NCBI GenBank assembly: GCA_007126035.1
Contig: SLCC01000138.1
Location: 1-54,188 of the forward strand
Reading direction: 5' to 3'
Origin: Gemmatimonadota bacterium
GTDB taxonomy: Bacteria; Gemmatimonadota; Gemmatimonadetes; Longimicrobiales; RSA9
Length of the DNA: 54,188 bases
Shown: one piece after another, positions 1-54,188 of the stretch
How positions within the stretch are numbered: the stretch's first letter is position 1
Layout of the letters: each line of letters begins with the position of its first letter
Notes under the pieces: generated by a model
What the model was told of the DNA's origin: nothing
Database searches by the model: none
Seen by the model: the letters and a program-made list of their open reading frames with translations, nothing else
Made by a program: the position numbers and the translations under genes

Positions 1-8
1 AGATACCG

Positions 9-45
9 CTCGGAGTTCTGAGAGAAGACCCCCCAGAATTCCGAG
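9..45. repeat. Imperfect inverted repeat at the window edge
   Basis: CTCGGAGTTCTG (9-20) and CAGAATTCCGAG (34-45) are inverted copies with one mismatch, around a 13-base loop. This could be a hairpin past the end of pilC, but neither strand has a T-run after it, so I do not call it a Rho-independent terminator. The arms resemble the CGGAnyT heptads at 14896 and 23542. Confidence 0.5.
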
Positions 46-110
46 AGATTCTGCTTCCCGACAACAGACAATCCCGGAACGATTCAAATAGACAGCAGGA
101 TCAGTTCCTG

Positions 111-1310
111 CTATCCCACGGCCCCGATCATGTCGAAGATGGGCAGGTACATGGCGACGATCATGCCGCCGACGACGCCGCCGAGGAAGACGATCATGAT
201 GGGCTCCATGGCGCTGAGGAGCGCTTCCACTGCCTGGTCCACCTCATCGTCGTAGAAGTCGGCGATCTTGGTGAGCATCTCATCCAGCCCGCCGGTCTGC
301 TCGCCCACGTTGATCATCTGGACGACCATGGGCGGGAAGACGCCGGATCGTTTGAGGGGCTCGGCGATGGTCTCACCGCCGGCGATGCTGGTGCGGGACT
401 CCAGGACGGCGTCATGGATGACGCGGTTGCCGGCGGTGCGGGCGGTGATCTCGAGCCCTTCCAGGATGGAGACGCCGGAGGAGACGAGGGTGCCGAGGGT
501 GCGGGTGAAGCGGGCGACGGCGGTCTTGCGCAGCAGGTTCCCGAAGATGGGTGCGCGCAGGAGCATCCTGTCGATGGCGAGTCGTCCGCCGCTGGTCCGG
601 TAGATGGACCGGACGACGAAGATGGCGGCGGCGATGGCGGCGATGAAGACGTACCAGTAGTTCTGGAGCAGCTCGGACAGGAAGATGACGAACAGCGTGG
701 GTCCTGGCAGGGCCACGCCGGCCCCCTCGAACATGTTCTGGAAGGTGGGGATGACCATGATGAGGAGGAGTGCGACGGCGGCCACGGCCACGAGGAGGAT
801 GACGGCCGGGTAGACCATGGCTCCCTTGATCTTGCGGCGCAGGGCGTCGTTCTTCTCGAGGAAGGTGGCCAGGCGGAGCAGGATGACGTCCAGGATGCCG
901 CCAACCTCACCGGCTGCCACCATGTTGGTGTAGAGGTCGGTGAAGACCTTCGGGTGCTGGCGGAGGGCGTCGGCCAGGGTGTGGCCAGACTCCACGTCGT
1001 GCTGGACCCGTGCGATCGTCTTGGCGAACGTCTTGTTCTCGGTCTGGGTCGCCAGGATGTCCAGGGACTGGACGAGGGGCAGCCCGGCGTTGATCATGGT
1101 GGCGAACTGCCGGGTGAAGATGACGATGTCCCTGGTCTTGATGCCGCTGCCCAGGGACAGGGAGAGGGTCGACTTCTTCTCCTCGATCTTGACCGGTATC
1201 AGCTTCTGACGGCGCAGGAAGCCGGCGACCTCCTCGCGGCTGGGGAGCTCGATCTCGCCCTGCTGCAGGGCGCCGGTCAGGTTGCGGGCGGAGTAGGTGT
1301 ACGTGGGCAT
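111..1310 (-). CDS. pilC: Type IV pilus inner-membrane platform protein PilC
   Basis: This 399-aa protein is the polytopic inner-membrane platform on which the PilB and PilT motors act to extend and retract the type IV pilus. It has the usual length and the two-copy layout of the T2SSF/GspF family. Each copy has a soluble helical part (first motif FTRQFATMINAGLPL near residue 65, second FTRTLGTLVSSGVSILEG near 270) followed by hydrophobic segments (MVYPAVILLVAVAAVALLLI in the middle, PIMIVFLGGVVGGMIVAMYL at the C terminus). It is the last gene of a pilB-pilT-pilC run, 38 bases after pilT. The order and the absence of pseudopilin genes favour PilC over GspF; no pilin gene lies in the window. 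Confidence 0.93.
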   Translation of the reverse strand: MPTYTYSARNLTGALQQGEIELPSREEVAGFLRRQKLIPVKIEEKKSTLSLSLGSGIKTRDIVIFTRQFATMINAGLPLVQSLDILATQTENKTFAKTIARVQHDVESGHTLADALRQHPKVFTDLYTNMVAAGEVGGILDVILLRLATFLEKNDALRRKIKGAMVYPAVILLVAVAAVALLLIMVIPTFQNMFEGAGVALPGPTLFVIFLSELLQNYWYVFIAAIAAAIFVVRSIYRTSGGRLAIDRMLLRAPIFGNLLRKTAVARFTRTLGTLVSSGVSILEGLEITARTAGNRVIHDAVLESRTSIAGGETIAEPLKRSGVFPPMVVQMINVGEQTGGLDEMLTKIADFYDDEVDQAVEALLSAMEPIMIVFLGGVVGGMIVAMYLPIFDMIGAVG

Positions 1311-1348
1311 GGTCTCAAGCCCCCTTCAGCTCGGGTCCCTGTAATCCG

Positions 1349-2473
1349 TCACGCACGCGGGACGGGCTCTCCCAGCAGGCGGAGCAGCTCGACGGGGTCG
1401 GTGGAGTTCCGGAGCGCTTCGTCCTGCGTGATGTCGCCGGCGATGACCAGCTGTGCCAGCGAGTCGTTCATGGTCTGCATGCCGTGCTTCTTGCCGGCCT
1501 GCATGATGGAGTAGATCTGGTGGACCTTGTCATCCCGGATGGTGGCGCGGATGGCCGGAGTGGCCACCATGATCTCCAGGGCGACGGTTCGGCCCGCTCC
1601 CCGTGCTTTGGGGAGCAGGGTCTGTGTGATGACGCCTTCCAGCACGAAGGCCAGCTGGGCCCGGACCTGTGACTGCTGGTTGGCGGGGAAGACGTCGATG
1701 ATGCGGTTGATGGTCTCGGCCGCCGAGTTGGTGTGGAGGGTGGCCAGGGCCAGGTGTCCGGTCTCGGCGATGGTGAGGGCGGCGGAGATGGTCTCCAGGT
1801 CGCGCATCTCGCCGATGAGGACCACGTCGGGGTCCTGGCGCAGCGCGTACTTGAGGGCGGCCTTGAAGGAGACGGTGTCGGCGCCCACCTCGCGCTGGTT
1901 GACGATGGACTTCTTGTGCCTGTGGACGAACTCGATGGGGTCCTCGACGGTGAGGATGTGGCCCGCCTCCTCGCGGTTGATCTTGTCGATCATGGCGGCG
2001 AGGGTGGTGGACTTCCCGGACCCGGTGGGCCCTGTCACGAGCACGAGCCCCTTGGGCCGCTCCGCCAGCTTGGCCACGATGGGCGGCAGGCCCAGCTGCT
2101 GGAAGCTGAGGACCTCGTAGGGGATTACGCGGACGACCACGGTCACGCAGCCGCGCTGCTTGAAGACGTTGCCCCGGAAGCGGGAGAGGTTGGCGATGCC
2201 GAAGGAGAAGTCCAGCTCGTCCTCGGTCTCGAACCGCTTCTTCTGGTTCTCGGTGAGGATGGAGTAAGCCATGTTCATGGTATCCTTGCCCTCGAGCTCG
2301 TGGGTGACGCTCTGGGCGGGGACGATGGCTCCGTCCACCCGGATCATGGGTTGCTGGCCGGCGGTGAGGTGGAGGTCGCTGCCGCCGCGGCGGACGAGCT
2401 CCTCCAGGAGGGCCCGCAGGCCCAGGGTCCGGTCCGCCTGGGCCGGCGGACTCTTCGTGGTGGTGGTGGTCAT
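1349..2473 (-). CDS. pilT: Type IV pilus retraction ATPase PilT
   Basis: This 374-aa protein is the hexameric cytoplasmic ATPase that depolymerises the pilus, driving twitching motility and DNA uptake. An N-terminal PAS-like domain begins with the family motif GGSDLHLTAGQQP (about residue 30). It is followed by Walker A GPTGSGKST (148-156), an Asp box around TVEDPIEF, Walker B VVLIGEMRDLET, and a His box ATLHTNSAAETINRIID. The C terminus carries QTLLPKARGAGR, close to the PilT consensus. The ATG overlaps the pilB stop as ATGA, so the two are translationally coupled. Length and motifs are typical; no key residue is missing. Confidence 0.95.
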   Translation of the reverse strand: MTTTTTKSPPAQADRTLGLRALLEELVRRGGSDLHLTAGQQPMIRVDGAIVPAQSVTHELEGKDTMNMAYSILTENQKKRFETEDELDFSFGIANLSRFRGNVFKQRGCVTVVVRVIPYEVLSFQQLGLPPIVAKLAERPKGLVLVTGPTGSGKSTTLAAMIDKINREEAGHILTVEDPIEFVHRHKKSIVNQREVGADTVSFKAALKYALRQDPDVVLIGEMRDLETISAALTIAETGHLALATLHTNSAAETINRIIDVFPANQQSQVRAQLAFVLEGVITQTLLPKARGAGRTVALEIMVATPAIRATIRDDKVHQIYSIMQAGKKHGMQTMNDSLAQLVIAGDITQDEALRNSTDPVELLRLLGEPVPRA

Positions 2474-4191
2474 TGCCCGGACGTCTCCTTGATGACTTCT
2501 TCAAGCGTGGTGATACCTTTTTCCACCTTCTTCATTCCGTCCATTCTGAGGGTGAGCATCCCGTCTGCCAGGGACTGGGCCCGGATCTCGTCCACGCCGG
2601 CGCCCAGCATGATGAGCTTGCGGAGGTCGGGCGTGGCGGCCATGACCTCATAGAGCCCCTGGCGGCCTTTGTAGCCGGTGCCACCGCAGTCGTCGCAGCC
2701 CTGCCCCTTGTAGAACGTGATCTGGCGCTGTTGGTTGGTGAGGCGGGCGGCGTCCAGGTACTCGTCGCTGTAGCTGGCTTCCGCCTTGCACGTCTTGCAG
2801 ATCCGGCGGACCAGCCGTTGTGCGGTGATGACGTTGAGGGCCGCCGCCACGTTGAAGGGCTCGAGGCCCATGTCGATCATGCGGGTGACGGTGGACGGCG
2901 CGTCGTTGGTGTGCAGGGTGGACAGGACCAGGTGGCCGGTGAGGGCGGCCTTGATGGCGATACCGCCCGTCTCGATGTCGCGGATCTCACCGACCATGAT
3001 GATGTTGGGGTCCTGGCGCAGGAACGCCTTGAGCGCGGCGGCGAAGGTCATCCCGATCTCGTTGCGGACCAGGACCTGGTTGATCCCGTGGAGGTTGTAC
3101 TCCACGGGGTCCTCCGCCGTCATGATGTTGACGTCCTGGGTGTTGATCTTCGAGAGCGCCGAGTACAGCGTGGTGGTCTTGCCCGAGCCGGTGGGACCTG
3201 TCACGAGGACCATGCCATAGGGCTGCATGATGGCGTGCATGAAGTCCTTTTCCGCCTTGGGCTCGAACCCGAACTTCTCCAGGTCCAGGGTCAGGTTGCT
3301 CTTGTCCAGGATCCGGAGCACGATCTTTTCGCCGAAGATCACGGGCAGGGTGCTCACCCGGAAGTCCACGACCTTGTTGCGGACCTTGAGCTTGATACGC
3401 CCGTCCTGCGGCACTCGTCGTTCGGCGATGTTCAGGTCCGCCAGGATCTTGACCCGTGAGGTCAGGGCGGCCCGCATCCTCATGGGCGGCTTCATGACCT
3501 CGCGCAGGGCGCCGTCGATGCGGTAGCGGATGCGGATCTCGTGCTCGTATGGCTCGATGTGGATGTCGCTCGCGCCCTTGAGCACCGCGTCGTTGAGGAG
3601 GCCGTTGATGAGCTTGACGACGGGCGCGTCCTCGACCTGTGCCTGGAGCGCCGCCTCGCTGACCTCCTCCTCCCGCTCCTCGATTACCTCGACCGTCCCA
3701 CCCTCGACGTCGATCTCCTCGAGGAGGTCGGAGAGGGCGTCGTCCTCCTGCTTGCCGTAGTGGTGATCGATCTGCTTCTTCAGGGTGAACTCACCCACCA
3801 CCACTGGCTCGATGTCGTGGCGAGTCAAGAACTTCAACTGGTCCAGGGTCCCGGGGTCGGCCGGGTTGGCCATGGCCACTGTGAGGATGCGGCCGGCGCG
3901 ACGGAGCGGCAGGACCAGGTGCTTGTGGGCTATGTCACCGGGCAGCAGCTTGAGGATCCGGGGATCTACGGGCACCTTGTTGATGTCCACCGCCGGGACC
4001 CGGTACTGGCGGCTCAGCACCCTGGTCAGGTCCTCCTCCTTGAGGAAGCCGAGCTTGATCAGGGAATACCCGATGCGAGTGCCACTCGCGCGGGCATCCT
4101 GCAGCGCGCCCTCGAGCTGGTCCTGGGAGATCAGCCCCTCCCTGAGCAGGATGGTGCCTAATCGATCGATGGCCGTCGTCTGCGTCGCCAT
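2470..4191 (-). CDS. pilB: Type IV pilus assembly ATPase PilB
   Basis: This 573-aa protein is the hexameric extension ATPase that powers pilus polymerisation. An N-terminal MshEN/T2SSE_N domain occupies roughly residues 1-150 (start motif LGTILLREGLISQDQLEGAL). A linker rich in Glu follows (about 155-185). The GspE-type ATPase core carries Walker A GPTGSGKTTT at 332 and Walker B MVGEIRDIETG near 400. A zinc-binding tetracysteine is visible as CKTC (465, 468) and CDDC (499, 502). The latter is diagnostic of PilB/GspE extension ATPases and absent in PilT. Its stop overlaps the pilT start. Confidence 0.95.
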   Translation of the reverse strand: MATQTTAIDRLGTILLREGLISQDQLEGALQDARASGTRIGYSLIKLGFLKEEDLTRVLSRQYRVPAVDINKVPVDPRILKLLPGDIAHKHLVLPLRRAGRILTVAMANPADPGTLDQLKFLTRHDIEPVVVGEFTLKKQIDHHYGKQEDDALSDLLEEIDVEGGTVEVIEEREEEVSEAALQAQVEDAPVVKLINGLLNDAVLKGASDIHIEPYEHEIRIRYRIDGALREVMKPPMRMRAALTSRVKILADLNIAERRVPQDGRIKLKVRNKVVDFRVSTLPVIFGEKIVLRILDKSNLTLDLEKFGFEPKAEKDFMHAIMQPYGMVLVTGPTGSGKTTTLYSALSKINTQDVNIMTAEDPVEYNLHGINQVLVRNEIGMTFAAALKAFLRQDPNIIMVGEIRDIETGGIAIKAALTGHLVLSTLHTNDAPSTVTRMIDMGLEPFNVAAALNVITAQRLVRRICKTCKAEASYSDEYLDAARLTNQQRQITFYKGQGCDDCGGTGYKGRQGLYEVMAATPDLRKLIMLGAGVDEIRAQSLADGMLTLRMDGMKKVEKGITTLEEVIKETSGQ

Positions 4192-4319
4192 TGCTGCCGG
4201 GGCTGTCTCGCGATTCTGTGAGCGTTTGGTGAAGCGCCCGTGGGAGAGGAGTCCAAGCTAGGTGGCATCTGCCCGGGCGGTCAAGTCCTGTGACAACGTA
4301 AGGTGCGGACGGGCCCAAG

Positions 4320-4994
4320 TCACCACCCCGTTCGGATGAGGTCCCGCAGCCTCTCCAGCGTGGCCGGTCCGACGCCCCTGACGGCCAGCAGGTCTTCCGG
4401 CGAAGCGAAGGGTCCGGCGGAGTCGCGGAAGGCCACGATCCTGGCCGCCAGGACCGGGCCGACGCCGGGGAGGGCCTGGAGAGCCGCCGCGTCGGCGGCG
4501 TTCAGGTCAACCACCTGATCGGCTGCCGTCGTAGCGCCGGTAGCTGGGGTGGGGGCGGGGCCGATGGCGACGCCCGCGGCTCCCTGCCTGGTCTCGGGCC
4601 GCTGTGGCAGCGCCAGGTGTGGCGACACGAGCTCGAGCAGTCGCTCGCCCACCCCGGTGACCCGGGTCAGGTCTTCGGCCCAGCGGAAGGGGCCGTTCTG
4701 CTCACGGTCTTCCACGATGCGCCGGGCCAGGGCCGGCCCCACTCTGGGCAGGCGCGCCAGCTCGGCCTGGGGCGCGGTGTTGGGGCCGATGCGCTCCCCG
4801 GGCGCCAGCGGCTGCCGCATCCGCTCCGCCTCCGCCACTGCCTGGGCGGTTGCGGCGATGTGGGCCGCCAGGTCCACCTCCTCACCTGGCGGCTCGACCC
4901 GCTCGGGCAGCGTGGCCAGGCGCACGGCCGCGCTCAGGAACAGGAGCCCGCCGACGAAGGCCAGCGCCCGTCGTTCATCACTCGTCAGAGTCAT
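4320..4994 (-). CDS. ComEA-like membrane-anchored double helix-hairpin-helix protein
   Basis: This 224-aa protein has one N-terminal membrane segment (ALAFVGGLLFLSAAVRLA) and two ComEA-type helix-hairpin-helix modules. The first centres on LPRVGPALARRIVEDR and TGVGERLLELV. The second centres on DLNAADAAALQALPGVGPVL and RGVGPATLERL. Such HhH pairs bind duplex DNA without sequence specificity, and ComEA receives incoming DNA during transformation. ComEA usually carries one such module, so the duplication is notable. I start at the ATG at 4994, preceded by AGGAGAGG; an upstream in-frame TTG at 5021 has no such site. It lies upstream of pilB on the same strand, separated by 128 bases in which I see no clear promoter or terminator. 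The context supports a role in competence, but a general DNA-binding role cannot be excluded. Confidence 0.75.
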   Translation of the reverse strand: MTLTSDERRALAFVGGLLFLSAAVRLATLPERVEPPGEEVDLAAHIAATAQAVAEAERMRQPLAPGERIGPNTAPQAELARLPRVGPALARRIVEDREQNGPFRWAEDLTRVTGVGERLLELVSPHLALPQRPETRQGAAGVAIGPAPTPATGATTAADQVVDLNAADAAALQALPGVGPVLAARIVAFRDSAGPFASPEDLLAVRGVGPATLERLRDLIRTGW

Positions 4995-5159
4995 GGCCTC
5001 TCCTCGAAGGCTGATCGGCAAGGCGCCCGGTCCGGTCCCTTTCCGATGGCCTCCTCACAGACCAGACTACCACTTCGGTGTCCGGGAGCGAATAGCGGAA
5101 CCGGCCAGGATGAATGCTGGCTGGGCGGGCCTGGTCTCACCGAGCGCGGGAACGGTGCG

Positions 5160-8100
5160 CTACGTTCCCGCCTGCATGTTGAACTGGCCGAAGAAGCCGA
5201 GCTGGAACTGACTGGATCCCATCTGGGTGCCGACGTAGCTGCGGCGGTCCACGTAACTGGCCTGGAGCCCCACATCCACCTGGGAGACGAGGGTGGAGAG
5301 GGTGAAGTTCATGCGCCTGTTGGTGTGGTCCATGAACGGGGTGCAGGTCACGGGCTGCACATGGAGGCCGGCGGTGCGGCACTGTCTCTCCCAGTTGGAG
5401 TCGACTGACAGGGACAGGCGGAGCGGCTCCGGGAAGGTCCTCTCCGCCAGGCCGAAGGGCGCCTTGAAGCGACCACTCAGGTCGAGCCCGTGGGATGCCC
5501 GGTCCTCCTCGGTGAGGCCGGTGGGGTCGCGGCCGTCGCCGGTGTTGAGGGCCGTGATGTAGGACAGCGCCAGCCCGTTGGCGAAACCCAGGCGGACCTC
5601 TATGGGCACGGTCGTTATCTGCCGGTCCCAGTGCCGGTTCACCTCACCGGCCAGGAGGGTCCGGCGCTCGCTCCGCACATAGCCGGTGGCCAAGGACCAG
5701 CGCCGAAGCAGAACCTTGAGGGGCTCGGGGACGGGGATATCCCGCCAGCCCAGCTGCACGTCGGGCCACGATCGCTCGGTGAGCGCCCGGCGGCCCTGGT
5801 AGAGGTCGAGGAAGTCGCTCTCCGACTCGCCGTAGGCCACGCCCAGCTCGAAACCGCGTCCCAGCCGGACGCCGGAGCGCACGCGGAACGAGGCGTGGTG
5901 GTGGGCCATGACTGCGGTGTCGGCGCCAATGACCCTGACGCGCTGGAATCCGCCCAGCCCCAACTGGTATTCCAAACCCGGCTCCACCAGCTGCCGGTCG
6001 AAGCGGGAGCCGACGCCATCGGTCCAGCTCAGCTCGATGGGCCGGATCGGCTCCACCAGGGCCAGGACGACGGCGGCCAGGCCGACCGGGGCCGCGGATT
6101 CGTCTCCTGCTCCAGGCGCCAGGGCGGCCTTGAGCGCGCCGCCAGGCTCGAAGATCACGCCCCTGGTCAGCCGGCTGTCGGTGTGCATGCTGCGCTGGAG
6201 CTCGGCCTGCGGGGAGCCGGCGCCATATCCCAGCCCGATGAAGGCCGGGTCCCGCCGCTGACCGAACCGACTGCTCCACGTCACGGAGGGGCGGAGCCAG
6301 TCGGCGATGATGGGCCGGAAGGCGGCGTCGGTCGTGACCATCCGGTCCCGTTCCCAGCCGAGGCCCAGGCCGGCGACATCGAGCTGGGCCTGGCGCAGGG
6401 CCTGCCGCTCGAACGCCACGGGCGTGGCTCGCTCCGGGTCCAGCAGGTCGCGGCCGGTGGTGACCGCCGCCCGGGCGGTGAGGGATTCCAGGGGCCGGAA
6501 GGCTATGTTCGCGCCGCTCTCCATGCTACGCCGTGGCGACTCGAAAGGCAGGACGTCGAGATCCTGCGGGCTGCGAAGCACCCGCTGGTACCGCCAGGCC
6601 CGGGCGTCGTGGCCCAGGTAGGCGGTGTTGAATCCCACCCGCTCAGGCGTCAGGCGTAGCCGCGCGCCCGTGAGCCGGTCGAAGAACGTGCTCTCCTGGA
6701 CGCGCCGTGGCGCCAGCCACGCCAGGGCCTCCCGGACGAAGCCGGGCACCAGGCCCAGCTCCATGTTGACCACCCGCCGGTCCACGTCGATGCCGGCCTC
6801 GACGGCGTCCAGCTGGTTCGAGCTGGTGACGGTGTTGTCGGTGGCCCTGACATGGCTGACGCGGAGGGCGGTGCCATCCACCAGCGCGGCGACCAGGGGG
6901 TGGTCGGAAGTGGCGGTCCGTCGGAGACTGACCGTCACGCGGCGCCGGGTGGAGCCGGTGTCCCTCAGCCCTGGCAACCGGTCCGACATGATGTCGGTGC
7001 CCTGGAGGTAGATGGGCTCGAGGCCGGTGCGGAGATACGTGACCGTCACCGGCATGGAAACGCCCCACGACTCCGGCGTGAACCGACCCAGCTCCGCGGT
7101 GGCGTTGACCACCAGCTCCTCCTGGGACTGGAAGGTGGCTGCGTCGCTGAGCTGGCGGAAGCGGCCGCCCCGGTTCTCGAACATGGCGCTGACGCTCAGG
7201 AAGCCGCCCGCCTCCAGGTCCATGGCCACTCGACCAGCCACGCCCAGGTCGCGGACGCCACCACCGAGCCGCAGGTCGTTCAGCCAGACCTCGCCGCTGG
7301 TCTCGCCGGTGCGGCGGTTGTAAACCGCGAAGCTCATCTCCCTGACGGCCGCCAGGTTGGGCGCACGGGCCCGGTCCTCCAGGACGATGCCGTGGGTGGC
7401 CTCCTCGTTCCAGAGGATGACGGGGCCGCCGCTCGGCTGCTCCGCCAGCAGCCGCTCCGCCTCCGCCTTGAGGCTCATCCACTCGTCGAACTCGACCACC
7501 CGCTCGGGTAGCCAGTCCTCCGGGACCACACCCTTCGGGTCCCGCACCCTCTCGAGCGGCGTCTGGTAGATGTAGTAGTTGCGCGCGTCGGTACCCACCT
7601 TCAGGAGGAGGCTGTGGTCTCCGTTTCGGCCCCACTCGCCGGACCGGGGCACGGCCCAGAACCGGATCTGTTTGTAGTCCAGGAAGCTCCTGGGCTGCTG
7701 CGGGTAGCGGAAGTACACCTCTGCCCGGTCGCCGCCCAGGAGGGAGGTCCAGCCCAACCGGAGCCCCTTCTCGTTGAACTCCACCGCCCCGGCGCCCAGC
7801 GCGGAGCGGGGGTCCTGGACCTCCTCCTCCACGCCCGGCGGAGACTGATATGCCGCGCCGTCCGTGAGCCGACTGACGGGCGCGACCCGCACGGTGGTCA
7901 GGCCCGCACCCGCGCCCGGCAGGTGGCCCGTGATCCCACTCACCACGCCCGCCTCGTCCCGCTTGGTCCAGCGTGACCCGCCGATCCGGAACCGGGCCAG
8001 GGCCAGAGTCCCCTGTCCCGAGGAAGGCCGGACCACGGTGACGCGCATGTGCTGGATATAGCGCCACGTGGCCTCGCTGGCCCCGTGCATGGCGATGGCG

Positions 8101-11100
8101 TCCGGGCCGCGGAGCGGGACGCGGTAGAGGCGGAACCGGGTGCCCGTGGCCCCCTGGTCCCGGACCACGTACGGTGACAGGCGGGACAGGGGTATGACGT
8201 ACCGGAACGCCGGGCCATCGAATGGGTCGAGGACACCGTTGCCGTTCAGATCCTCGGTGTCCCGTCGCCCGTTGTTGACGGTGCAGTTGGCCCGGACGTC
8301 GCCCAGCGGTACGGCGTTGAGCCGGTCGGCCTCGCATGGCTGCCCCCATAGCCCGAGCCGGTCATCGTCGGGGCCCCAGACCTCCCGGTTCGCCAGGCTG
8401 GCCTCCTCGTCCAGCACACCCAGGCCCCAGGGCCGGCCCAGGGCGTCCACTCCCGAGGTCTGGTAGTTCTCGTCGAAGTAGAAGGCGTCCTCGCTCACCG
8501 TCCCGATGTCGATGACCAGGATGGCGTCGTCAGGCCAGTTCACGTGGGGGGCCGCGTAGAACTCCAGGTACTCGGAGCGGGACAGGTCACGGCCGGTGGT
8601 GGACAGGACGGTGGTGATGGAGCGCCAGTGCGGCGGCGGGTCGGGCGGCCGGTCCGCCGCCATGGTCAGGTGGAGGACGCGCTCGGCCACACGGGCGCCG
8701 GCGAAAGCGATCTGCTGGTCTATCTCCTGTGCGGTCAGGAACCCCACCTCCCGGCCCGCCTCCAGGTAGCGGTCCTGCCAGACCAGGGAGGCGGCGTTCC
8801 GGGGTGTCAGCGGCCACGGCAGCTCCGGCACGCCGCTGGCGTCCTGGGGCGCGCTGCCCAGCCGCCACTCGAAGGGCTCCAGGGACAGCCGGATCTCGTC
8901 GGTCGCCTCGAAGTCATCCAGGTAGGTGTGCCCCCGTCGATTGGGCTCGGGTGCCGAGAGGGCCAGCTCGCCGCTGAGGTCGAGCCGGGCCACGGAGTCG
9001 GCGCGGAGCAGCGGCATGGCTCCGAGGGCGCTGGCCAGCCAGTCGGCGTGCACGGCGAGGCGGCCGCTGAGCCCGCCGATCATGAGGGCCCGGGGCGCCA
9101 TCCCCAGCTGGGGCCGGCGCAGCATGGCCTGCTCCGACTGGTAGAGCCCCACCAGGCTCACGTCACCATAGGCGCCCAGGGGCGAGCGGGCGTGGAGGCC
9201 CACCACCGTGGTGGGGGCGATGTCGAAGAGGGACTGCTGCTCCCAGGTCGCCCGGATGGCAGCGTCGGCGTTGGCGCTCAGCGTGGCCTGGTGGTCCAGC
9301 AGCGTGACCAGCCCGATGTCGTAGTCCAGGACATAGTCCACGCCCCGCACCAGCAGGCGGTCGTCCACCGTGATCCGCTCCGTACCGGGCCGGATACCGA
9401 AGGCGCCCAGATTGAAGCTGCTGGGCAGCCCCTCCATCTCGATCCGGTAGCGGAAGTTCAGCCGGAACCTGCTCCCGCCCCGGCGCACCACCGGGTCCGG
9501 CGCGTCATAGATGACGGTGTTCGCATCGACTCCCAGTATGGTTGCCGTCTGCTCCGCGGTCAGTCCCTGGGCGGGAACGGGCGGCGGGCGGGCAAAGGGT
9601 TCCAGCGTGGGGAAGACGATGAAGGTGCCTCGCACGGCCGAGGTCCCGGCGCCGCCCAGCTCCGCATCGGGCCGGAAGAGGCGGGCTGCGTCGATACGAT
9701 CGGCCGGGGCGTGGTTGTCCAGACCGAACAGACGGAGCAGCGGGAGCTGGTCGCCCGCATGCTCCTTGAACGTGATGCCGCCAGCCTCGTGGCCCAGGGA
9801 GATGACCAGGTCCAGCGTGGCCAGCTCCACCTCCGCTGAGCCGTCCAGCCGGTAGACCTGGTGCATCTCCCACGGCCAGGTCGGCTGCCCGGGCTGGTGC
9901 GTGGCCACCGGCGCACGGACCAGCAGCAACTCCGGCGTGTCGCCCGGCGGCCTCGCCTCCGGCTCCGGGTCGCCCATCACCACGCCCGTCTCCGTCACGT
10001 ACCCCGCCGCCAGGGCCTCGTCGTCACGGAGCGGCGCCCGCAACGCCAGCCACAGGCCGCTGGGGTGCACGTAATAGTCCCGCCCCGGCTCCAGAAGGCG
10101 GAACAGCCCGCTGTGGCGACGGCTCCGGTCGGCGGTCACGGCGTCCGCCAGGAACTTGCCCGCCTGCGCCTGCTCCACGTAGCTGGTGGCGATCACGCCC
10201 TCGTCACGGAACACCACCAGCCGGTTCGACCGGGGCCGCGCCTCCGCCGCCACATCGCCACGGACCAGCTTCAGCACGTCCACATGCGGGTATCCCGCGA
10301 TCAGGGACGGGTCCACCAGGAAGAAGAACTGGCCCGCGGCATAATCACCATCGTCCAGCACCCGGTCCTGCTCCTGGACCAGACCGCGCTGGCCCAGGCC
10401 GCCGAGCCGGAACTCCCGGGACGCTATCTCACCTCGCTGCTGCGCCCAGACCGCCTCGACCTCCGTGGCACCGGCCTGCGCCACAGCCTTGAACCCGAAG
10501 TTCCCCGCCGGTATACCCTGGGTCAGGAAGCGCGACGACGGCAGACCTATGGCCACGTCGCCCATCTCGAACCGCTGGAGGAGCTCACCGTCGGCGCCCT
10601 GGTAGTAGACGCTGATGTTGTTCGCCGTGTCGAACTCCCGGCGCTGGTCGTAGTCCACGTCGATGTGGAAGCGCTCGGCGATGGAGCCGCCGACCTGGAC
10701 CCCGAACTCCACGTCCGGCCTCAGCTGGGGCATCAGCGGCGGACGACACGTCAATGGCAAGGCAGGGTCGCACGGCCGGTACTGGTTCCACGAGCCCCCG
10801 ATCCCACCCCGGCCCTCGACCCGGAGGGTGAGGTCGGTGGCCTGCTGGACCGCCTCCGGTAGCTCCAGGTCCAGGAACCCCCGGGGCGCCTGCGGCGTAT
10901 CCCCGATCGTGTCACGCAGCGGCGGGGCCACGTTGGGAGTGTCCACGACCATCCGGGCGTCTCGGGGGTATGCCAGTTGACGGGCCGACGACGGCGGACG
11001 GCGGAAGCCGGCCCGTCGGCTGGACACGTTGGTCGGGGATGACTGATGGAGTGGCTTGAGACCGAGGCGAAGCGGCGGCGCGCGGTCCTGGAGGGCGGCG

Positions 11101-11213
11101 GCCACCGTCTGGACGGTGAGGCCGGATCCCGGAACCGGACGCACGGGCTCCTGCGCCTGGACGCGGACGACACCCAGGAGGAGAAGGAGTGGCAGGTACC
11201 TGGTCGAGCTCAT
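5160..11213 (-). CDS. sprA: SprA-like giant outer-membrane protein (type IX secretion translocon)
   Basis: This 2017-aa protein has an N-terminal signal peptide (MSSTRYLPLLLLLGVVRVQA). It matches the SprA/Sov family, the very large beta-barrel forming the outer-membrane channel of the type IX secretion system. Recognisable family features are the N-terminal VEGRGGIGGSWNQY block, the long repetitive outer-membrane strand pattern, the mid-protein motif YLDDFEATDEIRLSL, and the region EDLNGNGVLDPFDGP. The C terminus is built of alternating barrel-strand residues ending QLGFFGQFNMQAGT. Sizes of 2000-2500 aa are normal. No other type IX genes (porK-N, porV, porU) are in the window. An extended -10 promoter lies about 100 bases upstream. 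Function is inferred from Bacteroidota homologues. Confidence 0.85.
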   Translation of the reverse strand: MSSTRYLPLLLLLGVVRVQAQEPVRPVPGSGLTVQTVAAALQDRAPPLRLGLKPLHQSSPTNVSSRRAGFRRPPSSARQLAYPRDARMVVDTPNVAPPLRDTIGDTPQAPRGFLDLELPEAVQQATDLTLRVEGRGGIGGSWNQYRPCDPALPLTCRPPLMPQLRPDVEFGVQVGGSIAERFHIDVDYDQRREFDTANNISVYYQGADGELLQRFEMGDVAIGLPSSRFLTQGIPAGNFGFKAVAQAGATEVEAVWAQQRGEIASREFRLGGLGQRGLVQEQDRVLDDGDYAAGQFFFLVDPSLIAGYPHVDVLKLVRGDVAAEARPRSNRLVVFRDEGVIATSYVEQAQAGKFLADAVTADRSRRHSGLFRLLEPGRDYYVHPSGLWLALRAPLRDDEALAAGYVTETGVVMGDPEPEARPPGDTPELLLVRAPVATHQPGQPTWPWEMHQVYRLDGSAEVELATLDLVISLGHEAGGITFKEHAGDQLPLLRLFGLDNHAPADRIDAARLFRPDAELGGAGTSAVRGTFIVFPTLEPFARPPPVPAQGLTAEQTATILGVDANTVIYDAPDPVVRRGGSRFRLNFRYRIEMEGLPSSFNLGAFGIRPGTERITVDDRLLVRGVDYVLDYDIGLVTLLDHQATLSANADAAIRATWEQQSLFDIAPTTVVGLHARSPLGAYGDVSLVGLYQSEQAMLRRPQLGMAPRALMIGGLSGRLAVHADWLASALGAMPLLRADSVARLDLSGELALSAPEPNRRGHTYLDDFEATDEIRLSLEPFEWRLGSAPQDASGVPELPWPLTPRNAASLVWQDRYLEAGREVGFLTAQEIDQQIAFAGARVAERVLHLTMAADRPPDPPPHWRSITTVLSTTGRDLSRSEYLEFYAAPHVNWPDDAILVIDIGTVSEDAFYFDENYQTSGVDALGRPWGLGVLDEEASLANREVWGPDDDRLGLWGQPCEADRLNAVPLGDVRANCTVNNGRRDTEDLNGNGVLDPFDGPAFRYVIPLSRLSPYVVRDQGATGTRFRLYRVPLRGPDAIAMHGASEATWRYIQHMRVTVVRPSSGQGTLALARFRIGGSRWTKRDEAGVVSGITGHLPGAGAGLTTVRVAPVSRLTDGAAYQSPPGVEEEVQDPRSALGAGAVEFNEKGLRLGWTSLLGGDRAEVYFRYPQQPRSFLDYKQIRFWAVPRSGEWGRNGDHSLLLKVGTDARNYYIYQTPLERVRDPKGVVPEDWLPERVVEFDEWMSLKAEAERLLAEQPSGGPVILWNEEATHGIVLEDRARAPNLAAVREMSFAVYNRRTGETSGEVWLNDLRLGGGVRDLGVAGRVAMDLEAGGFLSVSAMFENRGGRFRQLSDAATFQSQEELVVNATAELGRFTPESWGVSMPVTVTYLRTGLEPIYLQGTDIMSDRLPGLRDTGSTRRRVTVSLRRTATSDHPLVAALVDGTALRVSHVRATDNTVTSSNQLDAVEAGIDVDRRVVNMELGLVPGFVREALAWLAPRRVQESTFFDRLTGARLRLTPERVGFNTAYLGHDARAWRYQRVLRSPQDLDVLPFESPRRSMESGANIAFRPLESLTARAAVTTGRDLLDPERATPVAFERQALRQAQLDVAGLGLGWERDRMVTTDAAFRPIIADWLRPSVTWSSRFGQRRDPAFIGLGYGAGSPQAELQRSMHTDSRLTRGVIFEPGGALKAALAPGAGDESAAPVGLAAVVLALVEPIRPIELSWTDGVGSRFDRQLVEPGLEYQLGLGGFQRVRVIGADTAVMAHHHASFRVRSGVRLGRGFELGVAYGESESDFLDLYQGRRALTERSWPDVQLGWRDIPVPEPLKVLLRRWSLATGYVRSERRTLLAGEVNRHWDRQITTVPIEVRLGFANGLALSYITALNTGDGRDPTGLTEEDRASHGLDLSGRFKAPFGLAERTFPEPLRLSLSVDSNWERQCRTAGLHVQPVTCTPFMDHTNRRMNFTLSTLVSQVDVGLQASYVDRRSYVGTQMGSSQFQLGFFGQFNMQAGT

Positions 11214-11286
11214 CCCTGGTCGATTCGGCTACACCGGCCTCACGGTGCCCTTGAGCGCTCCGGGCGCGGCTCCGGCGCGACTCCGG

Positions 11287-11315
11287 TTGTAGGTCACGGA
11301 AACTCAAGGTATTAT
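11287..11315 (+). promoter_or_regulatory. Candidate sigma70-type promoter of lptF-lptG
   Basis: TTGTAG (11287-11292) and TATTAT (11310-11315) are separated by 17 bases, 35 bases before the lptF start codon. The -10 overlaps that of the divergent sprA promoter, so polymerase probably cannot occupy both at once. Confidence 0.45.
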
Positions 11316-11338
11316 AACAACTTGCACTACACTGCGAA
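11311..11338 (-). promoter_or_regulatory. Candidate extended -10 promoter of sprA
   Basis: Read on the minus strand, 11320-11311 gives TTGTTATAAT: a perfect TATAAT preceded by the extended TGn element. A weak -35 (TTCGCA) lies 16 bases upstream. This is one of the few AT-rich spots in the region and sits about 98 bases before the sprA start codon. Confidence 0.55.
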
Positions 11339-11350
11339 AACGAACGGCGC

Positions 11351-12814
11351 ATGGGGATTCTGACGCGCTACATCCTGAGGGCCCACGTGGCGCCTTTCTT
11401 CTTCGCGCTCAGCGTGCTGACGGGGATCCTCCTGATCAACACCATCGCCAAGCGCCTGGAAGGGATGGCCGGGCGTGGGCTGTCGTGGTCGGTGATGGCG
11501 GAGGTCCTGTTCCTCTCGCTCCCCCACATTCTGGCGCTGACCCTGCCCATGGCCGTCCTGGTGGCCACCCTCTACGCCTTCACGCAACTGGCGTCGGAGA
11601 ACGAGGTCACCGCCATCAAGGCCAGCGGCATCAACCTGAACCGCCTGCTCATCCCCCTGCTCCTGGCGGCAACTGTCTTCGGCGGGGGGATGGTCTGGTT
11701 CAACGACCGGGTCCTGCCCGAGACGAATCACGAGCTGAAGGTCCTGCTCCTGGACATCCAGCGGAAGTCGCCCACGCTGACCTTCAAGGAGCAGTCGCTG
11801 AACCCGGTCCGCGTCGACGGCAGCAGTCGGGCCCGCTACTACCTCCAGGCGCAGGAGATCCGTCCGGCCACCAACCAGTTGCGCGATGTGGTGATCTGGG
11901 ACTTCAGCGAGCCCGGCCAGGAGCGCACCGTCTATGCGGACAGCGGCGTCATGGCTTTCAACCAGGAGCACACGGACCTGTTCCTGATGCTCTACGACGG
12001 CTGGGTCAACCAGATCGACCATGACACCCCGGCCCGCTTCGTACGGAGCTACTTCACCCAGTACCAGATCCAGATGCGCGGGGTGGGCAATCAGCTGACG
12101 CGGAGCCAGAACGGCGCCCACCGATCGGACCGTGAGATGACCCTGGATATGCTCCAGGCCGGGGCGGACTCGGCGCGGGTCGAGGCCGGGCAGCTCCGGG
12201 ACCGGATCCGGGAGGCGAGCCGGAGGACGGTGGACCAGATCCTGACGGGCCCCGGCGCGCTCGCGTACGGCGAATATCTGGACGGTGACTCACCGGTCCG
12301 GGAAGCGGACTTCGTGTCTCCTCGCACCCGCCGCCACCGCTCCACGGCGGTGTACGACGACCTGACTCGCCGCGCCTACGTGGAGGTCAGCTCACTGGAC
12401 TCCCGGGCCCGGAGCCTGGACCAGCGGGCTAACGAGTACATGGTGGAGTACCACAAGAAGTTTGCCATCTCGTGGGCCGTGATCGTGTTCGTCCTCCTGG
12501 GCGCACCGCTGGCCGTGCGCTTCCCCCGGGGCGGGGTGGGCCTGGTGATAGCCGCCTCGATCGGGATCTTCTCCATCTACTACGCCGGCCTGATCGGCGG
12601 CGAGAGCCTGGGCGACCAGGGCAAGGTGCCGCCCTGGCTGGCCATGTGGTCGCCCAATATCCTGTTCTTCTTCATCGCCCTCTGGGGCCTGTCCAGGATC
12701 GGGAAGGAAGGCGCCACCACCCGGGGCGGCGGCTGGGAGGACATGTCCGACGCCATCCGCGGCATGGCCATGGCACCGGTGCGCGTGCTGCGCCGGAAGG
12801 AGGAGGCGACATGA
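11351..12814 (+). CDS. lptF: LptF/LptG-family LPS export permease (first of pair)
   Basis: This 487-aa protein is a transmembrane subunit of the LptB2FG ABC transporter, which extracts lipopolysaccharide from the inner membrane. The first transmembrane helix follows MGILTRYILRAHVAPFFFAL. Conserved text such as LPHILALTLPMAVLVATLYA and NEVTAIKASGI is typical of the YjgP/YjgQ family. A large periplasmic beta-jellyroll insert occupies about residues 110-370. It is longer than usual and includes a charged, probably helical stretch near 260-290. Three helices follow (AISWAVIVFVLLGAPLAVRF onward). It overlaps the second permease gene by ATGA. I assign lptF to the first gene by convention; the two members cannot be told apart with certainty. 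Confidence 0.88.
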   Translation: MGILTRYILRAHVAPFFFALSVLTGILLINTIAKRLEGMAGRGLSWSVMAEVLFLSLPHILALTLPMAVLVATLYAFTQLASENEVTAIKASGINLNRLLIPLLLAATVFGGGMVWFNDRVLPETNHELKVLLLDIQRKSPTLTFKEQSLNPVRVDGSSRARYYLQAQEIRPATNQLRDVVIWDFSEPGQERTVYADSGVMAFNQEHTDLFLMLYDGWVNQIDHDTPARFVRSYFTQYQIQMRGVGNQLTRSQNGAHRSDREMTLDMLQAGADSARVEAGQLRDRIREASRRTVDQILTGPGALAYGEYLDGDSPVREADFVSPRTRRHRSTAVYDDLTRRAYVEVSSLDSRARSLDQRANEYMVEYHKKFAISWAVIVFVLLGAPLAVRFPRGGVGLVIAASIGIFSIYYAGLIGGESLGDQGKVPPWLAMWSPNILFFFIALWGLSRIGKEGATTRGGGWEDMSDAIRGMAMAPVRVLRRKEEAT

Positions 12815-13881
12815 CCATCCTGGACCGCCTCGTGATCCGGGACTTTGTCCGCCTCTTCGCCCTCTTCATGGTGGCGGCGCCCATGCTCTTCATCCTGGGC
12901 GATGTGACGGAGAACCTGGACAGCTATCTGGGCAAGGGCCTCACGGTGGGGCAGGTGGCCATCGGCTATTTCTACCAGCTCCCCCTCTTCGTGTCCTGGG
13001 GCCTGCCCGTGGCCGCACTCATCGCCACCATCTTCACCGTCAACAACATGACCCGCCACTCGGAGGTGGCCGCGGCCAAGGCGGGAGGCATCAGCTTCTA
13101 TCGCCTGTTCGCGGCCCTGCCCCTGCTGGGCGTCGTCCTGACCGTCCTGGGGCTGGTGGTGGTCGAGCTGGTACCCATCGGCACCCGCCTCCGGGCCGAG
13201 GTGATGGGAGATCGGCAGACGAGCCTGTCGAGCCGGGCCGACTTCATCTACAAGGACCGGGACGGCCGCGCCTTCGGAATCAGGCGCCTGGACGTGACCA
13301 ACGCCCAGATCCTGGGCATCACCATGGAGCGACCGGGGCAGGAGCCGGACATCCCCAGCATCCACGCCTACGCCCCGCGGGCCAGTTACGACCGGGACAC
13401 CGGCTGGACCCTCCACAACGGGTACCTCCGGGTCATGGCCGGACCCGACGTGGAGCGGGCCTACCGCTTCGCGGAGCTCCGGCCCCGGGGCTTCTCCGAG
13501 CCGCCCGACCGGCTGCTCGATCAGCAGAAGGACCCGGAGATGATGGGCTACGTGGAGCTGGGCCAGCTGATCTACTCACTCCAGCGCTCCGGCTCGGAGC
13601 CACTGGAGCTGATGGTGGAGCGGGCCCAGAAGCTGGCGATCCCCATGGCGACGCTGGTGATCATCCTCTTCGGCGCCCCGCTGGCCAATTCGGCGCCACG
13701 AGGCGGCGCGGCCTACGGCGTGGGCGTCTCCCTGGCCGTGACCATCATCTACCTGATGCTGTTCAAGGTGGCCGGCGCGGCGGGCAACGCAGGAGCCATC
13801 TCCCCCCAGGTGGCGGCCTGGCTGCCGAACGTCGTGTTCGGCCTGGCCTCCATCGGGCTCCTGGTCAGGGTCCGGACCTAG
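12811..13881 (+). CDS. lptG: LptF/LptG-family LPS export permease (second of pair)
   Basis: This 356-aa protein is the second membrane subunit of the LPS exporter. It begins MTILDRLVIRDFVRLFALFM and has the same architecture as its neighbour: a helix pair, the coupling motif SEVAAAKAGGISFYRL, a periplasmic jellyroll, and C-terminal helices with KLAIPMATLVIILFGAPLAN. The length is close to that of E. coli LptG. The ATG lies inside the stop of the upstream gene (ATGA, 12811-12814), so translation is coupled and a stoichiometric heterodimer is expected. The ATP-binding partner lptB is not in the window. Confidence 0.88.
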   Translation: MTILDRLVIRDFVRLFALFMVAAPMLFILGDVTENLDSYLGKGLTVGQVAIGYFYQLPLFVSWGLPVAALIATIFTVNNMTRHSEVAAAKAGGISFYRLFAALPLLGVVLTVLGLVVVELVPIGTRLRAEVMGDRQTSLSSRADFIYKDRDGRAFGIRRLDVTNAQILGITMERPGQEPDIPSIHAYAPRASYDRDTGWTLHNGYLRVMAGPDVERAYRFAELRPRGFSEPPDRLLDQQKDPEMMGYVELGQLIYSLQRSGSEPLELMVERAQKLAIPMATLVIILFGAPLANSAPRGGAAYGVGVSLAVTIIYLMLFKVAGAAGNAGAISPQVAAWLPNVVFGLASIGLLVRVRT

Positions 13882-13888
13882 TAGTCCG

Positions 13889-13904
13889 CCACGATGGTTC
13901 GTGG
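13889..13904. terminator. Small hairpin between convergent lptG and dapF-like genes
   Basis: CCACGA-tggt-TCGTGG is a perfect 6-bp stem with a 4-base loop in the 45 bases between two converging stop codons. There is no T-run on either side, so termination is only suggested by position. Confidence 0.3.
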
Positions 13905-13926
13905 AGGAGTGCCAGGCGTCGGAACA

Positions 13927-14820
13927 CTATCCGTCCACCCTGCTCCAGCCCGTGACCACGTCACCCGGGACAGTGCCCTCGTAGACTATCTGGGCGGTGC
14001 CCGTCAGCCTGACCAGCCAGTCGTCGTGGATCCGGACCCGGAGCGCGCCGCCCGGCATGACGACCCGCAGCAGGCCCGGCTCGACCCGGCCCGAGCGGAC
14101 CGCCGCCGCCGCCACCGCGCACGCACTCGAGCCGCTGGCCATGGTCTCACCGGCGCCCCGCTCCCACACCAGCGCCTCCAGCGTGTCGGGAGTCGCCACC
14201 CTGGCCAGCTGGACGTTGATGCCGCTGGCGAAGACGGGCAGCGACTGGAGCCCCGGACCCAGCCGGACCAGATCGCGCCGGTCCAGGCCCCGGTCCGGCT
14301 CGTCCCTGAAGACCACGCAGTGGGGGTTGCCCAGGGAGACCAGGTGAATCCCCACCTCCTCTCCGCCCACGTCCAGCGGGGCACCAATGACCTCGGCCTC
14401 CGGCGGGGCTCCGGTGAAATGCACGTCGCCGGCACGGAAAGAGGCGGTGCCCATGTCCACCCGGACAGTGCGCACCCCTCCCGCTGACGCGCCCTCCACC
14501 TCCATCTCCACCGCCTCACCCGGCAACGTCACCCGGAACGGCGTCGTGCCGACCAGCCCCAGGTGGTGCAGCCAGGCGGCGAATATGCGGAGCCCGTTCC
14601 CGCTCTTTTCCGCCTCGCCGCCGTCGGGATTGAAGATGCGCAGTGCCGCCGGCTCGCGTGCCGGGTCGCCCAGGAGCACGCCGTCGCCACCGACTCCCAG
14701 ATGCCGGTGGCAGAGACCCTCCACCACACCCGGCGCCAGGTCGTCCGAGCCACGCAGCACCAGGTAGTCGTTACCCAGCGCCTGGCCCTTCCAGAAACGA
14801 AGCGGTTCGCCTGTACCCAT
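13927..14820 (-). CDS. Diaminopimelate epimerase-like protein with both catalytic Cys replaced by Ser
   Basis: This 297-aa protein is clearly of the DapF family. It has GNDYLV near residue 16, GVGGDGVLL (42-50), NPDGGEAEKSGNGLR (64-78), SLGNPHCVVF (161-170) and WERGAGETMASGSSACAV (218-235). DapF interconverts LL- and meso-diaminopimelate using two cysteine acid-bases in CGNG and ACGxG motifs. Here both are serine: S73 in KSGNG and S228 in MASGSS, each an unambiguous AGC codon. The rest of the active-site shell is kept. The protein may be a slow epimerase, have another substrate, or perform another reaction; other members of the wider superfamily change chemistry when a Cys is replaced. It follows the methionine genes after a 107-base gap. 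I leave the symbol blank for this reason. Confidence 0.85.
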   Translation of the reverse strand: MGTGEPLRFWKGQALGNDYLVLRGSDDLAPGVVEGLCHRHLGVGGDGVLLGDPAREPAALRIFNPDGGEAEKSGNGLRIFAAWLHHLGLVGTTPFRVTLPGEAVEMEVEGASAGGVRTVRVDMGTASFRAGDVHFTGAPPEAEVIGAPLDVGGEEVGIHLVSLGNPHCVVFRDEPDRGLDRRDLVRLGPGLQSLPVFASGINVQLARVATPDTLEALVWERGAGETMASGSSACAVAAAAVRSGRVEPGLLRVVMPGGALRVRIHDDWLVRLTGTAQIVYEGTVPGDVVTGWSRVDG

Positions 14821-14895
14821 GCCCCAGGATACGGGACGGCGGAGGAAGGATCAACCGGGAGGCTCTGAGCATGGAACCGCCCATCCCCGCGCCCC

Positions 14896-14930
14896 CGGAC
14901 TTCGGACCTCGGACTTCGGGCTTCGGTTCA
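14896..14930 (+). repeat. Heptad tandem repeat, consensus CGGAnyT
   Basis: Five consecutive 7-base units read CGGACTT, CGGACCT, CGGACTT, CGGGCTT and CGGTTCA. They fill part of the gap before the dapF-like gene and run into the stop codon of the preceding fusion gene. A second array of the same heptad, on the other strand, lies at 23542-23562. Confidence 0.6.
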
Positions 14931-16832
14931 TCGGGTCCGCGGCCATGCCAGTTCCGGCTCCCGTCGCTCCTTCAGCTTCAGCCCTTCGAAGACCTGGAGT
15001 GCCAGCTCGACGCGACCGAAGGGTGCGCTCACCTGGAGCCCCTGGACCTGTGGCTGCACGGCGTGGAAGAGTTCCCTGGCGATGGCGACGCCCTCGGCCA
15101 GGGCGTGCTCCTGGCTCCGGGCCTGTGCCACCTGCATGCGACGGATGACATGGTCGGGCACCGTCACTCCCGGGACCTCGTTCGCCAGGAACTCGGCGTT
15201 CCGTACGCTGACCAGCGGCCATATCCCGGCCACGATGGGGATTCGGATGTCTCGGCGCTCGAGCTCGGCGATGAAGCGCAGCAGCTGGTCCGCGTCGAAG
15301 ACCGGCTGTGTGATGGCGTATTCGGCCCCCGCGTCCACCTTCCAGTAGAACCGGTTCAGCTCGTAGTCCGTGTCCATGGCGCCGGGGTTCACGCCGACGC
15401 CGACGGTGAAGCTTGTGGCGCTGCCGATGGCGTTACCGCCGGGGTCCAGCCCGTGGTTCAGCCGGTTCACCAGGTTGGTGAGGCCGATGGAGTCGATGTC
15501 GAAGACGGCGGTGGCATCCGGGTACGGCCCCATCTTCGGCGGGTCACCGGTGATGAGGAGGAGGTTGCGGAGGCCCAGGGCGTGGGCGCCCAGGAGGTCG
15601 CTGAGCATGCCCAGCAGGTTCCGGTCCCGGCATGTGTAGTGGACGACGGCTTCGATGCCGGCGACCCTCTGGACGAGTACGCTGGTGGCGATGACGCCCA
15701 TTCGCATCTGGGCCCGGGGGCCATCGGGCACGTTCACGGCGTCGACTCCCGCCCGCTCCAGCTCCATGACGCCCTGGATCATGCGCTCCGGGTCCACACC
15801 CTTCGGTGGCAGGATCTCGACACTGGTGAGCAGCTCACCGGCGGCGAGCCTGCTGCCCAGCGCGGACCGCTCCGCCAGCGGGACGGGAGGCAGCGCGCCG
15901 TCCTGCTCCGCCACCCGCCGCACCCGGATCCGCCCCGGCGGCGCGGGGCGGGCTGGAGCCACAGCCTGCAACACGTCGCTCATCCTCCGGACGTGGGCGG
16001 GCGTGGTGCCGCAACAACCGCCCACGAGTCGGGCCCCGGCCTGGATCAGCCGCCTGGTGTACTTGGCCAGGTACTCGGGCGAGGCCATGTAGATCTTCCG
16101 GCCGTCGATCTCCCGGGGCAGCCCGGCGTTGGGCTGGGCCGAGACCGGCCGATCTACCGCCGGCGCCAGCCGCTCCACGCCCGCCAGGATCCCGTGGGGC
16201 CCCACGGAGCAGTTGAGCCCCACCACGTCCGCGCCCCACTCGGCCAGCCGCTGCCCGCACAGCTCCACCGTGGTCCCGTACAGCGTGGTCCCGTCCTCCC
16301 GCACCGTCATCTGGGCGACAATGGGCAGGTCCGTCGCCTGGCGCACCGCCGCCAGCGCCTGGCGCACCTCGGCCAGGTCGGCGAACGTCTCCAGCACGAA
16401 GAACCCGACGCCGCCCTCCAGCAGACCGTGCACCTGCTCCAGGAAGAAGGACCTGGCCTCGTCCAGAGACGTGGGGCCGTACGGCTCGATCCGGATGCCC
16501 AGCGGCCCGACAGCTCCACCCACCAGCGCCCGACCGCCCGCGGCCTCGCGCGCCAGCCCGGCGGCCCGGGCGTTGATCTCCACCACCCGCTTCTCCAGCC
16601 CGTGCCGCGCCAGCTTCACCGGGTTGGCGCCGAAGGTGTTCGTCTCCAGCAGTTCCGCCCCCGCCTGCACATACTCGGAATGGATGGACCGCACCAGATC
16701 CGGATTCGACAGCACCAGCTCGTCGTAGCTCCGGTTGATGAACACGCCCCGGTCGTAGAGCATGGTGCCCATGCCGCCATCGAAGAGGTGGGGCCGGTCG
16801 TCGTCCAGGAGATCGAGTAGGTCTGTGGTCAT
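14928..16832 (-). CDS. Homocysteine S-methyltransferase / methylenetetrahydrofolate reductase fusion
   Basis: This 634-aa bifunctional protein resembles the B. subtilis YitJ type. Residues 1 to about 300 are a homocysteine methyltransferase domain with DGGMGTMLYDRG at the N terminus and zinc-ligand cysteines in GLNCSVGP and VGGCCGTTPAH. Residues from about 345 are a methylenetetrahydrofolate reductase TIM barrel. It begins SVEILPPKGVDPERMI and contains AVVHYTCRDRNLLGM and FDIDSIGLTNLV. The reductase makes 5-methyl-THF, the methyl donor for MetH encoded 6 bases upstream. The methyltransferase half may use S-methylmethionine or another donor. Co-transcription with metH is very likely. Confidence 0.92.
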   Translation of the reverse strand: MTTDLLDLLDDDRPHLFDGGMGTMLYDRGVFINRSYDELVLSNPDLVRSIHSEYVQAGAELLETNTFGANPVKLARHGLEKRVVEINARAAGLAREAAGGRALVGGAVGPLGIRIEPYGPTSLDEARSFFLEQVHGLLEGGVGFFVLETFADLAEVRQALAAVRQATDLPIVAQMTVREDGTTLYGTTVELCGQRLAEWGADVVGLNCSVGPHGILAGVERLAPAVDRPVSAQPNAGLPREIDGRKIYMASPEYLAKYTRRLIQAGARLVGGCCGTTPAHVRRMSDVLQAVAPARPAPPGRIRVRRVAEQDGALPPVPLAERSALGSRLAAGELLTSVEILPPKGVDPERMIQGVMELERAGVDAVNVPDGPRAQMRMGVIATSVLVQRVAGIEAVVHYTCRDRNLLGMLSDLLGAHALGLRNLLLITGDPPKMGPYPDATAVFDIDSIGLTNLVNRLNHGLDPGGNAIGSATSFTVGVGVNPGAMDTDYELNRFYWKVDAGAEYAITQPVFDADQLLRFIAELERRDIRIPIVAGIWPLVSVRNAEFLANEVPGVTVPDHVIRRMQVAQARSQEHALAEGVAIARELFHAVQPQVQGLQVSAPFGRVELALQVFEGLKLKERREPELAWPRTR

Positions 16833-16838
16833 GCTGGA

Positions 16839-19800
16839 TCACACCGCGCTGAAGTACTTGGCATCCGGGTGGTGGAAGACGATGGCGGCGGTGGACAGCT
16901 CCGGGACGAGAGCGCCCGCGCTGGTCAGGTCCATGCCCAGCCGCTCGCGGGCCGGGAGCAGGCGATAGACGACCTCGTGCTGCATATGGTCGGGGCACGC
17001 GGGGTAGCCCCACGCGTACCGCAGCCCTCGCCCGTGCTCGATGCCCCACTCCCGGCGCATCCGCCGGTGGACCCATTCGGCGGCGGCCTCGGCCAGTCGC
17101 ACGCCGAAGCCGTGGAGGTAGTAGCCCTCGGAGTATTCGCCCTCCTTCATCATGGCCGTGGAGCGCTCGAGCAGCCGGTCCGACACGGAGACGACGAGGA
17201 AGCCCACGTAGTCGACGGTCGAGCCGCGCAGGTAGTCGGCCAGGCAGAGCCGCTCCCGGTCGCTCTGTCTCGGGAAGCTGAGCCGCTCCACCTCGAGGGC
17301 CGGGTCTCCGGGGTCGCCGACGACGACGTGATCGCCGTCGCCCACCGCCGGCCAGAACCCGTAGGCGGCGCGGACTCTGACCTGTCCGCCGGCCAGGGCC
17401 TCCCGTTTCAGCCGCTCCAGGCGGGGCTCGAATTCGTTCCGGACCAGCCGCTCCCAGGCCTGGCCGCTGGCGTTCTTCGCGCCCCAGTGGAGCCGGTAGA
17501 GCGTGTTCAGGTCCACCAGGTCGTAGAGCTCGGCCAGCGGCACCCGGTCGATGACCCGGGAGCCCAGGAAGTCCGGTACGGGGACGTCCACCTGCCGGCG
17601 GCGACCCGGTCGCTCCGCGGGACGCGCGGCCTTAGCCCGATCCTGGAGGGCGGCGCGTCTGGCCACGCCCTCCCCCACTTCTTCCAGGCGACGTCGTACG
17701 AAGGCCTCCCGGTCAGGCCCCAGCAGCGCGTCCACGACGGCCAGGCCCGCGAACGCGTCCTTGCAGTACCATACGCCGGGCTCGTAGAGGGCGGTCCGCT
17801 GGTCGTCGACGAAGGACGCGGCCCGGACGAACGACGGGTTGATGGCGGCCCCGCCACACAGGACCGGGTAGCGCAGGCCTCGCCGGTCCAGCTCCCGCAC
17901 CGCTGCGGGCATCTGCTTCGAGGTGGAGACGAGCAGGGCGCTGAGCCCGATGGCGTCGGCTCCCACCTCCTGGGCCCTGGCGATGATGTCGTTGACCGGG
18001 ACCTGCTTTCCCAGGTCGTGCACGGTGTAGCCGTTGTTCTCCAGGATGGTGTGGACCAGGTTCTTGCCGATGTCGTGGACGTCGCCATATACCGTGGCCA
18101 GGACCACCGTCCCCTTGGACTGGCCCTCCGCCTTCTCCAGGTACGTCTCCATACGGCCCACCGCCGCCTTCATGACCTCGGCGGACTGGAGCACGAACGG
18201 CAGGATCAGGTCGCCGGCGCCGAACCTGTCGCCCACCTCCTTCATGGCGGGGAGCAAGACGGTGTTCAGGAACCGGACGCCCGCCTCGTGGCTCGCGGGG
18301 GTGGGCGACGGCGCGACGGCGAAGGCGCGGGCCTCGGCGCTGGCGGGGCCAGAGCCTGCGCTGGCACTTTCCGCCTCGCCCTGGATCCCCCGGGCAATGG
18401 CCTGGTCCACCAGCTCCACCACGCCTTCCTTCTTCCGGTGGAGGATGCTCCAGCGGATGGCGTCATCGGGATCCATCTCCAGGCGAGGGTCGCCACTCTC
18501 CGATTCCTCGACCTGGTGCTCCTCGAAGTAGGCGATGAAGCGGGCCAAAGCGTCGTCGCGGCGGTCGAAGATCAGGTCGTCGGCCAGCTGGCGCTGCGCC
18601 TCGTCCACCTCGGCGTAGGGCGTGATGTGGGCCGGGTTCACGATGGCCATGTCGAGACCCGCCTCCACGCAGTGGTGGAGGAAGACGGAGTTGAGCGCGG
18701 CCCGGGCTGGGGGCTGGAGCCCGAAGCGGACGTTGCTCACGCCCAGGCTGGTCAGGACGCCGGGCAGCTCGGCCTTGATGCGTCGGATGCCGTCGATGGT
18801 CTCCACGGCGCTGGCCCGGAACTCGGCATCGCCGGTGGCCAGGGTAAAGGTGAGGTCGTCGAAGACCAGGTCTCCGGGTGACATGCCGTACTCGCCCACC
18901 ACTATGTCATGGATCCGCCCCGCCACCTCCAGCTTGCGCTCGGCGGTCCTGGCCATGCCCGCCTCGTCGATGGTGAGGGCGATGAGCGCGGCGCCGTGCT
19001 CCATGGCCATGGGCACCACACGGTCGACCCGGTCCCGGCCCGACTCCAGGTGGATCGAGTTGATGATGGCCCGGCCAGGGTACTGGCGGAGCGCCGCCTC
19101 CACCACGTCCGTCTCCGTGGTGTCGATGACCAGCGGCGTCTCGACGCTCTGGGCCAGCAGCTTGACCAGCGTCCGCATCTGCCGGGCTTCGTCCTGCCGC
19201 TCCGTGAGGGCCACGCAGACGTCCAGCAGGTGCGCGCCGCCGTCCACCTGGTGGCGGGCCACGTCGCGGACGGCCTCGTAGTCGTCGGCCAGGAGCATGC
19301 GCTTGACCGCCTTCGAGCCCTGGGCGTTCACCCGCTCGCCGATGAGGGTGGGCGCGGGGACCTGTTGCATGTCCACGGCGGTCATGGCGCTGGCCAGCCG
19401 TGGCACGGCGGTCACGGCTCGCCCCTTCGGTCTCCTGCCCTCGACACGCCGCACCACCGCGGCCATGTGCTCCGGCGTGGTCCCGCAGCAGCCGCCCACG
19501 ATGCTCACGCCCAGCTCGACGACGAACCACTCGTGGGCCTCGGCCAGGGCCTCGGGCTCGAGGGGGTAGACAGCCACGCCGGCCTCGTTGTGGGGGATGC
19601 CGGCGTTCGGGATGACGCTGATGGGTAGCCGGCAGTTCTCCGCCAGCCAGCGCACCGGCTCCCGCATGTGCTCCGGTCCCGTGGAGCAGTTCAGGCCGAC
19701 GACATCCACACGGAGGGCCTCGAGCACCGTGGCCGCTGCGGCGATGTCGGTACCCAGCAGCATCCGGCCGCTGGTGTCCAGCGTGACCTGGACCTGGAGG

Positions 19801-20381
19801 CCGACGTCGCTCCGTCCCGCGTCGGCCAGCGCCCTCCGGCACCCGGTGACCTGGGCCTTCACCTCCAGCATGTCCTGGCTGGTCTCGACCAGCAGTACGT
19901 CCACGCCGCCCTCGAGGAGGCCGCCGGCCTGCTCGGCGAAGATGTCCACCAGCGCCTCGTAGGTCATGGCGCCCAGCGACGGGTCGGACGTGCTGGGAAG
20001 GAAGCCGCTGGGCCCGATGCTGCCCGCCACGAAGCGGGGGCGGTCCGGCGTCGCGTAGTCAGCGCACGCGCTCCGCGCCACCAGCGCCGCGGCACGGTTG
20101 ATCTCCACGACCCGGTCCCCGAGGCCGTACTCGCCCAGGGTCAGCCGGTTCGAGCGGAACGTGTTCGTCTCCACCACGTCGCAGCCCACGTCCAGGAACG
20201 AGCCGTGGATCTGCCGGATCAGGTCGGGCCTGGTGATGACCAGGTGGTCGTTGCAGCCGTCCAGCCCGGGCCCGCCGAAATCTTCCGCGGTCAGAGGCCG
20301 GGTCTGGATGCTCGTGCCCATGGCCCCGTCGTAGACCAGGACCCGCCGGGCCAGCTCCTCGAGATACGTAGACTGTTTCAT
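16839..20381 (-). CDS. metH: Cobalamin-dependent methionine synthase MetH
   Basis: This 1180-aa four-module enzyme transfers the methyl group of 5-methyl-THF to homocysteine via cob(I)alamin. In order: a homocysteine-binding domain (VYDGAMGTSIQ at the N terminus; zinc cysteines in GLNCSTGPEH and IVGGCCGTTPEH); a pterin-binding domain (LIGERVNAQGSKAVKRML); a cobalamin domain with the lower-ligand motif GDVHDIGKNLV; and a C-terminal AdoMet reactivation domain with YAWGYPACPDHM. I start at the ATG at 20381 (MKQSTYLEEL). The open frame runs 64 codons further upstream, but that stretch crosses a Rho-independent terminator and looks non-coding. The gene has a long structured leader, described separately. 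Confidence 0.95.
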   Translation of the reverse strand: MKQSTYLEELARRVLVYDGAMGTSIQTRPLTAEDFGGPGLDGCNDHLVITRPDLIRQIHGSFLDVGCDVVETNTFRSNRLTLGEYGLGDRVVEINRAAALVARSACADYATPDRPRFVAGSIGPSGFLPSTSDPSLGAMTYEALVDIFAEQAGGLLEGGVDVLLVETSQDMLEVKAQVTGCRRALADAGRSDVGLQVQVTLDTSGRMLLGTDIAAAATVLEALRVDVVGLNCSTGPEHMREPVRWLAENCRLPISVIPNAGIPHNEAGVAVYPLEPEALAEAHEWFVVELGVSIVGGCCGTTPEHMAAVVRRVEGRRPKGRAVTAVPRLASAMTAVDMQQVPAPTLIGERVNAQGSKAVKRMLLADDYEAVRDVARHQVDGGAHLLDVCVALTERQDEARQMRTLVKLLAQSVETPLVIDTTETDVVEAALRQYPGRAIINSIHLESGRDRVDRVVPMAMEHGAALIALTIDEAGMARTAERKLEVAGRIHDIVVGEYGMSPGDLVFDDLTFTLATGDAEFRASAVETIDGIRRIKAELPGVLTSLGVSNVRFGLQPPARAALNSVFLHHCVEAGLDMAIVNPAHITPYAEVDEAQRQLADDLIFDRRDDALARFIAYFEEHQVEESESGDPRLEMDPDDAIRWSILHRKKEGVVELVDQAIARGIQGEAESASAGSGPASAEARAFAVAPSPTPASHEAGVRFLNTVLLPAMKEVGDRFGAGDLILPFVLQSAEVMKAAVGRMETYLEKAEGQSKGTVVLATVYGDVHDIGKNLVHTILENNGYTVHDLGKQVPVNDIIARAQEVGADAIGLSALLVSTSKQMPAAVRELDRRGLRYPVLCGGAAINPSFVRAASFVDDQRTALYEPGVWYCKDAFAGLAVVDALLGPDREAFVRRRLEEVGEGVARRAALQDRAKAARPAERPGRRRQVDVPVPDFLGSRVIDRVPLAELYDLVDLNTLYRLHWGAKNASGQAWERLVRNEFEPRLERLKREALAGGQVRVRAAYGFWPAVGDGDHVVVGDPGDPALEVERLSFPRQSDRERLCLADYLRGSTVDYVGFLVVSVSDRLLERSTAMMKEGEYSEGYYLHGFGVRLAEAAAEWVHRRMRREWGIEHGRGLRYAWGYPACPDHMQHEVVYRLLPARERLGMDLTSAGALVPELSTAAIVFHHPDAKYFSAV

Positions 20382-20595
20382 GTCACGAGCGTTGAGCGTG
20401 AGCAGGGGCTCTGACCGACCGGGGTGGGAACAGAAAAAAGCCCCGCGACGGAAGTGCGGGGCGATCGGATGCTGCGACCAGTTGTCCCGGCACTTTAGAC
20501 CTTTGTTTCGGCAGCTCCGACCAGGCGACATCGCCTGACCTCCCTGCCCCGCGGTGCCAAGCGGCCAACACAAATGCGTCCGCGGGTCCTGCTGC
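20382..20595 (-). ncRNA. metH 5' leader: putative riboswitch or attenuator, class unknown
   Basis: The leader can form nested stems on the minus strand: 554-558 with 489-493 (GGCAC/GUGCC), 544-548 with 510-514 (GGCAG/CUGCC), and a perfect hairpin 532-537/522-527 (CAGGCG-like stem, loop AUGU); numbers are offsets from 20000. A 16-base unpaired strand, GAAACAAAGGUCUAAA, lies between two of the 3' arms. The segment 20546-20552 reads GCGGGGC in the RNA. It is identical to the 3' arm of the downstream terminator, so it can pair perfectly with the terminator's 5' arm. It also overlaps the second stem. The two folds are therefore mutually exclusive, as in an OFF switch. I do not see the GGCAACC core of SAM-I, the cobalamin GCCACUG box, or the SAH-riboswitch core. 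Confidence 0.5.
20434..20462 (-). terminator. Rho-independent terminator in the metH leader
   Basis: On the minus strand GCCCCGC, a 9-base loop and GCGGGGC form a 7-bp all-GC stem followed at once by six T residues. It lies 52 bases before the metH start codon, between promoter and gene, so it must act as an attenuator rather than a gene-end terminator. Confidence 0.85.
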
Positions 20596-20601
20596 TACCG
20601 A

Positions 20602-20631
20602 AGGCTAGTCGATCCGCAGGGGCCCTGTCAA
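20602..20631 (-). promoter_or_regulatory. Candidate metH promoter
   Basis: A perfect -35 TTGACA (20626-20631) is followed after 18 bases by a weak -10, TAGCCT (20602-20607). It would start a leader of about 210 bases ending at metH, which fits the attenuator described above. Confidence 0.4.
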
Positions 20632-20789
20632 CCTCCGTAGGGCTTTTCCCCGCTCCAAGAGCCGGGGGCCGTGTACGCCTGAGGCTGAGTCGCGTCACAA
20701 ACATTGCCCGATGGCAGTGGTGGTCCCCACCCGGTATCCTGCGAGCGCCGGCGCCGTCGCCCGCTGAGTCGGGCCGGAAGTGCCGGTAA

Positions 20790-20870
20790 GGCTGTGTTGT
20801 CGGGAGTTGTTGGCACGATACGGGACGGTTGCATGCCGCATCGGGTCCAACACTTCCCGCTAACACAGCC
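20790..20870. mobile_element. 81-bp MITE-like palindromic element
   Basis: Two 24-base arms, 20790-20813 (GGCTGTGTTGTCGGGAG...) and 20847-20870, are inverted copies matching at 20 of 24 positions around a 33-base centre. The left arm (20791-20813) matches 20 of 23 bases of 53975-53997, the probable end of an insertion sequence. This suggests a non-autonomous miniature element mobilised by that transposase. Flanking 8-mers do not form a clear target duplication. It lies 51 bases before the barrel gene and may carry its promoter or form a hairpin in its leader. Confidence 0.5.
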
Positions 20871-20921
20871 CCGGCGGTCGTGACAGAGCAACCAGCACAT
20901 CCTTCGATCAAGGAATGAGCC

Positions 20922-22103
20922 ATGATATCGCGTAGGTTAGTTCGTTTCGTCCTGGCAGGCCTGTGTGTGATGGCGGTGGGGGCCGCCGACGTCGCCGGCC
21001 AGGTGACGTTTGCCGGCGACGCCCGGTTCAGGCCTCGCCTCGACCTGGACGACCGCACGGGCGATCCGGCTGCCGGCTTCAACATGACCCGGGTCTACTA
21101 CCAGTACCGGCTGCGGCTGGACATGACCGGCGCCATCGGCGACGGCTACTACGTCCGCTCCCGGCTGGCCCACAACGGGATCGCCTTCTACTCCCGGGGC
21201 GGGCGCGGCGAGCTGCCGGACGTGATGGGGTCTCCGTTGAACACCATCTCCGAGCCCATGGCCTCGCGTAACAGCGTGGACTTCATGTACATGTACATAG
21301 GCCGCTCGACCCCGACCTTCGGGTTCGACATGGGCCTCATCCCGATCCCGGGCTTCAGCAACCCGCTCTGGGACCTGCACTACTACCCGAACCTTATGAT
21401 CGACGTCCCCTACTTCATCTGGAACACTGATGGCGGGTTCGGCGGTCACATGTTCGCCGACGTGGGCCCGGGCCGGCTGACGCTGTACGCGCTCCTGGAC
21501 CGGGCGCTGTCGGAGCATCGGGAGGACCCGGACGGCGTGACGACCCGTGACCACGACGACCAGCACACGCTGGTGGCCAGCTACTCGCTGCCCCTGGGGC
21601 CCGTGACGGTCATGCCCATGGTCATGAAGGCCTTTGCCGGCAGCCTGGACGAGCGGCCTGGCGGTGTCACGGACCCGGCGGCGTCGGGGACCTTCAACGC
21701 GCCCCTGACCGTGGGCGGCCAGCTCACCCTCCCGCCGCTGGGGCCGCTCACGCCCACGCTGTTCGGCGGGTTCACCCGCAGCACCCAGGACGGCAGCATC
21801 GATGCGCCCACTCCGGCCTACGACGGCTGGCTCGCCAGGGCCCGGCTCACGGGCAAGGTAGGGCCGGGCCACGTGCTGGTCTGGGCTGACCTGGCGCAGA
21901 GGACGGACAAGCCCGCGGCCGCGGAAGACGTCACCACCGACTTCTTCCACGTCTGGCTCAACTACCGCATCCCGGTCTACGAGAGCGACCGCGGACACTT
22001 CTCCATCGGTCCGGAGTGGCGGATCATAAATATCGCACGGGACGACGCCACCCTGCGCCGACGTCACAAGATCGAGATCAACTTCGACGTCGCCTTCCGC
22101 TGA
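20922..22103 (+). CDS. Predicted outer-membrane beta-barrel protein (porin-like)
   Basis: This 393-aa protein is of unrecognised family. It has an N-terminal signal peptide (MISRRLVRFVLAGLCVMAVG, cleavage probably after DVAGQ). The rest alternates polar and hydrophobic residues and is rich in Tyr, Phe and Gly, as in outer-membrane barrels, for example RVYYQYRLRLDMTG and VDFMYMYIGRSTPTFGFDMG. The last strand is KIEINFDVAFR. A well-spaced AAGGA precedes the ATG. It stands alone on the plus strand between metH and the dipeptidase, converging on the latter. A porin or phosphate-selective-porin-like role is a guess; substrate is unknown. Confidence 0.7.
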   Translation: MISRRLVRFVLAGLCVMAVGAADVAGQVTFAGDARFRPRLDLDDRTGDPAAGFNMTRVYYQYRLRLDMTGAIGDGYYVRSRLAHNGIAFYSRGGRGELPDVMGSPLNTISEPMASRNSVDFMYMYIGRSTPTFGFDMGLIPIPGFSNPLWDLHYYPNLMIDVPYFIWNTDGGFGGHMFADVGPGRLTLYALLDRALSEHREDPDGVTTRDHDDQHTLVASYSLPLGPVTVMPMVMKAFAGSLDERPGGVTDPAASGTFNAPLTVGGQLTLPPLGPLTPTLFGGFTRSTQDGSIDAPTPAYDGWLARARLTGKVGPGHVLVWADLAQRTDKPAAAEDVTTDFFHVWLNYRIPVYESDRGHFSIGPEWRIINIARDDATLRRRHKIEINFDVAFR

Positions 22104-22130
22104 CCGCCCCGCCGGCTGGCTACGGCCGCG

Positions 22131-23408
22131 TCACCGCGCCGCCGTGGCCAGCCGCTCGTTCTCGCGCCAGACTCGCATCAGGTTGCCGCCCCAGAGCTGC
22201 TCGATCTCCGACTCGGAGTAGCCGCGGCGCACCAGCTCCAGCGTGACGTTCAACGTCTCCGCCGCGTTCTCCCAGCCCACCACGCCGCCACCGCCGTCGA
22301 AGTCTGAGCTGATCCCCACGTGGTCGATCCCGATCAGGTCCACGGCGTAGTCGATGTGGTCGACCAGGTCGCTCACCGAGCCGCCGGGCCACCGCTCGTC
22401 GATCTCGGCGGCCCGGCGCCTGTACTCCGACCGCTCCTCGTCGGTCAACCGCTGCCAGTCGGCATAGCCGACGATCCCCACCTCGGCCCGCAGCGCGTCC
22501 AGAGCAGCCACCTTCTCCGGCTCGGGCAGCCGGACGAAGGCGCCGAGCCCCACCACCTGCACCACACCACCGCCCGCGGCGATGGCGCGGAGCTGGTCGT
22601 CGCCCAGGTTCCGGGGAATCGGGACGACGCCCTGGACAGCGGAGTGCGACGCGATGACGGGTGACTGCGACACCCGGACCGCGTCCAGCACCGCGGCACC
22701 GGAGATGTGGGACACGTCCACCATCATCCCCAGTCGGTTCATCTCCCGGACCACCTCTTCGCCGAACGGGCTCAGCCCGCCGTGCTCGGACTCGGGCTCG
22801 CCGGACCGGGGGTTGGCCGAATCGGAGATCTCATTGTGGCCGTTGTGGGAGAGGGTGAGATACCGAGCGCCCAGGTCGTGATACTGGCGCAGCAGGGACA
22901 GGTCGCGGCCCACCATGTAACCGTTCTCCATCCCGATGACCGCGACCCGCTTTCCTGCGGCGTTGATGCGCGCCACGTCGTCGGTGCTGTAGGCGATCTC
23001 GATGGCATCCGGGCAGAGCTCCTCGGCCATGCGGCGGATGGCGGTGAATCGCTCCAGCGCGGTGGCCTTGGCCGCGGCATGTCCCTCCGGCGTCCGCTCG
23101 CCCTGGCCCACGTAGACTATGAAGAAGGCCACGTCCATGCCGCCATCCACCATCTTCGGCACATCCACCTGCCAGTCGGTGGGGCCGCACGGATCGACTT
23201 CCACCACGAAGCGCCGTGAGATATCGACGTGCGTGTCCACGATCAGGACACTGTCGTGGATCCGCCGCGCCTCCGCCTGGAGCCCGGCGTCGTCCGTGTA
23301 TGTAGTAGTGGCTCCCGCCGATCCTTCCGGAACGTCGGCGGCGCAGGCGCCCGCGGTGACCAGGAGCGCCATCACGAGCACGATCTTGAACCTACGTATG
23401 TCGAACAT
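22131..23408 (-). CDS. M19 family membrane dipeptidase, lipoprotein
   Basis: This 425-aa protein belongs to the renal-dipeptidase family, whose members hydrolyse dipeptides with a binuclear zinc centre. The metal-ligand motifs are present: VDTHVD (first His-x-Asp), LTLSHNGHN, MVDVSHISG, VIASHSAV, and GIDHVGISSDFDG near the C terminus. The N terminus (IVLVMALLVTAGACAADV) is a lipoprotein-type signal with a plausible though non-ideal lipobox ending at Cys. I start at the ATG at 23408; 68 in-frame codons upstream run into a repeat-bearing intergenic region and are not protein-like. Likely periplasmic or outer-membrane anchored, in peptide or peptidoglycan-fragment turnover. Confidence 0.9.
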   Translation of the reverse strand: MFDIRRFKIVLVMALLVTAGACAADVPEGSAGATTTYTDDAGLQAEARRIHDSVLIVDTHVDISRRFVVEVDPCGPTDWQVDVPKMVDGGMDVAFFIVYVGQGERTPEGHAAAKATALERFTAIRRMAEELCPDAIEIAYSTDDVARINAAGKRVAVIGMENGYMVGRDLSLLRQYHDLGARYLTLSHNGHNEISDSANPRSGEPESEHGGLSPFGEEVVREMNRLGMMVDVSHISGAAVLDAVRVSQSPVIASHSAVQGVVPIPRNLGDDQLRAIAAGGGVVQVVGLGAFVRLPEPEKVAALDALRAEVGIVGYADWQRLTDEERSEYRRRAAEIDERWPGGSVSDLVDHIDYAVDLIGIDHVGISSDFDGGGGVVGWENAAETLNVTLELVRRGYSESEIEQLWGGNLMRVWRENERLATAAR

Positions 23409-23541
23409 CCGTTGTAATCCTCGAGCAGCTCGGGTCAGCGGGCGGGGGCTAAGGGTCTGACAAGCTGGGGCGGCGAGGCCGGCTGGGCAATGGGCTTCGG
23501 CGGGATGCCGGGCGACGGCGGGTGGTGGGCGCTCGACTCGA

Positions 23542-23562
23542 ACTCCGAGCTCCGAGCTCCGA
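23542..23562 (-). repeat. Heptad tandem repeat, second array
   Basis: Three perfect-phase heptads read ACTCCGA, GCTCCGA and GCTCCGA on the plus strand (CGGAGCT-type on the minus). They are preceded by a 6-base partial unit. They lie in the 228-base gap between the dipeptidase start and the RND gene end. The rest of that gap is GC-rich and I see no gene in it. Confidence 0.55.
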
Positions 23563-23636
23563 CCGCCCCACCACCACCCGGCCGCCGGTTGCCGGGCTTC
23601 GGCAGATCCCATCGGACAAGATCGTCCCCGGCGCTG

Positions 23637-26600
23637 TCAAGCAGAGCGCCGCGCCTCCGTCCGGGCGGGTACGGCCGCGGGCTCCGCTTCTTCCTCTCTG
23701 CCTTCATCGGCGTCGACGGCCGGCCGGTAGTGCCTGACCAGCCACTGCTCTATGTCGTCCACCAGGGAGTACATGACCGGCACCAGGACCAGGGTGAGCA
23801 CCGTGGCGAAAGTCAGGCCTGAGATCACCACGATGGCCATGGGCCCCCACCACGCCGCCTGCTCGCCGCCCCAGTAGAAGTCGGGGCTCAGGGCGGTGAA
23901 GAGCCCGAAGAAGTTGAAGTTCAGGCCGATGGCCAGCGGGATCAGGCCGAAGACGGTGGTGACGGCAGTCAGGACCACGGGTCGGAACCTGGTCACCCCG
24001 GCCCGGACCAGGGCTTCGCTGCGGCTGAGCCCGTCTCGCTCCCGGAGGAGGTCCACGTAGTCGATGAGGACGATGGCGTTGTTCACCACCACGCCGGCCA
24101 GGCTGATGATGCCGACGCCGGTCATGATGATGCCGAAGGGCAGCCCGAAGACCATGAGGCCGAGGAGCACGCCCACGGTGGACATGATGACGGACGTCAG
24201 GATGATGAGGGGCTTCACCACCGAGTTGAACTGGCTGATCAGGATGAATCCGATGAGGAGCAGGGCTATGAGGAAGGCCGTCCCCAGGAACGCCTGGGCC
24301 TCCTGCTGATCTTCCTGCTCGCCGGTGAAGCGCATGGTGTAGCCTGGCGGCAGCTCGGCGTCGAAGCCGCCGGCCGTCAGCGTCTGCTGGACCTGGCGGA
24401 GCACGGCGTTGCTGTTGGCCCCGGCCACCACGTCGCTGCTCACCGTGGCCACCCGCTCCAGGTTCTTACGGCGCACGCTGCCGGCGCCCTCATCGACGTA
24501 CCAGTCGGCCACGGCGGTCAGCGGGACCTGGACGCCCAGGTCCGTCATGACCATCAGCTCCTGGAGTGCGTCGAGCTCCTGGCGGTACGTCTCCGCCAGG
24601 CGCACCACAATGTCGTACTCGTCCTCGCCCTGCCGGAACTTGCCGGCCTCGGCGCCCTGGATCGCGCTCCGGATCGTCCCGCCGATGGCCCTGGTGCTGA
24701 GCCCGTAGAGCGCGGCCTTCTCCCGGTCCACGTCGATGACCAGCTCCTGGCGGCCATCGCTCATGTCGCTGTCCAGCCCCTCCAGGAGGCGACCTACTGG
24801 CGACGCTTGCAGGATCATCTTGGCCCGGTCCGCCAGCCGCTTCAGCACGTCCGGGTCGTCACCGGCTATCTCCAGGTTCACCGGCGACCCGGTGGGCGGC
24901 CCCATCTCGTCCCGGGCCAGGCTGAACTGGGCGCCCGCCAGGCCCTGGCCGACCCGCTCCTGCATCTCGGCCATGGTGGCGAAGACGTCGTAGCGCCGGT
25001 CCTTGTAGTCCACGAACTGGACTGCCACGCTGGCGTCGGCACCGCCCATGAACAGGCGAGTGATGGCGTCGCCCGAGGAGCCTACGGTGGCCACCACTGA
25101 CCGGGCGTCCACCATGCCCCTCAGCTCGGCCAGCTGGGCCTCGACCTGCTCCGCCAGCCGGTTCACCACCTCCGGCCGGGTCCCGCTGGGCGCGTCGATC
25201 TGGACCATGACCTGGGACGGCGGGATGGAGCCGGGGAAGAATTCGATTCCCCGGTTGAAGACCAGGAACACGAAAACGGTGGCGACGAAGACGCCCGCGG
25301 CGGCGCCCATGATGATCAGACGATGACTCAGCGCCCAGCGGAGACGCCGCTCGTAACGGGACAGCATGAACGGTACGGCCGCCGACTGGAAACTGCGGGC
25401 CAGCCGGACCAGGACGAACCGGTGCAGCGCCACCAGGGCAGCCACCAGGACCACCAGCAGCACCGCGGACAGGAGGTTGATTCCGGCCACCACCAGGACG
25501 AACAGGGCACCGGCGCCCATGAGCGTCCGCCGGGCCGCGGGCGTCAGCGGCGAGGACGGCGCGCCGTCCAGCTTCATGAACAGGGCGCAGAGCACCGGCA
25601 CCATGACCAGCGCCACGAACAGGGAGCTGGACAGCGTGATGATGAGGGTCAGCGGCAGGTAGCCCATGAACTCGCCGGCGATACCCGGCCAGAACAGGAG
25701 CGGCGCGAAGGCCGCCAGGGTGGTGAGGGTGGAGGCGATGATGGGCATGGCCACCTCGCCCGTCGCCAGCCGGGCCGCCGTCCAGTTGTCGTGGCCCTCC
25801 TCCAGGTATCGGTAGATGTTCTCCACCACCACGATGGCGTTGTCCACCAGCATCCCCAGCGCCAGGATCAGGGAGAACAGGACCACCATGTTCATGGTTA
25901 TGCCCATGGCCCCCATGACAATGAAGCTCAGGAGCATGGACAGGGGGATGGACGTGGCCACGAAGCCGGCGTTCCGCACGCCCAGGAAGAACAGGAGCAC
26001 GGCCAGCACCAGGATCAGCCCGCTGATAATGCTGTTCTCCAGCGTGCTGACTATCTGCTCGATGAACTCCGACTGGTCGCCGGTGATCTTGACCACGGTC
26101 TCCGCCGGGAACCCGGGCTCCATGACGGCGATCACCTCCTTCACTGATGCCGCCGTCTCGATGATGTTGTCGCCCGCACGCTTCACCACGTCCAGCGTCA
26201 CCACCGGGTCGCCGTCGAGCCGGGCAAACGTGGTGCGGTCCCTGTACGCGAAGTCCACCGTGGCCACGTCCCCGACGTAGATGGGCCGGCCGTTCCGCGT
26301 GGTGATGACGAAGTCCCGGATGGGCTCCGCCGCCACCAGCTCTCCGGCCACACGCAGGGCGTACTCCTGGGTGCCCACGTCCACCACGCCGCCGGGGATG
26401 GTCACGTTCTCGTTGCGGATCGCGTCCACCACGTCGTTGAAGTCGACGCGGTAGAAGGTGAGCATGGGCAGGTCCACGTCCACCCGGACCTCCCGCTCGA
26501 GACCGCCCGACAGGTTCACCGACAGCACGGACGGGATCTGCTCGAGCCGGTCACGGAGGTCGTCCGCCACGTCCTTCAACCGCTCCAGGCCGTAGGGCCC

Positions 26601-27068
26601 CGAGACGTTCACCTGCATGATGGGGAAGTCGGAGAGGTTGAACTCGGAGATGGTGGGCTCGTCCGCGTCCGCCGGCAGCTTGGACTTGGCCAGGTCAACC
26701 TTCTCACGGACCTTCTGGAGGGCCGCGTCCATGTCCATCCGGTTGTCGAACTCGGCCATGACGTTCGTGTAGCCCTCGACGGACGTGGACGTCAGCTCCC
26801 GGATCTCCGGGATCGAGTTCAGCTCCTCCTCCAAAGGCCGCGCCACCAGCGTCTCCATGTCACGCGGCGCCACGCCAGGGTACACCACGCTCACGGAGAT
26901 GATGGGGATCGTCACCTCCGGCGACGCCTCCTTCGGCACGCTCAGGTAGCTGGCTACGCCCAGGATCGCCGTGACGGCGATCAGCATCAGGATGCTGGTC
27001 CGATGCTTGAGCGCGAAGTTGGTCAGCCAGAACTGGCGCTGCTCCACCGGCTTCTGCTCGCCGATCAT
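23637..27068 (-). CDS. RND efflux transporter, inner-membrane pump subunit
   Basis: This 1143-aa proton-driven pump is of the AcrB/MexB/CusA superfamily. TM1 follows WLTNFALKHRTSILMLIAVT. The porter-domain text EASPEVTIPIISVSVVYPGV and the TM4 motif MLVDNAIVVVENIYRYLEEG (with the proton-relay Asp) are clear. The second half repeats the fold (GVVVNNAIVLIDYVDLLRER). The length is slightly above AcrB because of a hydrophobic insert near residues 520-570. The ATG overlaps the adaptor stop (ATGA), and an in-frame extension upstream is the adaptor gene in another frame. It is the last gene of the tetR-tolC-adaptor-pump operon. Substrates probably include hydrophobic drugs or lipids; this is not shown by the sequence. 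Confidence 0.93.
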   Translation of the reverse strand: MIGEQKPVEQRQFWLTNFALKHRTSILMLIAVTAILGVASYLSVPKEASPEVTIPIISVSVVYPGVAPRDMETLVARPLEEELNSIPEIRELTSTSVEGYTNVMAEFDNRMDMDAALQKVREKVDLAKSKLPADADEPTISEFNLSDFPIMQVNVSGPYGLERLKDVADDLRDRLEQIPSVLSVNLSGGLEREVRVDVDLPMLTFYRVDFNDVVDAIRNENVTIPGGVVDVGTQEYALRVAGELVAAEPIRDFVITTRNGRPIYVGDVATVDFAYRDRTTFARLDGDPVVTLDVVKRAGDNIIETAASVKEVIAVMEPGFPAETVVKITGDQSEFIEQIVSTLENSIISGLILVLAVLLFFLGVRNAGFVATSIPLSMLLSFIVMGAMGITMNMVVLFSLILALGMLVDNAIVVVENIYRYLEEGHDNWTAARLATGEVAMPIIASTLTTLAAFAPLLFWPGIAGEFMGYLPLTLIITLSSSLFVALVMVPVLCALFMKLDGAPSSPLTPAARRTLMGAGALFVLVVAGINLLSAVLLVVLVAALVALHRFVLVRLARSFQSAAVPFMLSRYERRLRWALSHRLIIMGAAAGVFVATVFVFLVFNRGIEFFPGSIPPSQVMVQIDAPSGTRPEVVNRLAEQVEAQLAELRGMVDARSVVATVGSSGDAITRLFMGGADASVAVQFVDYKDRRYDVFATMAEMQERVGQGLAGAQFSLARDEMGPPTGSPVNLEIAGDDPDVLKRLADRAKMILQASPVGRLLEGLDSDMSDGRQELVIDVDREKAALYGLSTRAIGGTIRSAIQGAEAGKFRQGEDEYDIVVRLAETYRQELDALQELMVMTDLGVQVPLTAVADWYVDEGAGSVRRKNLERVATVSSDVVAGANSNAVLRQVQQTLTAGGFDAELPPGYTMRFTGEQEDQQEAQAFLGTAFLIALLLIGFILISQFNSVVKPLIILTSVIMSTVGVLLGLMVFGLPFGIIMTGVGIISLAGVVVNNAIVLIDYVDLLRERDGLSRSEALVRAGVTRFRPVVLTAVTTVFGLIPLAIGLNFNFFGLFTALSPDFYWGGEQAAWWGPMAIVVISGLTFATVLTLVLVPVMYSLVDDIEQWLVRHYRPAVDADEGREEEAEPAAVPARTEARRSA

Positions 27069-28177
27069 CCGTCGACCACCTCCTGCGCCGGGCGGCCCGC
27101 CGGCGCCGGACCGTTCGTGATGACCAGCACGTCGCCATGGACCACCCGCTGCTGACCCACGACGACGATCCGTTCGCCCGCTTCCAGCCCCTGCAGGATG
27201 ACCACCTCGTCGCCACGGGCGATCCCCGGCTCGACCCACCGGGCCTCGGCGCGCCAGCCGTCAGCGTGGGGAACCGCCACGTAGATCGCGTAGCCGCTCT
27301 CCCTGCGGAGCATGGCGTGGCGAGGGACCACCAGCGCCGCGTCCAGTCGCTCCCGCGCGATCCGCACGTTGGCGACCATCCCGGGCTTGAGCGGGAGCCC
27401 CGCATTGGGCACCTCCACCTCCACGGTGAAGCTCCGACTGGACGGGTCCACCGCCGCGCTCACATAGCCGACCCGGCCAACGAACTCACGGCCGGCGGCC
27501 CGGTCCAGCGTCACCGTCACCTCGTCGCCCGCGACGACGTCGCCCGCGTAACGCTCCGGTACGCCGGCCACGATCTTCACCGTGTCCACGTCCAGGATCC
27601 GGGCCACCGGCGAGCCCGGTGAGACCATGGCCCCCACATCCACCATCCGCTCCTCCAGGATGCCGGCGATGGGGGCACGGATGACCGTCCGCTCCACCCG
27701 CTCAGCCAGCACCCGGGCCTGGGCCCGGGCGGTGCGGGCGTTGTACTTGGCCTGGAGGTAGGCCATCTCCGTGCCCACCCGCTCCTCCTCCCACAGGACA
27801 CGCTGCCGCTCCCACGTCTCCTCCGCCAGCTCGGCCTGGCTCACCGCCTGCTCGAGCTGCGCGCGCAGGACCCCCGCGTCCAGCCGCACCAGCGGCTGGC
27901 CCGGGCGGACACGCTGGCCCTGCCGGACCAGGACCTCCCGGACAGTGCCACCTTCCTCCGCCGAGATGACCACGTCGCGATCGGCCTCCACGGTGCCCAC
28001 CACCCGGACCACGTGGGCAAAGTCCCGGGGCTCCACCTCCGCCACCTCGACGTTGATGCTGCGAACCCGCTCCTCCGCCCGCGCCCCGCCCTCCGAGGCA
28101 CCGGCACTACCGCAACCAACCACCAGGACACCGGCCGTCAGCGCCCCCACCGCCCCCGTTACCGCTCTGGAAATCAT
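27065..28177 (-). CDS. RND efflux periplasmic adaptor (membrane fusion) lipoprotein
   Basis: This 370-aa HlyD/AcrA-type adaptor links the inner-membrane pump to TolC. It has a lipoprotein signal with lipobox VLVVGC near residue 22, a barrel-sandwich first half (VISAEEGGTVREVLVRQGQR), and a short helical hairpin (about residues 105-160). The lipoyl second half follows (TVIRAPIAGILEERMVDVGA), then beta-barrel and membrane-proximal domains. The short hairpin is typical of adaptors for AcrB/CusA-type pumps. Start and stop both overlap their neighbours by four bases. Confidence 0.92.
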   Translation of the reverse strand: MISRAVTGAVGALTAGVLVVGCGSAGASEGGARAEERVRSINVEVAEVEPRDFAHVVRVVGTVEADRDVVISAEEGGTVREVLVRQGQRVRPGQPLVRLDAGVLRAQLEQAVSQAELAEETWERQRVLWEEERVGTEMAYLQAKYNARTARAQARVLAERVERTVIRAPIAGILEERMVDVGAMVSPGSPVARILDVDTVKIVAGVPERYAGDVVAGDEVTVTLDRAAGREFVGRVGYVSAAVDPSSRSFTVEVEVPNAGLPLKPGMVANVRIARERLDAALVVPRHAMLRRESGYAIYVAVPHADGWRAEARWVEPGIARGDEVVILQGLEAGERIVVVGQQRVVHGDVLVITNGPAPAGRPAQEVVDG

Positions 28178-29688
28178 CGCTCCCCCAGTCTCGCCGAAAT
28201 GGCCACCAGCTCGCCCTCGTCCACCAGCGGGACCCGCCCGATGGCCAGGTCCAGCCGCGCCTGCGCGCTCAGGTAGTCGTAGACCGCCTGGGCGTAGTTG
28301 AACTCCGTCTGCCGCAACGCCAACTCCGCGTCCGTGACCTGGAGCCGGCTCGCCGTCCCCGCACGATACTCCGCCCGGGCTATGTCCCAGCCACGGTTCG
28401 CCTGTGACACCGCCCGCCGCTGGGCCAGCACCCGGTCGTACGACTCCAGGGCCTGGTCCCGCAGCGTCGTCACCTCGTTCGCCGCGTGATCACCGGCGTA
28501 CGCCAGCTCCGCCTCCACCTGCCGCACCACCGACGACAGGCGACTAACCCTCGCCGGGCGCTGGAACCCGGAGAAGAGCGGCAGGTCCACCTGCACTCCC
28601 AGCGCCCGCGTGCTGAACCGATGCTCGCCGAAGAAACGAGGCCGGCCGTCGCCCTGGGCATTCGCCGTCCACGTACCGAACACCGCCACCGTGGGCAGGT
28701 ACTGCGACCTCTCCACCCGTCGCTCCGTCTCACGCAGCTCCCGCAGAAACGAGAGCTGGCGGAGGTCCGAACGGTGACGGGCCGCCACCGAAATAGCCTC
28801 GTCCGCCGGCAACGACTCCGCCAGGACAGACGCCGTCAACAAAACACCCGAAGCCGTGCCCGATCCGTCAGATACCACCGGCTCCCGACCGGGAAGTGAC
28901 GGCAGCTCCAGCGTCAACAGCGAGCCCGCCAGCTCACGCGCCACCGTGTCAACGCCCATCTCGATGGCCAGCGACCGCCGCGCAGCCGCCATGGCGTTCT
29001 CCGAACGACGAAGGTTCGGCTCCAGATTCGACAGCTCCACCTCCAGCCGGAGCACGTCGTACTCCGAGGCCAGACCAGCTCGATGAAGACTCCGGGTCTC
29101 GCCCAGGACCTGCTCCACACGGGCCAGACTCTCACTGGTCAGACGGTACTGCTCCTGCGCCAGCAGGATGTCGTAGTACCGGAGCCGCGTACGCGTGGCC
29201 ACCTGCTGGGCCTCGCCACGGACAACCTCCTCCTCCAGCGCCGCGTAGCGCGACGCCGCACCCACCCCCAGGAACGCCGCCGCGTTGAACAGCGGCTGGT
29301 CCGCACGGGCCTGCGCGAACCACGCGTTGTCCGTACCCGCAGGCACCGGGACCACCGCCTCCTCCGGGGCATCCGGGTCCATGAACCGGGCCGGCAGGAA
29401 GAACTGCGGCAGGTCCAGGTTGCGCGTGTAGCTGCCGCTGACATGTACCCTGGGCATCACGTTGCCCCACGCGTCACGTGCCTGCGCACGCGCCGCATCA
29501 AGACCCCGCCACGCCCGCCGCAGAGACTCGTTCGACTCCAGCGACGAGCCCACCGCCTCCTCGAGCGTCAGAATGCCACCCCCGCTTTGGGCGGCTGCCG
29601 GCGCCTGGGCCGCACCCGGCATGATCACCACGCCCACGACGAGCACCAGTACCAGCAGCAGCGCTACCCTACCCCCAGATCGTCCCAT
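28174..29688 (-). CDS. TolC-family outer-membrane efflux channel
   Basis: This 504-aa protein provides the outer-membrane and periplasmic tunnel of the tripartite pump. After a signal peptide (VALLLVLVLVVGVVIMPGAA) comes the duplicated OEP repeat, visible as LTLEEAVGSSLESNESLRRA in the first half and a second long coiled-coil segment (QVEAELAYAGDHAANEVTTL) in the second. The C-terminal region (YNYAQAVYDYLSAQARLDLA) is diagnostic. I choose the ATG at 29688, 5 bases after the tetR stop and behind GGAAGG. A TTG at 29706 would overlap tetR. The downstream overlap is ATGA. Confidence 0.92.
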   Translation of the reverse strand: MGRSGGRVALLLVLVLVVGVVIMPGAAQAPAAAQSGGGILTLEEAVGSSLESNESLRRAWRGLDAARAQARDAWGNVMPRVHVSGSYTRNLDLPQFFLPARFMDPDAPEEAVVPVPAGTDNAWFAQARADQPLFNAAAFLGVGAASRYAALEEEVVRGEAQQVATRTRLRYYDILLAQEQYRLTSESLARVEQVLGETRSLHRAGLASEYDVLRLEVELSNLEPNLRRSENAMAAARRSLAIEMGVDTVARELAGSLLTLELPSLPGREPVVSDGSGTASGVLLTASVLAESLPADEAISVAARHRSDLRQLSFLRELRETERRVERSQYLPTVAVFGTWTANAQGDGRPRFFGEHRFSTRALGVQVDLPLFSGFQRPARVSRLSSVVRQVEAELAYAGDHAANEVTTLRDQALESYDRVLAQRRAVSQANRGWDIARAEYRAGTASRLQVTDAELALRQTEFNYAQAVYDYLSAQARLDLAIGRVPLVDEGELVAISARLGER

Positions 29689-29693
29689 CCGTC

Positions 29694-30335
29694 TCACACC
29701 TTCCAACCCGCGCGCAACGCCTCCAGCGCGCTCTCGATCAGGTCCATGAACTCCTCATGACTGGACACATGACCAGCCAGATGACCGCTCAGATACAACG
29801 ACGTCAGACCATGCATAAGTCCCCAGCCCACCACCGCCGCACGGTCCGGAGCCATGCGCGACGTACCACTCTCCGACTGCGCCTGACGAAGCAGCTCCGC
29901 CGCGCCCTCGTACGACAACAGACCCGAACCCGTCTCAGCCGCCCCGTCACCAGACCCGGGACAACAATCCAGTCGCGCCACACCTGGCATCTTGAACATC
30001 GCACGGAAATAGCCGGTGTTCTCCAGCGCGAAACGGGCATAGCCACGCGCAGTAGCCGTCAGCCTGTCCACCGCCGACAGGGCCGGGTCCAGCTTGCCAA
30101 GCTCCTCCTGGACCGTTACCGCCAGTCGCTTGAAACCCTCCTCCATCACGCTCCGGAGCAACTCGTCCTTGTCCTGGAAGTGCAGGTAGATCGTAGCCGG
30201 AGAACAGCCCACACGGAGCCCAAGGGCCCGCATCGACAGCGCGTCCAGACCCTCCTCACCGACAATGTCACGCGCCGCCTCCACCACCCGCTCCCGCAGG
30301 TCCTCTCGCCTCGCCTCCCGCTCCACCGTGCTCAT
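29694..30335 (-). CDS. TetR/AcrR-family repressor of the efflux operon
   Basis: This 213-aa protein has an N-terminal TetR helix-turn-helix (about residues 15-60: AARDIVGEEGLDALSMRALG, then VGCSPATIYLHFQDKDELL). A helical ligand-binding C-terminal domain resembles the TetR_C_33/WHG type. The ATG at 30335 is preceded by GAAGGA at good spacing; an in-frame extension of 17 codons upstream is not supported. It is the first gene of the operon. Four palindromic sites of one type sit in and near its own promoter, so autorepression relieved by a pump substrate is the likely control. Confidence 0.92.
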   Translation of the reverse strand: MSTVEREARREDLRERVVEAARDIVGEEGLDALSMRALGLRVGCSPATIYLHFQDKDELLRSVMEEGFKRLAVTVQEELGKLDPALSAVDRLTATARGYARFALENTGYFRAMFKMPGVARLDCCPGSGDGAAETGSGLLSYEGAAELLRQAQSESGTSRMAPDRAAVVGWGLMHGLTSLYLSGHLAGHVSSHEEFMDLIESALEALRAGWKV

Positions 30336-30378
30336 CCGATCGCGTCCTTCATCCCTGCTCCTCCGGCCGTGTGTCTCT

Positions 30379-30393
30379 CTTAACACCGTTCAG
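30379..30393. promoter_or_regulatory. TetR operator copy 1 (CTTAACACCGTTCAG)
   Basis: This is one mismatch from the ideal palindrome CTGAACACCGTTCAG. It lies right after the predicted transcription start (about 30394), so a bound repressor would block promoter clearance. Its centre is 25 bases from copy 2. Confidence 0.7.
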
Positions 30394-30400
30394 GCACGCC

Positions 30401-30429
30401 AGTCTAAACGCCGTTCACCAACATGTCAA
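30401..30429 (-). promoter_or_regulatory. Promoter of the tetR-efflux operon
   Basis: TTGACA (30424-30429), a 17-base spacer and TAGACT (30401-30406) make a good sigma70-type promoter on the minus strand. Operator copy 2 covers the spacer and touches the -10. Confidence 0.7.
30404..30418. promoter_or_regulatory. TetR operator copy 2 (CTAAACGCCGTTCAC)
   Basis: This degenerate copy of the TGAACnnnGTTCA palindrome sits between -35 and -10 of the operon promoter, in the classical repression position. Confidence 0.65.
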
Positions 30430-30459
30430 CAACCAGCGCCATCTTATTGTCACGGAAGG

Positions 30460-30474
30460 TGGAACAGTGTTCAG
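30460..30474. promoter_or_regulatory. TetR operator copy 3 (TGGAACAGTGTTCAG)
   Basis: The core GAACAGTGTTC is a perfect palindrome about one base. It is paired with copy 4 at the same 25-base centre spacing seen for copies 1 and 2, and lies upstream of the tetR promoter. Confidence 0.65.
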
Positions 30475-30484
30475 GGGCGCTGGT

Positions 30485-30499
30485 CTGAACGGTGTTCAG
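30485..30499. promoter_or_regulatory. TetR operator copy 4 (CTGAACGGTGTTCAG)
   Basis: This is the best copy: CTGAAC-GGT-GTTCAG has perfect 6-base arms. It differs from the inverse of copy 1 at one position, so the two pairs form an inverted duplication. Confidence 0.7.
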
Positions 30500-30542
30500 C
30501 AGATTCCATACCAGGCCTGAGTTTGTGGAGTTCCCGGGCTCG

Positions 30543-31859
30543 TCAGCTCGTGGGCTGGTCGCCCACGAGTCGCTCGACGTCTTCCGGGTCGGTGGGCAGG
30601 GCGCTGCTGAGCACTTCCGCGCCGTGGTCGGTGATGAGGATGTCGTCTTCGATGCGGATGCCGATGCCCTGGAGGTGGCCGGGCGCGTTGGTGGCATCGG
30701 CGGGTATGTAGAGCCCGGGCTCGATGGTCATGACCATGCCGGGCTCGAGGCGTCTCGGCTCTCCCCGGACGCCGTAGGTTCCCACGTCGTGGACGTCGAG
30801 TCCGAGCCAGTGGGAGGTATTGTGGGGGTACCAGCGTTTCCAGTGCTCTTCCTGTTGGGCGAGCGAGTCCGGATCGCCCTGTAGAAGGCCCAGGTCCACC
30901 ATGCCGCGGACCAGGGTGGCGACGGCTGCCCGGTGCACGTCCGCGGTGGTGGCGCCGGGTCTGGCGGCGTCGACGGCGGCCTGTTCCGCGTCCAGGACGA
31001 CCTGGTAGACGTCGCGCTGCGGGGCTGTGAAGCGCCCGCTGACGGGCACGGTCCTGGTGAGGTCGGCGTTGTAGATGCGGTGTCTGGCCCCTGCGTCGAG
31101 GAGCAGCAGGTCTCCCTGCTCCATCCGCCGGTCGTTGGCGGTGTAGTGGAGTACGGTGGCATTGGCCCCGGACGCGGCGATGGTGGCGAAGGCGGGGCCA
31201 TCGGCACCTGCCCGCCGCATGGCGCCTTCTGTGAGTGCCTCTATCTCCCACTCCCCGGCACCCGGCCGGGCGGCGGCGAGGGCGTGGCGGAAGGCCTGGG
31301 CGGTGACGGTTACGGCGTCCCGGATCGCGGCCACCTCCTCGGGCTCCTTGGTCAGCCGCATGTCGTCCAGGATCAGGCCGGGATCCGTCAGTTCCACCGG
31401 CCCGACGCCGGAGCGCTGCCGCCGGGCCCGTCCCTTGCCCATGACATCGAGCACGGCATGCTCGATGTCGGGGCGGCCTGCGCCGATGCGGAAGTGGACC
31501 CGGTCCACACTGCGCAGCAGCTCGTGCAGTCTTTGCCCCAGCTCGGCGATGGGATAAGCGGCGTCGGCGCCGAACTCTTCGACCGCCTTTTCCACGCCCT
31601 GTCGGGGCCCGGTCCAGGTCTCCCGCTCCGGGTCCCGGGGTCGGACGAACAGGGTGTAGCTCGGCTCGGGTCCACCGCACAGGACGGCCACCGCCTCGGG
31701 CTCCGGGTAGCCGGTGAGGTACCAGAGGTCCGGATCGACCACGTACCTGAGCTCCAGGTCCCGACCCACCACGATCTCCGGGGCCGCGGCCAGGACCATT
31801 GCGCCGTCGGGGCCCAGCAGCTCGAGCACGCGCTGCCGGCGGCGTGCGAATCCGGTCAT
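30543..31859 (-). CDS. M24 family aminopeptidase P-like (Xaa-Pro) peptidase
   Basis: This 438-aa protein has an N-terminal creatinase-like domain (about 1-160) and a pita-bread metallopeptidase domain. The metal ligands are visible in order: LLLDAGARHRIYNADLTRTV (two Asp), HNTSHWLGLDVHD (His), MVMTIEPGLYIP (Glu) and GIGIRIEDDILIT (Glu). This is the aminopeptidase P pattern; such enzymes remove an N-terminal residue before proline. The length matches bacterial PepP. Its start overlaps the rtcB stop (ATGA), making it the last gene of the RNA-ligase operon. The link between the functions is not obvious and may only be economy of transcription. Confidence 0.9.
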   Translation of the reverse strand: MTGFARRRQRVLELLGPDGAMVLAAAPEIVVGRDLELRYVVDPDLWYLTGYPEPEAVAVLCGGPEPSYTLFVRPRDPERETWTGPRQGVEKAVEEFGADAAYPIAELGQRLHELLRSVDRVHFRIGAGRPDIEHAVLDVMGKGRARRQRSGVGPVELTDPGLILDDMRLTKEPEEVAAIRDAVTVTAQAFRHALAAARPGAGEWEIEALTEGAMRRAGADGPAFATIAASGANATVLHYTANDRRMEQGDLLLLDAGARHRIYNADLTRTVPVSGRFTAPQRDVYQVVLDAEQAAVDAARPGATTADVHRAAVATLVRGMVDLGLLQGDPDSLAQQEEHWKRWYPHNTSHWLGLDVHDVGTYGVRGEPRRLEPGMVMTIEPGLYIPADATNAPGHLQGIGIRIEDDILITDHGAEVLSSALPTDPEDVERLVGDQPTS

Positions 31860-33298
31860 CCCTTGAGCACGCCCATGGGCCTGAGTCTGGCCACCTTCCG
31901 GCCGATCCCGGCGCCGTCCACCACGCTCACCACGTCCGCCACGTCCTTGTAGGCTTCGGGCACCTCCTCTGCGATGGTCCCGAAGGACGAGGCGCGGACC
32001 TCGATGCCCTGGTCGTGGAACTCCCTGCGCAGGTCCCGGCCCTTGACGCTCTTCTTGGCCTGGCGACGGCTCATGGTCCGGCCGGCGCCATGGCAGGTGG
32101 AGCCGAACGTCTCGCGATAGGCGCCGTCAGTGCCCAGCAGCACGAAGGAGTAGCGGCCCATGTCGCCGGGTATGAGGACCGGTTGTCCCAGATCGGCGTA
32201 GCCGTCGGGCAGCTCAGGATGCCCCGGCGGGAAGGCGCGGGTGGCGCCCTTCCTGTGGACGCAGACGCGTCGGTCCCGGCCGCCCACCTCGTGGGTCTCC
32301 CACTTGGCGATGTTGTGGGCCACATCGTAGACCAGGGTCATGCCCAGCTTCTGCCAGCCCTGTTTGAAGATCTCCTCGAAGACCTCGCGCACGCGGAACG
32401 CCATCATCTGGCGGTTGGCGAAGGCATAGTTGGCGGCGGCGCTCATGGCGCCCATGTAGCGGTCCGCCTCCGGCGAGCCCAGTGGTGCGCAGACGAGTTG
32501 ACGGTCCGGCAGGTCGATACCGTACTTCCTCGCCGCGGTCATCATGACCTGGATGTAGTCGTCGCAGACCTGATAGCCCAGGCCCCGTGAGCCGGAGTGG
32601 ATGAAGACCGTCACCGTTCCCGGATCCAGGCCGAGGCGTTGTGCGGCGAGGTCGTCGTAGACCTCATCGACGTGGCAGATCTCGATGAAGTGGTTGCCGG
32701 AGCCGACCGTGCCCAGCTGATCCCGGCCGCGTTGTACGGCCCGGTCCCCGACCTGGTCCGGGTCGGCGCCGTCGATGCGGCCGCCGGCCTCCGTCCGGCG
32801 CAGGTCGCCTTCGTCGCCGTAGCCTTCGGCCACTGCCCACTGGGCACCTCGCTCGAGCACGGCGCGGATGCGGTCGGCGGTGAGGCGGAAGCTCTTATAG
32901 CCCGCGCCCACGCCCGCGGGTATCTGCTCGTAGAGCCGGTCCATGAGCCGGGCCAGGCGTGGCCGCACCTCCTGCTCGGTGAGGCCCGTCCGGAGCAGCC
33001 GCACGCCGCAGTTGATGTCGTAGCCGACGCCGCCGGGGCTGACCACACCGCCCTGGTCCGGGTCGAACGCGGCCACGCCGCCGATGGCGAAGCCGTAGCC
33101 CCAGTGGATGTCGGGCATCCCGATGGACCGCCCCACGATGCCGGGCAGGCACGCCACGTTGGCCACCTGCTGGACGGCCTCGTCCGCGCGGATGTCCGTC
33201 ATGAGCCGGTCGTCGGCGTAGATGATGCCGTCCACCCGCATGGACCCCTGCCGGGGTATGAGCCATCGGTAATCGTCGAGGCGCTGGATCTCGAGCAT
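31856..33298 (-). CDS. rtcB: RNA-splicing ligase RtcB
   Basis: This 480-aa GTP- and Mn-dependent RNA ligase joins 2',3'-cyclic phosphate or 3'-phosphate ends to 5'-OH ends. Signature motifs are present: MPDIHWGYGFAIGGVAAFD, GVGYDINCGVRLL (metal-binding Asp and Cys), GSGNHFIEI, HSGSRGLGYQV, and the guanylylated-His motif CHGAGRTMSRRQAKK near residue 400. The length is standard. It starts 3 bases after the archease gene, whose product activates RtcB guanylylation in other organisms. No rtcA or sigma54-type rtcR regulator is adjacent, so control differs from the E. coli rtc operon. Confidence 0.96.
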   Translation of the reverse strand: MLEIQRLDDYRWLIPRQGSMRVDGIIYADDRLMTDIRADEAVQQVANVACLPGIVGRSIGMPDIHWGYGFAIGGVAAFDPDQGGVVSPGGVGYDINCGVRLLRTGLTEQEVRPRLARLMDRLYEQIPAGVGAGYKSFRLTADRIRAVLERGAQWAVAEGYGDEGDLRRTEAGGRIDGADPDQVGDRAVQRGRDQLGTVGSGNHFIEICHVDEVYDDLAAQRLGLDPGTVTVFIHSGSRGLGYQVCDDYIQVMMTAARKYGIDLPDRQLVCAPLGSPEADRYMGAMSAAANYAFANRQMMAFRVREVFEEIFKQGWQKLGMTLVYDVAHNIAKWETHEVGGRDRRVCVHRKGATRAFPPGHPELPDGYADLGQPVLIPGDMGRYSFVLLGTDGAYRETFGSTCHGAGRTMSRRQAKKSVKGRDLRREFHDQGIEVRASSFGTIAEEVPEAYKDVADVVSVVDGAGIGRKVARLRPMGVLKG

Positions 33299-33301
33299 AT
33301 G

Positions 33302-33769
33302 TCACACGTCGAAGATGACCCGAGCCCGCCAGGTGCCCTCCGGCTGCTGGACGGCCTGGAGCTCGTGGTACGTGACTCCCTTGATCTCCCTGGCCGCGCG
33401 GCCGGCGGGCCGGGCCAGGATCGTGCCAGCGATGCGGTACTCCCCCACCACGTCCAGTTCTGACCGTACGTAGTCCAGGTGCCGTACCTCATGGAAGAAG
33501 AGGATCTCCCGGAGCCAGGCTGCCAGGAGCTCGCTGGGCCCGCCACCCGTCACCTCCGCACTGACGGCATCGAAGCGGAGCGACCTGCCCCTGGAAGAGT
33601 CAGGGGTCGTGGACCCCTGCCCCTCCTCCTCCTCACCGTAGAGGAGGGCTAGCATGCCCAGTGCCGCCCGGTGCAGCAGCTGTGCGAAGGAGCCAGCGTC
33701 CACGTCCATCCCCAGGTCGGCGGTATGGTCCAGGAAGGTGACCCCGGCCGGGCCGTCGGTGGAGTTCAC
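33302..33769 (-). CDS. Archease
   Basis: This 155-aa small metal-binding protein stimulates RtcB. The archease signature FLDHTADLGMDVDAGSFAQL is at the N terminus, with metal-ligand His and Asp. A C-terminal motif, IKGVTYHELQ, supplies the conserved Lys and His. An acidic low-complexity insert (GEEEEGQGSTTPDSSRGR) follows residue 40. I choose a GTG start at 33769, because it overlaps the stop of the upstream gene as GTGA and gives the standard N terminus. The first internal ATG would delete the signature. Adjacency to rtcB makes the identification firm. Confidence 0.92.
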   Translation of the reverse strand: MNSTDGPAGVTFLDHTADLGMDVDAGSFAQLLHRAALGMLALLYGEEEEGQGSTTPDSSRGRSLRFDAVSAEVTGGGPSELLAAWLREILFFHEVRHLDYVRSELDVVGEYRIAGTILARPAGRAAREIKGVTYHELQAVQQPEGTWRARVIFDV

Positions 33770-34038
33770 AGGTATTCCTGGATCGCGTCCTCCACCTTGG
33801 GGATCAGGTCGTCCCAGTCGGCTACAGGCGTCTTCGTCACGGTGATGAAATCGTCCACCATGAACACGCTCCGTACGCCGACGAGCCGCATCAGGGCCCG
33901 GGCCACGGGGTCGTCCTTGGCTTCGTCCGCGTCGTAATACGAGCGGGAGGTGCCGACGGGAGCCACCTGTTGGCTTACCACGAACTTCCCGGCATTCGGG
34001 TTGGGTGTGGGCTGAAAGTCCACATTCGGCTTGGCCAT
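33766..34038 (-). CDS. Stand-alone NfuN (NifU-like scaffold N-terminal) domain protein
   Basis: This 90-aa protein begins VDFQPTPNPNAGKFVV, characteristic of the Nfu/NifU N-terminal domain (as in human NFU1 and bacterial scaffold proteins). That domain accompanies a C-terminal CxxC iron-sulfur scaffold domain in full Nfu. Here the scaffold domain is absent and there is no cysteine at all, so it cannot carry a cluster alone. It may be a partner-binding module. The end motif RSVFMVDDFITVTKTPVADW fits the family. It overlaps both neighbours (TGATG upstream, GTGA downstream), within the archease-rtcB unit. Confidence 0.85.
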   Translation of the reverse strand: MAKPNVDFQPTPNPNAGKFVVSQQVAPVGTSRSYYDADEAKDDPVARALMRLVGVRSVFMVDDFITVTKTPVADWDDLIPKVEDAIQEYL

Positions 34039-34259
34039 CAGAACGGCTCCGGTTCGTCCCAGGTCTCGTCCCAGAACCGGTCCTCCTCCTCCGCCGCCTC
34101 GTCCAGGTCCAGAGGCTCATCACGGTCGATCGGCTCGCCTCGCTCGATCGCCCGCATGTCCTCGTCCGTCAGGCGGGCCCGCACCCCTGACAGGCGGCGT
34201 CGGTACGCCAGCCAGCCTGCCGTCACCAGCGCTGCGCCCATGAGAAAGATCCAGTTCAC
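34038..34259 (-). CDS. Small single-pass membrane protein with acidic tail
   Basis: This 73-aa protein is of unrecognised family. An N-terminal hydrophobic helix (WIFLMGAALVTAGWLAY) is followed by a basic stop-transfer RRR and an acidic C-terminal tail (DEPLDLDEAAEEEDRFWDE). The start is a GTG at 34259 overlapping the stop of the DksA-like gene (GTGA), and the stop overlaps the next ATG (TGATG). Tight coupling on both sides supports it as a real gene. It may tether operon products to the membrane, but that is speculation. Confidence 0.7.
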   Translation of the reverse strand: MNWIFLMGAALVTAGWLAYRRRLSGVRARLTDEDMRAIERGEPIDRDEPLDLDEAAEEEDRFWDETWDEPEPF

Positions 34260-34654
34260 GTTTCCGGCGCCTCCGGCTCCCCCTCTTCCACAACCTGCTG
34301 ACAGTCGATGCAGAGGCGGGCCCACGGCACCAGCTCCAGTCGCTGCAAACCTATCTCCCGGCCGCACCGTTCGCACGCCCCGAATTCTTCCGGGTTCTTG
34401 TAGAGCATGCGGAGCGCCTCATCGATGTCCAGGAGCTGCCTGCCCTCCTGACTGGCCAGCAGGAACTCCTTCTCCTGCTCGATGGTGTCGGTGCCCTCGT
34501 CGGCCATGTGGAGCGGGTAGTTGGTCAGCTCGTCGTCGCCCAGCTCGAGGCGCTCCTTGTAGCGATCATCGAACTCGGCCATGGCCTCCAGTGAGCTCTG
34601 CCGCTCCTCGAGCAGGCGTTCCCTGATCCTGTCGCGTTCTCTCTCGTTCATCAT
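34256..34654 (-). CDS. DksA/TraR-family zinc-finger protein
   Basis: This 132-aa protein has an N-terminal coiled coil (about 1-85) and a C-terminal four-cysteine zinc finger, CERCGREIGLQRLELVPW followed by CIDC (C-x2-C-x17-C-x2-C). The segment YPLHMADEGTDTIEQEKEF is closer to the YteA/YocK branch than to E. coli DksA, whose tip motif with paired Asp is not clearly seen. Family members bind the RNA polymerase secondary channel and alter transcription during stress. I use the ATG at 34654; a GTG one codon upstream and an ATG one codon downstream are equally possible. It heads the coupled set leading to archease and rtcB. Confidence 0.88.
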   Translation of the reverse strand: MMNERERDRIRERLLEERQSSLEAMAEFDDRYKERLELGDDELTNYPLHMADEGTDTIEQEKEFLLASQEGRQLLDIDEALRMLYKNPEEFGACERCGREIGLQRLELVPWARLCIDCQQVVEEGEPEAPET

Positions 34655-34723
34655 CACCCCGTTCGGTCCGTGGTGTCTCCGCCAGGGGCAACAACCGTTC
34701 CCGTTCCGCGCTCGTACAGGGGC

Positions 34724-35968
34724 TCAGCCATCGTCCGGTATGGGCCGTCCCAGGGGTGCTGCGGGAGGCGGGGCCGGCGGCGCGGGCGGCTCTTCGGCCG
34801 GAGCCGGCACCCCGGCAGGCGCGTCCGGGGTGGGGGCCGGCGCCCGGGGTGCCGTGGGCGGATCCCGCCGCACGGGACCGAGCAGTGGCATGGGACCCGG
34901 ACCCTCCATCGCCGCCGCCAGCGGGTCGAGCCGGGCCAGGCTGTCGGGCGGTATGCCCTGGAACTCCGCCAGGTCGTACCGGGCCGATGGGATTCGGGGC
35001 AGCAGGAAGCCCGGTATCGGGAGCCGGGCCTGCCTGGTGGCGGTGAACGCGCCCCGACCCTCCGGGTCCCATGTCTCCCGGTCGATCACCCCGTCGCCGT
35101 CCAGGTCGAACAGGTACTTCCTGGGCGCGCCGCCGTACTCCAGGACGATCATCCGGGAGCCGGCCTCCCCCTCCCACACCACGCTGAGCATCTCCATGGG
35201 CGCCTCCGGCTCGCCGCAGCGCACCTCGTGGGTGGCCACGTGACGGAGGTTCTCCAGCTCCGGCATTGCCAGCTCCGGGTCGACCTGCATGGGGAACGAC
35301 GGTGGTTGCTCAGGCATGGCCACGTCCAGGAGCGATGGGTCGAGCTGGAGCGTCAGCGTTCCCGTCTGCCGCTCCTCCAGCTCAGGGCCTTCCATGACGT
35401 ACAGGACCCGCAGCTGGCTCATGGCCTCGACGGGCGGCGGTGGCGCCGCCACGAATTCAGGTATGGAATCGGCCAGTTCCACGCAGTAGTACCTGGGTAC
35501 GATAGCCTCGAGCCACAGCACCTCGTGGGCCGGGAGCAGGGCCGGCATCCGCCTCGGCTCCACCGTCTCCATGCGAGTCTCGATGACGTATCGTACCAGG
35601 GGCGAGGCCAGATCTCGTGAAGCCGGCATCGGCTGACCGTGAGCATCCGTCAGGCGGTACCGGGCGGGGACGCCCAGGACCAGGCGCTGGGGCTGGCCGG
35701 CGCCGTGACCCACGTTGCGCACTCCCAGGATCAGGCGGAAGCGGGCGACGGCGTCGCCGTCCAGCCCGCTGGTGTCTGCCCACTCCACAGGTACCGAGAT
35801 CTCCTGGTGGAATTGCCCGTCAGGCCCCAGAACCAGCAGCTCCAGCTCTGGCAGCGGATCACCCCACCGGACGAAGGTGGCTGCGATGGCCAGGACGGCC
35901 ACCACCACGAGCGCCACCACCCAGCGGCGATCGAGACGTGGAGTGAATCGCTGGACCAGGTACCTCAT
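34724..35968 (-). CDS. Membrane-anchored protein of unknown function with Pro-rich tail
   Basis: This 414-aa protein is not recognised. One N-terminal transmembrane segment (WVVALVVVAVLAIAATFVRW, about residues 16-35) is followed by a mostly beta, probably periplasmic region. An EF-hand-like loop, DLDGDGVIDRETW (about 288-300), resembles calcium-binding repeats. The last 60 residues are Pro- and Ala-rich (PAEEPPAPPAPPPAAP) and may span the wall or be disordered. It starts 3 bases after the threonine synthase stop and ends 69 bases before the DksA-like start codon, so it is likely co-transcribed with both. Confidence 0.65.
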   Translation of the reverse strand: MRYLVQRFTPRLDRRWVVALVVVAVLAIAATFVRWGDPLPELELLVLGPDGQFHQEISVPVEWADTSGLDGDAVARFRLILGVRNVGHGAGQPQRLVLGVPARYRLTDAHGQPMPASRDLASPLVRYVIETRMETVEPRRMPALLPAHEVLWLEAIVPRYYCVELADSIPEFVAAPPPPVEAMSQLRVLYVMEGPELEERQTGTLTLQLDPSLLDVAMPEQPPSFPMQVDPELAMPELENLRHVATHEVRCGEPEAPMEMLSVVWEGEAGSRMIVLEYGGAPRKYLFDLDGDGVIDRETWDPEGRGAFTATRQARLPIPGFLLPRIPSARYDLAEFQGIPPDSLARLDPLAAAMEGPGPMPLLGPVRRDPPTAPRAPAPTPDAPAGVPAPAEEPPAPPAPPPAAPLGRPIPDDG

Positions 35969-35971
35969 AGC

Positions 35972-37195
35972 TCAGTCGTAGGTAAGACCGCTGCCGGTGT
36001 TGAACAGGACCACCTCCTCCCCGGCGTCCAGCAGCCCCCGCTCCAGGAGCAGGGGCACCGCCGCCGCGGTGGCACCGCCCTCGATGGAGGCGTAGACGCC
36101 GGTGCAGCGACCTATGCGGGATACAGCCTCACGCATCTTGTCGTCCGACACCGCCACCGCCGAGCCGCCGGAGCTGCGGATGGCGTCCAGGATCAGGATG
36201 TCACCCACGGCCCGGGGCACCCGCAGCCCCCACGCCGCCGTTGCCGCGTCCTCCCACGGCGTCGCCATCTCCGCACCCGTCTCCCAGGCCCGTACCATGG
36301 GAGCGCAGCCGGTGGCCTGGACCGAGATCATCCGGGGCCGCTCACCGCCGATCCAGCCCAGCTCCTCCATCTCGTCGAAGGCCTTCCACATCCCCACCAG
36401 GCCGGTGCCTCCGCCAGTGGGGTATACGATCACCTCGGGCACGCGACCGAGCTGCTCGACCAGCTCGTATGCCATGGTCTTCTTGCCCTCGATGCGGTAT
36501 GGCTCCTTGAGCGTCGACAGGTCGAACCAGCCGTGCTCCGCCGCGTCCCTGCCGATCAGTGCCCCTGCATCCGTGATCAAACCATCCACCAGCCGCACCT
36601 CCGCGCCCAGCGCCCGCGTCTCCTCGATGATCGAAGCGGGCGTGTCCTTCGGTATGGCCACGTGGACCGCGATCCCGGCCGCCGCGCCGTAGGCCGCCGC
36701 CGCCGCGCCCGCGTTCCCCGCCGAGGGCAGCGCCACGGCCTCGATGCCCAGCTCCCGGGCCCGGGCCACGGCCATGACCAGACCCCTGGCCTTGAAGCTG
36801 CCGGTGGGGTTCTGGCCTTCGTCCTTGATCCACAGGCGATCCAGCTCCAGCTCTTCGGCCAGCCGCGGCGCCGGGACCAGTGGTGTGAAACCCTCGCCCA
36901 GCGTGATACGGTGCTCCGCCGCCCGGACGGGGAGCACCTCGGCGTAGCGCCACAGGTCCGGCGGCCGGCCGCTGAGCGTGGTGGGAGTGAACCGGCCGCG
37001 CAGCGCCGGGAGGTCGTAGCGGGCCAGGAGCGGCCGATCGCAGCAGGGCGACAGACGCCACGGCTGCTCCGCATCACCGTAGGCGGCGCCGCACATGCCG
37101 CACTCCAGGTGCGACACGCCCGCAGGGGCCACCAGTGGCATATGTTTGGTCATGCCGGGAAAGATAGCCCCTACGGCCGCTCCTGCCACCATCAT
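35972..37195 (-). CDS. thrC: Threonine synthase
   Basis: This 407-aa PLP-dependent enzyme converts O-phosphohomoserine to threonine. The N terminus has a cysteine-rich zinc-ribbon-like segment (LECGMCGAAYGD then LSPCCDRP). The PLP-lysine motif is QNPTGSFKARGLVMA, the phosphate-binding Gly-rich loop is YPTGGGTGLVGMW, and SAGNAGAAAAAYGAAAG is conserved. This is the shorter class I-like type found in many bacteria and archaea. I start at the ATG at 37195 because it overlaps the upstream stop as ATGA. A more family-like start at 37153 (MTKHMPL) is possible. No other threonine genes are adjacent. Confidence 0.9.
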   Translation of the reverse strand: MMVAGAAVGAIFPGMTKHMPLVAPAGVSHLECGMCGAAYGDAEQPWRLSPCCDRPLLARYDLPALRGRFTPTTLSGRPPDLWRYAEVLPVRAAEHRITLGEGFTPLVPAPRLAEELELDRLWIKDEGQNPTGSFKARGLVMAVARARELGIEAVALPSAGNAGAAAAAYGAAAGIAVHVAIPKDTPASIIEETRALGAEVRLVDGLITDAGALIGRDAAEHGWFDLSTLKEPYRIEGKKTMAYELVEQLGRVPEVIVYPTGGGTGLVGMWKAFDEMEELGWIGGERPRMISVQATGCAPMVRAWETGAEMATPWEDAATAAWGLRVPRAVGDILILDAIRSSGGSAVAVSDDKMREAVSRIGRCTGVYASIEGGATAAAVPLLLERGLLDAGEEVVLFNTGSGLTYD

Positions 37196-37479
37196 CCCAT
37201 ATCGTTCATGTGCTTGCCGGGCCGGCCGTAGAAGTCACCCCCTATGGGCCGCGCCTTGACGAAAGCGCGGTGCAGGGCGTCGTCGTCCATGTCCCGGTAC
37301 GCCCCGCCGGGCACCGCCACCTGGCGAGGCTTGCGGGATCCGTCCACGCACACGAACTCCAGGAGCTCCTCGTCCGCGCGCAGCTCCTGCTCGGTCTGCC
37401 GTGGCGCGGGCACGATCCGCGCCTCCCATTCAGTGCCGTCCTCGTGGATGCGTCGCCAGCCTTTCCTCCGTTCGTTCAT
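37192..37479 (-). CDS. Small charged protein of unknown function, coupled to thrC
   Basis: This 95-aa soluble protein has a basic start (MNERRKGWRRIHEDGTEWEA) and an acidic centre (QELRADEELLEFVCVDGSRK). Its C terminus is Gly-rich (PIGGDFYGRPGKHMNDMG). No known domain is apparent. Its stop overlaps the thrC start (ATGA). It is the first gene on this strand, divergent from the sigma-factor operon, with 157 bases between in which I find no firm promoter. Confidence 0.6.
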   Translation of the reverse strand: MNERRKGWRRIHEDGTEWEARIVPAPRQTEQELRADEELLEFVCVDGSRKPRQVAVPGGAYRDMDDDALHRAFVKARPIGGDFYGRPGKHMNDMG

Positions 37480-37636
37480 CCTTGTCCGTACCTCTGCGTG
37501 GATCCATAGTTCCTGTTCACACGCCACAGGGGGGCAAGAAGCACGCCCGCCACTCCTGGGCCAGGCAACCCCTTGTGCCATGGCGGCATCGAACCAATCG
37601 AGAGACCGGGACACGCGCCATGTTCCCCGCGAAGGC

Positions 37637-38194
37637 ATGACGGACGACGAACTGGTACGTCGGGCCAAGACAGGTGAGGAGGCGGCCCTCCACGCCCTGT
37701 ACCGGCGCTACGCGCCCCGGGTCCATGCCGTGGTGCGTCGGCTGGCAGGCGACGACGCGCTGGCTGAGGACTGGGCCCAGGAGGCGTGGCTGCGGGCCTT
37801 CCGCGCCCTGCCCCGGTTCCGCGGGGAAGCGGCCTTCTCCACCTGGCTGCACAGGGTGGCGGTGAACAGTGCGCTGCAGGGCCTGCGGAGCCGGGCCCGC
37901 CACGAGGTCCGGGAGACAGTTCTGCCGGATGACCAGGCCGGGCCACCGGAGTCGCCGGCCACGCTGCGACTCACACTGGAACGTGCAGTGGCGTCGCTAC
38001 CGGAGGGGATGAGGCAGGTCCTGGTACTTCACGACGTGGAGGGCTTCACCCACGAGGAGATCGGGGAGATGCTCGGCATCGCCGCCGGCACCTCGAAGAG
38101 CCAGTTGTTCAAGGCGAGAGCGAAGATGAGAGAGTCGCTGGGGAGCAGGGAGATGGCCACGGAGGGGAAGGCATATGTCGCATCTGACGCGTGA
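37637..38194 (+). CDS. ECF-type RNA polymerase sigma factor
   Basis: This 185-aa protein has the two ECF domains. Region 2 is EEAALHALYRRYAPRVHAVV with AEDWAQEAWLRAFRAL. Region 4 is LPEGMRQVLVLHDVEGFTHE with a helix-turn-helix EIGEMLGIAAGTSKSQLFKA. I start at the ATG at 37637 because MTDDELVRRAKTGEEAAL is the usual family N terminus. It is followed by its anti-sigma gene with a 20-base overlap, and the likely target gene (PDZ protein) comes third. Confidence 0.92.
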   Translation: MTDDELVRRAKTGEEAALHALYRRYAPRVHAVVRRLAGDDALAEDWAQEAWLRAFRALPRFRGEAAFSTWLHRVAVNSALQGLRSRARHEVRETVLPDDQAGPPESPATLRLTLERAVASLPEGMRQVLVLHDVEGFTHEEIGEMLGIAAGTSKSQLFKARAKMRESLGSREMATEGKAYVASDA

Positions 38195-38834
38195 GGCGCT
38201 GGCCCGCCTGGTGGACGAGATGCCCGACGAGCGGGAGCGCACGCACCTGGAATCTTGTGCCGGGTGCCGGGCGGAGCTGGCGGCGCTGACGGACCAGCGC
38301 CAGGCGCTTGCCACCCTGCCCGACCTGGAGCCCGGGCCGGACGCATGGCCGGCCTTGCGGGCACAGCTGAGGCGGGAGGGACTGGTCCGGGAGCGGCGCT
38401 TACCGGGCGTGGCGGCCGCCAGGGCCGCGGCGGCCATGGTGCTCTTCCTGGCAGGCGGCGCCGCGGGATACCTGGCCCGCGGTCCCGCAGACCCGCCGCC
38501 GTCGTTGGAGACACCGTCCCGAGTGGCCGGAGGCGCTGCTCCTGTAGATCCCGCCGTGGCCGCTGCGGCCCAGGGTGCCACAACCGATGTGGAGGCAAGC
38601 GCAAGCGAGGCGTTCATGGTCGCACTGGACCGCTACATGGCCGCCACCGACGCACCGCCCGCGGACCCGGCGGCCAGGCTGGCCGCCCTGGAGAACATCG
38701 TGCTCACCACGGCGGAAGCGCTCCACGAGGCGCCGACGGATCCCATCATCAGCAGCTACCACCTGTCGGCGCTGGCCCAGCGGAACGCGGTCTTGCGCCA
38801 GTTGAGCGGGGACGGCGGCCCGCCCGTGTTCTGA
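38175..38834 (+). CDS. Zinc-binding anti-sigma factor, membrane-anchored
   Basis: This 219-aa protein begins with a ZAS-type anti-sigma domain containing HLESCAGC (H-x3-C-x2-C, about residues 28-35). One transmembrane helix follows (AAARAAAAMVLFLAGGAAGYL, about 80-100), then a periplasmic part of about 115 residues rich in Ala. It overlaps the end of the sigma gene by 20 bases in another frame. It should hold the sigma factor at the membrane until an envelope or redox signal releases it. Confidence 0.85.
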   Translation: MSHLTREALARLVDEMPDERERTHLESCAGCRAELAALTDQRQALATLPDLEPGPDAWPALRAQLRREGLVRERRLPGVAAARAAAAMVLFLAGGAAGYLARGPADPPPSLETPSRVAGGAAPVDPAVAAAAQGATTDVEASASEAFMVALDRYMAATDAPPADPAARLAALENIVLTTAEALHEAPTDPIISSYHLSALAQRNAVLRQLSGDGGPPVF

Positions 38835-38843
38835 GGTGACGCC

Positions 38844-39956
38844 ATGAGATACATCCTGCTGTGCGCGCTCCTGCTGGTCATGACGGGACCGGCCATGGCC
38901 CAGAGCAGAGCTGTCGCAGATCGACCCGGCACGGCATGGCTCGGAATCACCTACGACATCCGCTGGCTGGAGCAGGGCGACGGGTGCCGAGCCCAGCTCG
39001 TGGTTGCCACCGCCATACCCGGCTCGCCGGCGGAGCGGGCTGGGATCCGCACAGGCGATGAGATCCTGGCCATCGACGGCGACCACGCTCCGGCCATCCG
39101 ACTCGCGGCCCGCAGCGCCCGGCTCTCACCGGGCGAACGGGTCCGAGTGACAATCCGGCGGGGCGTCGACCAGAGACAGTTGACCGTCGTGGCGGAGCGC
39201 AGGCCTGAACGGCCGGTCATGACGCAGCCAGCGCGGACCGTGGTCCCGCCGGTGGGACCGAGGGCGCCGGTGATCAAGCTGCTCCGAGACACGATGGTGG
39301 CCACCGACCTGGCCGCCAGCAGCAGGGGTCGCTCCTCCAGTGAAGGGTACTGGCTGGTACAGGGCGAGCGCCCGGCGGTATACCGGCCGCTAACCCGCCG
39401 GACCACCTCCGAGCTGGACCGCCGCGCCGCCGCGCTCCTGGCCTGCGCCGACTCGGTGGCTCGCACAGCCCCGGTCATCGTGACGGGCCCGATCGACATC
39501 GAACGGATCCAGGAACAGGCGGAAAGCCTGCGTGTCGTCATAGCTCGACGAGCAATGGAGGCCCGGGACGCCGTGGGTGAGGCCCGCGCCTTCCCATGGC
39601 CCATGCGGCCGGGAGCCGAGTCACCGCCGGCACAGACCCGGCTATTCTCCGCCGAGGACGCCCTGGCCGTCAGCCTGAGGGGTGTGGCCGGCGCCGAGAT
39701 GGTCGCCCTGGAGCCGGAGCTGGCAGAGTACTTCCGGGGCGCCGACCAGGGGCTGCTGGTGCTGCGGGTCACACCCGGGTCACCGGCACAGAGGGCAGGG
39801 CTGCGGCCAGGCGATGTCGTCACAGGAGCAGCTGGCTCCCACGTGACCAGCCTCCCCATGCTCAGAGGATTGCTGGCCGCACGGCAGTCGGAAGCTCTCG
39901 AACTGGAATTGGTGAGGCAGGGCCGGCGCCTGACCGTCAGGCTGGCCCGGCCATGA
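38844..39956 (+). CDS. Secreted protein with two PDZ domains and no protease domain
   Basis: This 370-aa protein has a signal peptide (MRYILLCALLLVMTGPAMAQ) and a PDZ domain at each end. The first contains AIPGSPAERAGIRTGDEILA (about 55-75). The second contains VTPGSPAQRAGLRPGDVVTG (about 308-328). The middle (about 105-260) is helical and lacks the His-Asp-Ser triad of DegP/DegS. It may therefore be a periplasmic sensor or adaptor for a protease, or an envelope-stress protein. It starts 9 bases after the anti-sigma gene, so the three form one operon. Its 3' end overlaps the end of a convergent gene by 20 bases. Confidence 0.8.
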   Translation: MRYILLCALLLVMTGPAMAQSRAVADRPGTAWLGITYDIRWLEQGDGCRAQLVVATAIPGSPAERAGIRTGDEILAIDGDHAPAIRLAARSARLSPGERVRVTIRRGVDQRQLTVVAERRPERPVMTQPARTVVPPVGPRAPVIKLLRDTMVATDLAASSRGRSSSEGYWLVQGERPAVYRPLTRRTTSELDRRAAALLACADSVARTAPVIVTGPIDIERIQEQAESLRVVIARRAMEARDAVGEARAFPWPMRPGAESPPAQTRLFSAEDALAVSLRGVAGAEMVALEPELAEYFRGADQGLLVLRVTPGSPAQRAGLRPGDVVTGAAGSHVTSLPMLRGLLAARQSEALELELVRQGRRLTVRLARP

Positions 39957-41247
39957 GCCGATCCGCCGCCTGTATACCGGAACGGACGGCGCCCTCGACG
40001 GTGGGCGCCACCAGATAGTCACCAGCCAGCGCCACCCCGGGCGGCACCTCCGCCGCCCGGGCACGCTCCATCCGCTCGAAATGGCCAGGGCCTGGAACGA
40101 ACAGGCTCTGGCGCAACCTCACCAGCCGGGCCTCCACCACCCTGCCCCGGGTCTCCGGGAGCACTACGTCCAGCACTGGCAGGGCCGCTTCCAGAGCCGC
40201 CCCAGGATCACCCTCCGACCACCGCTCCGCCGCCGCCGGCGAGGGGACCACGACCACCGCCGGGCCCACACCGTCCACCCGCTTCTCCTCCTGCACGTAG
40301 ACAGACGCCACCTGCCCACCCAGCGGGTCCCGTCGAGGGATCGAGAGACCGAACCAGCCCTTACCCACCGGGCCCTCCGTGGCCAGCACCAGCGTGGCCG
40401 TGGACCGGCAAGGGACCCGGCTCAGCCACGGCGCTCCCGGCACCAGCCTGGCCGCGTCCGCCGCTGGAACGGCGACCACCACCGCCTCGTGATCCGCATA
40501 ACCGCCCGCCACACGAACGCGAACGCCCGTGCCAGACGGCTCCAGTCCATCCACAGGCGCTCCGGACACCACCACCACGCCCCGGGAATCCAGCCACTCT
40601 CCCACCGCGCCAGCCAGCGCGGCCAGTCCGCCGCGGACCCCGAGAAGCTGGACCCGCAAGCCGGCCCGGGCCAGGCAGTGGAAGACGCCGGCCCCCACCT
40701 CCTCCGGTGTCACCCCGTAGTACGCGGCCAGCAGCGGGTACGCCATGTACTCCACGAAATCGTCCCCGAGCTCACGTCGGCCCCACTGCGCAATCGTCTC
40801 ATCGTCCAGTCCCGCTTGGCCCGCCAGCCACGGAGCGTTCAGGTCGAGAGCAGAAGCGTGCCGCTCGAGAAACGGCACGTACTTCAAAGCCAGCCGGAGC
40901 TTGAGGCCCCGGGGAAGCGCACCCGATGTGGCCATGCTCCGCATCGAGCCGTAACGCAACGTGTTCGCCCGACCCTTCCGCCACACCGCGTCCTGCCCCG
41001 GCAGCCGCACCAGCAGGTCCGTCGCGCCCACCGACTCCACCAGATCCAGGACCTGCGTGTGATGATTCGAGAGCAGCTGGACCACCGCGTCCGCCGCCCG
41101 GCCAGCCACTCGCTCCGTACGCAGCCGACCCCCTGGCTCCCGCACGTCGTACACCCGCACACCACGACCACGGCCCGCCAACCGCCAGGCCGCCGCCAGT
41201 CCCGCAGGACCGGCACCGATCACTCCTATGCTCCGTTCACCCGACAT
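39937..41247 (-). CDS. FAD-dependent oxidoreductase, protoporphyrinogen-oxidase-like
   Basis: This 436-aa amine-oxidase/PPOX-superfamily flavoprotein has a dinucleotide-binding motif IGVIGAGPAGLAAAWRLAGR at residues 6-25. It also has a second Gly-rich segment (DVREPGGRLRTERVAG) and a C-terminal FAD motif (GVALAGDYLVAPTVEGAVRS). The substrate domain is divergent, so protoporphyrinogen oxidase, a desaturase or an amine oxidase are all possible. I start at ATG 41247. A GTG 29 codons upstream is in frame but lies beyond a terminator hairpin. The start has no Shine-Dalgarno sequence and sits 12 bases after the terminator T-run. Confidence 0.78.
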   Translation of the reverse strand: MSGERSIGVIGAGPAGLAAAWRLAGRGRGVRVYDVREPGGRLRTERVAGRAADAVVQLLSNHHTQVLDLVESVGATDLLVRLPGQDAVWRKGRANTLRYGSMRSMATSGALPRGLKLRLALKYVPFLERHASALDLNAPWLAGQAGLDDETIAQWGRRELGDDFVEYMAYPLLAAYYGVTPEEVGAGVFHCLARAGLRVQLLGVRGGLAALAGAVGEWLDSRGVVVVSGAPVDGLEPSGTGVRVRVAGGYADHEAVVVAVPAADAARLVPGAPWLSRVPCRSTATLVLATEGPVGKGWFGLSIPRRDPLGGQVASVYVQEEKRVDGVGPAVVVVPSPAAAERWSEGDPGAALEAALPVLDVVLPETRGRVVEARLVRLRQSLFVPGPGHFERMERARAAEVPPGVALAGDYLVAPTVEGAVRSGIQAADRLMAGPA

Positions 41248-41258
41248 CACAGCACGCC

Positions 41259-41299
41259 AAAAAAGAAGGGCGCCCGGTCCGACCCCGGACCATGGGCGC
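41259..41299 (-). terminator. Rho-independent terminator just before the flavoprotein gene
   Basis: On the minus strand GCGCCC-at-GGTCC, a 6-base loop and GGACC-GGGCGC form an 11-bp GC stem with a 2-base bulge. CTTCTTTTTT follows. Its position 12 bases before a start codon means it is either an attenuator or the end of a short transcript from the 41300-41457 interval. Confidence 0.75.
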
Positions 41300-41457
41300 T
41301 CACCAAAATGTGTACGTCGCATCCGCCACGCCACTTCGTGACCCGATCACCCACATCCGCCTCGGCGCGGACACCGTCCGAGTTTCAGTCTACATCCATA
41401 TACCTCCTCTCCGACCGGCATTGCCTGGTCGCTTCCGGAAACAGGTGAAGACCCATG

Positions 41458-41490
41458 AAAAAGGCCCGCGGACCAACCGGCCCGCGGACC
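41458..41490 (-). terminator. Rho-independent terminator of the 54-aa gene
   Basis: GGTCCGCGGGCC occurs twice, 4 bases apart, on the minus strand. The sequence is nearly self-complementary, so the copies pair over 12 bp with two G-U pairs, followed by five T residues. It lies 34 bases past the stop of the 54-aa reading frame. Confidence 0.75.
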
Positions 41491-41524
41491 CTCGCACGAC
41501 AGATACCCGCCTACTATCTATGCA

Positions 41525-41689
41525 TCAGGCCGCCTTCGGCTTCCAACGACCGTACGGCAACGTCGGCGCCGGTTGCACCTTGCCGCCCCAGACGAACGCC
41601 GAGATCGCCGGCTTCTTCTCCTCTGCCGGCACTACCTTGATCACGATTCCGGCTGGCTTCCGCCCCTTTACTCTTCCGCGATCCTTCAT
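41525..41689 (-). CDS. Small basic protein of 54 residues, unknown function
   Basis: The frame opens MKDRGRVKGRKPAGIVIKVV and closes PTLPYGRWKPKAA. It is rich in Lys, Arg and Pro, with no Cys and no transmembrane stretch. An unusually strong ribosome-binding run (AAGGGGGGAGG) lies directly before the ATG, and a strong terminator follows the stop, so the unit looks like a complete monocistronic gene. The basic, Pro-rich composition suggests a ribosome- or nucleic-acid-associated role, but I recognise no family. The 110 bases upstream, to the next gene, show no convincing promoter. Confidence 0.6.
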   Translation of the reverse strand: MKDRGRVKGRKPAGIVIKVVPAEEKKPAISAFVWGGKVQPAPTLPYGRWKPKAA

Positions 41690-41799
41690 CCTCCCCCCTT
41701 TGTGCCACCGACCTCCGCCGCGAAGGCCGGACAGCCCTTACCAAGGCACAAGGCGTACCGGACATCCCGACCAGAGCCAATCCCTTACTGCACAACGGA

Positions 41800-42114
41800 T
41801 TAGCCTCCGCCGTCGGCAGTCAGGTCGGGCGCAACTGTCCTCTCTGATGGACAGGCCGGCGTGTCAGTCTGACACGTGCGCAGCCATTGACGGAAGGTGG
41901 GCAGCCCGAGGCGCTGGAAGATCAGGGCGTCGACGGCATCGCGGAGGAGGATTTCGGTTAGGGGATACTGTTCATCCTGGGAGTGGAAGAGGCCGGTGAC
42001 GGCCTCGTCTGCCAGTGCCAGGAGCTCTTGACGGGAGATGCTGTCCTTGAAGTCGTCCAGGCGCTCCTCGATCCACTCCACGTATTGCTGGCGCGCTGAG
42101 AGGCGTGAGTCCAT
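41800..42114 (-). CDS. Helical protein of unknown function following a response regulator
   Basis: This 104-aa protein is mostly helical (ARQQYVEWIEERLDDFKDSI, LLALADEAVTGLFHSQD, EILLRDAVDALIFQRLGLP), with a polar C-terminal tail containing two Cys. No family is recognised. It starts one base after the stop of the response regulator, behind GAGAGGTGA, so the two are translationally coupled. It could be a partner or output protein of that regulator. Confidence 0.6.
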   Translation of the reverse strand: MDSRLSARQQYVEWIEERLDDFKDSISRQELLALADEAVTGLFHSQDEQYPLTEILLRDAVDALIFQRLGLPTFRQWLRTCQTDTPACPSERTVAPDLTADGGG

Positions 42115-42115
42115 G

Positions 42116-42688
42116 TCACCTCTCTGGGTGGAGTGTCTGGCGTGCGACGTCGACCAGTGGCAGGTGCTCGCGCCGTGCCTGTTCGAGGAGCTGTCGGGCC
42201 ACGCGGCCGGACGGCTCATCGCTGGCGGCGTTGTTGATGGCATCGGCGATGGTGGTCCGTTCCCGCTGTGTCTTCATGACCAGGTCTTCCCGTCCTGGTT
42301 GTGCGGCGATCCAGCTGGCGAAGCCTGTGGCTGCGGCGGCGAGAGCGTTCCGGAGGTCGTTCAGGTCGGCGGGTTTGGTGAGTGAGGCGAAGATGGGAGG
42401 TCGGGGCAAGGGCTCTGGGAGGCTGACGGGGTCGAAGCCGCTGAGCAGTACGACGGGAGTGGGCGCCATCTCGAAGAGTGCTCGAGCTGCGTCGACGCCG
42501 TTGCAACGGGGCATGCGGAAATCGAAGAGGCCGAGCTCGACGGGGAAGCAGGCCCCCAGGGCGATGGCCTCCTCGCCGTCGTGGGCGGCCATGACCTGGT
42601 AGTCCAGCACCTCGAGCTGGGCCCGCAGGGCGAGGCTGGCCAGGGGCTGGTCCTCGGCCACCAGCACGAGCGGCCCGGTGCCCGTCAC
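42116..42688 (-). CDS. Response regulator with degenerate ANTAR-like C terminus
   Basis: This 190-aa protein has an N-terminal receiver domain: acidic pair in LVAEDQPLA, probable phospho-Asp in GLFDFRMPRCNG (about residue 56), LLSG for the Ser/Thr switch, and Lys in SLTKPAD. The C-terminal 60 residues (TQRERTTIADAINNAASDEP, then RVARQLLEQARREHLPLVDV) have the three-helix spacing of ANTAR RNA-binding antiterminator domains. Several consensus positions are missing, so this is tentative. The GTG start overlaps the SPOR gene stop (GTGA). No histidine kinase is nearby. Confidence 0.75.
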   Translation of the reverse strand: MTGTGPLVLVAEDQPLASLALRAQLEVLDYQVMAAHDGEEAIALGACFPVELGLFDFRMPRCNGVDAARALFEMAPTPVVLLSGFDPVSLPEPLPRPPIFASLTKPADLNDLRNALAAAATGFASWIAAQPGREDLVMKTQRERTTIADAINNAASDEPSGRVARQLLEQARREHLPLVDVARQTLHPER

Positions 42689-43623
42689 CGCGGTCGCTCC
42701 TGAATGGCGTCGGCCACCACGATGGCGTCGAACCCGTCCCGCCTGAGCTGGTTCATCAAGCGCTCCGCCTCCTGGCGGCTGCCGAACCTTCCTATCCGTA
42801 CCCTGACCAGGGCATTGGCGGGGACGGTGACGACACGGGGATCGTAACCGGCTCGTCTAAGTCTCGCCACCGTCGCGTCGATCGTGGCCTGCTGCCGAAA
42901 CGCGCCGGTCTGGACGGTGAAGCGACCGTCTGGATCGGCCTGGTCCCGGGCCGGCATCGTGTGGGTGTCTCTGGCCGGAGCCGCCGCCGGGGGTGGCTCT
43001 GGCGCCGTGGCCGGCGTCGTCGTTGCGATGGCCCGGGCCTCGTCGCCGGAGGCGGCGGCGCATGCCACCTGCTCCTCGTGGCGGATCAAGCTGGCGAGGT
43101 CCGGGTCACTGGTGTCGCGAAGGGCGTTCCTGGCAGTGTTGCAGGCGGCCGCGAGCTGGCGGGCGGCGAGCTGGGCGCGTGCGAGCCAGAGCATGGCGAG
43201 ACTGCGTTCCGGGCGGCCGGGGTAGTCGGCGACCAGGCGGGCGAGGTACCCGGTGGCCCGAACCGGCTCGTTGGCGGCCAGGAGTCCCTGTCCCAACCGG
43301 AGCAGGCCCTCGGGTGTGTATGGCGAGAGGGGGTATCCCAGCACCAGGGATAGGTAATCGCTCTCGGCGCTGGGGAAGTCCGGCGCCAGCCGGGCCCGGA
43401 GCAGCAGGGCCCTGGCCCGTTCCCGCTCGTCGGCCCGTGTCGCCTCCCGGGAGGCCAACCAATCCTCGAGTGCGGCTCGGGCGCGGTCGTAATCGGCGGC
43501 AGCCACCAGGCTGTCGACCTGGTTCAGGGTCGTGCTCTGTGCCGCCAGGTGCTCGCCCGGCCACGGCGCTACCGGTGCCGCCGCCATGGCGCAGAGCAGC
43601 CCGAACGAAAAGCTCCACCTCAT
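42685..43623 (-). CDS. Secreted SPOR-domain protein with tetratricopeptide-like repeats
   Basis: This 312-aa protein has a signal peptide (MRWSFSFGLLCAMAAAPVAP). A helical repeat region (about 35-190) resembles tetratricopeptide or YbgF-like units (SPYTPEGLLRLGQGLLAAN). A Pro/Ala-rich linker follows, then a C-terminal SPOR domain (FTVQTGAFRQQATIDATVAR, GYDPRVVTV, VRIGRFGSRQEAERLMNQL). SPOR domains bind peptidoglycan stripped of stem peptides, often at division sites. The ATG overlaps the holA stop (ATGA); the long open frame upstream is the holA gene in another frame. Confidence 0.82.
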   Translation of the reverse strand: MRWSFSFGLLCAMAAAPVAPWPGEHLAAQSTTLNQVDSLVAAADYDRARAALEDWLASREATRADERERARALLLRARLAPDFPSAESDYLSLVLGYPLSPYTPEGLLRLGQGLLAANEPVRATGYLARLVADYPGRPERSLAMLWLARAQLAARQLAAACNTARNALRDTSDPDLASLIRHEEQVACAAASGDEARAIATTTPATAPEPPPAAAPARDTHTMPARDQADPDGRFTVQTGAFRQQATIDATVARLRRAGYDPRVVTVPANALVRVRIGRFGSRQEAERLMNQLRRDGFDAIVVADAIQERPR

Positions 43624-44630
43624 GCTGTCGCCGCCCGTTCGTGTTGGACCCGGAGCATCAGCTCCTCCATGACTTGAAGGTCGGAGAGGGGAGCCGACTT
43701 GAGGAGGCGATCCGCGCGACGCAGGTGTTCCAGCACACGATCGATCTCGTCTGCGGTCCATATCCGCGCCTGGGACTCCGCCCGTCGGGAGAGCCAACGT
43801 TGGTGCGGCGGCAGCTCCCGCTCGAGTACGGCTCGTCCGCCTGCTTTGCAAAGGGCGAGCCGGAGGAAATGGGTGGCCAGGGCGATGGTCAAGCCCACTC
43901 CAGTCTCCCCCATGTCGAGCAGTACCGGGAGGGCTGCCCGTGCGGTGTCCAGCCGTCGTTCCGCTACGGAATCGATCCACGCCCACCGATCCTGGCGGGG
44001 TATGACACCGACGACGGCCGTTACGTCATCGAGTGTGATGGCAGGCCGCTCGCCCACGTAGTCCCGCAGCTTCTCCATCTCCCTGACCGCCACCGCCAGG
44101 TCCGGGCCCACAGCAGCGGCCACGCCTCTGGCCGCGTCCACGTCCATGGCCAACCCCGTCCGCTGGGCCCACGACATGAGCCAACCCGGGAGGTCGGATT
44201 CGGAGAGACGGGCAAACTCCACCGCGCTCGTCTTCTTCTTCAGTTTGCTCCACAGCTTTGCCTTACTGGAGCCCAGGTCCGCCATCAGGACCAGGACCAG
44301 ACCGGCGGGAGGTCGATCGGCTGCGTCCTCGAGGATGGCTCTGGTCGTGGGGCTCGCTGCCAGCGCCTGAGCTTCCCGGACCACAACCACCCGCCACTCC
44401 GCCATCATGGGCGGCGTGCCGATCAGCGAGCCCAGCCGCTCAGCCGTCACATCGTCACCGCGCACCTCGTCCAGGTTGAAGTCACGGGTGCCGGGGTCGA
44501 GATGAGCGTCGATGATACGGCGGGCCGTAGCGTCCCTGAGGTGCTCTTCCTCTCCGAAGAGGAGGAAGACGCCGCCGCCCTCACCATCCCGGAGGCGGCG
44601 AGCAAGGAGCTCCTGGCTCAGGACCGGCAT
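43620..44630 (-). CDS. holA: DNA polymerase III delta subunit
   Basis: This 336-aa clamp-loader subunit opens the sliding clamp. Family features are VFLLFGEEEHLRDATARRII near residue 21, the segment FNLDEVRGDDVTAERLGSLI, and RVVVVREAQALAAS. Also present are the AAA+ lid text VGPDLAVAVREMEKLRDYVG and the C-terminal collar with FLRLALCKAGG. The length is standard. It starts 4 bases after the anti-sigma gene and overlaps the SPOR gene, so a replication gene appears to be co-transcribed behind a sigma/anti-sigma pair. Confidence 0.9.
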   Translation of the reverse strand: MPVLSQELLARRLRDGEGGGVFLLFGEEEHLRDATARRIIDAHLDPGTRDFNLDEVRGDDVTAERLGSLIGTPPMMAEWRVVVVREAQALAASPTTRAILEDAADRPPAGLVLVLMADLGSSKAKLWSKLKKKTSAVEFARLSESDLPGWLMSWAQRTGLAMDVDAARGVAAAVGPDLAVAVREMEKLRDYVGERPAITLDDVTAVVGVIPRQDRWAWIDSVAERRLDTARAALPVLLDMGETGVGLTIALATHFLRLALCKAGGRAVLERELPPHQRWLSRRAESQARIWTADEIDRVLEHLRRADRLLKSAPLSDLQVMEELMLRVQHERAATA

Positions 44631-44634
44631 CAGC

Positions 44635-45288
44635 TCAGTCGAAGGTGTACTCGGTAGAGATAGCTGCGCTAGCAGGAGCCGCGGCCGAGGCTCGATACGA
44701 CGGCGGCCCGGTCACAAGTGGAGAATACGATGCGGCAACAGGCTGGTCCACCCTCCTGGCGGACCAATCACGCGGAGGAGCCTCGTGAGCCGGTGGCAGG
44801 ACACGCCACCCCGCCTGATGCCTATCGGGCTGCAGCCTCCCAGGAGCACGAACATACTGCGGGGCCAGCTCCAAAGCCGCCGACCCGAGCTCCGCGGCAA
44901 CCGCCGACCCGGGCTCCGCGGCACCGTCGGCGGCGATGTCGGCGGATGATGCGCTGTCGATCAGCACCACCGCCCAGACCGAGACCACGACCACGGTAAA
45001 TCCCGCCAGAGCGGTTGCCATCCCGGCTGACACCCGACCAGAGTGTCGCGGCCTCTCGACATGCTCCTGCCAGAGACGCGGGTGGAGGCGCGGCACGAAT
45101 TCCTCCCCCGGGTTCAGCCGCGGCGCCTGCCGGACCAGCATCCTGCCCTTCCGCAGGACCCGATCATAGCGGGCGCACGAAGCGCAACGGCTCATGTGAT
45201 CGTGGAACCGCTCCAGCTCGGCCGAGCTCAGCAGGCTGTCATCGTAGTCGGAATATCGGCTCAGGAATTCTCGGCAATCCATTGGCAT
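44635..45288 (-). CDS. Anti-sigma factor with zf-HC2 domain, membrane-anchored
   Basis: This 217-aa protein has an N-terminal zinc-binding domain with HDHMSRCASC (H-x3-C-x2-C) at about residues 31-40. A transmembrane helix follows (MATALAGFTVVVVSVWAVVL, about 91-110), then a low-complexity periplasmic tail rich in Ala, Pro and Arg. It follows the second ECF sigma gene after 102 bases. Start is the ATG at 45288 or the ATG two codons later; neither has a clear ribosome-binding site. Confidence 0.8.
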   Translation of the reverse strand: MPMDCREFLSRYSDYDDSLLSSAELERFHDHMSRCASCARYDRVLRKGRMLVRQAPRLNPGEEFVPRLHPRLWQEHVERPRHSGRVSAGMATALAGFTVVVVSVWAVVLIDSASSADIAADGAAEPGSAVAAELGSAALELAPQYVRAPGRLQPDRHQAGWRVLPPAHEAPPRDWSARRVDQPVAASYSPLVTGPPSYRASAAAPASAAISTEYTFD

Positions 45289-45390
45289 CGGCAAGTACAG
45301 TGTCGCCGATGCACATCTACTTGCAGGAAGCCGAGAAGGTTCCTCGTCGGAGACCGGCATCGGTCCGGCCCCGTGGCCGGGGCCGGTCGA

Positions 45391-46023
45391 TCAGTCGATC
45401 AACGGAGCGATCAACTGGGCGAAGCTGTTCCGGGCCCTGTTCAGACGGCTCTTCACCGTGCCCAGATTCACGGCCGTGATCTCCGAGATCTCCTCGTACG
45501 TCTTGCCCTCCAGCTCCCGGAGCACGAAAACGACCCGGTGATGCTCCGGCAACTCCGAAACCGCCTGCTCCACCTTCGCCCTCAGGTCCCGCTTCCGGTA
45601 CAGATCATCCGGGCGGTAGCGGTTGTCCTCCCACTCCAGCGGACGGTGATCCGCCTCCCAGTTCCGCTTGATCGTCTGGAACAGGACCATGGGATTCCTG
45701 GACCGGTTCCGAAGCTCGTTCTTCGCCAGGTTGCCGGCAATCGTGTACGCCCAGGTCGAGAACTTCCGGTTCTGGTCGTATCGTTGCAGGTGGCGATGGA
45801 TCCGGACGAACGTCTCCTGAACCAGATCCTCAGCTCGCTCCCGGTCACCGATCATCCGGTGGATGAAATTGAGTAGCCGCGCGTGGTACCGGTCCGCCAG
45901 CACGGTGAAGGCACGCGCCTCGCCGTCCAGCGAAGCCGCCGCCAGTTGAGCATCCTCCAGCTCCGCCAGCTCGTGGCTGCGCGTCCTGGAAGCAGAATCC
46001 TGGAGCCGTAGCGCTTGTGCCAT
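45391..46023 (-). CDS. RpoE-like ECF sigma factor
   Basis: This 210-aa protein is a group-RpoE ECF sigma factor. Region 2.1-2.4 is visible as LADRYHARLLNFIHRMIGDR, EDLVQETFVRIHRHLQRY and FSTWAYTIAGNLAKNELRNR. Region 4 is LPEHHRVVFVLRELEGKTYE with EISEITAVNLGTVKSRLNRA. A 25-residue charged extension precedes region 2. Start taken at ATG 46023, which follows a G-rich run; an ATG 6 codons upstream is possible. The 245 bases upstream contain no clear promoter to me. Confidence 0.92.
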   Translation of the reverse strand: MAQALRLQDSASRTRSHELAELEDAQLAAASLDGEARAFTVLADRYHARLLNFIHRMIGDRERAEDLVQETFVRIHRHLQRYDQNRKFSTWAYTIAGNLAKNELRNRSRNPMVLFQTIKRNWEADHRPLEWEDNRYRPDDLYRKRDLRAKVEQAVSELPEHHRVVFVLRELEGKTYEEISEITAVNLGTVKSRLNRARNSFAQLIAPLID

Positions 46024-46268
46024 CACCACCCCCTGTCTCATTCCTTCCACCCAAGAAACGATCGACCGCCCGTATTTCAGACAGATCGTCCTCCCCTGCT
46101 CCTGTCGGTACAATCCCGGGCACGCTGTGTACCGTTCGGTGCCACGGCTCTAAGACGCAGCCACACAACGACTTGTTAAATGTCACCCGGTAAAGCTGAA
46201 GGGGAAATCGTCCTCGGTGGAGGACATTTGCCCGACCCATGGAGTGGACAGGTATGGGCCCAGCACGC

Positions 46269-46868
46269 TCAGCGATGGTAGGTGGCGTAGTAGAGGAGGG
46301 CGACGATAGACTTGGCGTCGATGATGCGACCGTCCCGGACCGCCTCCAGCACCTGCGACAGGGGCAGGGTCACCACTTCGACGAACTCGTCGTGGTCCAG
46401 GTTAATGGTACCTCGAGAGAGCCCGTGGGCCAGGAAGAGGTGGATCCGCTCGTCGGTGAACCCGGGGGTGGTGTAGATGGTGGTGAGGTGTGTGAGCTTG
46501 TCGGCGGCGTAGCCCGTCTCCTCTTCCAGTTCCCTGGCGGCCACCTTCTCCCAGGGCTCGCCCTGCTGGTCCGGTCGCCCGGCGGGCACCTCGAAGAGGT
46601 TGCCGCCTGCGGCGTACCTGAACTGGCGGAGGAGGACGATGATGGGGTCGGGCGCCGCGGCGTCGCCGAGGACAGCCACCACGGCGGCGGCGCCGGAGTG
46701 CCGGACCAGCTCGATCTGCCCGGTAGAGCCGTCGGGGAAGCGGGCGGTGTCGATGGCCAGGTTGACGATCTTGCCGTCGTGGATGACCCGGGAGTCCACC
46801 TGGCCCGGCTTGGTGCTGCCGATTTCTCCGGCGCGGCTGGCGTCCAGAGTGCTGGTGCGTTCGCTCAT
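46269..46868 (-). CDS. NUDIX hydrolase, ADP-ribose pyrophosphatase-like
   Basis: This 199-aa protein has the NUDIX box as GRPDQQGEPWEKVAARELEE followed by ETGY, in the order G-x5-E-x7-REUxEExGU with a 1-base-equivalent shift at the start. The upstream beta-strand text VIHDGKIVNLAIDTARFPDG and IVLLRQFRYAAGGNLFEVPA is typical of the ADP-ribose/ADP-sugar pyrophosphatase group (NudF). It overlaps the M16 gene by ATGA and is the last gene of the unit. Confidence 0.9.
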   Translation of the reverse strand: MSERTSTLDASRAGEIGSTKPGQVDSRVIHDGKIVNLAIDTARFPDGSTGQIELVRHSGAAAVVAVLGDAAAPDPIIVLLRQFRYAAGGNLFEVPAGRPDQQGEPWEKVAARELEEETGYAADKLTHLTTIYTTPGFTDERIHLFLAHGLSRGTINLDHDEFVEVVTLPLSQVLEAVRDGRIIDAKSIVALLYYATYHR

Positions 46869-48241
46869 GGCAGGTTCTCGAGGATCTCTACGGGTCCCAG
46901 TCCCAGCGCCTGGACCGGTTCTGCGATCTCGTCTGCGTCGCCGACGAGGACGACGGCGAGGCGGTCGGGCCGGATGACGTCACGGGCCACGCGCAGCACG
47001 TCGTCTCGCGTCACCTCCCCGATCTGGCGGCGGTAGGTCTGGAAGTAGTCGGTGGGCAAGTCGAAGACGACGAGCTCGGCGATGCGGGCGGCCAGGGCGG
47101 CGGTGGTCTGGAGGCGGAGCGGGAACACGCCCCTGAGGTAGTCCCGCGCGCTGTCCATCTCCCTGTCCGTCGGTCCCTCGTCCCGGAGCCCGTTGATCTC
47201 CTTGAGGGCCTCCTCGATGGCCCTGGCCGTGACATCACTGGCCACGCCGACCTCGACGGTGAACGGTCCGGGCTGACGGCGAAGGGCGAAGCCGCTACGG
47301 GCACCATAGGTGAAGCCGTGCTTCTCTCGCAGGTTCATGTTCAGCCGGCTGGTGAACGCGCCGCCCAGGATGGTGTTCATGACCAGCAGGGGGAAGTAAT
47401 CGGGGTGGTGCCGGTCGACGCCGATGTGGCCGAGCCGGATCTCCGACTGGACGGAGCCGGGCCGGTCGATGATGAACACGGTGGTCCGGTCAACCCGTGG
47501 CGCCACCTCAAACCGAGGCCGTTCCGGCGCTCCGCCGCGCCAGTCACCGAAGTGTTTGAGGGCTGCCGCCCGGGCCCTGGCCTGGTCGACTCCGCCGCTG
47601 ATGACCAGGGCCGCGGCGCCGCCCCGGTAGCGGTCGCGGTGGAAACTCGCCAGGTCCTGGGCGGTCAGGTTCCTGACGGTCTCTCCCAGCCCGATGAGGG
47701 GCCGGCCGTAGGGCACCTGGTCCCGGTATATGAACCGATCGGCGGCGTCGGAAGCCAGGGCCCGGGGCTCCTTCCTGCGCTGGAGGATGTCAGCCAGCCG
47801 CTCGTCCCGGAGCCGCTCGGCCTGGTTTTCTGGAAACGCTGGTCTCTGGACTATCTCCGCCAGCAGCTCCAGGGCGGGGTCCAGCCGGTCGGCGTGCACG
47901 GTGACGCCCACGGATGCGGCGTCCCAGCTGGCTCCGGTGGCCAGCTCCACGCCGAGGCTCTCCAGCTCCCAGGCAAGGCTATCGACGTCCCTGCTGGCGG
48001 TACCCGTCTCCAGGGCCTCCGCGGTGAGCTGGGCGATCCCGGCCCGCTCAGCCGGCTCGGCCGCCGCCCCCGCCTCGATGATGAGTTCAGCTGTGACCAG
48101 GGGCAGGTCCCCGTGCCGGGCAAAGACGAGCTCGGGCGCATCGTTGCCGGCCGGCCGCTCCCGGATGATGGTGGGGAAATCGTACGGCTTCACCGGCCCC
48201 GGCTCGGGCGGCCGTGTCCGGTCGATAGTAGCCTCTGTCAT
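46865..48241 (-). CDS. M16 family peptidase homologue, non-zinc subunit
   Basis: This 458-aa protein has the two-lobed M16 fold, with FARHGDLPLVTAELIIEAGA near residue 40 and the C-terminal Arg/Tyr-type substrate-binding segment MNLREKHGFTYGARSGFALR. The zinc motif HxxEH is absent: the equivalent segment reads GIAQLTAEALETGT. In two-subunit M16B proteases one subunit carries zinc and the other supplies the R/Y pair; this is the latter. Its partner is encoded directly upstream with a 4-base overlap. Confidence 0.9.
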   Translation of the reverse strand: MTEATIDRTRPPEPGPVKPYDFPTIIRERPAGNDAPELVFARHGDLPLVTAELIIEAGAAAEPAERAGIAQLTAEALETGTASRDVDSLAWELESLGVELATGASWDAASVGVTVHADRLDPALELLAEIVQRPAFPENQAERLRDERLADILQRRKEPRALASDAADRFIYRDQVPYGRPLIGLGETVRNLTAQDLASFHRDRYRGGAAALVISGGVDQARARAAALKHFGDWRGGAPERPRFEVAPRVDRTTVFIIDRPGSVQSEIRLGHIGVDRHHPDYFPLLVMNTILGGAFTSRLNMNLREKHGFTYGARSGFALRRQPGPFTVEVGVASDVTARAIEEALKEINGLRDEGPTDREMDSARDYLRGVFPLRLQTTAALAARIAELVVFDLPTDYFQTYRRQIGEVTRDDVLRVARDVIRPDRLAVVLVGDADEIAEPVQALGLGPVEILENLP

Positions 48242-49512
48242 GCCCCACCCCCCTTCGGCAGATAGATCAGTGTCGCGGCGCGTGCCGGATCCAGGTGGCG
48301 CTCGGCGAACGCGTGCAGGTCGGTTGCGCTCACGCCCCTGATCCGGTCCAACTCCGTGTTGATGAGGCCCGGGTCGTCGAACAGGCAGGTGAACATGGAG
48401 AGCTGGTCAGCTCGTTCGTCCACCTTCTGGAGCTCACTCAGCTGCCTGGCCTCGATGAGCCGCACCGCCCGCTTGACCTCGTTGTCGGCCACGCCGGCCA
48501 TTTCCAGCAGCTCCTCGTCCAATGCCTTCTCCAGCTCGTCCACCGGGACGCCGGGTCGGGCGGTGGCCCACAGCACCAGCATGGCGGCGCCCACGACGAC
48601 CGGGAAGGCATAGGCCACCACGTCCTGGGCGAGCCGTCGATCCCGCACCAGCCGTCGGTTCAGCCTGGACGCCTTGCCCCACGCCAGCACGTGGGCGGCC
48701 ACCCCGGCCGGATACCAACCGTCGTCGCCATAGGGCGGGATCCGGTATGCCCGGTACACCCGGGACAGCGACGTGTCCTGCTCCACCACCTGCCGCACCG
48801 GCTCCTCGAGGGTGGTGGGTATGTCGGTGCGGCCGGGGATGGGTGGGACCGGCGGACCGGCCGGTATGTCGCCGAACCAGCGGTCGATCAGTTCCAGCGC
48901 CCGCTCCTCCTGGAAGTCGCCGCACAGCGTGAGCACGGCGTTATTCGGGCGGTAATAGGTCTTGAAGAACGTTTCCACGTCTTCCAGCGACGCCGCGTCC
49001 AGGTCCTCCATCGACCCGATCACCGAGTGGTGGTACGGGTGGTCCGGCGGGTAGATCATGGCCTGAAGGCGCTCATCCCAGTCGCCATAGGGCTGGTTGT
49101 CCACGATCCAGCGGCGCTCGTTCTTCACCACGTCCCGCTGATTGTCCAGCTTCTCCTGGGTCATGGCGCCCACCAGCCAGCCCAATCGATCCGACTCGAG
49201 CCAGAGCCCCAGCTCCAGGTAGTTGGCCGGGAGGGTCTCGTAGTAGTTGGTGCGATCGAGCCAGGTCGAGCCGTTCAGCGAGCCGCCGGCCTGCTCGATG
49301 AAGGCGAAGTGGGCCGTTTCCGGCACGTGCTCCGAGCCCTGGAACATCAGGTGCTCGAAGAGGTGGGCAAAGCCCGCCCGTCCCGGTCGCTCATCCCGGG
49401 ACCCGACACGGTACCAGAGGTTGACCGCCACTACCGGCGCGCCGGGGTCGTGGGACAGCACGACTTCGAGACCGTTGTCGAGACGGTGGCGCGAGAATGG
49501 GATCTGGATCAT
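48238..49512 (-). CDS. M16 family zinc peptidase, catalytic subunit
   Basis: This 424-aa protein has the inverted zinc motif HLFEH at residues 50-54 in GFAHLFEHLMFQGSEH, and a distal Glu in the VVKNERR region about 70 residues later. It is the catalytic half of an M16B heterodimer (processing-peptidase-like), which degrades or processes unfolded peptides. No signal peptide is seen from the chosen ATG at 49512. In-frame codons upstream have no typical secretory pattern either, so it may be cytoplasmic. It is followed by the non-zinc subunit with ATGA overlap. Confidence 0.92.
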   Translation of the reverse strand: MIQIPFSRHRLDNGLEVVLSHDPGAPVVAVNLWYRVGSRDERPGRAGFAHLFEHLMFQGSEHVPETAHFAFIEQAGGSLNGSTWLDRTNYYETLPANYLELGLWLESDRLGWLVGAMTQEKLDNQRDVVKNERRWIVDNQPYGDWDERLQAMIYPPDHPYHHSVIGSMEDLDAASLEDVETFFKTYYRPNNAVLTLCGDFQEERALELIDRWFGDIPAGPPVPPIPGRTDIPTTLEEPVRQVVEQDTSLSRVYRAYRIPPYGDDGWYPAGVAAHVLAWGKASRLNRRLVRDRRLAQDVVAYAFPVVVGAAMLVLWATARPGVPVDELEKALDEELLEMAGVADNEVKRAVRLIEARQLSELQKVDERADQLSMFTCLFDDPGLINTELDRIRGVSATDLHAFAERHLDPARAATLIYLPKGGGA

Positions 49513-49629
49513 GGGATCGGCTTTCAAGGTGAGATCGTTGCGGCCGCGGCCGATGAACTGGCCGCGGCCAAGGTAGAGGAACGACGGGCAGGCCTGCAAG
49601 GCTCCACACACCCAGGTGCGGGCGAGGCT

Positions 49630-50496
49630 TCAGAGCGGCTGGGCCAGGCGCTCCCTGAGCGCCGCGGGGCCGGCGGTGCTGCGAAGCAGGGCTCGGGCCG
49701 CTTCGTCGTCGCTCCCGATTGCCGCCTCCGCCTCCTCCAGGAGCTCGGCGTCGACACCTTCCACCGAGTACCTGGCGTGTGCCAGCAGCTCCTCGGCAGG
49801 GCCCGGCCATCCGGCGCCGGCTGCTGCCAGCGCGCCCAGGATCAGGGCTTCCGCATCGTCCAGCCGCTCCCTGGCCGCCCGGACCAACTCCTCCGCGGCC
49901 TCCTCCATCCGGTCCAGCTCCACCAGGACCAGGCCCATCAGGATCCGGGTCCAGGAGTCGTCCGGCGCCAGGGCCAGGGCCTCCTCGAACTCCGCCAGCC
50001 CCCGGTCCGGCTCGCCCCGTAGCAGGTGCGCCGCACCCAACTCCGCCCGGACCACCGGGTCATCAGGGCTCAGCTCCCGGGCCGCCTCGAGCTGCTCTAG
50101 GGCTTCCGGGAACAGACCCGACCGGACCAGGTAGGCGCCGTAGTTCAGCCGCGCAATCGGCAGGTCCGGCGCGGACAGGGCCGCGGCCCGGAGCGCCGTC
50201 TCTGCGTCTGGATCGTCGAACTGGGCCAGCCCCGCACCGGCTATGGCCAGCACGTGCGGATCATCAGGATCCTGCTCGATGCACCGGCGGAATGACTCGT
50301 AGGCGGCGCCGTCGTTGCCCAACTCGCCCTCGGCGACACCCAGCCAGCAGAGGAGGTACTGGTTGTCCTCCTCCCGGTCCAGGGCCTGACCCAGCCTTTC
50401 CGCCATCTCCTCCCACCGCCCCTCCTCGCCCAGGGCAATGGCCGCCGCCAGGACCTCCTCCATGCCCTCCATGCCCTCCATGGCCTCACCGCTCAT
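49630..50496 (-). CDS. Tetratricopeptide repeat protein
   Basis: This 288-aa acidic, Ala/Leu/Glu-rich protein is made of TPR-like helical pairs from about residue 12 to 235 (LGVAEGELGNDGAAYESFRR, NYGAYLVRSGLFPEALEQLE, ELGAAHLLRGEPDRGLAEFE). There is no signal peptide, so it is cytoplasmic, and it probably acts in protein-protein contacts. The start ATG at 50496 overlaps the phosphoglycerate mutase stop (ATGA). No specific function can be assigned. Confidence 0.8.
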   Translation of the reverse strand: MSGEAMEGMEGMEEVLAAAIALGEEGRWEEMAERLGQALDREEDNQYLLCWLGVAEGELGNDGAAYESFRRCIEQDPDDPHVLAIAGAGLAQFDDPDAETALRAAALSAPDLPIARLNYGAYLVRSGLFPEALEQLEAARELSPDDPVVRAELGAAHLLRGEPDRGLAEFEEALALAPDDSWTRILMGLVLVELDRMEEAAEELVRAARERLDDAEALILGALAAAGAGWPGPAEELLAHARYSVEGVDAELLEEAEAAIGSDDEAARALLRSTAGPAALRERLAQPL

Positions 50497-51704
50497 GCGC
50501 CGTACTTGCTCAGCCGGCCGGCGTGGGCCAGGGCCAGCGTCATCAGGTGCTTGGCCTCGAAGGTGCCCAGCTCGCCCCGCATGCATGACCGCTCCCCGAA
50601 CCCGTCCACGTCCACCGGCCGGCACCACCTGGAGCCCAGGAGTAGTGGCACCGGGTGCCAGGAGTGGGCTCGCATGCGCGACGGCGTGGAATGATCGCCC
50701 GTGGCCACTATAACCGCCGGCTCCAGCGCCTCCACACCGGGGATCAGCTCGTCCACCGCCTCGATGGCCGCCACCTTCGCGTCGAAGTCGCCATCCTCGC
50801 CCCGGCTGTCAATGTACTTGAAGTGCACGAAGGCGAAGTCGTGGTCCTGGAGCTCGCTCGCCAACACGTCGATACTGCCGGCGTCCGTCTCCGCAGGCTC
50901 GGCCACGTCCATGCCCAGGAGCCGGGAGACGCCCCGGTACATGGGGTAGCGCGCTATGCAGACAGCCCGCAGCCCGAACCGGTCCTCCATGGAGGGGTAC
51001 GGCTCGAAGGTGGCGAAGCCGCGGGCCAGGAGCCCGTTCGCCACTGGCTCGTCAGCCAGCACCTGGTGGGCCCGCTCCAGGACCGACTCCACCGCCCGCG
51101 CCGTCCGCTCACCCTCAGGCGACGACGCCCGGAGAGGCAGCGCCGGGACCCCCGTCTGCTGCGGGTCCGTGTCCTCGAGCTCGGCGGAGAGGCCGGCGCC
51201 ACGCATCACCAGCACCACCCGGTGCTCCTTCTCCGATTCCCAGAAGACCTGGACGCCACCCGCCCCCTTCACCTCTTCCCGGAGCTTCGCCACCAGACGG
51301 GCATTCTCCTCCTCCGGAGGACGGCCGGCGCGACGATCCACGACCTTCCCATCCTCGTCCAACGTGGCGAAGTTGAGACGCGCCGCCAGGTCACCATGCT
51401 CCAGGTGGAAGTCCACGCCCAGGGCGCTGAGCACCCCCCGACCGATGTTGTAGCGGATGGGGTCGTACCCGAAGAGCGCCAGATGCCCCGGTCCGCTGCC
51501 GGGCGAGATGCCAGGGGCCACCGGCGTGATCAGCCCCAGCGCCGACCCCCGGGCCAGACGATCAAGGTTGGGCGTGGAGGCAGCCTCCAGCTCCGTCAGG
51601 CCCGTCTCCTCGTGGGGCAGCCCGCCCAGCCCGTCCAGAACGAGGAAGACTATCTTGCCTTCCTGTTCCCTCTCGACTACCAGGTCCGGTAGAGTCTCGC
51701 GCAT
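50493..51704 (-). CDS. apgM: Cofactor-independent phosphoglycerate mutase, archaeal (ApgM) type
   Basis: This 403-aa enzyme interconverts 3- and 2-phosphoglycerate. The alkaline-phosphatase-superfamily metal site begins FLVLDGLGGLPHEETGLTEL. STPNLDRLARGSALG, GSGPGHLALFGYDP (nucleophile region) and C-terminal VATGDHSTPSRMRAHSWHPV are characteristic of the ApgM branch rather than the longer bacterial GpmI. I start at the ATG at 51704. It is the first gene of a unit that continues with the TPR protein. Confidence 0.93.
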   Translation of the reverse strand: MRETLPDLVVEREQEGKIVFLVLDGLGGLPHEETGLTELEAASTPNLDRLARGSALGLITPVAPGISPGSGPGHLALFGYDPIRYNIGRGVLSALGVDFHLEHGDLAARLNFATLDEDGKVVDRRAGRPPEEENARLVAKLREEVKGAGGVQVFWESEKEHRVVLVMRGAGLSAELEDTDPQQTGVPALPLRASSPEGERTARAVESVLERAHQVLADEPVANGLLARGFATFEPYPSMEDRFGLRAVCIARYPMYRGVSRLLGMDVAEPAETDAGSIDVLASELQDHDFAFVHFKYIDSRGEDGDFDAKVAAIEAVDELIPGVEALEPAVIVATGDHSTPSRMRAHSWHPVPLLLGSRWCRPVDVDGFGERSCMRGELGTFEAKHLMTLALAHAGRLSKYGA

Positions 51705-51732
51705 GTTCGCATCATGATTAAGGTGATCCTGC

Positions 51733-51758
51733 GGTTGCCTTCCGCGCCTGCGGCAACC
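51733..51758. promoter_or_regulatory. Hairpin in the divergent apgM/regulator intergenic region
   Basis: GGTTGCC and GGCAACC form a perfect 7-bp inverted repeat with a 12-base loop, between the divergent start codons. It could be an operator or lie in either 5' leader. No T-run follows. Confidence 0.35.
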
Positions 51759-51781
51759 AACGTAAAGGAGGCGTCGGCGGG

Positions 51782-52249
51782 ATGACAGCACAACCCCTGC
51801 CAGCGCGGGCCGGCGGCATGTTTAGTGCACACGAACAGGGGTGTCCTAACGACTGCAACCCCAAGGGCGACAACCGTATGGCAACCATCTTGGTCGTGGA
51901 GGACAACCCTGATCTGCTGACCATCCTCCGGGACCTCCTGTCCATGGAACACCGGGTCGAGACCGCCCGGCGCGGGGAGGAGGCTGTCGAGCGGGCCCGT
52001 GAGGTGGAACCCGATGTGGTAATCATGGACCTCCAGCTCCCGTCCATGAGCGGGATCGAGGCCGGGCTCTGGATCAAGCAGGAGCTGGGCGACATCCCGA
52101 TCCTGGCCCTCACCGCCATGGCCCAGAGCGGCGATGCGGACATGGTCCTCCGGTCAGGTTGCTGCGACGCCTACATGGCCAAGCCGGCGTCGCTGGCGGA
52201 CATCCGTCGGAAGGTGCAGGAGCTCCTCAACGGCCACGGTACCGAGTAG
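51782..52249 (+). CDS. Single-domain response regulator (CheY/DivK-like)
   Basis: This 155-aa protein is a receiver domain from about residue 33: ILVVEDNPDLLTIL (acidic pocket), VVIMDLQLPSMSG (phospho-Asp), LALTAMA (Thr switch) and AYMAKPAS (Lys). It resembles the DivK/PleD receiver type. The ATG at 51782 is preceded by AAAGGAGG, the best ribosome-binding site here; it adds a 32-residue non-conserved leader with a CPNDC motif. A start at 51878 (MATILVVEDN) would give a bare 123-aa receiver. There is no output domain and no kinase nearby. Confidence 0.85.
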   Translation: MTAQPLPARAGGMFSAHEQGCPNDCNPKGDNRMATILVVEDNPDLLTILRDLLSMEHRVETARRGEEAVERAREVEPDVVIMDLQLPSMSGIEAGLWIKQELGDIPILALTAMAQSGDADMVLRSGCCDAYMAKPASLADIRRKVQELLNGHGTE

Positions 52250-52316
52250 ACGGTACCACCGGCCAGCCAGCGGGCGCGACTTTCCGCCGTCAGGAGCCAG
52301 GTCCGGCCGGCCGCTC

Positions 52317-53837
52317 TCACTCCTGCTCGTCGCCCTTCATCACTCTCAGCATCGAGTCGGCACCGGGCGGCGGCCGCGTGACCAAGCTCACGACCACAGT
52401 TGCCACGAGTCCCGCAGCAAAGGCTGGTATCAGCTCGTACAACCGATCCTTCAGGGCGGGGGTGAAGTACCAGACGAAGGTGGTCACGGTCCCTGCCACC
52501 AGGCCCGCGAAGACGCCCGCGCTGGTCGTCCGTCTCCAGAACAGCGCCAGAATGGACGTGGGGCCCAGCGCCGCACCCAGTCCGGCCCAGGCGAAGAGCA
52601 CCAGCCAGAAGACCAGCTCGTCCGCCAGCCAGCCCAGGACCAGGGCTACCAGCACCAGCGCCGTCACCACCAGCCGGCTGTAGCGGACGGCCACCCGGCG
52701 AGGCAGTGCCTCCCTGCGCACCACCTTCTCGTACACATCGCGCACCACCGTAGACGCCGCCACCAGAAGCTGCGAGTCGGCGGTGGACATGATGGCCGCG
52801 AAGATTGCCGCCACCACGATGCCGAAGAGGACCGGTGGCAGGTATGCCTGGGCCAGGACCGGGAACAGATTCTCCGGGTCCCCCCCGGGAAGGGCCTCCA
52901 CACCCGTGAGCAATGACCGCCCGACCAGACCGATCAGGACGGCGCCCGCTCCCATGAGAACGTTCCACACCGTGCCCACGACCGCCGCGAATCTGAGCTG
53001 GGCCGGGTCGTCGATCGACATGTACCGAACCAGAATGTGGGGGTTGCCCGGTGAGCCGAGGCCGATGGCGATGAAGCCCAGACCCGCACCCATGGCAATG
53101 GCGAACGGATCGGGGAGTCCCGCATCCACCAACCGGAGTTGACCCATCATGGCCGCCCATCCGCCCATGTCGGCAATGACGATCACCGGCAGCGCCAGCA
53201 GCGCCACCAGCATGAAGACGGCCTGCACCGTGTCGGTGAGACTGACCGCCAGGAACCCGCCGAGGACCGTATAGCCCAGCACGATACCCGCTGTGATCAG
53301 GATCCCCGCGCCGGGCGTCAGGCCGAAGCTCGCGCCGATTGCCTTCCCGCCACCAACGAACTGCGCCGACACGTATGCCACCATGAAGACCAGGATCACA
53401 CACGCCAGCACCACCCGTAGTGCGCCCCGATCGTCGAACCGGTCAGCGTAGAAGTCCGGCAGCGTGATGGCGTCATGGTGTGCCGTGAAGCGACGGAGAC
53501 GTGGCGCGTAGAACAGGAACAGGAAGGCCTCGACCACCGTGTAGCCAGCCACGGCCCACAGCGCCGGGGCGCCGATGGTGAACGCCATCCCGGTCACACC
53601 CAACAGAAGCCAGGAGCTCCGCCCCGAGACCACTGCCGACAGCGCAACCACCACCCGGTTCATCCGACGACCCGCCAGGAAGAACTCCCCCAGACCGGCG
53701 GAAGAGAACCTGGCGGAGGCCACGCCGATCCCCGTCAGAAGAACCAGGTAGCCGACAAAAGCACCCGTCGCCCATCGGTCCACCTCGATGACCGGCCCGG
53801 CAATCGCCGCCTCGGAGACTTCGATAATCGTCAGCAC
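52317..53837 (-). CDS. Sodium:solute symporter (SSS family)
   Basis: This protein of about 506 residues has roughly 13 hydrophobic segments. The SSS signatures are present: GEFFLAGRRMN after TM1, VVSGRSSWLLLGVTGMAF, and the sodium-site region AAIFAAIMSTADSQLLVAAS near the middle. This is closest to the PutP (proline) branch, but the substrate cannot be read from sequence. The start is uncertain. I use a GTG at 53837 that leaves about 25 residues before TM1; a GTG at 53783 or a TTG at 53927 are alternatives, and no clear ribosome-binding site decides. It converges with the response-regulator gene. Confidence 0.85.
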   Translation of the reverse strand: MLTIIEVSEAAIAGPVIEVDRWATGAFVGYLVLLTGIGVASARFSSAGLGEFFLAGRRMNRVVVALSAVVSGRSSWLLLGVTGMAFTIGAPALWAVAGYTVVEAFLFLFYAPRLRRFTAHHDAITLPDFYADRFDDRGALRVVLACVILVFMVAYVSAQFVGGGKAIGASFGLTPGAGILITAGIVLGYTVLGGFLAVSLTDTVQAVFMLVALLALPVIVIADMGGWAAMMGQLRLVDAGLPDPFAIAMGAGLGFIAIGLGSPGNPHILVRYMSIDDPAQLRFAAVVGTVWNVLMGAGAVLIGLVGRSLLTGVEALPGGDPENLFPVLAQAYLPPVLFGIVVAAIFAAIMSTADSQLLVAASTVVRDVYEKVVRREALPRRVAVRYSRLVVTALVLVALVLGWLADELVFWLVLFAWAGLGAALGPTSILALFWRRTTSAGVFAGLVAGTVTTFVWYFTPALKDRLYELIPAFAAGLVATVVVSLVTRPPPGADSMLRVMKGDEQE

Positions 53838-53974
53838 CGCAGCCGCGTGGTGGACGGGGGTCGCCCGACTGCATCGGATTGGATCGACATGAGGAGGAAG
53901 TGTGGAGTCTTCCACCCAGCGGGGCAACCCGCTTCCACGAACAACCGGCCTATGCCGCCGCCAGTATGCGATTC

Positions 53975-53997
53975 GCTATGTTGTCGGGAAATGTTGG
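53975..53997. repeat. Probable terminal inverted repeat of an insertion sequence
   Basis: GCTATGTTGTCGGGAAATGT and the next three bases match 20 of 23 positions of the left arm of the palindrome at 20790. The site lies about 70 bases past the stop of the truncated transposase-like frame, where an IS end would be expected. The other end of the element is beyond the window. Confidence 0.5.
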
Positions 53998-54065
53998 CTC
54001 CGCACGTGCGTCATCCGCTGGTCGGGACCGACATCTCGCGCGGCCACTCGGAGTCTCACCAGCAG

Positions 54066-54188
54066 TCAGGGGAAGGCGCAGGCGATGAGGAGGTTGTTGG
54101 CCTCGGTGTCGCTGGTGCCGGCCCTGTCGCACATGGTCAGGAAGCGGTGCCAGACCAGGTAGTTGGGCAGGTAGCGAGTGGCCACGCC
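54066..54188 (-). CDS. C-terminal fragment of a transposase-like protein (cut by window edge)
   Basis: Only the last 40 codons are inside the window. The fragment contains GVATRYLPNYLVWHRFLTMC and ends NNLLIACAFP. The pattern of a Tyr-Leu-x-x-Tyr-Leu-x-Trp segment near the end recalls IS1595-type transposases, but so short a piece cannot settle the family. The nearby repeat at 53975 that matches a palindromic element elsewhere supports a mobile-element origin. Confidence 0.55.
   Translation of the reverse strand, partial: GVATRYLPNYLVWHRFLTMCDRAGTSDTEANNLLIACAFP

What the first reader, a model, noticed from the sequence alone, without database searches (positions are those of the whole stretch)
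13927..14820. DapF homologue with both catalytic cysteines changed to serine
All framing motifs of diaminopimelate epimerase are intact (GNDY, GxGGDG, GNPHC, ERGAGET). The two acid-base cysteines, however, read S73 in KSGNG and S228 in MASGSSACA, each encoded by AGC. A double substitution with an otherwise conserved pocket argues for selection, not decay. In the related proline racemase group, replacing one Cys changes the reaction, so this may be a new activity, such as a serine-based epimerase, a dehydratase or a ligand-binding protein. If it is the only DapF in the genome, meso-diaminopimelate must be made another way.
Basis: partly seen in the sequence, partly recalled or inferred. Interest (0 to 1): 0.72.

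Follow-up and report, generated by a model that had tools for sequence, protein, structure and literature searches.

The report
Cell-wall enzyme with both cysteines serine
The enzyme that bacteria use to make a cell-wall and lysine building block is thought to need two cysteines, but here, and in every sampled relative of this bacterium's order and most sampled Acidobacteria, both are serine, and that change arose at least twice, so the textbook two-cysteine chemistry may not be obligatory.

Summary
The gene lies on the minus strand (13927-14820). Both catalytic cysteines of DapF (diaminopimelate epimerase) are serine, S73 and S229 (not S228), both AGC. It is the only DapF in the genome.

It is not a quirk of this genome. 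Of 248 DapF sequences read, 132 are Ser/Ser, 111 Cys/Cys, 4 Cys/Ser and 1 Ser/Cys. Ser/Ser is fixed in every sampled member of the window's order (Gemmatimonadota) and of the class of Pyrinomonas (Acidobacteriota). It is common in other Acidobacteriota and occurs in Myxococcota-like MAGs. A single origin is rejected (AU p = 0.0025). In a second DapF lineage the same syntenic slot holds Cys/Cys, Cys/Ser and Ser/Ser versions.

The DAP-contact residues are essentially invariant and dN/dS is 0.04-0.38. LysA and MurE are present, no Ddh was found, and 19 of 20 Ser/Ser or Ser/Cys genomes checked have no second DapF. Three Acidobacteriota carry mpl (meso-DAP tripeptide ligase) two genes away.

Best reading: a working, thiol-free DAP epimerase with a serine acid-base pair, perhaps selected for resistance to oxidation. 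Activity is inferred, not shown. An unknown replacement epimerase remains possible.

The parts
13927..14820 (-). dapF gene, Ser/Ser type, 297 aa plus stop
14602..14604 (-). codon AGC of Ser73, position of the first catalytic Cys (Cys75 of Anabaena DapF)
14134..14136 (-). codon AGC of Ser229, position of the second catalytic Cys (Cys224 of Anabaena DapF)
14605..14607 (-). codon of Lys72, beside Ser73; Lys/Arg in the window's clade, mostly Met in Cys/Cys type A enzymes
   Evidence: residue counts
14146..14148 (-). codon of Glu225 (GET motif), invariant in Cys/Cys and relaxed in Ser/Ser enzymes

Best explanation
The gene is dapF, and its product is most likely a working DAP epimerase that turns LL-DAP into meso-DAP with two serines in place of the two cysteines. 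Shown here: the substitution, its fixation and recurrence, the intact DAP pocket, purifying selection, and the lack of a second DapF or of Ddh. Inferred: that it epimerises DAP, and how. Proposed mechanism: on domain closure the two serine hydroxyls sit at the N-termini of two helices on either face of the alpha-carbon, as the thiol and thiolate do in the Cys/Cys enzyme. One serine, as alkoxide or partly deprotonated in the desolvated pocket, removes the alpha-proton, and the other donates a proton from the opposite face. In the window's clade Lys/Arg72 beside Ser73 could help deprotonate Ser73, but most Acidobacteriota versions lack it, so it cannot be general. A possible driver: the two catalytic cysteines of DapF can form an inactivating disulfide under oxidation (PMC5296763), which two serines cannot.
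For: Only DapF in the genome; 19 of 20 Ser/Ser or Ser/Cys genomes checked have a single DapF. 132 of 248 sequences are Ser/Ser, and Asn17, Asn64, Gly74, Asn75, Asn165, Asn202, Glu220, Arg221, Gly230 are 99-100% kept in type A Ser/Ser; these match the DAP-contact residues of Anabaena DapF (PMC12039745). dN/dS 0.04-0.38 in 13 close pairs. At least two origins: AU p = 0.0025 against one clade. Cys/Cys, Cys/Ser and Ser/Ser occur in one syntenic slot. LysA and MurE present, Ddh absent. mpl lies two genes away in three Acidobacteriota. No shared extra alanine-racemase-fold protein in Ser/Ser genomes. Model pLDDT 96.3 with both serines just before helices, closest to DapF bound to a DAP analogue. Acidobacteriaceae strains grow on defined glucose, vitamins and salts medium (PMC8027828).
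Against: Chemistry: a serine hydroxyl is far less acidic than a thiol, and single Cys-to-Ser mutants of the related HisR are strongly impaired (PMC11602996). No assay of a natural Ser/Ser DapF was found. G299 carries a canonical Cys/Cys dapF in a lysA-dapF-dapA-dapB operon as well as a Ser/Ser copy, as if the two differed in role there (or the MAG is mixed). Some Ser/Ser genomes have no LysA match over cut-off. dapA, dapB, dapD, dapE were not searched in this genome. Growth on defined medium was read for named strains whose DapF was not read here.
Confidence: 0.62

Rival explanations
1. Ser/Ser DapF has lost epimerase activity and acquired another DAP-dependent role (dehydratase, other isomerase, or DAP-binding regulator). 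meso-DAP is made by an unrelated enzyme not yet recognised.
For: Both acid-base residues are changed; single Ser mutants of a relative are poor enzymes (PMC11602996). Glu225 is relaxed in Ser/Ser enzymes. G299 keeps a canonical Cys/Cys enzyme next to lysA as well as the Ser/Ser one.
Against: The complete DAP pocket, including the distal site, is kept. Ddh is absent and no shared extra alanine-racemase-fold enzyme was found. The change recurred independently with Cys/Ser intermediates in the same gene slot; a parallel loss of the reaction would need the replacement enzyme each time. Other racemase folds were not searched.
Confidence: 0.18
2. These bacteria use LL-DAP in peptidoglycan, so no epimerase is needed for the wall, and the Ser/Ser protein is a slow or residual epimerase that serves lysine synthesis only.
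For: The DAP isomer in the wall of these groups was not found in the open library. LL-DAP walls exist in some actinomycetes (established knowledge). A slow enzyme could suffice for lysine.
Against: Several genomes keep Ser/Ser DapF but lack a LysA match over cut-off, so lysine cannot be its only use there. mpl, whose family is defined by the meso-DAP tripeptide, lies close to Ser/Ser dapF.
Confidence: 0.12
3. The serine codons are sequencing or assembly errors, or the gene is decaying.
For: The assembly is fragmented (218 contigs) with 4.24% contamination.
Against: The same residues occur in every relative of the order and in isolate or single-contig genomes (Pyrinomonas K22, L033; G006, G050, G053, G450), in both serine codon families, with dN/dS well below 1.
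Confidence: 0.01

Closest known systems
Diaminopimelate epimerase DapF (TIGR00652, PF01678, EC 5.1.1.7), for example Anabaena DapF 9MRO and H. influenzae DapF 1GQZ
   Same: Fold, two-domain pseudosymmetry, all DAP-contact residues, size, single copy
   Different: Both catalytic cysteines are serine; Glu of the GET motif is relaxed across Ser/Ser members; Lys/Arg precedes the first Ser in this clade
Engineered C73S and C217S mutants of H. influenzae DapF (2Q9H, 2Q9J) and C67S, C209S of F. nucleatum HisR (9CR1, 9CR6)
   Same: Serine at one catalytic position
   Different: Those are single laboratory mutants, made to slow catalysis and aid crystallisation; here both positions are serine by nature and fixed for long times
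Hydroxyproline epimerases and dehydratases of the proline racemase group (Ser/Cys, Thr/Cys; established knowledge) and Thr/Cys aspartate/glutamate racemase (PMC8142540)
   Same: A hydroxyl residue replaces one catalytic cysteine
   Different: One cysteine is retained there; only 11-19% identity to the proline racemase group by structure alignment
O-ureidoserine racemase (7VDY)
   Same: DapF-like amino-acid racemase, about 36% identical
   Different: Uses Cys residues (PMC8142540); the substrate differs, and no D-cycloserine genes were sought or seen beside this gene

Membership tests
DapF, diaminopimelate epimerase (sequence family) | Score above the curated TIGR00652 equivalog cut-off | tested here: met
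   187.8 against 114.65 bits; other Ser/Ser members 180-240 bits
DapF, diaminopimelate epimerase (sequence family) | DapF fold with two pseudosymmetric domains | tested here: met
   Model pLDDT 96.3; best match 9MRO, TM 0.85/0.90
DapF, diaminopimelate epimerase (sequence family) | Residues binding both ends of DAP | tested here: met
   All present, compared with Anabaena DapF contacts
DapF, diaminopimelate epimerase (sequence family) | Two catalytic cysteines | tested here: not met
   Ser73 and Ser229. So it belongs to the sequence family but is not a canonical two-thiol DapF
DapF, diaminopimelate epimerase (sequence family) | Interconverts LL-DAP and meso-DAP | not testable with these tools
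   Needs an enzyme assay or complementation
Bifunctional DapF/glutamate racemase (NF038284) | Score above 350 bits | tested here: not met
   30.2 bits
4-hydroxyproline epimerase (NF010577) | Score above 442 bits | tested here: not met
   19.1 bits

The most novel reading that the evidence does not exclude
Ser/Ser DapF is no longer an epimerase, and much of Acidobacteriota and the window's order of Gemmatimonadota make meso-DAP with an undiscovered enzyme, while the old DapF pocket was reused for another DAP-linked function.
Probability: 0.15. Interest if true: 0.88.

Novelty: new variant of a known kind. Interest (0 to 1): 0.72.

Why it matters
DapF is the textbook cofactor-free epimerase: a cysteine thiolate removes a very weakly acidic alpha-proton and a second cysteine protonates the other face. 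If two serines can do this in a natural enzyme, models that rest on thiol pKa need revision, and lineages with Cys/Cys, Cys/Ser and Ser/Ser in the same gene slot give a ready evolutionary series to test. It would also mean that thiol-alkylating DapF inhibitors (aziridino-DAP) should fail on large groups of soil bacteria. If the enzyme is inactive, a widespread cell-wall enzyme remains to be found. Either result is informative, and the test is simple.

Tried and rejected
The meso-DAP dehydrogenase bypass (Ddh) was sought and not found over cut-off in 32 genomes; hits were 19-29 bits against a cut-off of 180.6. DapL was considered, but it does not bypass DapF and passed the cut-off only in G299. 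A replacement epimerase of the alanine-racemase fold: no shared extra member in Ser/Ser genomes; other folds were not searched. Gene neighbourhood in the window's order (lptF/G, methionine synthesis, sprA) gave no functional clue. A substitute thiol elsewhere: Cys37 is kept in Ser/Ser enzymes but lies in helix 30-37 and also occurs in 60% of Cys/Cys enzymes, so it was not pursued. Lys72 as general base for all Ser/Ser enzymes was rejected because most Acidobacteriota lack it. A first neighbourhood run used the wrong column for the second serine and was repeated. Papers on DapF in Gemmatimonadota or Acidobacteriota, or on the DAP isomer of their peptidoglycan, were not found in the open library.

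Full report
OBSERVATION. The ORF at 13927-14820 lies on the minus strand and encodes a 297-aa protein. It passes the curated DapF cut-off (TIGR00652, 187.8 against 114.65 bits) and Pfam PF01678. It is the only PF01678 locus in the 98% complete assembly.

HOW WIDESPREAD. A scan of genome contigs and genome searches of the class, of the class of Pyrinomonas and of the phylum Acidobacteriota gave 248 readable DapFs: 132 Ser/Ser, 111 Cys/Cys, 4 Cys/Ser, 1 Ser/Cys. In the window's class, all loci read from its order (families f1-f3) are Ser/Ser, and all 23 read from other families (f4, f5, f6, f7, f9) are Cys/Cys. All 29 newly fetched loci from the class of Pyrinomonas are Ser/Ser. The phylum sample gave 44 Ser/Ser, 18 Cys/Cys and 4 Cys/Ser. 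Five Myxococcota or Deltaproteobacteria MAGs are Ser/Ser. Both AGY and TCN codons are used. Some loci are the same genome reached by two routes, so the counts are sequences, not independent species.

ORIGINS. With the catalytic columns removed, type A Ser/Ser sequences (GNPH motif) fall in two well supported clades, one with the window's order, Myxococcota and two Acidobacteriota, the other purely acidobacterial. They are compatible with one clade (AU p = 0.51). One clade for all Ser/Ser is rejected (p = 0.0025), because a second pair (L313, L320) lies in a different DapF type (type B: one extra residue in the ERG-GET motif, usually Val for the Asn of GNPH). Type B also holds the four Cys/Ser sequences. 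Type B dapF adjoins the same lipoprotein-like gene in Cys/Cys (L302, L314, L319), Cys/Ser (L259, L288) and Ser/Ser (L313, L320) genomes. So the same slot carries each stage; in all four Cys/Ser sequences it is the second site (229) that has changed.

WHAT IS KEPT AND WHAT CHANGED. Residues that contact DAP in the Anabaena enzyme (PMC12039745) are 99-100% conserved in type A Ser/Ser, including those for the distal carboxylate and amine that define DAP. The Cys/Cys type B enzymes keep fewer of them (Asn165 is mostly Val). The model (pLDDT 96.3) places S73 and S229 directly before helices 74-86 and 230-242 and is closest to DapF bound to a DAP analogue (9MRO, TM 0.85/0.90). Changes tied to Ser/Ser: Glu225 of the GET motif, invariant in Cys/Cys, is only 53% Glu; the residue before the first Ser is Lys/Arg in the window's clade. 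dN/dS in 13 close pairs is 0.04-0.38.

IS THE ACTIVITY NEEDED? The window's genome has LysA (477 bits) and MurE (461 bits). The DNPR motif of DAP-type MurE (established knowledge) was read in 18 MurE sequences including this genome's; in ten others the pattern search stopped at an earlier match, so they were not read. Ddh, the only known bypass of DapF, is absent over cut-off from 32 genomes. DapL is absent over cut-off here and would not bypass DapF. Nineteen of 20 genomes checked (19 Ser/Ser, one Ser/Cys) have a single DapF. mpl lies two genes from Ser/Ser dapF in three Acidobacteriota and passes its cut-off in the two tested; murI lies two genes away in another. Ser/Ser genomes have no shared extra alanine-racemase-fold protein.

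AGAINST. No assay of such an enzyme was found in the open library. Single Cys-to-Ser mutants of the related HisR are strongly impaired (PMC11602996). G299 carries a Ser/Ser DapF and, separately, a canonical lysA-dapF-dapA-dapB operon, which could mean a paralogue with another role or a mixed MAG. Some Ser/Ser genomes lack a LysA match over cut-off, so where the enzyme is kept there its use would be in the cell wall. Chloracidobacterium thermophilum, an acidobacterium, needs lysine (PMC4376005); its DapF was not read here.

MECHANISM. Most likely the serines take the places of the thiols in the two-base proton transfer. A serine alkoxide is a stronger base than a thiolate and is harder to form; desolvation on domain closure, the helix N-termini and the substrate ammonium could compensate, and Lys/Arg72 may help in the window's clade. 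Hydroxyl residues serve as one partner in related enzymes (established knowledge for Ser/Cys hydroxyproline epimerase; Thr/Cys in an aspartate/glutamate racemase, PMC8142540), but an all-hydroxyl pair was not found described. A plausible driver is escape from the inactivating disulfide between the two cysteines (PMC5296763), sensible for aerobic soil bacteria; this is a hypothesis.

VERDICT. A real, ancient and recurrent active-site variant of DapF, probably a functional thiol-free DAP epimerase. It is a new variant of a known kind, with a cheap decisive test.

Noticed in passing
L036:6001-6846 (Chloroflexota MAG VGNY01000030.1): A DapF with Ser at the first and Cys at the second catalytic position, nested among Cys/Cys Chloroflexota enzymes; the only Ser/Cys case seen.
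   Followed up: partly
L212:8056-8901 and L213:8681-9550 (G299, Deltaproteobacteria NP36 MAG): One assembly holds both a canonical Cys/Cys dapF (in lysA-dapF-dapA-dapB) and a Ser/Ser dapF elsewhere; real paralogues or a mixed MAG.
   Followed up: partly
alignment position 225 of the window protein: The Glu of the GET motif is invariant in all Cys/Cys DapFs read but Pro, Arg, His or Ile in nearly half of the Ser/Ser ones, so it may serve the thiol chemistry.
   Followed up: partly
L215:5529-8129 (G050) and similar open frames in G074, G086, G089, G115, G117: In some genomes of the window's order LysA is fused to aspartate kinase (NF006515 in G050, 1108 bits); the others are inferred from frame length.
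   Followed up: partly
L219:9149-10549 (own genome, C48): A second MurE-like Mur ligase, 233 bits against a MurE cut-off of 257.3, besides the main MurE; similar extra copies in G002 and G298. Role unknown.
   Followed up: no
window 5160-11213 (-): SprA/Sov, the type IX secretion outer-membrane translocon (TIGR04189, 426.8 bits), conserved near lptF/lptG and dapF in the order.
   Followed up: no
window 14928-20573 (-): A homocysteine methyltransferase-MTHFR fusion lies directly downstream of a MetH-like methionine synthase on the same strand.
   Followed up: no
class sample, (G129, G132, G077, G101, G099 and others): 16 of 295 genomes of the class have no DapF match at all, some at 91-100% estimated completeness; how they obtain meso-DAP was not pursued.
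   Followed up: no

What the first reader, a model, noticed from the sequence alone, without database searches (positions are those of the whole stretch)
20382..20631. metH leader with mutually exclusive terminator and antiterminator: possible unassigned riboswitch
A TTGACA promoter, about 130 bases of nested stems and a 7-bp all-GC terminator with six U precede metH. The RNA segment from 20552 to 20546 (GCGGGGC) is identical to the terminator 3' arm. It can therefore pair perfectly with the terminator 5' arm, while also overlapping an upstream stem (GGCAG/CUGCC). Stabilising that stem would free the terminator, which is an OFF switch. The core boxes of SAM-I, cobalamin and SAH riboswitches are not visible. 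A new sensor of SAM, SAH, B12 or methyl-folate in this phylum is plausible.
Basis: partly seen in the sequence, partly recalled or inferred. Interest (0 to 1): 0.66.

Follow-up and report, generated by a model that had tools for sequence, protein, structure and literature searches.

The report
Hidden SAM-II riboswitch controlling metH
The stretch in front of this bacterium's methionine-synthase gene is very probably a known type of RNA sensor for the methyl donor S-adenosylmethionine, hidden from standard searches because it carries an extra RNA hairpin that many relatives share.

Summary
The metH leader is a SAM-II riboswitch with an extra hairpin (P3) directly after the 3' strand of P1. Rfam misses it: no match in the window or in any of 26 P3-type loci tested. 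Similar P3-less metH leaders of the same order do match Rfam SAM-II (RF01726, 45.0 and 45.4 bits, cut-off 44). A covariance model of 21 P3-less leaders finds this element as its only match in the whole genome (E 7.6e-4). The P3 form occurs in 31 of 394 genomes sampled from the class, before metH, metY and once aspartate kinase, in Gemmatimonadota. P1 and P3 covary. Predicted function: SAM locks P2a, frees the terminator and turns the metH operon off. P3 lies where SAM-V riboswitches have theirs, so the RNA combines SAM-II and SAM-V traits. New variant of a known kind; SAM binding is untested.

The parts
20602..20631 (-). promoter: TTGACA (20631-20626), 18-base spacer, TAGCCT (20607-20602)
   Evidence: sequence; TTGAC-16..20-TANNNT upstream of the aptamer in 24 of 52 leaders vs 0.04% of shuffles
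20580..20585 (-). P1 5' strand (CCGCGG)
   Evidence: pairs with 20554-20549; P1 97.1% paired, 3 of 6 pairs change on both sides in 29 P3-type RNAs
20572..20576 (-). L1 third strand CAUUU (position 8, A9, U10-U12 of SAM-II numbering); position 8 is C here instead of G
   Evidence: alignment; swap counted; numbering from PMC3764141
20564..20566 (-). P2a 5' strand (GGC)
   Evidence: pairs with GCC 20491-20489; 85 of 87 cells paired in P3-type, 69 of 69 in P3-less rows, GGC/GCC to GAC/GUC
20556..20560 (-). P2b 5' strand UUGGC (U20, U21, G22, then G23 and C24)
   Evidence: U20, U21, G22 invariant in alignment A3 (rows were selected with TTG in the pattern); G23 is rare
20549..20554 (-). P1 3' strand (CCGCGG)
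20510..20548 (-). P3 accessory hairpin, abutting P1: GGCAG/CUGCC (20548-20544/20514-20510) plus inner hairpin 20540-20519
   Evidence: hairpin of >=3 bp in 29 of 29, >=5 bp in 27 of 29 P3-type RNAs; all 7 counted P3 pairs change on both sides
20502..20509 (-). A-rich L3 strand (GAAACAAA)
   Evidence: conserved in alignments
20494..20500 (-). P2b 3' strand and pocket GGU-C43-U44-A45-A46-A47... (20500-20494: GUCUAAA)
   Evidence: CUAAA in all 31 P3-type RNAs; selected for by my pattern except in L118
20485..20495 (-). aptamer 3' end AAGUGCCGGGA: holds the P2a 3' strand (20491-20489) and is the antiterminator strand
   Evidence: 9 bp with one mismatch to 20461-20452, -16.3 kcal/mol as a hairpin vs -15.4 for the terminator; conserved complementarity
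20440..20462 (-). intrinsic terminator hairpin
   Evidence: a terminator found in 51 of 52 leaders
20434..20439 (-). U6 tract of the terminator
   Evidence: sequence
16839..20381 (-). metH, B12-dependent methionine synthase, 1180 aa
   Evidence: NCBIfam TIGR02082 1016 bits over the cut-off 1010.85
14928..16832 (-). probable second gene of the operon: bifunctional homocysteine S-methyltransferase/methylenetetrahydrofolate reductase, 6 bases after metH
   Evidence: NCBIfam NF006396 713 bits over the cut-off 453; coordinates

Best explanation
It is a SAM-II riboswitch with an extra hairpin (P3) inserted between the P1 3' strand and the A-rich L3 strand, followed by a transcription terminator. When S-adenosylmethionine is scarce, the aptamer's 3' end (AAGUGC-C-GGG) pairs with the terminator's 5' arm and loop (CCC-C-GCACUU), and transcription runs on into metH and the downstream homocysteine methyltransferase/MTHFR gene. 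When SAM is plentiful it binds the L1-P2b triplex, which holds the same 3' strand in the P2a pseudoknot, so the terminator forms and the operon is off. Shown here: homology to SAM-II, covarying P1 and P3, P2a pairing, conserved mutually exclusive pairing, gene context. Inferred: that SAM is the ligand, and the direction and size of regulation.
For: P3-less metH leaders of the same order match Rfam SAM-II over its cut-off (L013 45.0, L015 45.4 bits, cut-off 44). Model R2, built from 21 P3-less Gemmatimonadota leaders, finds the window element as its only match in 54 kb (E 1.1e-5) and in the 3.9 Mb genome (E 7.6e-4). It also finds the right place in 30 of 30 P3-type loci (25 at E<=0.01) and in 8 of 8 loci chosen from the RF00521 search, all over its cut-off. 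P1, P2a and P3 counts: 91.2% paired, 10 of 16 pairs with changes on both sides, 0 of 500 shuffles as good. The pocket nucleotides U10-U12, U20, U21, G22, C43, U44, A45-A47 listed for SAM-II in PMC3764141 (passages) are all present in the window. Aptamer 3' end to terminator 5' half: median about -13 kcal/mol, p<=0.05 in 34 of 51 (13 of 23 P3-less, 21 of 28 P3-type), with changes in step (GAGUCGGG with CCCCGCACUC in f3, GUGUCGGG with CCCCGCACAC in L070). Genes: of 31 P3-type loci, 19 metH, 8 metY and one aspartate kinase, three undetermined. A promoter just upstream of P1 and a terminator after P2 is the layout described for SAM-II (PMC1273637, passages).
Against: The window sequence has no Rfam SAM-II match even at E<=5, and 0 of 26 P3-type loci had one at E<=1. 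In the window, position 23 is G (not C), 42 is U (not G) and 8 is C (not G), so the G8-C23-G42 triple of SAM-II is altered; the C8/G23 swap is shared with only one other RNA (L002). 18 of 29 P3-type rows carry an extra nucleotide next to C43-U44. 17 of 51 leaders did not pass p<=0.05 for the conserved antiterminator. The pocket conservation was partly selected for by my search pattern (ATTT, TTG, CTAAA); of 31 P3-type model hits, only L118 departs from it (GTTTT). No binding or expression data.
Confidence: 0.9

Rival explanations
1. A variant of the SAM-II fold whose pocket has changed ligand (for example SAH or another methionine-cycle compound).
For: Extra nucleotide beside C43-U44 in 18 of 29 P3-type rows, and C8/G23 in place of G8/C23 in the window and L002.
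Against: The uridines that contact the sulfonium (U11, U21), U44 and A47 (PMC3764141) are present; genes are the usual SAM-II targets; P3-type RNAs without the extra nucleotide exist in the same family (L062, L063) with the same layout.
Confidence: 0.06
2. A SAM-V riboswitch rather than SAM-II.
For: P3 after the P1 3' strand, followed by adenines and then the P2 3' strand, is the SAM-V layout (PMC6061858, Results part 1 read).
Against: SAM-V is described as translational with a 2-bp P2a that includes the Shine-Dalgarno (PMC6061858 passages); here a G-C P2a of 3 bp or more leads into a terminator; Rfam, which should hold SAM-V (recalled), gave no SAM-V match at E<=1; P3-less siblings are SAM-II.
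Confidence: 0.03
3. One reading: a new, unassigned sensor with the antiterminator at 20552-20546.
For: Perfect 7-bp complementarity in the window, -18.0 kcal/mol.
Against: Homology to SAM-II; the pairing is absent in P3-less relatives (median -2.0 kcal/mol) and no better than shuffles in 26 of 28 P3-type leaders.
Confidence: 0.01

Closest known systems
SAM-II riboswitch (Rfam RF00521 SAM_alpha and RF01726 SAM-II long loops)
   Same: P1, L1 uridines, P2a/P2b pseudoknot, CUAAA strand, A-rich L3, promoter just before P1, terminator after P2, methionine genes
   Different: extra P3 hairpin: 25-55 nt instead of 13-15 nt between the P1 ACC and CUAAA; often one extra nucleotide beside C43; below Rfam detection
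SAM-V riboswitch
   Same: a P3 stem-loop right after the P1 3' strand followed by adenines (PMC6061858)
   Different: SAM-V P3 is 3 bp, P2a 2 bp, translational control (PMC6061858); here P3 is mostly >=5 bp, with a G-C P2a and a terminator

Membership tests
SAM-II riboswitch | P1 hairpin plus P2 pseudoknot supported by covariation | tested here: met
   P1. P2a does not vary within the P3 form but changes GGC/GCC to GAC/GUC in 15 of 23 P3-less rows
SAM-II riboswitch | pocket nucleotides U10-U12, U20, U21, G22, C43, U44, A45-A47 | tested here: met
   present in the window; list from PMC3764141; conservation in relatives partly selected by my pattern
SAM-II riboswitch | C23-G42 pair with G8 (base triple) | tested here: not met
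   window has C8, G23, U42; G8/C23 in 25 of 29 P3-type rows. PMC3764141 lists C23 and G42 as completely conserved, though not this triple among its fully conserved triples
SAM-II riboswitch | score over the Rfam cut-off | tested here: not met
   window none; P3-less relatives L013, L015 over the RF01726 cut-off
SAM-II riboswitch | recognised by a model of P3-less SAM-II | tested here: met
SAM-II riboswitch | methionine-pathway gene and terminator downstream | tested here: met
SAM-II riboswitch | binds SAM and rejects SAH | not testable with these tools
   needs in-line probing or calorimetry
SAM-V riboswitch | P3 stem-loop between the P1 3' strand and the P2 3' strand | tested here: met
   definition
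SAM-V riboswitch | short P2a covering the Shine-Dalgarno, translational control | tested here: not met
   P2a 3' strand ends 107 bases before the metH ATG, with a terminator in between
SAM-I, cobalamin, SAH riboswitches | Rfam model match | tested here: not met
   no match at E<=5 in 20200-20900; SAM-I found in 1 of 12 family genomes, in G010, not in the window's genome

The most novel reading that the evidence does not exclude
The P3-type RNAs are a distinct subclass that joins SAM-II and SAM-V into one lineage, and in its metH branch (above all the window and L002, with the C8/G23 swap and the extra nucleotide beside U44) the pocket has been retuned to a different affinity or ligand such as SAH.
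Probability: 0.1. Interest if true: 0.75.

Novelty: new variant of a known kind. Interest (0 to 1): 0.45.

Why it matters
It shows that SAM-II control of methionine synthesis reaches further into Gemmatimonadota than Rfam reports, gives a covariance model for a hidden form, and supplies natural RNAs that combine the SAM-II P2a/terminator design with the SAM-V P3 position. That makes the kinship of SAM-II and SAM-V testable. PMC6061858 states that P3 is absent in SAM-II (passage). In the listings of searches, and in the passages I read, I found no description of such a hairpin in SAM-II; searches found no held paper combining Gemmatimonad- with SAM-II riboswitch or SAM riboswitch. Most subscription papers are not held.

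Tried and rejected
Direct Rfam scans of window and leader: no useful match. Global folding z-scores: uninformative. The first MAFFT alignment with f3 rows (A1) split their P1 3' strand at the gap and was not used for counts. In A5 the eight RF00521-type rows had P1 out of register, so R2 was built without them from 21 rows (A6). In A3 four rows are gapped at column 8 of P1, L062 and L063 are one column out in P3, and L120 is shifted in L1; they were kept and lower the counts. The collection-wide pattern scan gave 17 loci, 16 from Gemmatimonadota records; the 17th (L098, Ignatzschineria) did not pass the P1 pairing test and is taken as chance. Rows for the counts are those that fit my pattern, pair in P1 and have 120 bases after CTAAA, identical ones counted once: 29 P3-type and 23 P3-less. 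L083 and L118 are further P3-type model hits that were left out of those counts, making 31. L062 ends before its gene can be named, L083's downstream gene was not identified and L118's was not looked at. Terminators were placed by a script; for L008, L078 and L084 the boundary is doubtful, and L085 had none by its rule.

Full report
What is there. metH is a full B12-dependent methionine synthase, followed after 6 bases by a homocysteine methyltransferase/MTHFR fusion, so the leader probably serves both genes. Rfam finds nothing in the window, and the leader folds no better than its shuffles.

Relatives. A search of the own genome and 60 related genomes with the leader DNA hit the region just upstream of metH in nine other genomes of the same family and two of a sister family. 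The alignment shows a compact conserved core, GGCGG-A-NNG-AUUU...GGCCGCUUGC-UACCGCC, then a variable hairpin, then CGAAACAAA...CUAAAGUGCCGGGA. The two sister-family (f3) leaders, L013 and L015, lack the hairpin, and Rfam recognises them as SAM-II: RF01726 45.0 and 45.4 bits over a cut-off of 44; RF00521 35.1 and 34.5 bits against a cut-off of 36. The ten window-family leaders in the same call have no match at E<=1, nor do 16 further hairpin-bearing loci to any SAM family.

Homology test. Model R2 was built only from 21 hairpin-less leaders. In the window it has one match, 20589-20483, E 1.1e-5, with the hairpin as an insertion, and the same single match in the whole 3.9 Mb genome, E 7.6e-4. 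It matches 30 of 30 hairpin-bearing loci at the place found by model R1, 25 of them at E<=0.01, and 8 of 8 loci that score over the RF00521 cut-off. The window's own genome shows no other SAM-II-like element by RF00521, RF01726, R1 or R2.

Distribution. R1 matches 32 of 154 genomes of the order, 51 of 394 sampled from the class and 41 of 395 sampled from the phylum at a stricter cut-off. All 12 genomes of the window's family carry one copy. Sorting the class hits by insert length gives 31 genomes with the hairpin and 20 without. The two forms do not grade into each other: insert lengths are 13-15 nt in 23 rows and 25-55 nt in 29 rows. A pattern scan of about 85,000 named species genomes gave 17 loci, 16 in Gemmatimonadota records, among them Candidatus Kutchimonas denitrificans and a Longimicrobiales genome; 15 of the 17 are identical to loci already held. 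The window is therefore placed in Gemmatimonadota. The pattern was fitted to this form, so absence elsewhere is not shown.

Genes. Of 31 hairpin-bearing loci, 19 precede metH, 8 precede metY (O-acetylhomoserine aminocarboxypropyltransferase) and one an aspartate kinase; for three the gene was not determined (L062, L083, L118). Hairpin-less SAM-II elements precede metH in f3, and a homocysteine methyltransferase/MTHFR gene in f9. In a MetH tree of 31 rows the 18 hairpin-bearing and the 13 hairpin-less leaders are separated by one branch with full support: one gain or loss, root unknown.

Structure. On a MAFFT alignment of 29 hairpin-bearing RNAs (A3) the structure P1 + P2a + P3 pairs in 91.2% of cells, 10 of 16 pairs change on both sides, and none of 500 shuffles reaches any of the five measures; sliding the partners by one to three columns gives 31-54% paired. 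P3 forms a hairpin of at least 3 bp in 29 of 29, at least 5 bp in 27. P2a (GGC/GCC) hardly varies within the hairpin form (2 of 29 lose one pair) but reads GAC/GUC in 15 of 23 hairpin-less rows. In 18 of 29 rows one extra nucleotide precedes C43; treating it as a bulge lets position 24 covary (C-G, U-A, G-C). In the window and in L002, C8 and G23 replace G8 and C23, and in the window G23 can pair with U42.

Mechanism. A terminator was found in 51 of 52 leaders. The aptamer's 3' end is complementary to the terminator's 5' arm and loop: in the window A20495-C20490 and G20488-G20486 pair with U20452-G20457 and C20459-C20461. The antiterminator hairpin (-16.3 kcal/mol) and the terminator (-15.4) are nearly balanced. 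Across leaders this pairing beats composition-matched shuffles at p<=0.05 in 34 of 51. Terminator loops follow aptamer changes: GAGUCGGG with CCCCGCACUC, GUGUCGGG with CCCCGCACAC. Because the strand 20491-20489 is needed by both P2a and the antiterminator, ligand-stabilised P2a frees the terminator. SAM-II is described as using its distal pseudoknot to reach the expression platform and as often followed by terminators (PMC2258182 and PMC1273637, passages); a S. meliloti metZ SAM-II riboswitch is predicted to work by termination (PMC9373788, passages).

Relation to known classes. SAM-V has a P3 stem-loop directly after the P1 3' strand, then adenines in the P1 minor groove, then the P2 strand (PMC6061858, first part of Results read). 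The same paper says P3 is absent in SAM-II, that SAM-II has a longer P2a, and that the two cores superimpose. The Gemmatimonadota form has both the SAM-V P3 position and the SAM-II P2a and terminator. I file it as SAM-II on homology, with the reservations that the window fails the Rfam cut-off and departs at positions 8, 23 and 42.

Literature seen. Passages only: PMC1273637, PMC2258182, PMC2864571, PMC3764141, PMC5352136, PMC9373788, PMC9481103, PMC11508383. PMC6061858: passages, outline and Results part 1. Other papers appear only as search listings.

Noticed in passing
L031-L041 (canonical SAM-II loci of relatives): Genomes of the same order also carry ordinary SAM-II elements over the RF00521 cut-off; the downstream ORF starts, read by eye, suggest metY, homoserine dehydrogenase and threonine-synthase-like genes, so some genomes use both forms.
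   Followed up: partly
L060 (f2 genome G099): Its MetH groups inside the window's family f1 in the MetH tree, suggesting transfer of the switch-gene unit or a taxonomic boundary effect.
   Followed up: no
L122 (G010) and L041 (G010): One of 12 family genomes has a SAM-I riboswitch (70.6 bits) besides SAM-II; PMC2258182 had found no species with both in 2007.
   Followed up: no
20382-20573 (-): The leader is open in frame with metH from a TTG at 20573 (1244 aa ORF): an automatic gene caller could start metH inside the riboswitch.
   Followed up: partly
20780-20877: A long imperfect inverted repeat upstream of the promoter gives weak microRNA-model matches on both strands; it lies between metH and a divergent ORF at 20922 with no Pfam match.
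   Followed up: no
22131-27239 (-): Membrane dipeptidase (Peptidase_M19) and an AcrB-type RND transporter next to the metH region.
   Followed up: no
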